From contig WJMI01000078.1 of the NCBI GenBank assembly GCA_014728015.1, positions 1 to 43,723 of the forward strand: a DNA stretch of 43,723 bases. The letters are read 5' to 3'. Below are positions 1 to 43,723 of this stretch, one piece after another (within the stretch, counting starts at the first letter, position 1; every line of letters starts with the position of its first letter). Source of the stretch: Chitinivibrionales bacterium (GTDB lineage Bacteria > Fibrobacterota > Chitinivibrionia > Chitinivibrionales > WJMI01). A program made the position numbers and the translations under genes. Below the pieces are notes generated by a model. That model was not told the DNA's origin. It was given only the letters and a program-made list of their open reading frames with translations, and did not search any database.

Positions 1-398
1 ATCTCGTACTTCTCGATGACCTCGCCGTTGAACATTTTGCTGTCGAGCACGAGGTCTATCTTCTCCAGCGAGGCATTGCCCCCAATATTCAACTGGCTTG
101 CCACTATCCCCCCGAACATCCCCAGCCCAGACACATTAGGCACGCTCTTGCTTTCGGTTTCCCTCGGCGCAATAACCGCCTCGGCCACATACGTCGGTCC
201 CTTGATACGTGCCGCCACATATCCGCCAACCAGTCCCAGCAGCGTAAATCCGATAATCCACCACTTAGCCTTGACAAGAACATAGGCGTACTCGAGGAGG
301 TTTATCTCGTCAGGGTCGCGCTGCGGCGCTGCCGGCGGAGCCGGCGTTGGGGTGACAGGCTGATCGGCCGGGTTTGTGGGCTGATGGGGAGCGTTCAT
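1..398 (-). CDS. Wzz-like polysaccharide chain-length determinant, partial
   Basis: This is the N-terminal 132 residues of a protein whose C-terminus lies beyond the left edge. It starts with a Pro-rich cytoplasmic tail (about 1-28), then a DPDEINLLEYAYVL segment and a membrane helix at about 46-63, followed by GPTYVAEAVIAP. That order (short cytosolic segment, TM1, periplasmic domain beginning with a Y-x-A-x-A strand) is the layout of Wzz/PCP family proteins, inner-membrane proteins that control polymer length in O-antigen or exopolysaccharide synthesis. It is the last gene of the minus-strand run and sits downstream of a MarR-type EPS regulator, which fits an exopolysaccharide operon continuing leftwards. 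The C-terminal TM2 and any fused tyrosine-kinase domain cannot be seen. Confidence 0.8.
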   Translation of the reverse strand, partial: MNAPHQPTNPADQPVTPTPAPPAAPQRDPDEINLLEYAYVLVKAKWWIIGFTLLGLVGGYVAARIKGPTYVAEAVIAPRETESKSVPNVSGLGMFGGIVASQLNIGGNASLEKIDLVLDSKMFNGEVIEKYE

Positions 399-446
399 AC
401 TATAATTCTCGCTTTCTTGTGGAAGCCGGTGTGTTGCGCGGCGGCG

Positions 447-947
447 CTATTCTCCCAAATGCGATCCCGCTTCGCTAATCTCTTCAAGGAAACGCAGGTA
501 GTCCTCAAGCTCGGCGCGAACTGCGGGAAGCGTCTTCACGAAACGCTTTTCCAGGTATTCTATCCTCTCCCGATCGAAGTCGAACTCAAAGTAGTATCGC
601 TTGAAGTGGCGGAACTTCAGAAACTCAAGAAGTGCAACATAGGTGCTGTCGGTGATAACCCGCTTTCGGGCGCCCGGCACATCCACCGCCATTCTCTCCA
701 ACAGATGGCTGTGCCAACGTAAAGTCTCCAGGTTGTTCTCGAAGAACTTGGAAATTCTCACGAAGCCGGTCTCCAGACATGCGTAGAAATCTTCGAACAT
801 GTTTGCCAGCACAATTAGATCGTACGGCCTCCCCTTAGGCAAGTTCGGCAAGTCGCTCTTGAATCTCCGATAAAAGGCATCCAGCATGTTCAATTGCGCA
901 AGGGTCTTGCCCAATTCACCGCGAAGCGCTTCAGTCCCCTCGGTCAT
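447..947 (-). CDS. HepT-like HEPN protein (toxin-side partner of MNT)
   Basis: This 166-residue, all-helical, charged protein overlaps the end of the upstream nucleotidyltransferase gene by 17 nt. That is the usual layout of MNT/HEPN toxin-antitoxin pairs, in which the HEPN protein is an RNase and the MNT protein AMPylates or otherwise neutralises it. The C-terminal half carries LKFRHFKRYYFEFDFD, the position of the HEPN R-x4-6-H motif; here the run is R-HFKR-Y, so a tyrosine stands where histidine would be expected. It may be a HepT-like subfamily with a different motif, or an inactive toxin. The family call rests on size, pairing and this motif region, not on a profile search. Confidence 0.65.
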   Translation of the reverse strand: MTEGTEALRGELGKTLAQLNMLDAFYRRFKSDLPNLPKGRPYDLIVLANMFEDFYACLETGFVRISKFFENNLETLRWHSHLLERMAVDVPGARKRVITDSTYVALLEFLKFRHFKRYYFEFDFDRERIEYLEKRFVKTLPAVRAELEDYLRFLEEISEAGSHLGE

Positions 948-1317
948 ACGCGACTCTCCCGTTTTTCAGTATTGACTCCCGATGTATCGGGTTCACCTTT
1001 TCAAGCTCCACAAGGTCGAGTGCAAAGTCCGTCATGTCCATGACGTCTCCGTACAGGGCAAAGAATTCCTCGGCCGATTTCAACCCATCTACCGCGATAT
1101 CAATATCGGAGTTTTCGTCAAACCGGTCGGGATGCAGCACGGAGCCCCACTGGTAGATGCGCCTGGGGTTGTATTTGTCGCGGATGAGGCCAATGATCGC
1201 ATCGGCATCGGCGGCAGCCCTCCGGTGAAGTTCGAGCCGATGTTGACGACGGCGGGCATCTCGCTCACGCAGCTTGCGTGCGACGGCCGCAGTGTCAAAT
1301 GCTTCAGGCCCGGTCAC
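931..1317 (-). CDS. Minimal nucleotidyltransferase (MNT antitoxin-like)
   Basis: This 128-residue protein contains the nucleotidyltransferase signature GS-x(n)-D-x-D, seen as GSVLHPDRFDENSDIDIAV, with a longer spacer between GS and DID than in the common GSxARG form. It also has the third strand motif ALDLVEL. It starts at GTG 1317, with GGAGAG a short distance upstream, and overlaps the following HEPN gene by 17 nt. Known MNT partners transfer AMP to the HEPN toxin; by analogy this would be the antitoxin of the pair at 447-1317. The N-terminal 40 residues are Arg-rich and helical. The gene begins inside the remnant of an older HEPN gene (1304-1375). Confidence 0.75.
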   Translation of the reverse strand: MTGPEAFDTAAVARKLRERDARRRQHRLELHRRAAADADAIIGLIRDKYNPRRIYQWGSVLHPDRFDENSDIDIAVDGLKSAEEFFALYGDVMDMTDFALDLVELEKVNPIHRESILKNGRVAYDRGD

Positions 1318-1375
1318 GGTATCGGCTCTCCACCTGCTCCATACGATAGCGATAGAGGCTCTCCCGGTCGTTCAT
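1304..1375 (-). pseudogene. HEPN-type N-terminal stub
   Basis: A 23-codon frame opens at ATG 1375, overlapping the TGA of the preceding nucleotidyltransferase remnant as ATGA. It reads MNDRESLYRYRMEQVESRY, resembling the first helix of HEPN-domain proteins (Y-R-x-E-Q-A-x-x-x-L). It stops after a few more codons, and the next intact MNT gene begins within it at GTG 1317. I read it as the 5' end of a HEPN gene whose remainder was deleted when the downstream pair became joined here. The match is short, so this is an inference. Confidence 0.4.
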
Positions 1376-1513
1376 ACGGCAACACCATCCTTCTCGACAG
1401 CCAAAAAAACGGCGATGATCGCAGCGGCATCTCGGCGAATTCGTGGCTATCGAGCACAATGGTCGATATTCCCAATTCATAACCGTTCTCCGGCGCAATC
1501 CGTATTGCTTCCT
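1372..1513 (-). pseudogene. Nucleotidyltransferase C-terminal remnant with frameshift
   Basis: Reading leftwards from about 1513, one frame gives IAPENGYELGISTIVLDSHE followed by FAEMPLRSSPFF, which resembles the C-terminal strand and helix of an MNT protein. At a run of seven T (A7 on the plus strand, 1403-1409) that frame loses sense, and a neighbouring frame continues as LAVEKDGVAV and stops at TGA 1374-1372. The N-terminal catalytic half with the GS...DxD motif is absent. This looks like a truncated gene with a frameshift at the homopolymer; a sequencing error at A7 or slippage would be alternatives. Confidence 0.5.
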
Positions 1514-1802
1514 TTATGCTTTGGAACCCGCCCGGGATCGGATTCCTTCAATAAGCGCACGTATCAACTGCGCATGTGGCCCGAGCCGTTCGTATATGGC
1601 GTGCGCAACCGACTCGATGTATGTGTGCGAGACCAGGTTTCTGTCGTCGCACATGAGGATGGCTTTCTCTGTCTGGTCGGCAGTGAGAATTCCGGTTTTC
1701 AGGGCTTGCCTAAAACAGCCTTTGGGCGATGCGCAGTCGATGCCCTCTACCTGAAGCAAGTAGATCTTGAGCAGTTTCCAGGGCCGCTGTCAATTTATCC
1801 AT
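1514..1802 (-). pseudogene. HI0074-family substrate-binding partner, internally deleted
   Basis: The clear part, in the frame closed by TAA at 1514, reads PWKLLKIYLLQVEGID and then CFRQALKTGIL...DDRNLVSHTY, matching the HI0074 family (nucleotidyltransferase substrate-binding, HEPN-like four-helix protein) from the conserved A-W-K helix onward. That frame runs back into the stop codon of the upstream MNT gene. In another frame an ATG at 1802 overlaps that gene's end and gives MDKLTAAL, a plausible native N-terminus. The sequence fits an internal loss of about 40 codons just after the start, leaving a shifted frame. The open part alone (1514-1759) would need a TTG start. Confidence 0.6.
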
Positions 1803-2176
1803 ATAAGCAGACCTTCCTGCTCGATGCTTCTCGTCAAGGCGGTATCGGCATCTCGCATGTCGATTACATCGGTTTCGTACGGAATGGCCGATTCCTCGAT
1901 GAGATCGCGGATCGTCGAAAGTTCAAGGGAAACGTCATCATCTGAAGCAATCGCGAGATCGATATCCGATGCGGCCCTGTCGTCGCCGCGCGCGCGAGAC
2001 CCGAAAAGATACGCCCGTGCGTGGCGGCCGCCAAGTTCGGCATCAAGGATTCCCGTGAGGATATCCAAATGCTTCTGCGGCAGAGAAACTCCCGAAAGAG
2101 TCTTTGCGAATCGGTTGCGCTTCTTCACCACGGCCGCTGTATGCCTTGGTTCATGGATAATGCCGTAGTCGGGCAA
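1790..2176 (-). CDS. Minimal nucleotidyltransferase, HI0073/MntA type
   Basis: This 128-residue protein has the textbook MNT signature AYLFGSRARGDDRAASDIDLAI, from which the GSRARG loop and the DID metal ligands are read directly, and a third acidic strand DVIDM near residue 105. Length and ending (EQEGLLIW) agree with HI0073-like antitoxins. Its natural partner is the HI0074-type protein directly downstream, which is broken here, so this gene is probably an orphan. It lies 48 nt downstream of the MarR-type regulator gene on the same strand. Confidence 0.8.
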   Translation of the reverse strand: MPDYGIIHEPRHTAAVVKKRNRFAKTLSGVSLPQKHLDILTGILDAELGGRHARAYLFGSRARGDDRAASDIDLAIASDDDVSLELSTIRDLIEESAIPYETDVIDMRDADTALTRSIEQEGLLIWIN

Positions 2177-2224
2177 CAGGCCCCGGATATCGTGGCTCGT
2201 GTGTGTTGACTCGGGCGCATTTTT

Positions 2225-2530
2225 TTACGACAGGTCCCCCTTCAGCTCTTCAATCTCCTTCCGCAGGTTCTCAAATTCCCGTATCCTCCGCCTGAGATAT
2301 CGTTGCGTGAGCGCCACTTTTTCCCGCATGCCCTTCGGGGTCAAAATATACTGCCACCGGATTTTTTCGGGATGATTTCGAAGCTTTCTCGCTTTGATTA
2401 TTCCCTTATCCGTAAGCCCCGCCAGAACATAATTAATCTTTCCCAGGCTCACATTCAAATGAGTGGCAAGGCTCCGCTGGGTATGAGCAGGATTTTGCTC
2501 GAGTTCTTTGAGAAGCTTGTATTCAATCAT
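2225..2530 (-). CDS. MarR-family EPS-associated transcriptional regulator
   Basis: This 101-residue winged-helix protein reads as helix-turn-helix NPAHTQRSLATHLNVSLGKI, recognition helix INYVLAGLTDKGIIKARK, wing RWQYILTPKGMREK, and a C-terminal charged helix (RREFENLRKEIEELKG-like). Size and pattern match the small MarR-type regulators that occur at the head of exopolysaccharide clusters. The Wzz-like gene downstream on the same strand supports that role. The intervening MNT/HEPN genes may have been inserted between the regulator and its EPS operon. Confidence 0.8.
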   Translation of the reverse strand: MIEYKLLKELEQNPAHTQRSLATHLNVSLGKINYVLAGLTDKGIIKARKLRNHPEKIRWQYILTPKGMREKVALTQRYLRRRIREFENLRKEIEELKGDLS

Positions 2531-2560
2531 GTTCGGCAGAAGAGTCGTGCAATTTTCCGT

Positions 2561-3373
2561 TTATCTTCGAACAAGCCGCGGCCATACGCCGCCAATAGAT
2601 CCCTTGTGAAACCTGATGCTTCCCTTTTTGAGATCGCATACCAATTGATGTGCATCTCCGTGGTATAGCATTCCTTCAGCGTTCACTATACACTCTCCCA
2701 GATGATCGCCCGGGAGGAGATCCACTGTCTCTCGCGCAGCAGAAACAGCATGCTTCCATTGGGAACTCAGCTCGGCGCAAGGTGGTGGATTGCCTGCGAA
2801 ATCGAGAGCGTTGATTTCCGGTTGAGAATAGTGCGCCCGGGAGGCCTCGGCAAGCAGCATGGACGGATTGAGGCCGGGATCTTTGCCACATGATGCCCAG
2901 ACAAGATATCCGAGGGGCTGAAGACTGCGATGACATTCAATAGTGTCAATCCAATCGCGCGGTTCGAGCCGTCCTGCAAGCGCGAGGATTTTATTCGTGG
3001 CCAGATCAAACGGATGAAGTGTCAAGCCAAGAATCTCGTCTTCGATAACTGGAAAGAAACGGAACGCACTGTCGCGTACCCACTGGATCAGTACAGAATC
3101 CTCTTTGGATCCGATAGTTGCTTCTATGAAGGACGGGGCTTCTCTGTGTATTTCTACCAGGAACCCCGCATTTTCAATACAGCGGCGATCGGCTGTCCAC
3201 GCAGCGGCGAGGGCTTCGGTCGTATCGTGAAAGACATCGATATCACGGGATCGGCGCGGCGTATCTAAAGCCTTGTTCAGCGCAACTCCGCCGGCAATGT
3301 AGCTTACGCCTTCGCGTTTACGGCGATTCGAGAGAAGCCTGAGAATTTTTATTTGGAATGCTGTAAGCGCCAC
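2561..3373 (-). CDS. AbiEii/AbiGii-like nucleotidyltransferase
   Basis: This 270-residue protein has, near the N-terminus, YIAGGVALNKAL then RRSRDIDVF: the G-G-x-A-L and D-x-D elements of the AbiEii/AbiGii (DUF1814-type) nucleotidyltransferase fold. A second block, LHPFDLATNKILALAGR followed by RDWIDTIEC, matches the conserved K...R-x-x-x-RD-x-x-D segment of that family. AbiEii proteins are the toxin side of type IV toxin-antitoxin and abortive-infection systems. The small gene upstream overlaps its start by 25 nt and is the likely partner. The C-terminus is less family-like and the true activity is unknown. Confidence 0.65.
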   Translation of the reverse strand: MALTAFQIKILRLLSNRRKREGVSYIAGGVALNKALDTPRRSRDIDVFHDTTEALAAAWTADRRCIENAGFLVEIHREAPSFIEATIGSKEDSVLIQWVRDSAFRFFPVIEDEILGLTLHPFDLATNKILALAGRLEPRDWIDTIECHRSLQPLGYLVWASCGKDPGLNPSMLLAEASRAHYSQPEINALDFAGNPPPCAELSSQWKHAVSAARETVDLLPGDHLGECIVNAEGMLYHGDAHQLVCDLKKGSIRFHKGSIGGVWPRLVRR

Positions 3374-3600
3374 TGCTTCAGTTTTCTTGTCTCAAGCCAG
3401 GCCAAACGATCGCCGCGTTGTGCGATGTGGTCAAGAATTTTTTCGGACACCGGATCGTCAATGCTGGGGGAGAGATCAGGCCTGAGGAACCACAGCGCCC
3501 TGGACCGGTACTTTGACACCAGGCGTTGAAATGCAGACTCAGCCTGCTCCGGGGTAGGAAATGTATTTCCGTTTTCTGTATGTATGTCAGATCTGCCCAT
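3349..3600 (-). CDS. Small partner protein of the AbiEii-like gene
   Basis: This 83-residue protein has the central segment YRSRALWFLRPDLSPSID, then a helix ending in ETRKLKQWRLQHSK. It overlaps the start of the downstream AbiEii-like gene by 25 nt, so the two are probably translationally coupled and may act together. There is no recognisable winged helix of the classical AbiEi antitoxin and no catalytic motif. By position it may be a regulatory or antitoxin-like subunit; that is inference only. Confidence 0.55.
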   Translation of the reverse strand: MGRSDIHTENGNTFPTPEQAESAFQRLVSKYRSRALWFLRPDLSPSIDDPVSEKILDHIAQRGDRLAWLETRKLKQWRLQHSK

Positions 3601-3625
3601 CTACGTTACTTCAGTCTTGAGATTC

Positions 3626-3757
3626 TTATCTGCAGATTTCTTCGGCAAACGCTCGAAAATCACCGAGGTGTTCGGTAATGATTTTCCAGACAATCTGCCA
3701 GTCTATCCTGCGGTATGCGTGGACTGCGATATTTCGGAACACGACGGCATTACGCAT
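3626..3757 (-). pseudogene. HepT C-terminal half with intact RNxxxHxY motif
   Basis: From ATG 3757, overlapping the stop of the upstream gene, a 43-codon frame reads MRNAVVFRNIAVHAYRRIDW and continues to a C-terminal helix ending AFAEEI. It contains the canonical HepT RNase motif R-N-x-x-x-H-x-Y (RNIAVHAY) and the typical I-D-W-x-x-V-W tail, but lacks about 60-70 N-terminal residues of the usual four-helix HEPN domain. The frame is open as far as 3817, but the added residues do not look HEPN-like. Most likely it is a decayed toxin gene; a mini-HEPN peptide is a less likely alternative. Confidence 0.55.
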
Positions 3758-4028
3758 GTGCAATCCCGGTTCTTTTTTCGAGAAGTGTTCTGATTGCGGG
3801 AAGGAAATCGGCCTCATAATAGACGGCCTCTTTCATGAGGTCTGCAAGCAGCGACCTGTTTCGTACGAGAGCAACGATTCCTTTGGTGACAGCCTCATAG
3901 AACACGAGGCCTTTCGTCGATTGGAGATCAATGATATCAATCTCGCGGCGAACAGCCTTGTTCAGCACGAGGGAAATGTCAACAAGGCGTTGCGGAGAAA
4001 GAACAGCAGAGACTGATTTTGCTTTCAT
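3750..4028 (-). pseudogene. MntA-type nucleotidyltransferase, N-terminally truncated
   Basis: The 92-residue frame from 4028 covers only the second half of an MntA-like protein: a helix PQRLVDISLVLNKAVRR, the acidic strand EIDIIDL, then YEAVTKGIVALVRNRSLL and a helix MKEAVYYEADFLPAI, as in the tail of MNT proteins paired with HepT. The catalytic GSxARG...DxD region should lie upstream, but the sequence above 4028 shows no such motif in any frame I checked. It overlaps the HepT remnant, so the two appear to be a dead type VII-like toxin-antitoxin pair. Confidence 0.55.
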
Positions 4029-4451
4029 TGCTGAATGTTTCGTGAGCCTTATTTCTTCAAGGTCCTGAAATTTTCCTTTTCTATCCGCACCTTTCCCCCG
4101 TCGGCGGTACCGCAGGAAGCGGAATTCCCCCTACAAGGGACTTCGGGCCTTCTTGTTCAAGCAATGAACAAAATAATGCGGGGGCGGAAGAATGGCAATT
4201 GCATCAAGAAAAGCCCGGGATTTTGCGGCGGGTCCTGGAATTCTTGGGTATTGTGAGCGGGCGTGAAGATCCCCTCACGCGAGTGATGGTCCGTGAGCTG
4301 GTGCGTATGATCGACACCTTGGACAGCGGAACATCGTCTTCAAGCATCGCGTGCCGGTGTTCCCCCCGGCCGGAGTTGTATCCCCGTATGTCCATCATTC
4401 ATTTTACGCCTGCTTTTCGCCCGCACAGGAACCAGAAATCCGGAGCGCGCG
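4029..4451. other. Intergenic region between EPS/TA genes and T6SS block
   Basis: This 423-bp divergent gap separates the minus-strand toxin-antitoxin remnants from tssA. No complete gene is convincing. One plus-strand frame from about 4142 to 4340 (containing RRVLEFLGIVSGREDPLTRV) has protein-like composition but breaks down into low-sense residues before tssA. It may be a remnant of a larger gene. I see no clear terminator or consensus promoter, though a tssA promoter is expected here. Confidence 0.4.
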
Positions 4452-5960
4452 GTGCCCCAGATCCTGTCAGCCATCACCACCCCTCTCCCCGGCGACAACC
4501 CGCTTGGCCGGGACATCAACTACGATCCCGCCTTTGACAAACTCAAGTCGGAAATCGGCAAGCTGGGCGAGATCGACTATGATGCCGTGGAGAGCACGGC
4601 GATATCGCTTCTCCGCGAGAAATCCAAAGACCTGCGGGTCATGTCGTTTCTTGGCCTCGCCTATTTGAAAAACGACAAGTGGGAGCACCTGGCCGACGTG
4701 TTCGATGCGATGGCACAGCTCGCAGAGCAGAGCTACGAGGGCCTGTTTCCGTTGCGTCCCCGCGCCAAGCAGAACGCACTTAAGTGGTTGTCCGAAAGCA
4801 GGTTTGCCGACATGGTCGGCGCCAAAGCACCCGCTGATGCCGACCACGAGCATGTGGTCAGGCTGAAAGCGGCACTCGACAGGCTCAAGCCGGTGCTTGA
4901 TAAGCATTTTCCCGAAGGAGCGCCTTTTCCTTCAAGGCTTTCATCTGCCGCGCAGAAATGGGCAAGCGCAACCAAGCCCAAACCAGAGGGGCCTTCTCAG
5001 AACGCCGGCACCAGCACTTCATTGCAGCAAACCGCCGATCCCATGGACACTCCCAAACAAGCCCTGGCAACTGTCCGCAAGGCCGCACTGTTTCTCATCG
5101 ATAAAGAGCCAACAAAACCAATGGGTTATCGATTGCTAAGGTCTGCCCGCTGGGACATGCTCGATAAGGCGCCTCCATCCGATGCAGGCAAGACGCGGCT
5201 CGCACCGCCAAATGCGGAACAACGCGCATATCTTCAAAAGCTTACGGCAAATGGCGATTGGCAGGCATTGCTTCCCGCGGCACAGAAAGCATTCGGGGCA
5301 GGATCAAACCATTTTTGGCTTGATTTACAACGTGTTAGCGCGATGGCCTGCCAGAGCATGGCTGGATATGAACAGGTTCAACATGCCATAGAAGCAGAAG
5401 CCGGACTTCTTCTGAAACGCGTTCCGGAGATGCAAGACCTTGCCTTTTCTGACGGTACGCCGTTTTGCGATCCCGCGACAAGAGACTGGATAGCCTCTTT
5501 GGTTTCAAAACCATCTTCCGGCGACGAAACCCAGGTAAAAACAAGCGTCCGGGAACAGGATTCTATTGATGAAGAGCGCAAGGAAATCAATGCGTTAGTC
5601 GCACAAGGGAAAGTCGAGCAGGCACTGGACCTTCTCCAGAAACGGATCAGCGAGTCAAGCAGCGAGCGTGACAATTTCCGTCGATCCATGACGCTGGGCT
5701 CGCTGCTTCTTTCCAACAAGCGCCCGGACATCGCCCTGGCGGTGCTGGAGGGGCTGGACGAGAAGATTGCTTCGTACCACCTGGACAGATGGGACCCGCC
5801 GCTTGCCGTCGAAGCCTGGGCGCTCCTGATACGGGCGTGCAAGGCCGGCGCATCCGGCAAGCCGCAAAATGTACAAACGGCGATGCTTGAGAAACAGAAT
5901 ACTATATTACGGAAACTTTCTCGAACAGATCCGAAAAGCGCATTCAGCATACAAACATAA
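4452..5960 (+). CDS. tssA: Type VI secretion protein TssA
   Basis: This 502-residue protein begins with an ImpA-N domain (about 13-120: DNPLGRDINYDPAFDKLKSE, then LGLAYLKNDKW and YEGLFPLRPRA). After a Pro/Thr-rich linker (about 165-200) comes a C-terminal VasJ-like region (about 205-490, with MGYRLLRSARWDML and FWLDLQR). TssA caps the distal end and primes the growing sheath/tube from the baseplate in the cytoplasm. The GTG start at 4452 is chosen because GGAG lies six bases upstream and the next in-frame ATG is far inside the conserved domain. It is the first gene of tssA-tssB-tssC-hcp, with tssB starting 24 nt after its stop. Confidence 0.88.
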   Translation: MPQILSAITTPLPGDNPLGRDINYDPAFDKLKSEIGKLGEIDYDAVESTAISLLREKSKDLRVMSFLGLAYLKNDKWEHLADVFDAMAQLAEQSYEGLFPLRPRAKQNALKWLSESRFADMVGAKAPADADHEHVVRLKAALDRLKPVLDKHFPEGAPFPSRLSSAAQKWASATKPKPEGPSQNAGTSTSLQQTADPMDTPKQALATVRKAALFLIDKEPTKPMGYRLLRSARWDMLDKAPPSDAGKTRLAPPNAEQRAYLQKLTANGDWQALLPAAQKAFGAGSNHFWLDLQRVSAMACQSMAGYEQVQHAIEAEAGLLLKRVPEMQDLAFSDGTPFCDPATRDWIASLVSKPSSGDETQVKTSVREQDSIDEERKEINALVAQGKVEQALDLLQKRISESSSERDNFRRSMTLGSLLLSNKRPDIALAVLEGLDEKIASYHLDRWDPPLAVEAWALLIRACKAGASGKPQNVQTAMLEKQNTILRKLSRTDPKSAFSIQT

Positions 5961-5984
5961 AAACCAGAAGAAAGGCGGACCCTC

Positions 5985-6497
5985 ATGGCACAAAGCTTTC
6001 AGAATGAGATTCCTCCCGCCCGGATTAACCTCAAGCTTGACGTAGGGAAAGGCGCGGCCAAGAAAAAGGTCGAGCTGCCGCTCAAGATGCTGGTCCTCGG
6101 TGATTTCTCGAGCCGGGAGCACGACGACCGCGTGGTTGAGCGCGAGAAAATCGCCATCAACAAGAACAATTTCACCCAGGCCATGGAAAGCATGGACCTC
6201 CGGCTGGAGTACTCGGTCGAAGACAAAATATCCGAAAGCGGAGGCGATGTCCCGGTCTCGCTGAAGATCAAGAACATGGATTCGTTCAAGCCGGAGCATG
6301 TCGCCAAGGAGGTCCCCGCGCTGAGCCGGCTCCTTGCCGCGCGCAATCTTATCAAAGACCTGAAATCCAACCTGCTCGACAACCGGCAATTCCGCAAGCG
6401 CCTCGAAGAGATCATTAAGGACCCGGGCGCGGCAAAGTCGTTGCAGGAACAGCTCAAGAAAGTGCTGCCCGAAGAGCAGGCGCCGACCGCAAGCTGA
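5985..6497 (+). CDS. tssB: Type VI secretion sheath small subunit TssB (VipA)
   Basis: This 170-residue protein has the N-terminal ARINLKLDVGKGAAKKKVEL strand, the highly conserved KMLVLGDFSSRE motif, and a helical C-terminus LSRLLAARNLIKDLKSNLLD typical of VipA/TssB (usual length about 160-180). TssB pairs with TssC to form the contractile sheath wrapped around the Hcp tube in the cytoplasm. An AGAAAGGCGG-type ribosome site precedes ATG 5985. It is 44 nt upstream of tssC and clearly co-transcribed. Confidence 0.95.
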   Translation: MAQSFQNEIPPARINLKLDVGKGAAKKKVELPLKMLVLGDFSSREHDDRVVEREKIAINKNNFTQAMESMDLRLEYSVEDKISESGGDVPVSLKIKNMDSFKPEHVAKEVPALSRLLAARNLIKDLKSNLLDNRQFRKRLEEIIKDPGAAKSLQEQLKKVLPEEQAPTAS

Positions 6498-6541
6498 GCA
6501 CCAGACCGACACGAAACCCATCGCGCGATAAGGAGCAAACC

Positions 6542-8062
6542 ATGGCAGAAGAAAAAACACAGTCACAGGCGGCCGGCGCATCGGCGGCACAAGGCCTGGA
6601 ATACATATACGAAACCATGAACCTCACGGTTCCCGAGACCGCTGTCGACATCTCCGGATTCAAGAATGCCGAAGCCCTGGCCGAGAGCAAGGCCAACGAG
6701 CGTATCGGCGCCGCGCTGGCGTTCTTCGTCGACAGCGTGGTCCAGTCCGGCCAGACCGTCGACAAGATCGACAAGGTGGTCCTCGACCACCATATCGCCG
6801 AAATCGACCGGAAACTGTCGGCCCAGCTCGACGAGATCCTGCATCACGAAAAGTTCCAGAAACTCGAAGCTGCCTGGCGCAGCCTGAAATTCCTGGTTGA
6901 CCGGACCGATTTCAAGCGCAATGTGAAAATCGATATTCTCGATGCATCCAAGGATGAGCTTGCCGAGGACTTCGAAGACGCGCCGGAGACCGTCCAGTCC
7001 GGCCTGTACAAGCACGTGTACATGGAAGAATACGACACGCCCGGCGGCGAGCCCTACGGTGCGATGATTTCCAACTATGAGTTCGGCTCCGGGCCGGCGG
7101 ACATCGGCCTGCTCCAGGAGCTCTCCAAGGTGTCGGCATCGTGTCACTGCCCCTTCCTGGGCGCGGTCACCCCGAAGTTCTTCGGCAAGGATACGATTCA
7201 CGACCTGCCCAAGATCGAAGACCTTCACACGTATATGGAACGCAGTGAGTTCCTCAAGTGGAACGGGTTCCGGCAGACCGAAGATTCCCGGTATGTCGGG
7301 CTCACTGTCCCGCGTTTCCTCCTGCGCCTTCCCTACGGGCCCGAGAGCGCGCCGGTCAAGGAATTCAACTACGAAGAAAACGTCACGGGCGCCGATCACG
7401 ACAAGTACCTGTGGGGCCTTGCGCCATTCGCGTTCGCGGCCAACATGGTACGCTCGTTTGTCGACAACGGCTGGTGCGTGCAGGTGCGCGGTCCCGAGGC
7501 CGGCGGCAAGGTCGAAGACCTCCCCGTGCATTTCTTCGACGTGGGCAAGGGCACGCAGGCGAAAATACCCACCGAGATCCTGGTGCCCGAGACCCGCGAG
7601 TTCGAGTTCGCCCAGGAAGGGTTCATCCCGCTGTCGTTCTACAAGAACAGAAACTACGCCTGCTTCTTCTCGGCCAATTCGACCCAGAAGCCGCAGGAAT
7701 ATGACGACCCCGCGGTGACCGCCAACATGCGCATCAATGCCCGCCTGCCCTACATTTTCCTGGTGTCGCGCATCGCGCACTACCTGAAAGTGATCCAGCG
7801 GGAGAATATCGGGACGACCAAGAGCAAAAAGGTATTGCAGGACGAGCTGCAGGGATGGATCAACGGGCTGGTGACCGAGATGAAGGACCCCGGGCCGGAG
7901 CTCATTGCGACGCATCCCTTGAAGGCGGCCGAAGTGGAAGTCAACGACATCGCCGACAACCCCGGGTTCTTCGCGGTGTCGCTCGCGGTGATACCGCACT
8001 TCCAGATAGAGGGTATCGATATCAACCTGTCGCTGGTATCGCAGATGCCCAAGGAAAAGTAA
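6542..8062 (+). CDS. tssC: Type VI secretion sheath large subunit TssC (VipB)
   Basis: This 506-residue protein is of normal family length. Landmarks are LDEILHHEKFQKLEAAWRSL (the conserved L-x-x-I-L-H-H-x-x-F-Q-x-L-E-x-x-W-R-x-L helix), EYDTPGGEPYGAMISNYEF, PRFLLRLPYG, and the C-terminal block ELQGWINGL with NPGFFAVSLAVIPHFQIEG. TssC is the major contractile sheath subunit; its N-terminal region forms the ClpV-accessible domain. AAGGAG lies six bases before ATG 6542. No clpV is present in the window. Confidence 0.96.
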   Translation: MAEEKTQSQAAGASAAQGLEYIYETMNLTVPETAVDISGFKNAEALAESKANERIGAALAFFVDSVVQSGQTVDKIDKVVLDHHIAEIDRKLSAQLDEILHHEKFQKLEAAWRSLKFLVDRTDFKRNVKIDILDASKDELAEDFEDAPETVQSGLYKHVYMEEYDTPGGEPYGAMISNYEFGSGPADIGLLQELSKVSASCHCPFLGAVTPKFFGKDTIHDLPKIEDLHTYMERSEFLKWNGFRQTEDSRYVGLTVPRFLLRLPYGPESAPVKEFNYEENVTGADHDKYLWGLAPFAFAANMVRSFVDNGWCVQVRGPEAGGKVEDLPVHFFDVGKGTQAKIPTEILVPETREFEFAQEGFIPLSFYKNRNYACFFSANSTQKPQEYDDPAVTANMRINARLPYIFLVSRIAHYLKVIQRENIGTTKSKKVLQDELQGWINGLVTEMKDPGPELIATHPLKAAEVEVNDIADNPGFFAVSLAVIPHFQIEGIDINLSLVSQMPKEK

Positions 8063-8179
8063 TCGAGATTTTTTACATGCCGTGTGATCGCGGTCACGGT
8101 GCCGCGGGGGCGCACGATACATGTTGCGGGCGTAAACGGACAGAGGTACACCTATCATAATTAACAGAAGGAGAGCCGT

Positions 8180-8665
8180 ATGCCGATTCCAGCATACATG
8201 TGGCTGAAAGACGAAAACGGCGGCGAGATCAAGGGTTCGGTCGATGTTGCCGGCCGGGAAGGCAGCGTTGAGGTGCTGGAGTTCCGTCACGAAGTGCGCA
8301 TCCCAACCGACCCCGACACAGGTAAGCTTACCGGAACGCGCAAGCACGAGGCCCTGACAATTGTCAAGGCATTCGATGCATCCTCGCCCTACCTTTACAA
8401 GGCGGTATGCGAGGGCCAGACCTTCAAGGAGGTCGAGCTCAAATGGTTTCGCATCGACGAAACCGGCAGCGAGCAGGAATACTTCAACCACAAACTCGAA
8501 AACGTCAAGCTCAGTTCCGTCAAACCGCTCATGTACAACGTGAAAGATCCCCAGTATGAGCGGTACGTGCACATGGAAGAGGTCAGCCTGCGCTACCAGA
8601 AAGTGACCTGGACCTATGTCGACGGCAACCTCCAGGCTTCCGACTCCTGGAAAGAAGGCCGGTAG
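8180..8665 (+). CDS. hcp: Type VI secretion tube protein Hcp (TssD)
   Basis: This 161-residue protein has the family opening IPAYMWLKDENGGEIKG, a central beta barrel (RKHEALTIVKAFDASSPYLY), and the C-terminal strand pair EEVSLRYQKVTWTYVDG that Hcp proteins share. Hcp hexamers stack into the tube that is fired out of the cell and may carry effectors. It has a strong AGAAGGAGA ribosome site 6 nt before ATG 8180 and is 117 nt downstream of tssC, a gap with room for separate control of this high-copy subunit. No effector or VgrG gene follows. Confidence 0.95.
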   Translation: MPIPAYMWLKDENGGEIKGSVDVAGREGSVEVLEFRHEVRIPTDPDTGKLTGTRKHEALTIVKAFDASSPYLYKAVCEGQTFKEVELKWFRIDETGSEQEYFNHKLENVKLSSVKPLMYNVKDPQYERYVHMEEVSLRYQKVTWTYVDGNLQASDSWKEGR

Positions 8666-8697
8666 CGAACCTGTCCCCGTACCGGCTCTGATTCAAC

Positions 8698-8871
8698 AAG
8701 AGCGCTTGGCTGGTTGTTGGGAAATTCCATGGGGCCGGGTGTCGGTGCCTCTCTGCAGGCTGGGTGCCCTGTTTGACCTGCGAAATTGATCACATTTCGC
8801 AGGGAGCTAGGGCTGCCGAAAGAGAGGCTCCGGCACCCGGCGGCTTTCTCAGAAATCTGCTAAGCGCTCTT
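8698..8871 (+). repeat. 174-bp long imperfect inverted repeat after hcp
   Basis: The two halves are reverse complements in three blocks: the outer ends AAGAGCGCTT (8698-8707) and AAGCGCTCTT (8862-8871), perfect over 10 bp; a middle block (about 8734-8754 against 8824-8844) matching 19 of 21; and a perfect 10-bp core (CCTGCGAAAT with ATTTCGCAGG) flanking a 7-base loop TGATCAC. The blocks are joined by less matched stretches. On the plus strand it is followed by a run of T, so it could act as a terminator for the T6SS operon. A MITE-like element or a structured RNA is equally possible. No gene is visible in the rest of 8666-9061. Confidence 0.7.
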
Positions 8872-9061
8872 TTTCCTTGCCTCACACGATCAGCCTTGCG
8901 CTCGCGCGAACGCAAATCGCTTCCGTGCCCGTGCAGTCGCGCTCTTGCAACCCTCCCCATGAATTCGGCGCACTCGTGCGACCACCATTGCAGAATCAAA
9001 CCCGCGTCATTAATCAGCCAACTCCCATGACATCAATATGTTAATCCGTTTTCCGCCAAAC

Positions 9062-9077
9062 TGGCACAGCGCATGCT
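9062..9077 (+). promoter_or_regulatory. Sigma-54-like promoter
   Basis: TGGCACAGCGCATGCT matches the -24/-12 consensus TGGCACG-N4-TTGCW, with the invariant GG and GC exactly 10 bases apart and one mismatch in the TTGC block. It lies 52 bp upstream of the ATG of the lamin-tail lipoprotein gene, a normal leader length. A site this short can occur by chance, and no enhancer-binding activator gene is seen nearby. Confidence 0.45.
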
Positions 9078-9128
9078 ATACAGGATCCTCTCTGCGGTAA
9101 CTCATCAACTACAAAACGGGAGGGTTTC

Positions 9129-10367
9129 ATGAAACGCTATGCTGTCTGTCTGGCCGGTACAGTGGTGTGTCTCAGTCTGACTTCGTGCGGAACGAGCCCC
9201 ATGGCTTCACACGGCGATGCCGAGGGCAGTGTCAGCGTGCGGGTGTGGGTGGATCGGGGGATGTCGAAGGCCGGCCGGGCGCTGCAGACGACATGGGACA
9301 GTCTCGTTGTCCTGATTTCGGCGCCCGACATGAGCCCGGTGCGGCGCGCAATTGCACTCGACCCGCTCCAGCCCGCGGTGCTGGACACCATTGACGGCGT
9401 GCCTGAGGGTGACGGCCGGGTGATTGAAGCGTGGACGTGCACCAGGGAAGGCGTACGGATCCATCACGGCGCCTCGGACGAGTTTTCGGTCGAATCCGGC
9501 CGGATCACGCCTGTTGCGCTCCAGCTCGGCGCGACCAGGGGATCCATCTACATTAATCTGGCGAATGTCCCGGCCGATGTTGACTCGGTGTATGCAGGGT
9601 TCTATTTCGGTGCCGACAGCCTGTGCGTCAAGGACAAGCGAAGCGCGCTCATGTACCTGAGTATCGACAATGTGCCGGACAGTACCGGCGGAATCCTGGT
9701 GATCAGGGGCGTCGATGCTCGGGGCGCCACGGTGTATGCCGATTCGCTGGAGATTCTGTTTTGCGCCCGGCAGAACGTCAGCATGCAGGCGGAGTTTCTT
9801 GCAAAGGAAGGCGGCTTTGCGCTGGATCTGGCCCTGGACCTTCCCGGTGTTACCGTCGTGTCGGGACTCATGGAAGACGGCGAAGCGCCGGAGGGTGAAT
9901 GCGGCCCGCTGGTCATCAGCGAGATCATGTACTATGCCGAAGGTGATTCGGACTATATCGAGATACATAATCCCGCGGACGTTGCCTTTCAGATTGACAC
10001 GCTCACGCTCGAGGTTGTCAACACGAGCAGCACGACCACCTGCCGCATACCGGCGGTCACCATCGAGGCGGGCGGGTTCCTGGTTGTGGGCGACACCGAT
10101 GCTCCCCCTGCATGGACGGATACGTCCTGCGCGCTGAACCTTACCACCACCGGTCGCTGGGTGGCGCTGAAGGGTGCCGGCGGTTCGCTGATCGACCGCG
10201 TCTCGTACACCCGCAACGATCAGGAATGGCCCGACTGCCCCAAGTACTCCTCTATCGAGCTGCTGCCCGAGGCCATGACACCCCGGCTCAACAATTACGG
10301 CCGCAACTGGCGCGTGGCAGAAACGCCAATCGACGGCACAGAGTGCTTCGGGACGCCGGGACGGTAA
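9129..10367 (+). CDS. Lipoprotein with C-terminal lamin-tail domain
   Basis: This 412-residue protein has a type II signal peptide and lipobox LTSC (Cys about 20). Residues about 30-250 form beta-rich repeats of unknown family (SVSVRVWVDRG, GRVIEAWTC). From about 258 there is a lamin-tail (LTD) domain: GPLVISEIMYYAEGDSDYIE followed by IHNPAD, the usual V-I-S-E-I-x-Y...D-x-E-x-I-E-I-x-N start, ending with ELLPE and NNYG. LTD domains occur on secreted or surface proteins and are thought to mediate binding. A strong GGGAGG ribosome site precedes ATG 9129. Probably a surface-exposed lipoprotein; ligand unknown. Confidence 0.75.
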   Translation: MKRYAVCLAGTVVCLSLTSCGTSPMASHGDAEGSVSVRVWVDRGMSKAGRALQTTWDSLVVLISAPDMSPVRRAIALDPLQPAVLDTIDGVPEGDGRVIEAWTCTREGVRIHHGASDEFSVESGRITPVALQLGATRGSIYINLANVPADVDSVYAGFYFGADSLCVKDKRSALMYLSIDNVPDSTGGILVIRGVDARGATVYADSLEILFCARQNVSMQAEFLAKEGGFALDLALDLPGVTVVSGLMEDGEAPEGECGPLVISEIMYYAEGDSDYIEIHNPADVAFQIDTLTLEVVNTSSTTTCRIPAVTIEAGGFLVVGDTDAPPAWTDTSCALNLTTTGRWVALKGAGGSLIDRVSYTRNDQEWPDCPKYSSIELLPEAMTPRLNNYGRNWRVAETPIDGTECFGTPGR

Positions 10368-10498
10368 GCGTAGAGTATGAAGCCGGGGCGCAACGGACAG
10401 AATGCCTGGCGGTGAAATCTATTTTCCAGCAATGGCTCTTCGTCACGGCCGGCCGGAATACTGCACAGTGAAGCTCACGTTCTATTGATGCCGCTCCC

Positions 10499-12511
10499 AT
10501 GCCCAGACGTCCCATTGACAACCGCCTCGATTTTCTCTCGCCCGTTTCGCTGGTGCCCGGTCTTGGTCCCAAGCGCATTGCCGCGCTGAGGCAGTCGGGC
10601 ATCGAAACCATTCGCGACCTGCTCTACCATTTCCCGCGGCGCTACATCGACCGCTCCAATGTCGTGCCTATCGGCGGGATCGGCTCCTGCCTGGGCGCGA
10701 CCTGCTGTGTTATCGGCACGGTGACCCGTACCCGGGTCGAGCGCGGGCGCACAGCGCGTTTCCGCGCGCAGATAACGGATGACACGGGCAGCTTCGAAGC
10801 GCTCTGGTTCCGCGGCATTCCATACTTTCGAAAGGCAATCAGGACCGGGCAGCGCGTGCTGCTCACCGGGACGGTGAGCCGGTACGGCGGGTACCAGATG
10901 GCCCATCCGCTGGTCGAAAGCGTGGGACCGAACGCGACCGGTCCGGCAATCGCGTTTCTCCCCCGGTACCCGCTGACCGAGGCCATGCGTGAAGTCAATT
11001 TCCAGCAGCGGTCGCTGCAGAAGTCAATTGCCTGGGTGGTGAACAACCTGAAGCACTACCCGGAGGTACTTCCCAAGAAAATTGAACGGAAAAAGGGCTT
11101 CCCGCCCCTGAGCGAATGCCTCCGGCAAATCCACATGCCGGACAATCCCGACGGCCTCGACCGGTATCTGTCCCGGCTGCGCTATGAAGAGCTCTACCAG
11201 CTCGCGCTGACGCTCCGGTGGAGCCGGCGCAAGTTCGCCCTTCCGGGACGGGTGATGCGGCCGGGGGCCATGGCCCGAACGCTCGAGTCGCATCTGCCTT
11301 TTGTCCTGACCGGCGAGCAGAACAAGGCACTACGCGTTCTGCACCGGGATGCCGCGGCAAAGACGCGCATGCATCGCCTGCTCGAGGGCGATGTGGGTTC
11401 GGGCAAGACCGTGGTCGCGTTTTTCGCGTGCCTTCCCGCGCTCAACGAGGGAATGCAGGTTGCCTGGATGGCGCCTACCGAAGTGCTCGCCCAGCAGACC
11501 TATGACCGGGTGTGCGCCTGGCTCAAGCCGTTTGACGTTGATGCGGCCCTGCTCAAGGGCGGGATTTCGTCCGCTGACAAAGGGAAAATCCTGAAGGGAC
11601 TCTCGTCCGGGAACCTGCGGTTCGTGGTCGGCACGCATGCCCTGCTGCAGCCCTCGGTACGGTTTTACCGGCTGGGCATGATTGTCATTGACGAGCAGCA
11701 CCGCTTCGGGGCCGGGCAGCGCCTGCAGCTCGCGGAAAAAGATCCGGCATCCGATTTTCTGGTGATGTCGGCCACACCGATACCCCAGACGCTTGCCCGG
11801 ACGCTGTACGGTGACCTCGAGGTGATCGCGATTCGATCTCTTCCCGAAGGCCGTCAGCCGGTCAGCACGCATATCGTACCCGAGCACAGGCGCGGGGACA
11901 TGGAAACGTATCTGGCGCGGGAAATTACCGGCGGGGGCAGGCAGGCATTCTACCTGGCGCCCCGCATTGAGGGCGGCGACGCGAACGACCAGGTCAAGGA
12001 CGTGCACGCGGTGTTCGACGGGCTCGGTCAGGGCCCGCTCGCCGCGATTCCCCGTGACCTGATACATGGCAGAATGGCCGGCGAGGAAAAGGTGAATACC
12101 ATGGCCCGCTTTGCGCGGGGGGAAACCAGGGTGCTGGTGGCGACCACGCTGGTAGAAGTGGGCATTGACGTTCCCAACGCCACGATGATGGTCATCGAAA
12201 ATGCCGAGCGGTTCGGCCTGTCACAACTGCACCAGCTGCGGGGCCGCGTGGCGCGCGGCGCGAAGCAGGGGTATTGCTTCCTTCTTACCGCGGAAACGAT
12301 CGACGATCTCGCGCGCGAGAGGCTGGAGAAATTATGCGCCACGCACGATGGCTTCGCGATTGCCGATCTCGATTTACGCCTGCGGGGGCCCGGCGATGTC
12401 GTAGGGTTCAGGCAGTCGGGACGGCAGGATCTGAAGGTAGCCGATATTGTGCGGGATGCGGACCTGTTCCGGGAGATCCAGGAGGAGCTGGACAGAATGC
12501 TGGTCCGCTAG
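10499..12511 (+). CDS. recG: ATP-dependent DNA helicase RecG
   Basis: This 670-residue protein has the family order: N-terminal wedge domain with PGLGPKRIAALRQSGI and DLLYHFPRRYIDRS, an OB-fold (about 60-150), Walker A LLEGDVGSGKTVVAF (about 295-309), DEQH box VIDEQHRFGAGQR (about 395), motif III MSATPIPQTLARTL, and helicase-C motifs ATTLVEVGIDVPNA and QLRGRVARG. RecG reverses stalled replication forks and branch-migrates Holliday junctions. Length is close to the usual 690. The start at ATG 10499 lacks a strong ribosome site. A hairpin-forming stretch follows the stop. Confidence 0.96.
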   Translation: MPRRPIDNRLDFLSPVSLVPGLGPKRIAALRQSGIETIRDLLYHFPRRYIDRSNVVPIGGIGSCLGATCCVIGTVTRTRVERGRTARFRAQITDDTGSFEALWFRGIPYFRKAIRTGQRVLLTGTVSRYGGYQMAHPLVESVGPNATGPAIAFLPRYPLTEAMREVNFQQRSLQKSIAWVVNNLKHYPEVLPKKIERKKGFPPLSECLRQIHMPDNPDGLDRYLSRLRYEELYQLALTLRWSRRKFALPGRVMRPGAMARTLESHLPFVLTGEQNKALRVLHRDAAAKTRMHRLLEGDVGSGKTVVAFFACLPALNEGMQVAWMAPTEVLAQQTYDRVCAWLKPFDVDAALLKGGISSADKGKILKGLSSGNLRFVVGTHALLQPSVRFYRLGMIVIDEQHRFGAGQRLQLAEKDPASDFLVMSATPIPQTLARTLYGDLEVIAIRSLPEGRQPVSTHIVPEHRRGDMETYLAREITGGGRQAFYLAPRIEGGDANDQVKDVHAVFDGLGQGPLAAIPRDLIHGRMAGEEKVNTMARFARGETRVLVATTLVEVGIDVPNATMMVIENAERFGLSQLHQLRGRVARGAKQGYCFLLTAETIDDLARERLEKLCATHDGFAIADLDLRLRGPGDVVGFRQSGRQDLKVADIVRDADLFREIQEELDRMLVR

Positions 12512-12524
12512 CGGGCCGGTCATG

Positions 12525-12579
12525 TGTCCCGGTCCGGCCTTGCCCGGCCGCGCAGGGGGCCGAAAGCAGGGCCGGGACA
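12525..12579 (+). terminator. Inverted repeat downstream of recG
   Basis: TGTCCCGG-T-CC at 12525-12535 pairs with GGgCCGGGACA at 12569-12579, and the space between holds a second GC-rich stem (GGCC...GGCC). It begins 13 bp after the recG stop. There is no U tract, so termination would be weak or Rho-assisted. Confidence 0.4.
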
Positions 12580-12588
12580 TGGAAAGTG

Positions 12589-12617
12589 TTTGCGCCGGCC
12601 GGGCTAAATACTATATT
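12589..12617 (+). promoter_or_regulatory. Possible sigma-70 promoter of the GT2 gene
   Basis: TTTGCG and TATATT are separated by exactly 17 bp, 100 bp upstream of the glycosyltransferase start. The -10 box is good; the -35 box matches TTGACA poorly. Confidence 0.35.
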
Positions 12618-12717
12618 GTTGGCCCAAAATCTGTTTGTTGCGCGTTAAGTACATATTATTTTTCGGGTACAGGCCCTTGAGGGGCCAGCCTGATCCGGAC
12701 ATTTTACAAGGGCGGAC

Positions 12718-14244
12718 GTGCCTATGCTGGGGTGTGTAATAGCCTGCACACTGTATGTCCTCTGTTCGTTGCTTCTCCTCTGCTACGGCCTTCAGTGTTA
12801 CGTGCTCACGTTTCTGTATCTCCGGGCGCGCAAGCAGCGGGTCGCGTTTCAGCAGAAGAGAATGAAGTTCTTTGAGGGTATCGGCGACGAGTCGGTCTAT
12901 CCGAAGGTTGTCACGCAGTTGCCCATGTACAACGAGAAGACCGTGGCGGTGCGTATTATCGAGGCGGTGGCGGCAATGGACTATCCCCGCTCGAAGCACG
13001 AGATCCAGGTGTTGGACGACAGCACGGATGAAACCCGCCAATACGTTGACGATACCGTCGCGCGCCTTCGGGAGCAGGGCGTGCGCATCGCCACGGTCCG
13101 CCGTGATGATCGCGTCGGCTTCAAGGCCGGGGCGCTGCAGAACGGGTTGGCACGGACTGACGCAGAGTACGTCGCGATTTTCGATGCGGATTTTGTTCCG
13201 TATCCGGATTTCCTCAAGAAGGCGATTCCGTTTTTTGTCGACCGGCCGAACCTCGGCCTGGTCCAGGGGCGCTGGACCCATCTGAACCGCCATGCATCGC
13301 TTATTACCCGTGGTCAAGCCATCGGCATAGACGGGCATTTCATGGTGGAGCAGGCGGCGCGAAGCTGGAACAAGCTGTTTATGAATTTCAATGGCACCGC
13401 GGGCGTATTCCGCCGGTCCGCAATCGAGGCGTGCGGCGGGTGGCAGCATGATACGCTGACGGAAGACATGGACCTTTCGTATCGCATGCAGCTTGCCGAC
13501 TGGGAAACCGAGTACGTTCCCGATCTCGAAGTGCCTGCCGAAATTCCCGAGGATATCAACGCATTCAAGAACCAGCAGTTCCGCTGGGCAAAGGGCTCCA
13601 TCCAGACCGCCATAAAAATCATCCCGCTGCTGGTCAAGCGGCGCATGCCGGTGTTCAAGTTCGTCCAGGCGGTTCTTCACCTCACCCACTACACCGTGCA
13701 TCCGCTCATGCTCATGATGGCTATTCTCACCATGCCGGTGCTACACTACGTCAAGGTCACCCTTCCCCCGTGGGCGTTTGTCACGGTCGTGTTCGCGATG
13801 ATTCTCGCCACGAGCGGCCCCTCGACGATGTACCTTATCTCGCAGCATTTCATCGGCAACAAGAAGCGAAAAATGCTCATGTTCGTCCCCATGATGATGC
13901 TCATCGGGACCGGGCTTGCGGTCAACAACGCCAAGGCGGTGTTGGAAGCACTCTTGCGAAAGCATTCGCCGTTTCACCGGACGCCGAAGAAAGGGCAGAA
14001 AGCCGCGGCGAGCTACCGGCCCATCAAGGATATCACCTGTGTCGTGGAAATCCTTCTGGGCCTGTACTGCATGGCCAGTTTCTCCATGTTTTTCGGGTAT
14101 ACCAATTTCGTGGTCAGTCCGTTTCTCATCCTCTACGCATCGGGGTTCCTGTTCGTGGGAAGCGTATCCATCGCGCATTTCAAGCGGCCGGAGTTGATCG
14201 ATCTCAAGCTCGACATGCTTCGCGCGCCGCGCCCCGCCGCGTAG
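12718..14244 (+). CDS. Membrane GT2 glycosyltransferase, cellulose/mannan-synthase-like
   Basis: This 508-residue processive GT2-type enzyme has an N-terminal TM helix (about 5-28) and the catalytic motifs QVLDDSTDET (about 97-106), IFDADFVP (about 153), TLTEDMDLSYRM (about 246) and QFRWAKGS (Q-x-x-R-W, about 287), then at least five C-terminal TM helices. The D, DxD, TED, QxxRW set with flanking TM helices defines polymer-forming synthases such as cellulose or glucomannan synthase. The sequence looks nearest the CslA/mannan-synthase-like bacterial group, but the product sugar cannot be told. A GTG start at 12718 is used because AAGGG sits 6 bases before it; ATG 12724 is an alternative. Confidence 0.82.
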   Translation: MPMLGCVIACTLYVLCSLLLLCYGLQCYVLTFLYLRARKQRVAFQQKRMKFFEGIGDESVYPKVVTQLPMYNEKTVAVRIIEAVAAMDYPRSKHEIQVLDDSTDETRQYVDDTVARLREQGVRIATVRRDDRVGFKAGALQNGLARTDAEYVAIFDADFVPYPDFLKKAIPFFVDRPNLGLVQGRWTHLNRHASLITRGQAIGIDGHFMVEQAARSWNKLFMNFNGTAGVFRRSAIEACGGWQHDTLTEDMDLSYRMQLADWETEYVPDLEVPAEIPEDINAFKNQQFRWAKGSIQTAIKIIPLLVKRRMPVFKFVQAVLHLTHYTVHPLMLMMAILTMPVLHYVKVTLPPWAFVTVVFAMILATSGPSTMYLISQHFIGNKKRKMLMFVPMMMLIGTGLAVNNAKAVLEALLRKHSPFHRTPKKGQKAAASYRPIKDITCVVEILLGLYCMASFSMFFGYTNFVVSPFLILYASGFLFVGSVSIAHFKRPELIDLKLDMLRAPRPAA

Positions 14245-14360
14245 TTCCCCTTCTCGAGCCGCCCACATCTCCGTTTTGTTCCGTCCGGAGCCGCGCGCTC
14301 ACCCGCGATCAATGTCGCCGGTGCGCCTGGCCTCGGGCAGGGGCATGTATTTTGTGCGTC

Positions 14361-15527
14361 ATGAAATGGATCGACACGAAGCATCGCGTTCCCATCAGCT
14401 CGTGGTGTGAGACGGTCGAGGATGATGCCCTTGGCCAGGCGGTCAATCTCACCAAGCTCCCGTTCGTGTACCACCATGTCGCGCTCATGGCGGATTGTCA
14501 CTCCGGCTACGGCATGCCTATCGGCGGGGTGATTGCGTGCCTCGACACGGTCGTGCCCAACGCGGTAGGCGTCGATATCGGATGCGGCATGTGCGCGGTG
14601 CGGACAACCCTTGGCTCGCGCGCTTTCGGCGCCCGGGAGGTGCGCAGGGCGCTGAACCGTTTCCGGAAGCGCATCCCCGCGGGCTTCGATCATCACGCGC
14701 GGCCGCAATCGTGGGACGGCTTCCATCGCGCGCCCGACCTGGCGGTGGTCCGCCGGGAGCTTGACTCGGCGCGGCGCCAGCTCGGGACGCTCGGGGGCGG
14801 CAACCACTTTATCGAGCTGCAGAAGGACGATGCCGGCCGGGTATGGCTCATGGTGCACAGCGGGAGCCGCAATTTCGGGTATAGAATCGCCCGGGAATAT
14901 CACCGGGCCGCGCTTTCCTGTTGCGAGAAGCACCGGATTTCGCTGCCGGACCGCGACCTGGCATACCTGCCGCTGGACCAGCAGATTGCGCGGGATTACC
15001 TGGCGGCCATGACGTTTGCCCTGGACTTTGCATACGAGAACCGCCGGCTTATGAAAGCGCAGTGCATGGACGTTTTGGCAGGGATCGCTGCCTGCGATTT
15101 TGACAACGAAGTGAACATTCATCACAATTTCGCGTCCCGGGAGAAACACTTCGGCCGGGAGGTCGTGGTGCACCGGAAGGGCGCCACGTGCGCCCGCGAG
15201 GGCCAGAAAGGAATCATCCCCGGCAGCATGGGCGCGCGCTCGTATATCGTGCGCGGCCTGGGCAACCCGGACAGCTTCATGTCATGCTCGCACGGCGCCG
15301 GCCGCGTGATGGGTCGCAACGAGGCAAATCGCCGGCTCAGCCGGGCCGAAGTCCGCGACATGCTGGGCGGCGTCGTGCTGCAGTCCTGGCCCAGGGACCG
15401 TCACGGCAAGGTGGATCTCTCCGAGGCGCCGCAGGCATACAAGGACATCGATGCGGTCATCGCGGCGCAGCGGGATCTGGTCGAGGTCCTTTACCGGCTG
15501 GAACCGCTCGGGGTGATGAAGGGATAA
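14361..15527 (+). CDS. rtcB: RtcB-type RNA ligase
   Basis: This 388-residue protein starts MKWIDTKHRVPISSW, the usual opening of the short bacterial RtcB group. All active-site elements are present: VALMADCHSGYGMPIGG, the Asp and Cys metal ligands in GVDIGCGM (about 70), GTLGGGNHFIEL (about 142), VHSGSRNFG (about 164), NIHHNFA (about 253), and the guanylylated His in SCSHGAGR (about 308). RtcB joins RNA 2',3'-cyclic phosphate or 3'-phosphate ends to 5'-OH using GTP and Mn. The frame is open far upstream, but the region before 14361 is the glycosyltransferase gene in another frame. No archease or RtcR/RtcA gene is adjacent. Confidence 0.93.
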   Translation: MKWIDTKHRVPISSWCETVEDDALGQAVNLTKLPFVYHHVALMADCHSGYGMPIGGVIACLDTVVPNAVGVDIGCGMCAVRTTLGSRAFGAREVRRALNRFRKRIPAGFDHHARPQSWDGFHRAPDLAVVRRELDSARRQLGTLGGGNHFIELQKDDAGRVWLMVHSGSRNFGYRIAREYHRAALSCCEKHRISLPDRDLAYLPLDQQIARDYLAAMTFALDFAYENRRLMKAQCMDVLAGIAACDFDNEVNIHHNFASREKHFGREVVVHRKGATCAREGQKGIIPGSMGARSYIVRGLGNPDSFMSCSHGAGRVMGRNEANRRLSRAEVRDMLGGVVLQSWPRDRHGKVDLSEAPQAYKDIDAVIAAQRDLVEVLYRLEPLGVMKG

Positions 15528-15613
15528 GGGCGGAAACGAGAAGCCGCGGGTGCGAGCGGTGAAACACGAAGCTCTTCTTCGTTTCGGGTTTCCACGCGTG
15601 CGTTTCGGGCGGC

Positions 15614-15931
15614 CTACCCTCTGGTATTGTCCCGAATCCACTGGAGGTATTCTGGGCTGCCCGACCCGACGGGCCACGATACCACGCACGGGCAGTCGTA
15701 GGAGTGGAGCTGCTTCACTCTTTCCGCGACGGCATCCACCAGGGCCGACCGTGTCTTGACAAAAAGGACCACCTCGGACCCCGTCTCGATTTCCCCTTGC
15801 CACCGGTATACCGACTCCATGCCCGGGATACTGTTGGCACACGCCGCGAGCCTTTCCTCAACCAGCACGCGGCCAATCTTCTTCGCCTCGGCCATGTCCG
15901 CCGCGGTAATGTAGACAAAAGAGAATGTCAT
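15614..15931 (-). CDS. cutA: CutA1-family protein
   Basis: This 105-residue protein has the CutA landmarks VYITAADMAEAKKIGRVLVE, RLAACANSIPGMESVYRWQG and VLFVKTRSALVDAVAERVKQ, then HSYDCPCVV and the closing YLQWIRDNT. The family forms very stable trimers of ferredoxin-like fold, linked to divalent-cation tolerance, with the true role unclear. The start ATG at 15931 has AGGAGG seven bases upstream; 13 further in-frame codons upstream look non-native. The gene is convergent with rtcB; a small ACGAAG-loop-CTTCGT hairpin lies in the 86-bp gap. Confidence 0.93.
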   Translation of the reverse strand: MTFSFVYITAADMAEAKKIGRVLVEERLAACANSIPGMESVYRWQGEIETGSEVVLFVKTRSALVDAVAERVKQLHSYDCPCVVSWPVGSGSPEYLQWIRDNTRG

Positions 15932-16061
15932 GGTACGGCCTCCTGGCTGGCTGTTGAACAAATCGGGCACCTTTTAACGGCGCTTCGACGCGGCTCAGGG
16001 CGCTCAAACCAGGGGGAAAGCCTTCCCCCTCCATGAACAACCGATAAAGGGTGTTGGATGC

Positions 16062-16430
16062 TTAAGCCACCAGCGCTTCGCGCTCGGCGATAATCCGCCC
16101 GAGCTTCTTCATGGGGACAGGCTTCTCAAAGAAAAACGCTTTGAGGTCCTGCAGCTTTTCCTCGGCAATCTCGGACAGATACCCCGAGATCATGATCCGG
16201 GTAACACCGGGGCTGGTGGACTCCATGAGCTGGATGCCGTTGACATGCGGCATTTTGTAGTCGGTTATCAGAACGTCAACCTCGTTATGGCGGATATAAT
16301 TCTGCGCTTCGACAGAATCGTTAAATGTATGCACCGCCGCGTTTTTCGAGAGAAACTGGATATAATTCTCGAGCAAATCGGTGATGCTGGACTCATCATC
16401 CACAACAACAACTTCCAGTTTTTTTCCCAT
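16062..16430 (-). CDS. Stand-alone response-regulator receiver protein
   Basis: This single CheY-like domain of 122 residues has the acidic pair DD at 11-12, phospho-acceptor D57 in LITDYKMPHVNG, Ser/Thr-type switch MISGY (S82), and conserved K103 in FEKPVP. There is no output domain and no adjacent sensor kinase, so it probably acts by protein contact in a phosphorelay. A possible promoter (TTGCAC, 17 bp, TAAACT) puts transcription start near 16466, which favours the internal ATG at 16430 (MGKKLEVVVV) over the upstream ATG at 16463. Confidence 0.85.
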   Translation of the reverse strand: MGKKLEVVVVDDESSITDLLENYIQFLSKNAAVHTFNDSVEAQNYIRHNEVDVLITDYKMPHVNGIQLMESTSPGVTRIMISGYLSEIAEEKLQDLKAFFFEKPVPMKKLGRIIAEREALVA

Positions 16431-16723
16431 ACACCTGGCCTCGAATTGAATTGATGTACCCATAGCCCATTGAGTTTATCATTACGGTACAGGGCGTGCA
16501 ATACTTTTCTTTCCCCTACTGCAGAACCCGCGGACAGCCGCATCGATACACGGAGGCGATGCGTTCTTTCGAACGAGCTTTGATGATGTCGCAACCGCGC
16601 CTGTATCGGCCGAACCACGGGCATACCCCGATATGATAAGAATAGGAAGAAGAGGCTTTGGGGTACGATACAGATTCGAGCCAGGAACCAAGAAGGACGG
16701 TATCATCCTCCAGGGGGAGGAAT

Positions 16724-17209
16724 ATGCGCGGCCGTTCTTGGATATATCAACGATCGAAAAGGCAATTAAGCCTTTGCTTCACTGTGGAATTCTCGCGAGC
16801 AGGTCTTTCCGATGCAGGGCGGTTGGCTGCCGATGCGCTCGAGCAAACAGCTTTAATCTATCTTCAATGCAATCAAGCGATTGAACGACGCGGAAGGCGC
16901 TATGCAGGCCGGCATTTCGGCGTACACAGGGACGAGCTTGGACAGGAGATTGCAGACCGAATCACGGATATAGCAGATAACAAGTTTCATTTCAATATGT
17001 TGCTTCAGTATCCGCCCTTTTTCAAGGCGCATCTCATACGCGTAGAAAGAGCGTTCAGCAACGTTGCAACATATCGTAAAAATAAAGAGTTAGTGGATCA
17101 ATTCCGCCGCAGGCTGAACTATCCTCAGGTTTTGCAGCCGGAACCAAAACTGGTTCACTCTCGTGCCCTGCGAGAGAACTTTGCCGTGATATCGTCGAGC
17201 GCGCCATAG
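16724..17209 (+). CDS. Hypothetical protein
   Basis: This frame of 161 residues has an unusually good ribosome site (GGGGGAGGAAT before ATG 16724). The protein is basic and helical, with the middle segment LTDIADNKFHFNML-like and YPPFFKAHLIRVERAF; I recognise no family. Its last 55 nt overlap the end of the convergent RND permease gene, so the extreme C-terminus (SRALRENFAVISSSAP) is antisense to the permease tail. The upstream 260 bp (16464-16723) holds only the response-regulator promoter. The strong ribosome site is the main support. Confidence 0.5.
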   Translation: MRGRSWIYQRSKRQLSLCFTVEFSRAGLSDAGRLAADALEQTALIYLQCNQAIERRGRRYAGRHFGVHRDELGQEIADRITDIADNKFHFNMLLQYPPFFKAHLIRVERAFSNVATYRKNKELVDQFRRRLNYPQVLQPEPKLVHSRALRENFAVISSSAP

Positions 17210-20200
17210 GCGCAGGGTATGACGATCAGCGTGCCGACCGTTGAGAAGAACAGACCGAAGATAATCGTTGATGCCATGGGACTCCAGGTGGCGGACATGC
17301 CTCCAAGGCCTATTGCCATAGGCAGAAGTCCACCGATAGTGGTCACCGAGGTGAGGATGATCGGGCGGAGCCGTACGGCGGCGCCCTCGGCAACAGCCTC
17401 GGCCACATCGGCTCCCGTGCGGCGCAACCCATTGATAAAGCTGATGAGCACGATAGAGTCGTTGACGCTGATGCCGGCAAGCGCCACTCCCGCGAACAGG
17501 ACGGTTATGGACACCGGAGTGCCCGAGAAGAACAGAAACATAACACATCCGACGAACGCAAAGGGAATCGTGAACATGATGATGAACGGCTGAAGAAATG
17601 ACTTGAACTGCGCTCCCAGAATGACGTAGATGAGAAACAGTCCTATCCAGAACAGGCGAAGGATATCGATAAACACTACCTTGAATTCCTGCCACTGGCC
17701 CCCCATCTCAAGGGTGATATCCGGATAGAGCGGGCGATACCTGGCAGCGAATTCTTCTTCGACGCGTTTGCTGATCTCCTGTATCGGCGCCCCCTCTTGG
17801 GCATCCGCGCTCACGGTTACTTCTCGCTTGCGGTCGGTGCGCTTGATAATGGCCATTCCGGTCCCGCGCTCAAGCGAGCATACCGTGGAGAACGGCACGA
17901 GGCGCCCGTCGGGCGTGGGGAACTTCATCTGCAGAAGGTCGTCGACCGTCCCGCGGTCGCGCTCGGCAAGCTTGACAATAACATCGACCGCATCATCCTC
18001 ATCGTAGTACGTCGTCGCTTCGACGCCTTCAAAGCAGTTCCGCACGTATAGGCCGATCTGCCCGACGCTCAGGCCCAGCTCGGATGCGCGCTGCTCGTTT
18101 ACGTCGAGCCGCAGCTCGGGACCGCCGGGATCGAAGTTGTCGTCGATGTTGTACAGCGAGGGATACTCCTCGAGGAGCCGCCTGAAGTCCGCGGCGATCG
18201 AGGACATGTCGTCGAAGTTGTCGCCGGCGAGCCGGAACTGGACCGGCTTGTCGACCGGCGGGCCGGTGTTGACCATCCTGAACCGGACATCCTCGGCGCC
18301 GGGAATGTCGGCGCACAGCTTCTTGAATTCCTCCATGATTTCCAAAATGGGCCGTGCCCGCCCTTCCTTGCGCTCCGCGACATCCACGCTGAGCTGCCCG
18401 ACGTTGTCCTGCTCAATCCAGTCGTCATCGGTCTGCATCAGGCCCACCGATGATGTCACCGATACGATTTCGCCCTTGCCGATGTGGGGAAGCAGGCGTT
18501 CTTCGAAGCGCCGCACGATTTCATCGGTGCCGCTTCGCGGCGTGCCTTTGGGAAGCTCGATGTCGATATAAAACATGGTCCAGTCTTCTTCGGCAAACAG
18601 ATCTTCCTTGACAAACCGTGTCACTACGGCGCTGACGATAATGACCAGCAGTGTAATGCCGAGCGCGAGCCACCGTCTCTTGAATATCCGGGCAACAAGC
18701 GCCCTGAACGCCCCCTGGAAGCGTCCTATCCAGCCCGTTCCCTTTTCCTTGGCTTTGCCGCCCCACTCCGCGAAATGCACGGGAAGGAACACCAGCGCCT
18801 CGAGTGTCGATGCCACCAGGGCCAGCGACACGACAATCGGTACGATGCGCATGAACTTGCCCATAATGCCCGGCAGCAGCATGAGCGGCAGAAACGCCGC
18901 CAGCGTGGTCATGGTTGCCGCGATTACCGGCTTGACAACCTCATTGGTCCCCGCGATTGCGGCATCGGCGGGTGAGAGCCCGAGCTGCCGGTGGCGGTAG
19001 CTGTTCTCGATTATCACGATGGCATGGTCGACGATCATGCCGAGCACGAGCACCAGCGCGAACAGCGAGCTGCCGTTGAGCGATTCGCCGTACCACTCCA
19101 TGAACATGAACGTGATGGCAAAGGTGATGGGTATGCCGAGCGCGGTTATCATGGAGTTCCGCAGGCCGATGAAGACAAGCAGCACAATAATCAGCATGCC
19201 AAAGCCCATGAGGGCGTTGCGTCCGAGCGTGCCCAGCGTGTCGCGAATGAAATAGGTGTTGTCGTTTGACAATGCGACGCGAATGCCCGCGGGCAGCGTT
19301 TCCTGAAACTCGTTGACAATCTGCTTCGCCTCTTCGACAACGCGAATCACATTGCCTTTCTCGGTGCGGGTAAGCCACAACGACACACAGGCGGTGCCGT
19401 TGAACCGCGCATCGTAGAGCGGGTCCGCGTACCCGTCATTGATGGTCCCCAGATCACCAACCGAAACCGAGCCGCCCCCGGGCGTACTCCGCACGACAAT
19501 CCGCTTGAAGTCCTCGGGTGTTGCCGCCTCGCCGCGCGTTTCGATCAGGTAGGCGCGGTTGCCCATCTCGAGCGTGCCGCCCGGCACGTTCATGTTGCGA
19601 TACTTCACGGCATTGGCGACATGATCGAGCGACAGGCCGAATGCTTCCAGCCTCCGGCGGTCCACCTCGATCCAGACTTCCTTCCGCTTCGCCCCGTAGA
19701 TTTCCACCTTGGCGATATCATCGACATCAAGGAGCTTGTCCCGCAGCGTAGTGGCTGCCCGGTGCATGGCGGCGGGATCGCCGAGCTCGTCGATAAGATT
19801 GACGGTGAGAATGGACATGAACTCGGTGGTGGAAAAGTCCTGGATGTGCGGATCGGTAACATCATCGGGGAGCTGGACCTTGTCGATTTCCGCGCGCAGG
19901 TCCTGGAACACGCGCGCGAATTCCTTCTCGGAAAGGTCGTCCTCGAATTCGACGAACATGTAGGTGGATCCGTCCCTGACCGTGGACTTGATAGCGCTGA
20001 TATGATCGACGTCGGAAATCTCTTTCTCAACCTCGACCGTGACGCTCTTTTCGACCTCCTCCGCGGATGCCCCGGGATACCCATAGGCAACGAGCACCCA
20101 GTTGAACGAGATATTGCTCATGACCTGCTGGGGAAGTCTGAAGAAGGAGACCAGGCCCAGCACCATGATGGCGGCCATCATGATATTGATAAGGACGGAG

Positions 20201-20229
20201 TTGGTGACCGAGAATTTGCCGATGTTCAT
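17155..20229 (-). CDS. RND efflux permease (HAE1 family)
   Basis: This 1024-residue inner-membrane transporter has standard RND architecture: TM1 (about 10-30), a large periplasmic porter domain, a six-TM block from about 330 to 480 including the proton-relay region LALVLGMIVDHAIVIIENSYR (broken here: FALVLVLGMIVDHAI, then VIIENS), a second porter domain, and a C-terminal six-TM block with GVALAGISVNDSIVLISFIN. It exports hydrophobic compounds together with the adaptor and TolC encoded just upstream. Its ATG overlaps the adaptor stop by 4 nt, so translation is coupled. Substrate is unknown; HAE1 rather than heavy-metal type is judged from the D-H in TM4 and overall pattern. Confidence 0.93.
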   Translation of the reverse strand: MNIGKFSVTNSVLINIMMAAIMVLGLVSFFRLPQQVMSNISFNWVLVAYGYPGASAEEVEKSVTVEVEKEISDVDHISAIKSTVRDGSTYMFVEFEDDLSEKEFARVFQDLRAEIDKVQLPDDVTDPHIQDFSTTEFMSILTVNLIDELGDPAAMHRAATTLRDKLLDVDDIAKVEIYGAKRKEVWIEVDRRRLEAFGLSLDHVANAVKYRNMNVPGGTLEMGNRAYLIETRGEAATPEDFKRIVVRSTPGGGSVSVGDLGTINDGYADPLYDARFNGTACVSLWLTRTEKGNVIRVVEEAKQIVNEFQETLPAGIRVALSNDNTYFIRDTLGTLGRNALMGFGMLIIVLLVFIGLRNSMITALGIPITFAITFMFMEWYGESLNGSSLFALVLVLGMIVDHAIVIIENSYRHRQLGLSPADAAIAGTNEVVKPVIAATMTTLAAFLPLMLLPGIMGKFMRIVPIVVSLALVASTLEALVFLPVHFAEWGGKAKEKGTGWIGRFQGAFRALVARIFKRRWLALGITLLVIIVSAVVTRFVKEDLFAEEDWTMFYIDIELPKGTPRSGTDEIVRRFEERLLPHIGKGEIVSVTSSVGLMQTDDDWIEQDNVGQLSVDVAERKEGRARPILEIMEEFKKLCADIPGAEDVRFRMVNTGPPVDKPVQFRLAGDNFDDMSSIAADFRRLLEEYPSLYNIDDNFDPGGPELRLDVNEQRASELGLSVGQIGLYVRNCFEGVEATTYYDEDDAVDVIVKLAERDRGTVDDLLQMKFPTPDGRLVPFSTVCSLERGTGMAIIKRTDRKREVTVSADAQEGAPIQEISKRVEEEFAARYRPLYPDITLEMGGQWQEFKVVFIDILRLFWIGLFLIYVILGAQFKSFLQPFIIMFTIPFAFVGCVMFLFFSGTPVSITVLFAGVALAGISVNDSIVLISFINGLRRTGADVAEAVAEGAAVRLRPIILTSVTTIGGLLPMAIGLGGMSATWSPMASTIIFGLFFSTVGTLIVIPCAYGALDDITAKFSRRARE

Positions 20230-21296
20230 CTGCTTCCTCCGGCCGAATCGGCCAGGGTGATTGCGACGGAATCGCCGCGCATGAGCGTGGTCATGCCCGT
20301 GACAATGAGTGTTTCTCCCACGGCAAGACCGTCGAGGATCTCGACCGTGTTGCCGGCCGTTCTGCCAAGCGTGACAAACCGCATTGCGGCGCGGGCGCCC
20401 TCGGCGACGAATGCCGCATCCTTGCGGTCGCGCTCGACGATTGCGCCCGCCGGGACCAGTACGACCGAGTCGGCGGTCTCGGTGGTGATCGTCACGCTCA
20501 CGGACATGCCCGACTTCACCGACCTGTCTCGCGTGTTCCTGAATACGACCTCGACCGGATAGGAGCCTGTCGACGGATCGCTGCCGGCCGCGACCGCAGC
20601 CACTTTGGCATCGAATGTCGTGCTGCCGAGCGCGGGGATGCGGACCTTCGCAGGCATGCCCTTGCGCAGAAGCCCCACTTCCATCTCGCCGACCGGCACG
20701 GTTGCTTTCAGTGAAGAGATATCAACGATACGGCAGACCATGGCGCCCGGGGCGAGATAGTTGCCCGGCTCGATCGTGCGTTCTTTCTGGGCGATGTATC
20801 CACCGATAGGCGCGGTAATCCTGCAATCGTTGAATGCTTTCTGGGCGGATTCCAGTCCGGCCCGCGCGCCCGAGGCCTGGGTCTGCGCGTTGGTATGCTC
20901 GGCTTCCGATGCGCTCCCCTGATCAAAAAGCTTCTTGGTTACCCGGAGATTGAGCTCGGCGGACGCGGCGGCTTTACGGGCCTGCTCCAGCGCAGCTTTC
21001 TGCACCGTGTTATCAACTTCGACAAGGACCGCGCCCTTGCCCACGCCGCCGCCCAGCCTGAAATGCACGGCCTCGATTTTCCCCTGGGTTTCGGATACCA
21101 CATAAACTTCACGGATGCCCGATGCCACGCCAGATGCCTGCACATGCTTTTTCAGCGTGCCCCGTGCCACCGGAATCGCCTCTACCGGCGTCGGCGGTTT
21201 CGTCTCCGTTCTCTCATCCTCGTTCTTTTCGCCCGGCGTGTCACAGCTTCCCGCAACCAGAAGGGCGGCGGTCAGGAGCCACCAGTACCGTTTCAT
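20226..21296 (-). CDS. RND membrane-fusion (adaptor) lipoprotein
   Basis: This 356-residue protein has a signal peptide with lipobox AGSC (Cys18), then the HlyD/AcrA order: beta-barrel/lipoyl strand VARGTLKKHVQASGVASG, an alpha-hairpin (LEQARKAAASAELNLRVTKK and AEHTNAQTQASGARAGL), second lipoyl half ITAPIGGYIAQK, and beta-barrel domain with VPVGEMEVGLLRKGMPAKVR. It bridges the inner-membrane pump and the outer-membrane channel in the periplasm. It overlaps both the TolC gene upstream and the permease gene downstream by ATGA, confirming one tripartite unit. Confidence 0.93.
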   Translation of the reverse strand: MKRYWWLLTAALLVAGSCDTPGEKNEDERTETKPPTPVEAIPVARGTLKKHVQASGVASGIREVYVVSETQGKIEAVHFRLGGGVGKGAVLVEVDNTVQKAALEQARKAAASAELNLRVTKKLFDQGSASEAEHTNAQTQASGARAGLESAQKAFNDCRITAPIGGYIAQKERTIEPGNYLAPGAMVCRIVDISSLKATVPVGEMEVGLLRKGMPAKVRIPALGSTTFDAKVAAVAAGSDPSTGSYPVEVVFRNTRDRSVKSGMSVSVTITTETADSVVLVPAGAIVERDRKDAAFVAEGARAAMRFVTLGRTAGNTVEILDGLAVGETLIVTGMTTLMRGDSVAITLADSAGGSR

Positions 21297-22753
21297 TGCG
21301 TTACCTCCAGTTTTCCAACAGCTTTCAAGTACTCAGCCTCATAGAGAAGACATTCGAAAAGCTTCTGTATGTAGCCGATCTTTGCCATGCGCGCGCCAAG
21401 GGAGACCTCGAGCAGTTGCGACTGGTTCACCAGGCCGCCGTCGTAGCGCTTCTGCATGATATCGAGATTCTTCTCCATGAGCTCCTGCTGTTTCCGCGCC
21501 GCTCCCACGCCTTCGTAGGCGGCCCGGTGAAACAGCCGGATGCGTTTCAAGTTGACTTCGAGCCGGTTTTCAACCTGCTGCTCTTCAACCTGCGCTTTCA
21601 TATGCGAATACCTGGACTGTCGATAGTTGGTGGAATTCCTGAACCCGGAAAACAGCGGCACGTTGACCGTTACTCCCGCGGTCCACCCCCTTTGTTCCTC
21701 GCGCGCCTCGAGGCTCCTGTTTTCGTCTACGAAATACGGCCAGGAATACGACCAGAACGTGTTGAGCTTGGGGAGGAACTGTGACACGGCTATTCTATTG
21801 TATCCTCCGGCGGCCCGGGTAAATGCTTTGATTGATTTGAACTGCGGGTTGTCCGCGGCTGAACCGCCGGCAAGGTCGCGGCGCGACGTATACCATTTCT
21901 CGAACGTTTCGAGGGGTTGAAGACGCGCCGTGGTGTCCGCCCGGCCCGCCTGAACACCCATTGCCTGGTACAGCGAAAGCAGCAGGAACCGCTCCGTGGC
22001 CTCGGCGAGCAGGAGCTCGCTTTCTTTCCGGGCGGCCTCGGCTTCCCACTGAAGCAGGTCGGTCATGGGTATGGCGCCCGACTGCTGGCGCACGCGGGCA
22101 TTGGCAAGGTTCTGTTTTGTCCACGAGACGTCCTGGCGCGCGACCACGGTGCGCTCCGCCGCCGCGAGTGCATCGAAATAGGCCTTGCGCGTGTTGTAAA
22201 TGACTTCCTGGCGCACGGCTTCGAACCGGAACTCTACGGCCTGTTTCGTGTCGCGGGCGATGCCGATGGCAATGAGTTCGGCGCCGCCATTGGTAATGGG
22301 CTGCGTCACCGTGACCGCGTGCTTGAATGTGGTCGCATACAGCCGGCTGGCGGAAAATGGATCCCCGGCGCCGGCATCGTCCGCCTGACCCGCAAGGGCC
22401 ATTTCGGCAAACGCCTGGTTGAGCGAGTCGCCAAAATCATGCTGTGTACCCAGCAATCCGAGCAGCGCCGGTATCTGCTCCATGCCCGAAAAGCTCTCGA
22501 ACCCTTCGTTGGCGGCATCCACGATATGCCCGTCCATCTGGGTGTACTCGAAGCTGTAGCCGACCGAGGGAAGGTAGCCGGCAACGGCATTGCGTTTTTC
22601 CCATTCCTTGGTGCGTTCTTCGAAATGCTGCGCGCGCATCTCGAAGCTGGTCGCCACGGCCTTGTTTTCCGCATCGGAAAGCGAAAGCGTCTTTGCCGCC
22701 AGCGCGCACGCCGCGCACACGAGCGCCGCCATACTGTGTCGAAACGTGTTCAC
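21293..22753 (-). CDS. TolC-family outer-membrane efflux protein
   Basis: This protein has about 486 residues with a signal peptide (SMAALVCAACALAAKT), followed by two OEP repeats of long helices, for example SFEMRAQHFEERTKEWEKRN and the ending DIMQKRYDGGLVNQSQLLEV. The GTG at 22753 is chosen because GGGGAGGAAG lies about eight bases upstream and it gives a normal signal peptide; the frame is open further but without sense. It would form the outer-membrane channel of this RND pump. It starts 26 nt after the PadR stop, so the regulator and pump share a transcript. Confidence 0.9.
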   Translation of the reverse strand: MNTFRHSMAALVCAACALAAKTLSLSDAENKAVATSFEMRAQHFEERTKEWEKRNAVAGYLPSVGYSFEYTQMDGHIVDAANEGFESFSGMEQIPALLGLLGTQHDFGDSLNQAFAEMALAGQADDAGAGDPFSASRLYATTFKHAVTVTQPITNGGAELIAIGIARDTKQAVEFRFEAVRQEVIYNTRKAYFDALAAAERTVVARQDVSWTKQNLANARVRQQSGAIPMTDLLQWEAEAARKESELLLAEATERFLLLSLYQAMGVQAGRADTTARLQPLETFEKWYTSRRDLAGGSAADNPQFKSIKAFTRAAGGYNRIAVSQFLPKLNTFWSYSWPYFVDENRSLEAREEQRGWTAGVTVNVPLFSGFRNSTNYRQSRYSHMKAQVEEQQVENRLEVNLKRIRLFHRAAYEGVGAARKQQELMEKNLDIMQKRYDGGLVNQSQLLEVSLGARMAKIGYIQKLFECLLYEAEYLKAVGKLEVTQ

Positions 22754-22779
22754 GTGTTGCTTCCTCCCCGGTACAGAGC

Positions 22780-23358
22780 TCAGTACTTGTAGTGTTCTTT
22801 CATGCCGGCCAGAAGATCGTCGTAGTACCTCGGCCGCCTGCGCAGAAGGTTCATGAGTTCCCGTGTCGATTCGATTTCCACGTGGATATGCTTGCGCGCG
22901 GCGCGGATGACCATAAGCGCCACTTCCATCTCGCATCCTTCGTAGCTGTCATGCTCCTCGTCGAGATGCGACAGGATGCTTTTCAGGTCGGTGATGCGCG
23001 CCTTGCAGTGCGCGCGGGCCTCGGTGGGCGGCATCCCGAAAAGAAAAGTCGTGCCGAGGGGAAAAAGGCTGTCGGGCTCCACGGTGGCGCGGAGCGCGGC
23101 AACCTGTTCGTCGTGCAGCCGTTTCCTGCCCTTGGCCGTGATAGCGTAGATCTTGCGGGGGGGCGTGCGGCCGACTTTCGCCGAGGTTACCTTGACACAG
23201 CCCTGTTTCTGCAGTCGAAGGAGCGTGCTGTAGATGGACGCCCGGGAGAGATGGGCCCAGTGCTCGAGACCGATGTCCTTGATGATACTGTTAATGGCAT
23301 AGGCGTGCTTGGGCTGGTCGTAGAGCAGGGCGAGTGAAACGAGCTCGTTCTTTGCCAC
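22780..23358 (-). CDS. PadR-family transcriptional regulator
   Basis: This 192-residue protein has an N-terminal PadR winged helix: NELVSLALLYDQPKHAYAIN (about 4-23), SRASIYSTLLRLQKQGCVKV (recognition helix), and wing PPRKIYAITAKGRKRL. A Vir-C-like helical C-terminus (about 100-185) serves dimerisation. PadR proteins commonly repress drug-efflux genes and are released by ligand; being first in an operon with a complete tripartite pump makes that role likely here, with autoregulation. The GTG start at 23358 has GGAGAAG upstream and directly precedes the wHTH. Confidence 0.9.
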   Translation of the reverse strand: MAKNELVSLALLYDQPKHAYAINSIIKDIGLEHWAHLSRASIYSTLLRLQKQGCVKVTSAKVGRTPPRKIYAITAKGRKRLHDEQVAALRATVEPDSLFPLGTTFLFGMPPTEARAHCKARITDLKSILSHLDEEHDSYEGCEMEVALMVIRAARKHIHVEIESTRELMNLLRRRPRYYDDLLAGMKEHYKY

Positions 23359-23421
23359 GGTATGGCTTCTCCGGGCGGCTTTTGTGAGCTTATTATTAGC
23401 AAGACTATTCCAAGCCGGACT

Positions 23422-23450
23422 AATATACCGCTTTGCGGCTCCTCTGTCAA
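23422..23450 (-). promoter_or_regulatory. Sigma-70 promoter of the padR-efflux operon
   Basis: On the minus strand TTGACA (23450-23445) and TATATT (23427-23422) are 17 bp apart, a near-consensus promoter. Transcription would start near 23415, leaving a leader of about 57 nt before the padR GTG. The AT-rich repeat GCTAATAATAAGC in the leader (about 23390-23402) could be part of an operator. Confidence 0.7.
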
Positions 23451-23665
23451 CCCCGATTCCCGCGGCACCGCAATGGTCCGTTTCTGGTCTGTAATCGTAT
23501 TCGTGCAAGAAACGTGCCAGCGCTTTGCGGGGCGCTTCTCAAGGATATTTTGCTGAAAGATGGTCTCTGTGGAGCGTGTGTCCGTTCTGTTTCTCATATC
23601 TTGTTGATATATCAGGGTGATAAATAGGCCGGCGCGCGACCGAAAAGGACCTTGTCAATTCGCTA

Positions 23666-23694
23666 TGGCAAATCAGGGTAGAGGATGCTATAAT
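23666..23694 (+). promoter_or_regulatory. Extended -10 promoter of the metallopeptidase-like gene
   Basis: TATAAT at 23689-23694 is preceded by TG plus one base (TGCTATAAT, an extended -10). A weak -35 box TGGCAA at 23666-23671 lies 17 bp away. The predicted start near 23701 is 35 bp before the chosen ATG. The space between this and the divergent padR promoter (23451-23665) holds no gene I can support. Confidence 0.6.
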
Positions 23695-23735
23695 AGGGAA
23701 ACAGCACGACCGTAATCTTCGTGGTGGAGCAGTTG

Positions 23736-25310
23736 ATGGCGTCTCGGGCGGTGGCGGCAATCGCCAGGCAGTATCGTTGGCGCGGGGCGGTGAACCTGCG
23801 CGGCAGGGGATGCACGATGGCAGGCATCCTGGCGATCGGTGCCGTGGTGACAGGATGTCTGTGGGACCCCAATCCCGCGAGCGCGAGCGGGTCTCAATCG
23901 ACCACGGAATCATCAGTCCAGCGAATGGTCGATTCGATCGCGGCTGTCATGGAAGACATACGCGGTGCCGGCTTCGACCGCCGGGTCTGCGGCCGCCTTT
24001 TGACGGACGCGGAATGGTCGGAATATCAGACAGGCATTTTCGACTCCTCATGGCAGGGGACGTATTTCGAGGACTACTCGGTCGAGCTGTTCCAGCTTGG
24101 ATTTACCAGGGACAGCACGTTCGATTTCGCGCAGGAGTATCAAGAGGTGTATGGAAGCGGAGTGGCGGGCTTCTATGTGCCGGGCTCCGATTCACTATAC
24201 GTGGTCGGCTATGATCAGGACCTTTCTCAGGACCAGCGCGACAACCTGCACTCCATTGTGGCGCACGAGCTGGTTCATGCCCTGCAGGACCAGCACCTCC
24301 ATGCTTTCGACAGCACGATAGAATCCTCGGTTCACTGCTCCTGGCTGGAGACGGATTTCGATCTCGCGCATCAGCATGTGGTGGAGGGGGATGCCGAGTT
24401 CTGCCGGGTCCTTTTTATCTACGGCCACCAGCTGCGGATCTCCCCGGCATCGCAGTACGCCCGCGCCTATTTCTCCGATGTCAGAAGTGATTACCTGGAT
24501 GTGGCATCCCAGGACTCGTTCCCCCAACCGTTTTTTCTCAACTATGTCGTGTACTCTCCATACATCAACGGGCCGTACCGCGTGGGGAACATCTACCAGG
24601 CCGGCGGCAATTCGTGGTCGGGGGTTGATGATCTCTTCTCCCGCACAAACCTGACCATGGCGGAGATCATCACCGGCGAGCAGGTGACCCCTCGCTGTTT
24701 TCCGACCGCGCAGCTTCGCGATGCCCTGCGGGCGAGCTCCTCTCTCTACTGGGACGATGACAACCTGGGCGCGCTTCTGATAATCGCGCTTCTTGCCCCG
24801 CGCCTGTCAGCGCAGGAAGCCGCGGATGCGCTCGGCTGGGCCGGGGATTATCTCTTGTACGTGCGGCATGCCCGCGATTCCCTCGGATCGATGGTGTGGG
24901 CATTCTCGTTTACTGACAAGACTTCGGCGGACCGGTTCTACGCGCTGCTGGGCGACCATGTCGTGCAGCGGTTCGATACCGCGGCGCCCGCCTGCTCCCT
25001 TGCCGGCGAAGAATGGTCGTCCGACTCGCTGTATTTTGTTCAAACCTACGAGGGATCTTCGCTGCAGACACAGCTTGTGCAAAGTGATGACGAAGTGTAC
25101 TGGCTCGAAAACGCCGGCGGGCAATGGGCTGATATGGTTGACATTCTGGTGAGCAGCCGCAACCAGCCCCTCGCCAAGGCGCCCGCGGCCAGGCCCAGGG
25201 CGCCCACGAAGGTGCCGCATACGCCACGCGGGCCGAGTTTGCCCTTGCTTTTGCCAAAGCTGAAAGAGGCCGAACGGCTCATTGGCCGAAATCTCCCGAC
25301 CAAAGGGTAA
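23736..25310 (+). CDS. Lipoprotein with zinc-metallopeptidase-like HELVH motif
   Basis: This protein has about 524 residues. A hydrophobic stretch AGILAIGAVVTGCLW gives a lipobox VTGC. The core contains IVAHELVHALQDQHL (H177-E178-x-x-H181) and, about 36 residues later, VVEGDAEF (E217), the expected third zinc ligand of a gluzincin-like fold. The remainder is alpha/beta with no recognised domain; the last 40 residues are Pro/Lys-rich. Probably a periplasmic or outer-membrane-anchored protease of unknown substrate. ATG 23736 follows GGTGGAG, but ATG 23817 (AGGGG upstream) would give a shorter, more typical signal peptide. Confidence 0.68.
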   Translation: MASRAVAAIARQYRWRGAVNLRGRGCTMAGILAIGAVVTGCLWDPNPASASGSQSTTESSVQRMVDSIAAVMEDIRGAGFDRRVCGRLLTDAEWSEYQTGIFDSSWQGTYFEDYSVELFQLGFTRDSTFDFAQEYQEVYGSGVAGFYVPGSDSLYVVGYDQDLSQDQRDNLHSIVAHELVHALQDQHLHAFDSTIESSVHCSWLETDFDLAHQHVVEGDAEFCRVLFIYGHQLRISPASQYARAYFSDVRSDYLDVASQDSFPQPFFLNYVVYSPYINGPYRVGNIYQAGGNSWSGVDDLFSRTNLTMAEIITGEQVTPRCFPTAQLRDALRASSSLYWDDDNLGALLIIALLAPRLSAQEAADALGWAGDYLLYVRHARDSLGSMVWAFSFTDKTSADRFYALLGDHVVQRFDTAAPACSLAGEEWSSDSLYFVQTYEGSSLQTQLVQSDDEVYWLENAGGQWADMVDILVSSRNQPLAKAPAARPRAPTKVPHTPRGPSLPLLLPKLKEAERLIGRNLPTKG

Positions 25311-25345
25311 AAGTCGTTAGCCTGCAGGAAAACAGCACCAGAATC

Positions 25346-25381
25346 GCTCGCTAAGAGCGCTTAAACGAATGTTTAGCGAGC
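25346..25381 (+). terminator. Hairpin downstream of the metallopeptidase-like gene
   Basis: GCTCGCTAA (25346-25354) and TTAGCGAGC (25373-25381) form a perfect 9-bp stem with an 18-base loop, followed after about 10 bases by GATTTTTAT. It is a plausible terminator for the plus-strand gene ending at 25310. The loop and stem junction contain AAGAGCGCTT, the same 10-mer as the ends of the inverted repeat after hcp. Confidence 0.5.
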
Positions 25382-25418
25382 CTAACAAATTGATTTTTAT
25401 GAAGAATGCTTGGTCCGA

Positions 25419-25444
25419 CCCCGTTCGGGGGCCCATTCGGGCCC
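25419..25444 (-). terminator. Tandem GC hairpins ending the minus-strand operon
   Basis: Immediately after the stop of the minus-strand operon, GGGCCC-ATTC-GGGCCC (25429-25444) and CCCCG-TT-CGGGG (25419-25430) can form two alternative, overlapping short GC stems. No U tract follows, so they are weak termination or RNA-end protection candidates. Confidence 0.35.
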
Positions 25445-25990
25445 TTACTGCTCATCCATCCCTTCTCCCCCCTCCGGCGGCTGGGGATTCACCTCGGATT
25501 CATCATCCCCGTAGAAATACTGCGGGGCTTCACGGGGGAGCTTGTCTTCGATTTGCCGGAGCGGTTGTTGGAACGCGGGCGGCGTCTGCTGCGGCGGGAG
25601 CTGGGCCTGTCCCTGGTGCGGGGCCCCGAGGTTTTGCTGGTTCGCCCAGCCCGGCGGAAGCGCGCCGGGGTCGACATGAAGATGCCGGTCGCTGGACTGC
25701 TGGTATGTTCGCCGGTCGGACTGGTCCTGCACGTTGTACACCTGGCCGGCAATGGTCGGATTATAGTAGTAGTGATGCTGGCCGGCCTGCTGCGGGGGCG
25801 CCTGCGCGGTGCGCACGCGCGCAAGCTTGTCTTCGATGGTCATCCACTCGCCCTGATACAGGACATATCCCTGCTGGAGCCGCTTGCGGAACTCGCTTTC
25901 GCCCGCCTCTTTCTCTTCGACAGGCACCCACTGGTTCCGGTAGAAAACCTGGCCGCGCACGACGCGTGCGCGATCGTCCCTGCTGATCAT
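25445..25990 (-). CDS. Hypothetical Gln/Pro-rich protein with two short repeats
   Basis: This 181-residue protein is of unrecognised family. Two related segments stand out near the N-terminus, GQVFYRNQWVPVEEKEA and GYVLYQGEWMTIEDKLA (pattern G-x-V-x-Y-x-x-x-W-x-x-x-E-[ED]-K), about 27 residues apart. The rest is low-complexity, rich in Q, P, Y and H, and ends acidic. No signal peptide is seen, so it is probably cytoplasmic. It overlaps the TPR gene stop by 4 nt and is last in the operon; the partner TPR membrane protein may bind it. Confidence 0.6.
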   Translation of the reverse strand: MISRDDRARVVRGQVFYRNQWVPVEEKEAGESEFRKRLQQGYVLYQGEWMTIEDKLARVRTAQAPPQQAGQHHYYYNPTIAGQVYNVQDQSDRRTYQQSSDRHLHVDPGALPPGWANQQNLGAPHQGQAQLPPQQTPPAFQQPLRQIEDKLPREAPQYFYGDDESEVNPQPPEGGEGMDEQ

Positions 25991-26574
25991 GGTGATTCCT
26001 CTCTGCCTTGGGCTGCGGCTTTCAGGCGCATTTTGAATTCGCTCAACCCGGGATCATAGGGGTTGGCCACCGCCCACCGGCGGCTTTCTATTTCGGCAAG
26101 CTTCAGCTCGTCGTTCTTCAGGTACAGCTCGGCGAGGAACCGGTAGCCCAGCGGTTCGCCGGGGAGCGTCTCCTGGGCCTGCTTGTACAGGGTCGCGGCA
26201 GTGGACTGGTTTCCGATGTTTTCGGAAAGCATCCCCTGAAGGATGAGGTCCTGATACTCCGTATGCCGGGACTGCATCCAGAAGAAATAGCCGAGAAGGC
26301 CGAGCGCGACGGCGAGTACAAGCACCAGCACAAAGCTGAGGACTGCGAAGCCGCCCACGGTCCCGCCTTCGGCCCGCACCGGCTGGAGCCGCTGGTCGCG
26401 CGGGTTGGCCCGCAGCTTCTCGATGCGTTCCAAATGGACCAGCGCATACTCCTTCTCATCGGAATACGGGAATTTCTCGGCAATTTGCCGGTAGATCTCC
26501 TCGGCGGTCTGCCAGTCTCCCTTGCGGTAGTCGAGGTCATACGCCTTGCGGTACAGCTCTATCGCCGTGGCCAT
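25987..26574 (-). CDS. Membrane-anchored TPR protein
   Basis: This 195-residue protein starts with a TPR-like pair (ELYRKAYDLDYRKGDWQTAE, then IYRQIAEKFPYSDEKEYALV), followed by one membrane helix at about 74-99, then further TPR repeats (TAATLYKQAQETLPGEPLGY and FLAELYLKNDELKLAEIESR). TPR units on both sides of a single membrane span suggest a scaffold linking cytoplasm and periplasm. ATG 26574 is chosen over the upstream frame extension because GAGGAG lies 5 nt before it. It is co-transcribed with the repeat protein downstream. Confidence 0.7.
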   Translation of the reverse strand: MATAIELYRKAYDLDYRKGDWQTAEEIYRQIAEKFPYSDEKEYALVHLERIEKLRANPRDQRLQPVRAEGGTVGGFAVLSFVLVLVLAVALGLLGYFFWMQSRHTEYQDLILQGMLSENIGNQSTAATLYKQAQETLPGEPLGYRFLAELYLKNDELKLAEIESRRWAVANPYDPGLSEFKMRLKAAAQGREESP

Positions 26575-26674
26575 AGCACTCCTCGTCGTTCTGGCTTGGG
26601 GGGGTGATGATTCCTGTCTGTAAAAATACAAGCGGAAAACAGCGATGTACAGTTCTTCAGGCCGGCATCCGCAA

Positions 26675-27136
26675 TCAGTTGCCCCCGGCGGCTTCCGCTT
26701 CGGTTTCTTCCGTGGTGCCGGCGTCCGCTTGTGCCGCGAGTGCGGCCTTGCGCCCGCGCCCCTTGATCAGGGCCTTTTCAACCGCTTTGCATATCGCAAC
26801 GCTGCTTCCGGTGGCCCCGCTTATGGCATCCACCTCGAGCGATTGCGCATCCAGTATGCGCTGCACCATCGGCCCGCCGGAATACTTCGGGCCGTGGTTG
26901 TGTTCCAGGATTTCGATGCCGGTCACCGCGCCGTCCTTGACGTCCACCCGCACGCGCGCGGACACGAGCACGGCATTGACCGCGCCTTCATACGAGCCGT
27001 CCTTGACATCTTCGAAGTCAATGTTTTCGACCCGCATTCCCTTGATCGTGTTGGTCGTGCGGACGAAGAGATACGACTGCCAGGCAACGAACGCGATCAC
27101 AACAACCAGGACGGCAAGCAGGATGTTCTTTGCCAT
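26675..27136 (-). CDS. FMN-binding domain protein (flavinylated)
   Basis: This 153-residue protein has an N-terminal membrane anchor (about 4-24), then an FMN-binding domain (about 45-128). The flavinylation motif ISGATGSS (T109), within AQSLEVDAISGATGSS and followed by KAVEKALIKG, matches the D/S-G-A-T-x-S/T site where ApbE links FMN to threonine. Such domains carry electrons on the outer side of the inner membrane. No ApbE, Rnf or Nqr gene is in the window. The C-terminal 25 residues are Ala/Glu-rich. It lies 16 nt after the MscS gene and about 100 nt before the TPR gene on the same strand. Confidence 0.85.
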   Translation of the reverse strand: MAKNILLAVLVVVIAFVAWQSYLFVRTTNTIKGMRVENIDFEDVKDGSYEGAVNAVLVSARVRVDVKDGAVTGIEILEHNHGPKYSGGPMVQRILDAQSLEVDAISGATGSSVAICKAVEKALIKGRGRKAALAAQADAGTTEETEAEAAGGN

Positions 27137-27152
27137 AGATGCCCCTTTCGTC

Positions 27153-27686
27153 TCACGAGGGTACGGGCGGCCGGTTCTGCCGCCGTATTATCGAAATCGT
27201 ATTGGTATACAACACCGCGTTCGGCACCAGCATCTGTCGTTCGTCCGATTCGAGCGTGGTGTAGCGAAGGTTGATGTCCGCTACCGAGCCTTCACACCCC
27301 GCGACCGATATCCTGTCGCCCCGCCGAAACGGCCGGTAGATAAGAATCAGGCAGCCCGCCAGCAGGCTGGACAGCGCATCCTTGAGCGCGAAGCCCAGGG
27401 CGAAACCCGTAAGCCCGAGCGCGGCCAGCAGCGCGGAGACGTTCACGCCCGCCATTCCCAGGGCGGTTATGATGCCGGCGAAGATAAGGGATATCTCGGC
27501 CGCGGAGGCCGCAAGGCGCACGACCTCGGATGCGCTGCCGTGCGTCATGCGATCTACGAAGCGCTTTACGAGTGCGCGCACCGCTTTCGCCAGGAGCACG
27601 AAGACGGCGAAGATCGCCAGCGCGAGGACAAGCCGGGGTGCCAGGCCGACAGCCTGATCCCACAGAGCACGTGCGTGGGTGATCAT
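27153..27686 (-). CDS. Small MscS-family mechanosensitive channel
   Basis: This 177-residue protein has three TM segments (about 18-38, 60-80, 84-112). The last is the pore helix LLAALGLTGFALGFALKDALSSL with its Gly/Ala pattern, followed by the beta domain YRPFRRGDRISVAGCEGSVADI and VPNAVLYTNTI. MscS channels open on membrane tension to release solutes during hypo-osmotic shock. It is much shorter than E. coli MscS (286 residues): the C-terminal cytosolic domain is missing, as in other minimal family members. It is 13 nt downstream of the methyltransferase gene. Confidence 0.9.
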   Translation of the reverse strand: MITHARALWDQAVGLAPRLVLALAIFAVFVLLAKAVRALVKRFVDRMTHGSASEVVRLAASAAEISLIFAGIITALGMAGVNVSALLAALGLTGFALGFALKDALSSLLAGCLILIYRPFRRGDRISVAGCEGSVADINLRYTTLESDERQMLVPNAVLYTNTISIIRRQNRPPVPS

Positions 27687-27699
27687 GGGCTCTCCCCGC

Positions 27700-28545
27700 C
27701 TACTTCTCGGCGTAGAACACGCCGTACTGCCAGAGGCGTTTCTTCAACCCGACGTACTGATAGTACAAGGTGACCGAATGGATGGATTCAAGCCACGTGA
27801 TGAATCCAAGACGATACTGGATCTGCGCGAGAATGATCGCCGGGATCGAGAACAGAAACAGCTTTCGCGACGACGGGAAGACGTTTTTGGAGACATCGCG
27901 AAACGACATGTTGCGGAACCCGGCTTCCGCGCCGTACTGTGTGAATTGCTCGCCCGTGTCAAGAGCGTTGACCGCCCAGCCGCTCAGCCATCCGTCCATT
28001 ATCCTGGCATCCCTGCCCTCATAGTGCTCGCGCGCGGCAAAGCCGTCGGCCACGATGAGCCGGCCGCCCGGCTTGAGCAGCCGGTACGCCTCGTGCACGA
28101 ACCGTCGCTTGCTTTCGGCGTAACAGATGCTTTCCAAGCCCCACACCACCGAAAAAGATCCGTCCTTGAAACCCGTAGAGCAGTAGTCCATCTCGTGAAA
28201 GCGGCAGCGATCGGCAACGCCGCGTTCCCGCGCGTTTGCAGCGGCCTTCACGGCCTGCGGGGGGCACACCGTCACGCCGTCGGCCCGGCACCCGCATGTT
28301 CGCGCCAGGAATATGCTGCTGCCGCCCACGCCGCATCCGGCATCCATGACGCGATCCGCGGGCCCGATGCGCGCCTGCTGTGCCAGGACCTCGTTAAACC
28401 TGATAAGCGATTCGCGGAACGTTTTAGCTTTCTCGTCGGTGTACCCGAAATGAATGGCAAGGCTCCGGTTGAGGTCCCACCAGAGCCGATAGCTGATCTC
28501 GGTCTTGTCGTAGTAGTCGATTATGTCTTTGCGGGTAAAAGCCAT
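27700..28545 (-). CDS. Class I SAM-dependent methyltransferase
   Basis: This protein of about 281 residues has motif I VMDAGCGVGGSS (about 67-78), an acidic strand-2 region, motif II-like SFSVVWGLESICYAESK, and motif III LLKPGGRLIVADGF. The N-terminal YYDKTEISYRLWW and the C-terminal region resemble sterol, tocopherol or mycolic-type small-molecule methyltransferases (YYDxTxxxY start). Substrate unknown; probably a lipid or quinone-like compound. The start is taken at ATG 28545 (MAFTRKDI); ATG 28563 adds six residues. It is the first gene of the minus-strand operon running down to 25445. Confidence 0.8.
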   Translation of the reverse strand: MAFTRKDIIDYYDKTEISYRLWWDLNRSLAIHFGYTDEKAKTFRESLIRFNEVLAQQARIGPADRVMDAGCGVGGSSIFLARTCGCRADGVTVCPPQAVKAAANARERGVADRCRFHEMDYCSTGFKDGSFSVVWGLESICYAESKRRFVHEAYRLLKPGGRLIVADGFAAREHYEGRDARIMDGWLSGWAVNALDTGEQFTQYGAEAGFRNMSFRDVSKNVFPSSRKLFLFSIPAIILAQIQYRLGFITWLESIHSVTLYYQYVGLKKRLWQYGVFYAEK

Positions 28546-28684
28546 AGTTGAAATATGCCGCACGCGGCAGGCGGCATACCGGAATATACTCTATCGATTT
28601 CGTCGATTGCGCTCGCGCGAAGCAGCCGGTATTTTGGTCTGCGACCAATGCGGGCGGACAGCCCGGTTTCCGAAAGGACAGGTC

Positions 28685-30853
28685 ATGAGAAACTCCGCTG
28701 TTTCGGCAGTGCTCTTCACGGCGGTCGTGATGGCCGGCGGGGACAGCCTTGGGACCGGGCAGGTCCGCCCGAACCCGATAACCAGCGGCTACGGCGCCGC
28801 AGGGCGGCACACGGTCGTGGTTGACAGCATCCCGCACACCGAATGGCGCGGCAAATTTATCTATCTCATCCGCCCTGCATCTTTTCAGCATCGCTATCCG
28901 GTTGTGCTTTTCTGTCATGGACTGGGCGCCGATCATCCGGATACCTATGCCGAGCTGCTCCGTCACATTGCATCCCGCGGACACGCGATCCTCTACCCGC
29001 CGTTCCCCACGGCGCTCGCTGCTGCACGTCCTGAGAACGCCTACCGCATGCTGCATCGAGGATTTGAATCTGCGGTTCGGCACTGGAAGGAGCTGCTGGA
29101 CACCACGCGGATCGCCGTTGCAGGACATTCCTACGGCGGCGGCGCGGTGCCGTCGGTGGCGTGGCGATGGTTGTCAGAAAAGGGCTGGGGCGCGGCCGGG
29201 GCCATGCTCTTCATCGTGGCGCCCTGGTACTCGTACGGTATTGCGCAGCAGGAACTGGAGGAGTTTCCGCCTCAGGCGACACTGCTCATGACCGTGCTCG
29301 AGGACGACCATATCAACGATCACCGCATGGCCAAAGACATTTTTGACAATATCGCAATACCGCCCGTTCGGAAGAACTTCATCATACTCCACTCTGATTC
29401 CTCCGGCGCGAGAACGCTGACAGCGGATCATCCCATTCCCGCAGGATCGGCCGCCGGGCAGGAAGTAAACGAGCTTCACTACTACGGAATATGGCGTTTA
29501 TTCGATGCGCTTTCGGAGTATGCGCTCCGGGGAGATGCGGCGGCCAAGGACATTGCTCTCGGCTCAGGCTCGGAGGCGCAACGCTTCATGGGGCGCCGGG
29601 AGAACGGCAATCCCGTTCGCGAGCTGACGGGCGGGCATACCGCGATACTCCTTTTTCCCCAAAGCAACTATCTCAACTTCTGGAACCACACGCTCAACCC
29701 CCGCCACCGGCGGACAACTTTTTTCAACGCGCTTCCATTCTGGCGGCATTCCGGCCGCATGACCCTCCGCAACTACGCGACCCTGCGCGCGGGAAGCGAT
29801 GCGGACAGCATACTCGCATCCCACTCGACCGGTAATCTCGATTTTCCGCCAATCGACAGCGGGTTCGGTTCGACAGGGCCGTACCGGGTACGCAAGCGCG
29901 CCTTCCCGCAGCCTTCCCTGGGCCACGGCAAGGTGTATGTGTTCAGCCCCGTAGATGCACCGGAACCCGCACCGGCGATCGTGTTCCTGCACGGGTTCCA
30001 GTGGCCCATGCCCGACTTCTACCAGGGGCTGATAAAAAACCTTGCCAGCCAGGGATACCATGTGGTCTTCCCGTCGTACCTGCTCTACCGTACCTCGCTG
30101 AACAACCGCAAGCGATACGACCTGATGCTCAAGGGCGCCGCAGAGGCGTTTTCGCTTTTGGGCGCGGCGGTCGACACCTCACGGCTGGGTTTTATCGGCC
30201 ATTCGTATGGCGGCGGTGCGGTGCCGGCGGTTGCGTGGCACTATGTCAAGCTGAAGGAATGGGGCCGCCGCGGCGCCTTCCTGTTTATCATGGCCCCCTG
30301 GTACGTGCATTTCATCGACCCGCACGAGTTCGAGTATTTCCCGTCGCACGTGAAACTGGTCGTACAGGTATACGAGGACGAGCGTTTCAACGACTGGCGC
30401 ATGGCCGAAGACCTGTTCTACTCCTTTCGTACGATTCCTTTTAGCGAAAAGGTCTTCGTGACCGTGCACAACGACGTGTACGGCGGCAGCCGCATGGAGG
30501 CGGAGCACGTGTCCCCGCTGTCCAGCGGGGACGGGGACATCGATGCAATCGACCACTATGCGATTTACCGGATCGCGCATGCCCTTGCCGCGTATGCGTT
30601 TGACGGCGATCCTGCCGGGCGCGCGATTGCGCTGGGCAACGGCTCGGCCGCACAGGTCTTCATGGGAACGTGGCCCGACGGTACGCCGGTCACGGCGCTC
30701 ACCGTGACCGACAGGCCGATCACGCCTTACTCCGAAGATTCATACCTTTTCGAGTGGCGGCGGCCGTGGAACAGGCGGCGCGGGCACTATACGCCCCGCG
30801 AGCCGGCCATGCCGGAGCTCATCCACCGTATTCGAACGCGGCGAAAGGAGTAA
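28685..30853 (+). CDS. Exported tandem alpha/beta-hydrolase protein
   Basis: This 722-residue protein consists of two homologous alpha/beta-hydrolase domains after a short N-terminal hydrophobic signal. Domain 1 (about 50-340) has oxyanion region VVLFCHGLG and nucleophile elbow AGHSYGGGAVPSVAW (Ser149). Domain 2 (about 395-700) has VFLHGFQWP and IGHSYGGGAVPAVAW (Ser507). Both contain an APWY segment, an acidic D-D/E-D block and a late His. The repeat indicates internal duplication with both catalytic serines retained. It could be a PET-hydrolase/dienelactone-like esterase; substrate unknown. ATG 28685 has AAAGGA upstream; the longer open frame overlaps the divergent methyltransferase gene. 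Confidence 0.8.
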   Translation: MRNSAVSAVLFTAVVMAGGDSLGTGQVRPNPITSGYGAAGRHTVVVDSIPHTEWRGKFIYLIRPASFQHRYPVVLFCHGLGADHPDTYAELLRHIASRGHAILYPPFPTALAAARPENAYRMLHRGFESAVRHWKELLDTTRIAVAGHSYGGGAVPSVAWRWLSEKGWGAAGAMLFIVAPWYSYGIAQQELEEFPPQATLLMTVLEDDHINDHRMAKDIFDNIAIPPVRKNFIILHSDSSGARTLTADHPIPAGSAAGQEVNELHYYGIWRLFDALSEYALRGDAAAKDIALGSGSEAQRFMGRRENGNPVRELTGGHTAILLFPQSNYLNFWNHTLNPRHRRTTFFNALPFWRHSGRMTLRNYATLRAGSDADSILASHSTGNLDFPPIDSGFGSTGPYRVRKRAFPQPSLGHGKVYVFSPVDAPEPAPAIVFLHGFQWPMPDFYQGLIKNLASQGYHVVFPSYLLYRTSLNNRKRYDLMLKGAAEAFSLLGAAVDTSRLGFIGHSYGGGAVPAVAWHYVKLKEWGRRGAFLFIMAPWYVHFIDPHEFEYFPSHVKLVVQVYEDERFNDWRMAEDLFYSFRTIPFSEKVFVTVHNDVYGGSRMEAEHVSPLSSGDGDIDAIDHYAIYRIAHALAAYAFDGDPAGRAIALGNGSAAQVFMGTWPDGTPVTALTVTDRPITPYSEDSYLFEWRRPWNRRRGHYTPREPAMPELIHRIRTRRKE

Positions 30854-30858
30854 GGCCC

Positions 30859-31383
30859 TCAGTTTTGCGGGGTGAAGTAAAGCTGGCCGGTGTTAAACCC
30901 GAGCGCGGCGGCCCGGGCGACCAGCCGGTCGCAAACAGCCGGGTCGAGCATCGGGGCCCGGGCTAGAATCCACAGGTATTTATGCGAGCCGCCGGCGACC
31001 AGCGCGTGCGTGTAGCTCGAGTCAACCTCGACCACGATGTAATCGGAGTAGAATATCCAGAAGAACGATACCTTCAGGTGTCCCGCTGCCGAATCCCCCG
31101 CGATTTTTGCCTTCCCCACGATGGCGCTCGTGTCCCCGTCGAGGCGGCCCTGGTTGAGCACATTCACCTTGCCGTCATCGCGCAAGGAGTATGTCGCCGT
31201 GACATGGGTCAGGCCCTTTTCGAACGAGTTAGGCAGGCGGGCAATCTCATACCACGTGCCAAGGTACCGCTCGAGTTCGAAAGGCGTTGCCGGAGGGAAC
31301 TTGGGAGCGCCCGCCATGGTGGCACATCCGGAGAGAAAAAGGACAACGGCTGCTGCAGGCGAGCCGATGTTTCGCATCGTCAT
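30859..31383 (-). CDS. blc: Blc-type lipocalin lipoprotein
   Basis: This 174-residue protein has lipobox LSGC (Cys20), the lipocalin signature ERYLGTWYEIARLPNSFEKG, then VTATYSLRDDGKVNV, YIVVEVDSSYTHALVAGGSH and YLWILAR, and ends with a helix and YFTPQN. Bacterial lipocalins are anchored to the outer membrane and bind fatty acids or lysophospholipids during envelope stress. Only 5 bp separate its stop from the convergent hydrolase gene. It follows the DNA glycosylase gene by 4 nt. ATG 31383 or ATG 31377 could be the start. Confidence 0.93.
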   Translation of the reverse strand: MTMRNIGSPAAAVVLFLSGCATMAGAPKFPPATPFELERYLGTWYEIARLPNSFEKGLTHVTATYSLRDDGKVNVLNQGRLDGDTSAIVGKAKIAGDSAAGHLKVSFFWIFYSDYIVVEVDSSYTHALVAGGSHKYLWILARAPMLDPAVCDRLVARAAALGFNTGQLYFTPQN

Positions 31384-31387
31384 TGGA

Positions 31388-31822
31388 TTAATCTACAACG
31401 CGCTCCCACGATGCAACAGGGCCGGGTACTATCCTGAAGAGCGGGTGCGGGCACGGCACGGCGGTCCTTTGCACGCGGGCGTGAGCAGGCGGATCGCGGC
31501 GGCGCACTTTGCGCCGATAGTGATACCACTCATAGGCAAGCTGTCCGTTCGCAACCGGGATACGCCGTGCCGCGCTCCCGGCGCCGAGTTGTGCCGTGGA
31601 AAAACGGTATCCCCGCGCGCATGCCTCCTCATACAGCGCCCGCAGATATGCATCGATAGCATCAGCGGGAGACAAAGCCTGTTTGAACCGGACAAGCTGC
31701 GGATGGCGGCGATAGCCTCTGGTTTCGCCGGCAAGGACTTTTCTTGCCAGGAGCGCCTCGCGCCAGGCGGCAACAAGCCCCCTGGCATCGAGGTAGCGCG
31801 GGTGAAATGTCCACAAGCGCAT
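31388..31822 (-). CDS. Pyrimidine-dimer DNA glycosylase-like protein (Pyr_excise)
   Basis: This 144-residue protein opens MRLWTFHPRYLDARGLVAAW and continues REALLARKVLAGETRGYRRH with PQLVRF, the characteristic start of the Pyr_excise (T4 endonuclease V-like) family found across bacteria. T4 EndoV excises UV-induced thymine dimers as a glycosylase/AP lyase; many bacterial members are uncharacterised. The start is ATG 31822, as the family begins at this Met and GAAGG lies upstream; the longer frame overlaps non-coding leader. The C-terminal part is basic, as expected for DNA binding. Confidence 0.75.
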   Translation of the reverse strand: MRLWTFHPRYLDARGLVAAWREALLARKVLAGETRGYRRHPQLVRFKQALSPADAIDAYLRALYEEACARGYRFSTAQLGAGSAARRIPVANGQLAYEWYHYRRKVRRRDPPAHARVQRTAVPCPHPLFRIVPGPVASWERVVD

Positions 31823-31887
31823 GACCGGGCCTTCTGACAGAAGACGCCGCGGTGCATGCGCTCTTTTCGCGTCTTCGTACGGGGAAA

Positions 31888-32637
31888 TCACGCATCGGCC
31901 TTATGGCCGTGGTGCTTTCCCCATTTTCTGGTGTAGGACTTGCCGATAGTGATTCTCAGAAACGGCCCGCTTGCGCGCAGGTCCGGTCCGCTCGTGATAT
32001 CCACCCAGTCGGATCGCCAGTCATCCCGGTCGGATACATCGAATGCGTATCCGGCCCTCAGTCCCAGAGCCAGGAACTTGCCCGGACGCTTCTTTGGGAT
32101 CCGGTACTCAAACCCCATGCCCGGCTCCAGCACAAAGGTGCGCTGCCACAGGCTGATATTGTTGATCGGCGCGGCAACAGCCTGATCAAAGTCCACTTCG
32201 TCGTTGCCGAGCCGCACTCCCAGCCCGCCCAGACCGAGTCCGAACTGCGGGTAGAGCAAAAAGGGGCTTTCGGGAAGCACATTGAATCCGATATTCATCC
32301 GGCTGCCGATGCCGTAGAGCTTGGTATAGGTCGTGCCGCGCTCTTCTTTCTGCGAGACATACCCGAACAGCTCTGCACCGCCCAGAAGCCTTCTGGCGCG
32401 CCAGTTCAACCCGCCGCCTATCTGGACCGCATAATCACTGATGCTGTGGAACCCGTCCGGTGTAATCGCATCGTTGACATTCTCCAGGTCGAGCATCGTG
32501 CCGCCGACCGTGAAGTAATGCCCGCCGTGCAGATCGACCTTCTTGACATGCTTTTCGGCCCCCCCGGCAGATGCGTTCGCTGCTAGTGTCGCGACAAGAG
32601 CGATCGCAGCGATCGTGAAATTCTTCGCGTGTACCAT
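31888..32637 (-). CDS. Predicted outer-membrane beta-barrel protein
   Basis: This 249-residue protein has a cleavable signal peptide (ATLAANASA), then alternating amphipathic strands (YAVQIGGGLNWRARRLLGGA, FEYRIPKKRPGKFLALGL, FLRITIGKSYTRKW), a pattern typical of 8-10-strand OmpA/OmpW-like barrels. Loops are acidic (NDEVDFDQ, DVSDRDDWRSDW). The ending KHHGHKADA departs from the usual C-terminal aromatic residue, so insertion or topology may be unusual. AGGAGG precedes ATG 32637. I cannot assign a family or function. Confidence 0.65.
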   Translation of the reverse strand: MVHAKNFTIAAIALVATLAANASAGGAEKHVKKVDLHGGHYFTVGGTMLDLENVNDAITPDGFHSISDYAVQIGGGLNWRARRLLGGAELFGYVSQKEERGTTYTKLYGIGSRMNIGFNVLPESPFLLYPQFGLGLGGLGVRLGNDEVDFDQAVAAPINNISLWQRTFVLEPGMGFEYRIPKKRPGKFLALGLRAGYAFDVSDRDDWRSDWVDITSGPDLRASGPFLRITIGKSYTRKWGKHHGHKADA

Positions 32638-32699
32638 CGTGTCCTCCTTCGGATAATTGTCCGTGCTGCTCGATAGGCCCTGTCTCTTTGTGCTCCCAT
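32583..32699 (-). other. Possible Arg-rich leader ORF overlapping the barrel gene
   Basis: A 38-codon frame opens at ATG 32699, five bases after a strong AAGGAGG, and ends at TAG 32583, inside the barrel gene and in another frame. Over a third of the residues are arginine (for example TIIRRRTRWYTRRISR). The good ribosome site suggests either translation of a leader peptide controlling the barrel gene or chance. No other gene is seen in 32700-32877. Confidence 0.25.
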
Positions 32700-32877
32700 C
32701 CGTGCCTCCTTGATCCTTTTCGCCTGTAGGGGTTTGTCGTCTTATGTCGATTTACGATTACAGTCGTGCCATATTTCGACCCGGAGGGGCGGAATCGCCC
32801 ATCGGCACGTGGAGGAGGCCAGGAGCACATTGACTGGTTTTGCTGGATATCGAGGCGGGATATTGTTCCGCGGCCCG

Positions 32878-33390
32878 CTAGGAGCCGCCGTCCAGTAGCG
32901 CACGGACCCGTGCCAGGACATCGGCCGAGACCGGGTCGGCCCGGGATGCAACCGATGCGCAGGCGATTGCATCGTAGTTGCCTTTTTTCCGCCGGGGAAG
33001 CCAGGCCCCGTCCGCGGACGTGGTGAGGATTATGACATTGCCCAGATCGCCGTGGTGCCTGACAAACGTGACCACATGGCGGTCCATGGCCCACGACATG
33101 CAGCTATTCACGAGCACGATGGCGTCATAGGCGGCGGCGGGTTCGTTGCGCAGGGCGCGCATGCCGACAACCTTGACATATGCGGAATCCTCTTCGAGCG
33201 CCGCCGCGACCCGCGCGACAACAGCTTCTTTGAAATCGCTCGCCCGGCTGGCGACAAGCACCTTGGCCCCGCGTGCCGGATCGTGTACTTCAAACGATGT
33301 GATGTCTTTCTGCGGCCAGATCAGGTGCGGGACCGAGTAGCATCCCGCCAGGAGTGCGCAGAGAGGCGCTGCCGCCGCCCGGAACCGCAT
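32878..33390 (-). CDS. Lipoprotein of unknown function
   Basis: This 170-residue protein has lipobox LAGC (Cys17). The mature part is alpha/beta: KVLVASRASDFKEAVVARVA, AYDAIVLVNSCMSWAMDRHV, FVRHHGDLGNVIILTTSADG, then RRKKGNYDAIACAS. The strand-turn-helix order with an N-terminal V-L-V-A-S and a central A-I-V-L-V resembles a flavodoxin-like or glycosyltransferase-B half, but no family is recognisable. Probably periplasmic and lipid-anchored. The downstream gap (33391-33420) is short. Confidence 0.65.
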   Translation of the reverse strand: MRFRAAAAPLCALLAGCYSVPHLIWPQKDITSFEVHDPARGAKVLVASRASDFKEAVVARVAAALEEDSAYVKVVGMRALRNEPAAAYDAIVLVNSCMSWAMDRHVVTFVRHHGDLGNVIILTTSADGAWLPRRKKGNYDAIACASVASRADPVSADVLARVRALLDGGS

Positions 33391-33420
33391 ATCGCCCCCT
33401 TACCATGATCGCCGCCGCTG

Positions 33421-33531
33421 CTATTCCGCGATCTCGAACACTTCACTGAATCCGTAGATGTTTGACAGCGTGCGGCTGGTTACCTTGATGCGATAGTCAT
33501 TTGCCGGCGACACGGTTGACGGGCCGGCGCG
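33421..33531 (-). pseudogene. C-terminal tail of a lost secreted-domain gene
   Basis: The last 36 codons before TGA/TAG-type stop at 33421 read SPANDYRIKVTSRTLSNIYG then FSEVFEIAE. This is the final two strands of a Kre9/KNH-like or similar beta-sandwich found on secreted proteins (D-Y-x-I-x-V-x-S...S-D/E-x-F-x-I). Upstream of about 33535 the frame runs through GC-hairpin sequence and loses sense, so only the tail survives. The match is short and the family name tentative. Confidence 0.35.
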
Positions 33532-33548
33532 TAAAGGAAAATATCGCG

Positions 33549-33593
33549 CCCCTGCGTTTTGCGCAAGGGGGCCGGGGGCGAAAGCCCCCGGCC
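33549..33593. terminator. Paired strong hairpins between pal and the tail remnant
   Basis: GGCCGGGGGC (33570-33579) and GCCCCCGGCC (33584-33593) form a perfect 10-bp stem closed by a GAAA tetraloop. Just beside it CCCCTGCG...GCAAGGGG (about 33550-33571) forms a second, slightly imperfect stem. They lie about 80-125 bp past the pal stop and may end that minus-strand transcript, although no U tract follows in either direction. Confidence 0.45.
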
Positions 33594-33674
33594 AATTGTT
33601 CCTGAAACGATATGAAAACACGGAGCGGAAGGTGAGACTGCGACCGGCTGGATCGAGCCGATTTCGCCGCGAGC

Positions 33675-34211
33675 CTACTTTGCCAGCACTTTCCATTCGA
33701 CGCGGCGGTTCTTGGCGTGGCATTCCTCGGTCTGGCAGTTGGGGTTGGCGGGACGCTCGCGGCCGTACGATGTGTACTCGAGGCGGTTTTCCTCGACACC
33801 ATACGAGATGAGGTACTGTCGCGCCGCCTTTGCCCGGTTCTCCCCCAGGCCGATATTGTATTCATTCGTGCCCCGCTCGTCGGCATGGCCTTCCACCAGA
33901 AGCCGCACACCGGGGTTCTCACTCATGAACGCGGCGACCCCCTCGAGGACTTCGATGGACTCGGGACGCAGGTCCCATTTGTCATAGTCGAAGTACAACG
34001 TGGAGAGCACCTGCCGCATCTGCTCGTCCATGTCGACCGGCCTGAAAACGTCCTCGTCGGAAGGTACGAACTCCTTGGTTTCCGGCTCCACGACTTCTTC
34101 CTGCGGCGCAGGTTCGACTTCGGGGGCGACTTTTGTTTGCTTTTTTGAGCACCCGGCCGCGAGAACAGCCATGCACACAGCGGCAACGCAGAGAATCTTG
34201 GACCGTATCAT
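33675..34211 (-). CDS. pal: Peptidoglycan-associated lipoprotein Pal
   Basis: This 178-residue protein has lipobox LAAGC (Cys21), an acidic/Pro linker (about 25-55), then an OmpA-C domain: TLYFDYDKWDLRPESIEVLE, GVRLLVEGHADERGTNEYNI, the peptidoglycan-binding GLGENRAKAARQYL (usual N-x-x-L-x-x-x-R-A), and YTSYGRERP. Pal sits in the outer membrane, binds diaminopimelate of peptidoglycan and works with TolB during division. TolA/Q/R/B genes are not adjacent. The next gene upstream on this strand is an FMN-binding-like lipoprotein, 50 bp away. Confidence 0.93.
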   Translation of the reverse strand: MIRSKILCVAAVCMAVLAAGCSKKQTKVAPEVEPAPQEEVVEPETKEFVPSDEDVFRPVDMDEQMRQVLSTLYFDYDKWDLRPESIEVLEGVAAFMSENPGVRLLVEGHADERGTNEYNIGLGENRAKAARQYLISYGVEENRLEYTSYGRERPANPNCQTEECHAKNRRVEWKVLAK

Positions 34212-34261
34212 ACTCCGACTCCTTTACTTTACGCTTCTGACAAGAAGCGGGGCTTTGCTGG

Positions 34262-34645
34262 TTATTCGCTTGCCCGTGATTCACCCTTGGACAATGCTTT
34301 CTCGAGCGCCTTGAGCAGCGCCTTGCTCTCGCCTTCCAGGCCTTCCATGAGCTCGACATCGAGGCTTTGCTTGTCCACCACCCGCCGCATGACCACTTCG
34401 GCCCGCTGTGCCCTGGATGACTTCCGGTTCTGCAGCACCTGCACTTTGTTGAGGCGCCCCTCAGAGACCTTTGCCCGCACCGAGTAGGTAAATCCTTTCG
34501 ATGTATAACTGCCGGTGTAGGAGCCGTCCGGGATGGATGCGATTGACACGTCGCCGACGGGAAGCGCGGCGATTCTTCTCATTTCGGCGCGCATGCACGA
34601 TGTCATGCATACGGCCACGGTGATGATGACTATGCTGATGCGCAT
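34262..34645 (-). CDS. FMN_bind-like lipoprotein lacking the flavinylation Thr
   Basis: This 127-residue protein has a short signal and lipobox MTSC (Cys17). The mature part follows the FMN_bind pattern: IPDGSYTGSYTSKGFTYSVR, VSEGRLNKVQVLQN, then VVDKQSLDVELMEGLEGES and KALLKALEKALSKG. Aligned to the protein at 26675-27136 (QSLEVDAISGATGSS, then KAVEKALIKG), the SGAT site has become a run of E, G and L with no Thr or Ser at the attachment point. It is therefore probably a non-flavinylated relative, perhaps structural or binding free FMN. Confidence 0.7.
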   Translation of the reverse strand: MRISIVIITVAVCMTSCMRAEMRRIAALPVGDVSIASIPDGSYTGSYTSKGFTYSVRAKVSEGRLNKVQVLQNRKSSRAQRAEVVMRRVVDKQSLDVELMEGLEGESKALLKALEKALSKGESRASE

Positions 34646-34784
34646 ATGATCTCCTTGCGTTCGGGCTGACCCGGCGGCCGGGGACAGGGAATTGGGTTCG
34701 TGTTTGAAAAATGCTTTGTAGCTGCTTTGCGCACAAACAGTTTATGGGGAATATGGGTATTGCGCGCGCCGCCGGGGTGATTGG

Positions 34785-35279
34785 TCACCCCGCTTCGCCC
34801 TGCTTTTCCTGCCGTTTGCGCTCCCGTTCCCGGCGTCTTCTGTCTCGCTTCATCAGGTCCATCCATTCGACCGCATATTTTCCCAGCGTTTCGGGATCGC
34901 TGATGGAGCGGACCTTGGCGCTGGATATGCCGGCCCAGTCGTTGACCGTGGTGCGCCCGAACGACCGCTTGACCGATGCCTGCACGAAGAACGTATCGCG
35001 GGAGGCGTAGGGGACGGAAAACATGAACCACCGGCTCTTGAGGTCTGACTTTCTTATGTCAAGATCGCGGACGCTCCCGGCGAAGCGGCCGTGCTGTTTG
35101 TGGTACTCGTACTGAGCATCCCAGAGCCGGTTGAGCACCAGCGTGAGCTTCCGGGTCTTGCGCATGTGGGATGCCATGATGAATTTGGGCACGGCTATCC
35201 CCAGAACGAGCGCGCCGATAAGCATCAGAGCGACGAGCTCGACGACAGTAAAACCGCGGCTGTTGGTACGTTTTCTCAT
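34785..35279 (-). CDS. Type IV pilin-like (prepilin) protein
   Basis: This 164-residue protein has the class III leader and N-methylation site RTNSRGFTVVELVALMLIGA: cleavage is expected after Gly9, leaving Phe at position 1 and Glu at +5, followed by a long hydrophobic helix (about 10-32). The globular part is basic, and the C-terminus is a run of Arg/Lys/Glu (RDRRRRERERKRQE). Such single pilin-like genes often encode pseudopilins or minor pilins. No pilB, pilC or pilD gene is nearby. ATG 35279 gives the proper leader, though it lacks a clear ribosome site. Confidence 0.75.
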   Translation of the reverse strand: MRKRTNSRGFTVVELVALMLIGALVLGIAVPKFIMASHMRKTRKLTLVLNRLWDAQYEYHKQHGRFAGSVRDLDIRKSDLKSRWFMFSVPYASRDTFFVQASVKRSFGRTTVNDWAGISSAKVRSISDPETLGKYAVEWMDLMKRDRRRRERERKRQEKQGEAG

Positions 35280-35499
35280 GCGTATCAGGCAGACCGGTTG
35301 ATGTTTTGGATGATGGGGGTTTCTAAAATAAATCCAAACGATCCTGCCGTATGGTTTCCACGCTCGCACAGATGCATATGACGGGGCCCCAAAAGGGCGG
35401 CCGGCGAGAGGCGCTGTTGCATCCACGCCCGCGATGCCTGCCGCACGGCATCATCCCGCCGCGCCTCTGCTTTCGCACAGGCCGGAATGCTGCCGGGGC

Positions 35500-35772
35500 T
35501 TATACCTTGGGGCGCTTCAGGACAATGTAGAGGTGCTCGACCGGGAGCGCGCCGGACCGCACCGACAGGTGGCTGTTCATCGCGGCAATGTCCCAGCCCT
35601 CGGCCCCGCGCTCGTTGAGGTAGTTATACAGGGTCACGTCGGCCCAGTTCTTCATCTGCTTGCCATTGACATAATGAACTTTCCAGGAAATCTCCCGCGG
35701 CAGCACGAACCCGAAAATACCCTTGCCCTGCTTCTCGGCGATAACGAACTTGTATTCCCACCTATCCATCAT
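35500..35772 (-). CDS. DUF4177-like small protein
   Basis: This 90-residue protein has the pattern WEYKFVIAEK at the start, LYNYLNERGAEGWDIAAMNS in the middle and LYIVLKRPK at the end, as in the small DUF4177-type proteins (W-E-Y-K...L-N-x-x-G-x-x-G-W-E-L...L-K-R). Function is unknown in the family. Its start lies about 60 bp from the divergent deacetylase gene. The region 35280-35499 upstream of the pilin gene shows no gene or clear regulatory site. Confidence 0.7.
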   Translation of the reverse strand: MMDRWEYKFVIAEKQGKGIFGFVLPREISWKVHYVNGKQMKNWADVTLYNYLNERGAEGWDIAAMNSHLSVRSGALPVEHLYIVLKRPKV

Positions 35773-35833
35773 TAGCAGTGTATCATCGGAGCACCGCCCT
35801 TGTCAATTGCCGCGCCCGACCTATTTTCTTTCC

Positions 35834-37105
35834 ATGTCCCGCAAACGGAAAAAGAAGCCGCATCGCTGCAAAAACCACCCGCGCGTGGTCGCCCGCGGGA
35901 AATGCGCGCGCTGCGGGCTGTGGGTGTGTGACCACTGCGCGCTGCTTCGCGGCGGACAGTTCTTCTGCAAGGACACCTGCGCGCCGGAGGAACCCGCACC
36001 GCAACGGGCGGGCCGGGCCGCGGCCCCGCCCGTTGATGCCGCGCCGCAACACCGGGCGGGCTTCGTGCTCGGGGCGGGCGCAACCCTGGGGCTGGCCGGC
36101 CTGTTCGGCATCCTGTTCGCTCTGCGCCAGTCGCAGGAAGTCGAGCGGCTGCGCACGCGCGTTGCAGCGCTGGAGCGCGACCGGGCCCGGGCCCTTTTGC
36201 TTCTGCGATCGCAAAAAGAGCGGATAGCCGCGCTCTCGTCTGTACCCGCGGCAGGCGCGGACACCGCCGCGGCAGCACGCGAGATACGGCGCCCGACAGA
36301 GCCGCCCGTCCCGGCGGCCGCAAACCCAGTGATAGGCCTGCCCCTGAATTTCAACAACGGCACGCGCGCCAAACGGCTGGTGGCCTTGACATTCGACGGC
36401 GGTTCGCATGCCAATGCCGCCGACGATATCCTCGATACGCTCCGCGCGCGCGCGGTCGCGGCAACCATGTTCCTTACCGGCCGGTTCATGAAGCGCTACC
36501 CGGAGCTGACAAAGCGCATCGCCGCATCGGGTCATGAGGTGGGAAATCACACCTACAGCCATCCTCACCTGACCTCGTGGGCAACGGACAAGACCCACAC
36601 CACGCTTCCCGCCATGACCAGGGAAACGCTGTGCGCGCAGCTTCGCAGTGCGCGCGAGACGTTTCTGGCCATCACCGGCGCGCCCATGCCGGCAATCTGG
36701 CGGGCGCCCTACGGCGAAATCAACGACCGGCTGTGCCGCTGGTCTCAGGAATGCGGATACCTGCACGTGGGGTGGCGCCAGGGACGGCGGTGGCGGGACA
36801 ACCTGGACAGCAACGACTGGGTGCCGGACGAAGAAACGCCCGGATATCATTCCCCGCAGGAAGTATATGACAAGGTGACCGGGCTCGCCCGCGCGCGGCC
36901 GCATGGCATCAACGGCGGGATTCTTCTCATGCACCTGGGAACCGTCCGCAAAGATCCAAACGAGCAGGTACACCGCATTCTCGGCACACTGATCGACGAC
37001 CTGCGGAGTCTGGGTTATGAATTCGTAACCGTGTCCGAACTCCTGAAGGAGTCCGGCATCGACATCTCCGTGCTCACGAACGCGGGAGCCGGCAATCGAT
37101 CGTAG
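35834..37105 (+). CDS. Polysaccharide deacetylase with N-terminal zinc-finger-like segment
   Basis: This 423-residue protein begins with a Cys/His-rich cytosolic segment (C12, H15, C24, C27, C32, C35, C45, C49; B-box-like C-x2-H...C-x2-C). It is followed by a TM helix (about 74-96), a coiled coil (VERLRTRVAALERDRARALL), and a NodB/CE4 domain from about 180: LTFDGGSHANA (motif 1, with G in the second acidic position), HTYSHPHL (motif 2), WRAPYGEIN (motif 3), LDSNDWVPD (motif 4), ILLMHLG (motif 5). The catalytic side would face the periplasm and act on peptidoglycan or another GlcNAc polymer. ATG 35834 lacks a clear ribosome site. Confidence 0.83.
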   Translation: MSRKRKKKPHRCKNHPRVVARGKCARCGLWVCDHCALLRGGQFFCKDTCAPEEPAPQRAGRAAAPPVDAAPQHRAGFVLGAGATLGLAGLFGILFALRQSQEVERLRTRVAALERDRARALLLLRSQKERIAALSSVPAAGADTAAAAREIRRPTEPPVPAAANPVIGLPLNFNNGTRAKRLVALTFDGGSHANAADDILDTLRARAVAATMFLTGRFMKRYPELTKRIAASGHEVGNHTYSHPHLTSWATDKTHTTLPAMTRETLCAQLRSARETFLAITGAPMPAIWRAPYGEINDRLCRWSQECGYLHVGWRQGRRWRDNLDSNDWVPDEETPGYHSPQEVYDKVTGLARARPHGINGGILLMHLGTVRKDPNEQVHRILGTLIDDLRSLGYEFVTVSELLKESGIDISVLTNAGAGNRS

Positions 37106-37127
37106 AACGCGAGAGGGAATACCAGAC

Positions 37128-37781
37128 ATGCTTTCACAATCAGCGTTATTCATACTCCGTATCCCGGTGATCCTTCTCGCCCTGACTGTCCACGAGTACT
37201 GCCACGGGTGGGTCGCCTGGCTCAAAGGCGACAGCACGGCTCGGGATGCCGGGCGGCTGACCTTCAATCCGTTCGCGCACTTGGATATTTTCGGCACGCT
37301 CATGCTTCTGTTCGGTCCGTTCGGCTGGGCCAAACCGGTGCCGGTCAACCCGTACAACCTTGACAACCCCCGACGGGACAGCGTGTATGTCAGCCTGGCC
37401 GGCCCGGTATCCAATATCGTGCTCGCTCTGGCCTTCGGGTTCACGTTCCGGATTCTGGTCGGCACGGGCGCCGCGCGCAGCATGCATCCGTATGCTGCAG
37501 TGTTTTTTCAGCTTGCGGTGATAATAAACCTGGGCCTCTCGTTTTTCAACCTGATTCCGATCCCGCCGCTCGACGGCTCCAAGATACTCATGGGCCTCCT
37601 TCCGCCCACCCGGGTCGTGTCGTATCTGAACGTCGTGCAGCACGCGCCCAAGGTTTTTTTGATACTCATCCTGGCGGAGTGGGGCTTGCGCGTGCCGGTT
37701 TTTTCCATGGTGATCAACCCGTTGTGGAAACCATATTTTACGTTCTGGCAGTTCATCATTTTCGGCGGAAGGGTGATGTAG
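37128..37781 (+). CDS. Site-2-protease-like M50 membrane metalloprotease
   Basis: This 217-residue membrane protein has the zinc motif HEYCHG (H22-E23-x-x-H26) in TM1 and the third ligand in NLIPIPPLDGSKIL (D149). AGRLTFNPFAHLD follows the first helix, as in the short S2P subgroup lacking PDZ domains. These proteases cut within membranes; targets are unknown. It lies 22 nt after the deacetylase gene, with GAGAGGG before ATG 37128, and 1 nt before the hldA start, so the three genes probably form an operon. Confidence 0.92.
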   Translation: MLSQSALFILRIPVILLALTVHEYCHGWVAWLKGDSTARDAGRLTFNPFAHLDIFGTLMLLFGPFGWAKPVPVNPYNLDNPRRDSVYVSLAGPVSNIVLALAFGFTFRILVGTGAARSMHPYAAVFFQLAVIINLGLSFFNLIPIPPLDGSKILMGLLPPTRVVSYLNVVQHAPKVFLILILAEWGLRVPVFSMVINPLWKPYFTFWQFIIFGGRVM

Positions 37782-37782
37782 C

Positions 37783-38787
37783 GTGAAGCATTTCAGCATT
37801 CCAAAAACCCGGCTGGAACGAATCGTGCGATCGTTTCGCAAACGCAAGATCATGGTCATCGGCGATGCGATTGTCGACCACTACCTGTGGGGCGACGTGC
37901 AGCGAATATCGCCCGAGGCGCCGGTGCCCGTGGTGCAGGTGTCGCGCGAAACCACGGGGCTTGGCGGCGCGGCAAACGTTGCGCGGAATTTGAAGCAGCT
38001 CGGCGTCACGCCCTATCTGCTGTCTCTGCGAGGGCGCGACAGCGCGGGCACCGAGCTTCGCCGAATGCTTGACGATATCAAGTGCCCCACCCAGGGCGTG
38101 GTCGTATCAAAAGACCGTCCCACCACGCTCAAGACCCGGGTCATGGCCAGGCACCAGCAAATCGTGCGCACAGACAAGGAGGTCGTCGGTGACTTGAGCG
38201 CATCCGAACGGAGGAAGCTTTTGCACCTGGTCGAAATGTGGCTTCCCGAGATGGACGCGGTGATTATTTCGGATTACGGCAAAGGCATTGTCTCGCCGCC
38301 GTTTATCGAGCATGTCGTCGGCCGCTGCAGGAAACAGGGTGTGTTCGTGGCGATCGATCCCAAAGAGCGTCATTTCCAGTTTTACCGCGGGGTCAATGTG
38401 ATCACGCCCAACCTGGCCGAGACCCACGCGGCCCTGGGCCTTCCGGTGCGCCAGTGCACCGACGACGAAATCCGGGAGCTGGGCTGGCGCCTGCTTGACC
38501 GGCTGGAGCTTTCCTATCTGCTGGTGACGCTCAGCGAGCGCGGCATGGGCCTGTTCGAGAAGGACGGCCGCACGTTCAGTCATCTTCCCACGGTGGCCCG
38601 GGCTGTATATGACGTGACCGGGGCGGGCGACACCGTGGTGAGCGCGTTCACCGCGGCCGTCAGTTCAAAGGCCAGCCCCAAGGAGGCGGCGTTTCTGTCC
38701 AACCACGCCGCGGGGCTTACCGTTGCTCAAATAGGCACTGCCGCGGTAACCGCCAAGCAGCTTGTCGACTCCTGTCTGGGCAGGTAG
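37783..38787 (+). CDS. hldA: D-glycero-beta-D-manno-heptose-7-phosphate kinase
   Basis: This 334-residue PfkB-family kinase reads MVIGDAIVDHYLWGDVQRIS and PEAPVPVV at the N-terminus, GLGGAANVARNLKQLG, then DYGKGIV, NLAETHAALG, and the C-terminal ATP/anion-hole motif VTGAGDTVVSAF. These match the kinase half of HldE (RfaE1), the second step of ADP-heptose synthesis for LPS core. The cytidylyl/adenylyltransferase half is absent, so HldA is a separate protein here and HldC should be encoded elsewhere. The GTG start at 37783 has AAGGGTGA within the end of the preceding gene. Confidence 0.9.
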   Translation: MKHFSIPKTRLERIVRSFRKRKIMVIGDAIVDHYLWGDVQRISPEAPVPVVQVSRETTGLGGAANVARNLKQLGVTPYLLSLRGRDSAGTELRRMLDDIKCPTQGVVVSKDRPTTLKTRVMARHQQIVRTDKEVVGDLSASERRKLLHLVEMWLPEMDAVIISDYGKGIVSPPFIEHVVGRCRKQGVFVAIDPKERHFQFYRGVNVITPNLAETHAALGLPVRQCTDDEIRELGWRLLDRLELSYLLVTLSERGMGLFEKDGRTFSHLPTVARAVYDVTGAGDTVVSAFTAAVSSKASPKEAAFLSNHAAGLTVAQIGTAAVTAKQLVDSCLGR

Positions 38788-38896
38788 GAACGCCTGTTTT
38801 GCGGGTCTCCCGCGGGGGTCCTTCGCGCGGCCGCATGACATCGCGCAGTGGTATGACAATGCCACGACATGAACCCCTCCGCGCCCTCCGCCGACT

Positions 38897-38935
38897 GGTA
38901 CAGAAAACGGTTCCTCGTGCGGAAACCGATTTCAC
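38897..38935. other. Inverted repeat upstream of the beta-helix gene
   Basis: GAAAaCGGTTCC and GGaAACCGaTTTC flank a six-base centre TCGTGC, giving a stem with two small bulges about 55-90 bp before ATG 38987. It could be an operator or attenuator for the beta-helix gene. The rest of 38788-38986 holds a small GCGGG-TCT-CCCGC hairpin after hldA and a possible -10 box (TATAAG). Confidence 0.35.
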
Positions 38936-38986
38936 CATCAATTCCGCAATGACGTAATTTATAAGAACACCCGGCCCGGAGGTTTG

Positions 38987-40138
38987 ATGCGCCAGACAAT
39001 CCTTTTTGCTGCTTCTGTCATCATCGCAACAGTGCTTGCCGTGCCGGCGTTGGCCGCCCGAAAGATTGTCGTGCCCAACGATGTCCGCACCATACAAGGC
39101 GCGATCGAAAAAGCGCAGGAAGATGACACGGTGTTCGTGGCCAACGGCGTGTATCGGGAGAACCTGACGCTGGTCGACGGGGTGGTGCTGCGGGGCCAGG
39201 ACGTTGACCGCACGATTGTCCGCGGCCGGCGGACCAAGCCGGTCGTCCGGGCCGCGCGCAACGCGGTCATAACCAATCTCACCATCGAGCGCGGCACGGT
39301 CGGCATTCTCAGCGAAAACACCAACGCGATTATCGAGCATAACGTGATCCGCAACAACGCGCGCACGGGGATTCAGTGCATCATCGCCCTGCCCCATATC
39401 CGCAACAACATCATCGCGGGCAACGGCTGGAGCGGCGTGTATTGCGAGCTGATCTCGCGCGCCGCGCGCTCGGCGATCGAGCACAACATCATCGCCGAAA
39501 ACGGCTACAGCGGGGTGATGCTGTCGAACCGGAGTGTCGTGCTTGTAAAGAACAACACGATATTCAACAACAAGGAGTACGGCATTTTCGTCGCGGAGAA
39601 CGCCAAACGCTCGCGCATCATCTACAATTCGATATACGGCAACCGCATGCCGTTCAACGCCTACGCGGTCATCGACGAGACCAACATCTCCAAAGATCCC
39701 CGGCTGCCGTCAGTGTCCGGCGCCCGCTACAGCGACATTTCCTCGATGGACTCACCGCTGCGCGGCATGGGCAAGGACGGGACCCAGATCGGGCTCGTGA
39801 GCGAATCGGTGCTGCGGCGGTCCACGCGTGATGTTGACAAGGACGGCGTGCCGGACAACCAGGACCAGTGCCCCGACGGCGCCGAAGACCCGGACGGGTT
39901 CGAAGACGCCGACGGGTGCCCGGATTATGACAATGATTTCGACGGGATCTACGATCAGTTCGACGAGTGCCCCGACGACCGCGAGGATTTCGACGGTTAC
40001 GACGACAAAGACGGATGCCCCGACCTCGACAATGACGGTGACAACGTCAAAGATGTCGACGATAAGTGTCCCAACAAGCCCGAAACGGTCAATGACTATA
40101 AGGACGACGACGGATGCCCGGACCAAAAGCCGCGCTGA
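38987..40138 (+). CDS. Exported beta-helix protein with TSP3 calcium repeats
   Basis: This 383-residue protein has a signal peptide ending ALA-A (about 24). Residues about 30-275 form a right-handed parallel beta-helix (DUF1565/NosD-like: VPNDVRTIQGAIEKAQEDDT, VFVANGVYREN, IEHNVIRNNARTGIQ, IEHNIIAENGYSGVML). From about 281 come thrombospondin type-3 repeats, D-x-D-x-D-G-x-x-D-x-x-D-x-C-P-x (for example DVDKDGVPDNQDQCPDGAED), at least four copies, which bind calcium. Probably surface-exposed or periplasmic. GGAGG lies before ATG 38987. The last 25 nt overlap the next gene. Confidence 0.83.
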   Translation: MRQTILFAASVIIATVLAVPALAARKIVVPNDVRTIQGAIEKAQEDDTVFVANGVYRENLTLVDGVVLRGQDVDRTIVRGRRTKPVVRAARNAVITNLTIERGTVGILSENTNAIIEHNVIRNNARTGIQCIIALPHIRNNIIAGNGWSGVYCELISRAARSAIEHNIIAENGYSGVMLSNRSVVLVKNNTIFNNKEYGIFVAENAKRSRIIYNSIYGNRMPFNAYAVIDETNISKDPRLPSVSGARYSDISSMDSPLRGMGKDGTQIGLVSESVLRRSTRDVDKDGVPDNQDQCPDGAEDPDGFEDADGCPDYDNDFDGIYDQFDECPDDREDFDGYDDKDGCPDLDNDGDNVKDVDDKCPNKPETVNDYKDDDGCPDQKPR

Positions 40139-40785
40139 TAGTTATTTCTATCCTCGCGATATGCGTTCGCGCCGCAGACGACGTTCCTCCGGCGCCCCGG
40201 GTAAGCAACAAGCCGTTCATGCTGTTCGTGCCGCCCCTGCTGCCGCCCGAAGGCGCGGACCGCGCGGGGGCTTTCTCCAATGCCATATTCAACGAACTGA
40301 GGGATTTTTTCGACACGACAAGTTTCCAGGCCATTCTGGTGCAGGATCTCAGCATGGTGGAAAGCATGTCCAACCAGAAGAAAGATATCGTGCTGCGGAC
40401 CGACACCACCGACTGCTATCTCACGGGGCAGATATTCGATACGCTCGTGGTGTGGCTGCGCTACCGCGTGGGCCTCAATCTCTGCAGGGTTGACATTCCG
40501 TACCCCAAGGGGCGCCAGGCCGGTTTGCCGCCCCTGGTCGCCACGAAAGTCTACACGGCCATACGCAACGAGTTCACCGGTATCGTGGATCTGACCGGCG
40601 GCCCCCCCGGCATGACCGTCACGCTGGTCCCCGGCGCCACGGTCGCCCCGCCGCGCACCATGCTGCTTCCGCCGGGCGAATATTTCATTACGTCACAGTA
40701 TCCCGGTTTCCAGACCAGGCGCGACACGCTGACCGTGTTTCAGGGACGGACCACGAAAAAGCGGATTCTTATGTTGCCCGATTGA
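40114..40785 (+). CDS. Exported protein with PEGA-like C-terminus
   Basis: This 223-residue protein has a signal peptide (LIVISILAICVRA). The middle part (about 35-150) is alpha/beta with FMLFVPPLLPPEGADRAGAF, resembling proteins that compute or bind nucleotide-like ligands only loosely; family not recognised. The C-terminal 70 residues read FTGIVDLTGGPPGMTVTLVP, MLLPPGEYFITSQYPGFQTR and FQGRTTKKRILML, a PEGA-like beta module. It starts within the last codons of the beta-helix/TSP3 gene, so the two are translationally coupled and probably work together at the cell surface. Confidence 0.65.
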   Translation: MPGPKAALIVISILAICVRAADDVPPAPRVSNKPFMLFVPPLLPPEGADRAGAFSNAIFNELRDFFDTTSFQAILVQDLSMVESMSNQKKDIVLRTDTTDCYLTGQIFDTLVVWLRYRVGLNLCRVDIPYPKGRQAGLPPLVATKVYTAIRNEFTGIVDLTGGPPGMTVTLVPGATVAPPRTMLLPPGEYFITSQYPGFQTRRDTLTVFQGRTTKKRILMLPD

Positions 40786-40798
40786 CCCGGGGCGCCGG

Positions 40799-43051
40799 TT
40801 AAAACATCAGTTTCTTCTTGCGGGCATTCTCTTCGCGGGGCCGGCTCCGACGGGTACCGAACCTTCTGAGGACATCGCCCTTCTTCTCCCGTGTCCTTCG
40901 CGGACCATGGACATCGCACGTGTCGGGCGGGAACCCGGTAACGAAGTATTCTTCCTCGGTCGTGGGGCAGTATTGCGTGGCCATCTTGTGGCTGGCGCTG
41001 CAGATGCGGTGCACCACAATGCCGTCCGGCGCGGGAAACGACTGAACGGGCAGCTCCCGGTGAAGCGCCATCATGGCAGGCACCCAGATAGGTATCGCGC
41101 CCCGCGAGCCGGTGATGCCGTGGCCCATGCCCCGCCGCTCGTCGACCCCTACCCATACGCCGCAGGTGATTTGCGGCGTGAACCCTACGAACCAGGCATC
41201 GGAGTAGTCGTTGGTCGTGCCGGTCTTGCCGCCGGCGGGGCGATTGAACCCGAGGCCCGGAATCGATGCTCCGGTACCGCTGGTAACCACGGTGCGAAGC
41301 AGCGACGTCATCATCCATGCGGTCCGCGGGGAGATTATCTGTTCCACCGCGGTCTCGTGTTCTTCGAGCAGGCGGTCGCCTTTATCGAAGATCCGCTCTA
41401 TGAAATACGGCTCGGCGCGCCTGCCGCCGTTGGGAAAAATGCTGTACGCCGATGTCATTTCCATGGGAGTGGCTTCACACGCGCCGATAGCCAGGGCGGG
41501 CACGGGATTCATGCGATGCGTGAGGCCCATGAGCCGGGCGTATTCGATGACCTTGAGCGCGCCGATGTCCTGGAGGACCTGTATGGCCACGAGGTTGATG
41601 GATTTCTTGATGGCATGCCTGAGGGTCACCGGGCCGCTGAATTCTCGGTCATAGTTTTCCGGCCGCCACAAGCCCTCTGGTGTCTCGAGGGTAATCGGCT
41701 GGTCCAGCACGACCGTTGCCGGGGTGTAGCCACTGTCAATTGCGGCCGTATACACGAACGCCTTGAACGAGGAGCCGGGCTGACGGCGCGCCTGGGTGGC
41801 CCGGTTGAACTTGCTTTCGGAGAAATCGCGCCCGCCGATCAGGACGCGGATCGCGCCGGTGCGCGTGCCGAGCGCGACCACCGCTCCCTGCACGATACGC
41901 AGGCGGACCGAATCAGGCAGGGCGTCATACTCCTTTTCGTGTGCCGCATAGATGGAGTCGAAGCTGGCGAGGAATTTCGCGCCGCTTATCCCGAGCCTGG
42001 CGTGCGCGTGCGTGCTGTCAAGGAATATCCTGTTGGCGCGTTTCTGCAGCGTGCGCAGGTGTTCGGTGAGCGCGCGCTCGGCCGAGTCCTGCGCGACGGG
42101 ATCGAGCGTCGTGTAGATGCTCAGCCCGCCGTTGTACAGGAGGCGCTCGCCGTAGGTCTTCTCGACATGCTGGCGCACCATTTCCATGAGATAAGGCGCG
42201 GTCTTGGAACCGCGCTTCTGGGGGTTAGAAGGGATGCTGTCGGCAAGGACCGCCGCGGCCTCCCGGCGATCGATAAAACGCATTTTGCGCATGGCGCGTA
42301 TCACCGCGTTGCGGCGTTTGGTCACGCGTTCGAGGTTTTCCGGCTTGTCCGGACGGTAATGCTCGGGGAGCTGGATGAGTCCGGCAAGCACCGCGCATTC
42401 GTTGAGCGTGAGCTCGGATACCGGCTTGCTGTAGTACCGCTGGCTCGCGGCTTCCACGCCGTAGACCCCCGCGCCCAGGTACACCTGATTGAGGTACAGC
42501 TCGAGTATCTCACGCTTGGTATAGTAGTGCTCGATCTGGACCGCGGTCATGGCCTCGCGAATCTTGCGAATCAGTGACTGCCGAAACGAAAGGTACACGT
42601 TTCGGGCGAGCTGCTGCGTGATAGTGGATGCGCCTTGAGCATAGCCCCCCCGCACGACATTGACAATGACCGCGCCCAGAATGCGGCGGGTGTCGATCCC
42701 CCAGTGTTGGTAGAACCGGCGGTCTTCGATGGCCACCACGGCGTTGCGCAGGTTCGACGGCATCCGGTCGAGCGGCACCCAGAACCGCCGTTCCACGCTG
42801 AACTCATGCACCAGCGAGCCGTCGGCGGCATACACCTTTGACACGAGCGGGGGCTGGATGTTCTGCAAATCCCCCGGCGACGGCAGGGTGCTGGCCATGT
42901 TGTACAGAAAGCGAATGCCCACGGCCGTGGCGAGAGACAACACAAACAAGACCAGCAGCACGAGCGTCACGACACGCTTGCCTTTTGTGCCGCGTGTCTG
43001 TTGGGCGCTGTCAGGGGCGCTTCCCGGTTCTGGGCGTCTTGCGGTATTCAT
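40799..43051 (-). CDS. Class A penicillin-binding protein 1A
   Basis: This 750-residue bifunctional enzyme has a cytoplasmic tail, TM (about 27-50), a GT51 transglycosylase domain with AIEDRRFYQHWGID (catalytic Glu), GASTITQQLARN and YLNQVYLGAGVYGVEAAS, then a transpeptidase domain with GSSFKAF (S-x-x-K), KSIN (S-x-N) and GGKTGTTND (K-T-G). It polymerises lipid II and cross-links peptidoglycan on the periplasmic side. The C-terminal 60 residues after EYFVTGFPPDTCDVHG are basic. The start ATG at 43051 has only a weak AGAGA site. A TACAAT box lies about 25 bp upstream of it. Confidence 0.94.
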   Translation of the reverse strand: MNTARRPEPGSAPDSAQQTRGTKGKRVVTLVLLVLFVLSLATAVGIRFLYNMASTLPSPGDLQNIQPPLVSKVYAADGSLVHEFSVERRFWVPLDRMPSNLRNAVVAIEDRRFYQHWGIDTRRILGAVIVNVVRGGYAQGASTITQQLARNVYLSFRQSLIRKIREAMTAVQIEHYYTKREILELYLNQVYLGAGVYGVEAASQRYYSKPVSELTLNECAVLAGLIQLPEHYRPDKPENLERVTKRRNAVIRAMRKMRFIDRREAAAVLADSIPSNPQKRGSKTAPYLMEMVRQHVEKTYGERLLYNGGLSIYTTLDPVAQDSAERALTEHLRTLQKRANRIFLDSTHAHARLGISGAKFLASFDSIYAAHEKEYDALPDSVRLRIVQGAVVALGTRTGAIRVLIGGRDFSESKFNRATQARRQPGSSFKAFVYTAAIDSGYTPATVVLDQPITLETPEGLWRPENYDREFSGPVTLRHAIKKSINLVAIQVLQDIGALKVIEYARLMGLTHRMNPVPALAIGACEATPMEMTSAYSIFPNGGRRAEPYFIERIFDKGDRLLEEHETAVEQIISPRTAWMMTSLLRTVVTSGTGASIPGLGFNRPAGGKTGTTNDYSDAWFVGFTPQITCGVWVGVDERRGMGHGITGSRGAIPIWVPAMMALHRELPVQSFPAPDGIVVHRICSASHKMATQYCPTTEEEYFVTGFPPDTCDVHGPRRTREKKGDVLRRFGTRRSRPREENARKKKLMF

Positions 43052-43120
43052 ATGCGGAACGAATCTCTAAATTAATTGTAAGACAAAGTTGCATCATAAT
43101 GGGCCGCCGTGCACCATGAA

Positions 43121-43156
43121 GAAAGGCCCTGCCGGCGCGCGGCCGGAGGGCCTTTC
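43121..43156 (-). terminator. Intrinsic-terminator-like hairpin
   Basis: GAAAGGCCCT at 43121-43130 is the perfect reverse complement of AGGGCCTTTC at 43147-43156. A further CCGG/CCGG stem inside gives about 14 bp in all. On the minus strand the 3' arm ends in CCUUUCUUC, a modest U-rich tail, placing transcript end near 43118, about 65 bp before the PBP1A start. Confidence 0.6.
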
Positions 43157-43305
43157 AGTTTCTCTGGAAACCTCGCAAGGACTGGCGCTAACAGCCCTCA
43201 CCGGAGGCTCCTATTGTACGTTCGGTACTGATAGGATCACCTCCTTTCTTCAGGGCACCCGGAAACGCACTGGGAACTCCCCTGGTAAGCTCACCGTGCA
43301 GCGTT
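43121..43305 (-). ncRNA. Candidate structured RNA, about 185 nt, unrecognised family
   Basis: The predicted transcript starts at A43305 and runs left. Helices seen by eye: P1 AACGC/GCGUU (43305-43301 with 43268-43264) closing a three-way junction with two small hairpins; a long hairpin at 43244-43203 with stems GGAGG/CCUCC, CCUAU/AUAGG and GUAC/GUAC; a 7-bp stem AGGGCUG/CAGUCCU (43198-43178); GUUUC-CAGA-GAAAC (43171-43158); and a terminal GC hairpin (43156-43121). The 41-codon open frame through it (43188-43313) starts inside the -10 box, so it is unlikely to be translated. It shows none of the marks of RNase P, tmRNA, SRP RNA or the common riboswitches I know. Not confirmed as a gene. Confidence 0.55.
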
Positions 43306-43311
43306 ACTTCC

Positions 43312-43341
43312 ATTATATATCCATTGCAGCAAAAATGTCAA
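43312..43341 (-). promoter_or_regulatory. Near-consensus sigma-70 promoter
   Basis: TTGACA at 43341-43336 and TATAAT at 43317-43312 (minus strand) match both boxes perfectly with an 18-bp spacer. The expected start falls at 43306-43304, coinciding with the first base of helix P1 in the RNA candidate. This is the strongest promoter match I found in the window. Confidence 0.75.
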
Positions 43342-43423
43342 AGCCGCATTGGCGTATCACCCGGCGGTCTCCGTTTTTCCCCGCCCGCGTCCCGTTGATC
43401 ATGACAATGCCGCGGCCAGGACG

Positions 43424-43723
43424 TCAGTACTCTGTCAGGTGAAACCGCCCGATCCTGGCCTGCAGCCAGGCGGCCGGCACACGAATGCCAAGAATGCCTG
43501 CTGCGCCCAGAACGGGAAATGTAAGCTCCCCGAACATGGGCGCGAGATCTTCGGCATGCACGAGCAGCAGGCGTACAAACAGGGCGAACAGACCGGCGGA
43601 CAGCAGATCCAGAAATATCATGACCGCATTGCCGCGCATCCACTCGTTACAGAACTGGCATTTGAATCGCACCCCGCTGAACGTATAGAACAGGCTGATT
43701 GGCGGGCGAGGGTAGTTGCCGCA
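43424..43723 (-). CDS. Zinc-ribbon membrane protein, partial
   Basis: This is the C-terminal 99 residues of a frame entering from the right edge. It begins CGNYPRPPISLFYTF and continues RFKCQFCNEWMRGN, so Cys residues of a probable zinc ribbon (an upstream CxxC would lie beyond the edge, plus C-x-x-C here) precede a membrane helix VMIFLDLLSAGLFALFVRLL and a second one (LTFPVLGAAGILGIRV), ending FHLTEY. A GTG at 43672 could serve as start, but the in-frame Cys-containing sequence before it suggests a longer protein. Function unknown. Confidence 0.55.
   Translation of the reverse strand, partial: CGNYPRPPISLFYTFSGVRFKCQFCNEWMRGNAVMIFLDLLSAGLFALFVRLLLVHAEDLAPMFGELTFPVLGAAGILGIRVPAAWLQARIGRFHLTEY

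Follow-up and report, generated by a model that had tools for sequence, protein, structure and literature searches.

Upstream of a gene for PBP1A in a Chitinivibrionales bacterium lies a strongly promoted, structured RNA, and the question that it raises is what this RNA is for: whether it controls the gene that follows, acts as a non-coding small RNA, or encodes something itself. The stretch analysed, hereafter the window, was the 43,723-nt contig WJMI01000078.1. The element proved real; it is new to Rfam, and its conservation extends across phyla. Judged by comparison of its sequences, the conserved object is a mini-mRNA composed of a pseudoknot, an extended Shine-Dalgarno (SD), an in-frame short ORF, a hairpin holding the stop codon, and a terminator. 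In the order of transcription, its features in the window and the basis for each were as follows:

43312–43341, − strand: sigma-70-type promoter, TTGACA-18-TATAAT (consensus scan, and promoter-like pairs at a similar distance in relatives)
43262–43304, − strand: helix P1 of a 5′ H-type pseudoknot, arms about 43304–43285 and 43279–43262 (arm-swap test)
43251–43284, − strand: helix P2 of the pseudoknot, CAGGG 43284–43280 with CCCTG 43255–43251 (covariation, C[A/G]GGG / CCC[U/C]G)
43234–43248, − strand: extended SD, GAAAGGAGGTGATCC, complementary to the 16S rRNA 3′ tail (sequence match to the general anti-SD)
43203–43244, − strand: masking hairpin P3, SD and start (43244–43231) with ORF codons 6–10 (43214–43203) (folds, relatives)
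43188–43232, − strand: mini-ORF, AUC start, 14 codons (ISTERTIGASGEGC), UAG stop (preserved reading frame, start site and stop among 36 sequences)
43166–43211, − strand: hairpin P4, whose loop holds the stop codon, and the outer extension P5 (arm-swap test for P4)
43119–43155, − strand: terminator-like GC-rich hairpin, then UUUCUU (fold of the window, relatives)

The transcription unit, its relatives and its neighbours

The promoter was as perfect as originally described, with an 18-bp spacer: TTGACA (43341–43336) and TATAAT (43317–43312, − strand) matched the consensus at 12 of 12 positions, and the consensus scan returned 1 such site versus 0.3 expected in shuffles. Among relatives, promoter-like pairs in a similar place scored ≥10 of 12 in 22%, as compared with 1.1% of shuffled upstream regions. 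Transcription is predicted to start near 43305 and to yield an RNA of ~187 nt, close to the structured transcript of ~185 nt first proposed. The predicted fold of this transcript had a z of −3.8, and none of 200 shuffles was equally stable. The GC-rich terminator-like hairpin of the original prediction lies at 43155–43119; it was absent from the list given by the consensus scan and its T-run is interrupted. A hairpin and T-run occupy the terminator position in most relatives.

Relatives were collected using several approaches. A DNA search of 61 genomes returned four, in other genera, and a model, R1, added three further elements in two genomes. Using a pattern scan of one genome per species (84,980 species), we obtained 24 loci, in Fibrobacterota (Chitinivibrionales, Raymondbacteria, Fibrobacter sp.), Calditrichota, KSB1, Ignavibacteriae/Chlorobi, a Bacteroidetes MAG and OM182 Gammaproteobacteria. 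Run on 22 source genomes, a second model, R2, found one copy in most. It identified members in 11 of 40 Calditrichota genomes and 3 of 195 genomes of the OM182 order, and gave hits in 8 of 245 Ignavibacteria-class genomes, one of them (L094) by chance. The distribution of the family is patchy. Weak R1 matches inside Fibrobacter genes (L019–L023, L025, L028) were rejected on inspection, as were L011, L086, L088 and L094. Phage records contained no match to the element.

Against Rfam 15 (4227 covariance models), the window element had no match at the gathering cut-off, in agreement with the original statement that its family was not recognised; a scan of the loci of 18 relatives likewise assigned the element to no family. 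At permissive thresholds, Rfam returned only sub-threshold CC2171 (RF01867) and chance hits. No description of this RNA was found in the literature. A TPP riboswitch at 4300–4396 of locus L049 (75.3 bits) is unrelated to the element.

The identity of the downstream gene in the window as PBP1A was confirmed. The element has the same direction as this gene and ends about 70 nt before its start, and a short ORF followed by a terminator is attenuator-like. A cis-acting leader or attenuator of PBP1A, named originally as an alternative only, is nevertheless very improbable: the genes that adjoin the relatives are unrelated between lineages, the next gene is often on the opposite strand, and the position upstream of one and the same gene that marks a cis-regulatory leader is not conserved. 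Because the neighbouring genes differ among lineages, we consider the element to be stand-alone; this independence is shown by comparison. Elsewhere in the window, an ORF at 38984–40138 (+ strand) ends in Asp-rich DxDxDG repeats that resemble, by eye only, the thrombospondin type 3 repeat.

Conserved RNA structure

In a MAFFT alignment the arms of P1 and P4 are misaligned, and RNAalifold was consequently blind to both helices. We therefore used arm-swap tests, in which the pairing of each sequence's own arms was compared with that of swapped arms. For P1, own arms gave −15.8 kcal/mol versus −9.3 kcal/mol for swapped ones, and 0 of 2000 permutations were as good; the window's own P1 is among the more irregular ones. 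P2 alternates between CAGGG/CCCTG and CGGGG/CCCCG in relatives, and was weak by itself (50 of 2000 permutations). The same H-type pseudoknot can form in the 5′ part of most relatives; scored singly against shuffles, many sequences gave no clear-cut pseudoknot result. P4 also covaried (0 of 5000 permutations as good), and P5, which would compete with P3, was weak alone (224 of 5000). Arm-swap controls on non-partners gave 1163 and 16 of 2000, and composition contributes a little. The pairing of SD and start with the ORF in P3 was found in nearly all sequences, with some compensating changes, and folding favoured the masked state by a median of 5.2 kcal/mol among relatives.

Comparison thus shows the structures to be conserved. 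Covariation or conservation outside this genome had been proposed as a check, and is provided by relatives in several phyla and by the covariation of P1 and P4. The three-way junction of the original prediction did not survive: its closing helix appeared only in the single-sequence fold and drew no support from relatives (own arms −11.1 versus swapped −10.8 kcal/mol; 1285 of 5000 permutations did equally well). What pairs with CCCTG (43255–43251) in a conserved manner is CAGGG of the pseudoknot (43284–43280).

The extended Shine-Dalgarno and the mini-ORF

Just downstream of the pseudoknot, the element carries GAAAGGAGGUGAUCC, which we take to be the exact complement of the anti-SD, the near-universal 3′ tail of 16S rRNA. 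The complement is present in most members, and the SD:16S duplex has a predicted mean of −27.4 kcal/mol among relatives. The extended SD has a single exact occurrence in the whole assembly. We sought the 16S 3′ end of the source genome in the assembly and found it absent, since the SD string occurs nowhere else exactly. In two Fibrobacterota copies (G032 and G029b) the extended portion of the complement is gone; the maximal SD therefore appears dispensable. One Fibrobacterota genome (G029/G181) contains two diverged copies (L017/L084 and L029/L085), and in one of them part of the 16S complement has been lost.

In the window, an AUC start codon stands at optimal spacing from the SD. An in-frame ORF was present in 36 of 36 sequences (the window included, with a few near-duplicates), of 12–15 codons with one exception of 21. 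These sequences came from Fibrobacterota, Calditrichota, KSB1, Ignavibacteria/Chlorobi and Gammaproteobacteria. The start-to-stop length was 36, 39, 42, 45 or 63 nt, each a multiple of three; distances outside the ORF differed by one or two nt between sequences. The search pattern had left a gap of 9–39 nt free, and in 24 of 24 loci this gap was 15, 18 or 21 nt. In the first 28 sequences, the frame from the ATT/ATC seven nt past GGAGG was open for 13–15 codons in every case, and the other two frames had stops at scattered places. The start codon was partly imposed by the pattern, and hits obtained without it weigh most. Exactly at the ATT/ATC position, these had GTG (L090), TTG (L091) or ATG (L092 and L128), and G032, G029b, L087, L096 and L129 kept ATT or ATC. 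L092 and L128 differed by exactly one codon. In the four loci with canonical starts, which came from the Ignavibacteria-class search, CCC replaces CCU before the start. Stops among the 36 sequences were UAG (24) and UAA (12), with 0 UGA.

These observations bear on whether the RNA is non-coding and simply pairs with the 16S tail as an anti-anti-SD, its frame-keeping being a by-product of structure. The 16S-tail complement in most members and the strong structure are what such an RNA would have. Against it, indels between SD and stop are exclusively multiples of three, the start is exchanged among initiation codons, and close relatives differ by one codon. We judge that explanation improbable. 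Selection acts on start, frame and stop, as it would in a small protein-coding mRNA; comparison of the relatives shows this for the ORF as a whole, and its translation in the cell is predicted. Neither the 16S-tail complement nor the short ORF figured in the original prediction of a dedicated small RNA. That prediction holds in so far as the RNA is stand-alone, strongly promoted, conserved and covarying outside this genome, and of no known family; it gives way on the point of being non-coding, given the conserved mini-ORF.

The window peptide, ISTERTIGASGEGC, is weakly conserved among relatives, with a consensus of roughly I-x-S-x-x-x-I-G-A-S-G-x-x-C/R over 12–15 residues. The peptide could be the active product, with the RNA structure tuning its translation, as in a peptide gene or dual-function RNA. 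Frame and stop are strictly kept, 28 of 36 peptides end in Cys or Arg (AGA/AGG Arg codons included), and serine codons interchange among AGT, TCA and TCT, all of which would fit. However, the 36-sequence comparison revealed no excess of synonymous change in the loop codons, and thus no selection at the level of the peptide was seen. Moreover, the Gly-Ala-Ser codons (GGA-GCC-TCC) are accounted for by their pairing with the SD, the final codons form part of the covarying P4 stem, and the peptides of the CC2171 relatives are quite different. An active peptide is accordingly the less likely reading, at perhaps one chance in a handful.

Predicted mode of action and relation to CC2171

Our preferred interpretation is that the element probably represents an undescribed family of stand-alone, self-masked mini-mRNAs that act via ribosome engagement. 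In this model, the strong promoter would produce the ~187-nt transcript, whose 5′ H-type pseudoknot would sit just upstream of the maximal SD. The SD would set initiation of a 12–15-codon ORF at AUC or AUU (in some relatives AUG, GUG or UUG), and translation would end at a UAG or UAA that lies in the loop of a hairpin. SD and start would be masked via P3 by codons of the ORF itself, a state favoured by ~5 kcal/mol in the median relative. Since the predicted SD:16S duplex (mean −27.4 kcal/mol) is far stronger than this masking (median 5.2 kcal/mol), a 30S subunit could open P3 by pairing through its 16S tail (about −27 kcal/mol), and a free subunit would be the natural trigger. The stop-codon hairpin may afterwards retain the freed ORF arm. 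Both this switching and a ribosome-directed function are predictions. Since conservation is clear in frame, start, stop and structure but weak in the peptide, the function most likely lies in the capture of ribosomes or in translation as such, as in a ribosome-engaging regulator or sensor, rather than a specific peptide.

Several known systems share parts of this design. In tmRNA, a pseudoknot lies upstream of a mini-ORF whose stop codon is in a hairpin loop. The element has the same arrangement, but it lacks a visible tRNA-like domain and has its own SD and start codon. E. coli infC is an AUU-started gene with an extended SD. In Staphylococcus aureus, extended SDs direct AUU starts, as in cvfC1 (PMC13009471). 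The choice of a non-canonical AUU start by an extended SD is thus shared with infC and cvfC1; those are ordinary protein genes, whereas the element stands alone, has only 14 codons and carries masking structures. Work on tisB-type toxin mRNAs describes a 5′ pseudoknot and a masked SD (PMC7708055, PMC11228461). The element is likewise a structured small mRNA with a masked SD and a pseudoknot in its 5′ part, but it encodes no hydrophobic toxin peptide and its ORF is far shorter.

The element also resembles CC2171, an alphaproteobacterial sRNA and the best sub-threshold Rfam match: 18.8 bits, E = 0.05 (351-nt stretch), versus a cut-off of 75. The part of the window that this model matched best was GAAAGGAGGUGAUCC. 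Neither the window element nor the 18 relatives reached the gathering score of 75 bits. Conversely, R2 searched against CC2171 loci (113 kb) gave a best score of 15.6 bits (E = 0.0025), with seven matches driven largely by the SD; the matches checked fell at the CC2171 element. The CC2171 loci L057–L061 and L097–L126 had a fixed extended SD and a 14–27-codon ORF with a GTG or ATG start in 35 of 35 read. CC2171 thus shares with the element an extended SD (AAAGGAGGTGRTC), a short ORF and a terminator, and its AAGGAGGTGRTC motif is followed by GTG or ATG with the spacing seen for the element's start. The extended SD, the initiation codon at fixed distance and the short ORF lie outside Rfam's definition of CC2171. 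It differs in its GUG/AUG start and longer, different peptides; no comparable 5′ pseudoknot was seen upstream, and its SD has other pairing partners. The two have the same layout, and the sequences suggest that they work alike; a common family is not established by the scores. No report of CC2171 as translated was found in the literature. A Caulobacter ribosome profiling study (PMC4117421) reports translation of two RNAs earlier predicted to be non-coding.

A broader proposal, which we offer tentatively, is a new class of regulator in several phyla and, with CC2171, in Alphaproteobacteria: a self-masked mini-mRNA that would sense or titrate free 30S subunits via a maximal SD, its peptide a by-product. 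In both a seemingly non-coding structured RNA and a catalogued sRNA, the design appears to centre on the translation of a 12–27-codon ORF, driven by the strongest possible SD and, in the element, usually from AUU or AUC. If so, they provide a compact system in which to ask if free ribosomes are sensed or used by cells via a stand-alone RNA, and sRNA annotation can overlook ORFs with non-canonical starts. In locus L060 (Skermanella mucosa plasmid pSM-3), CC2171 lies at about 1510, directly downstream of an annotated hflX (82–1413), the annotation being that of a ribosome-associated GTPase.
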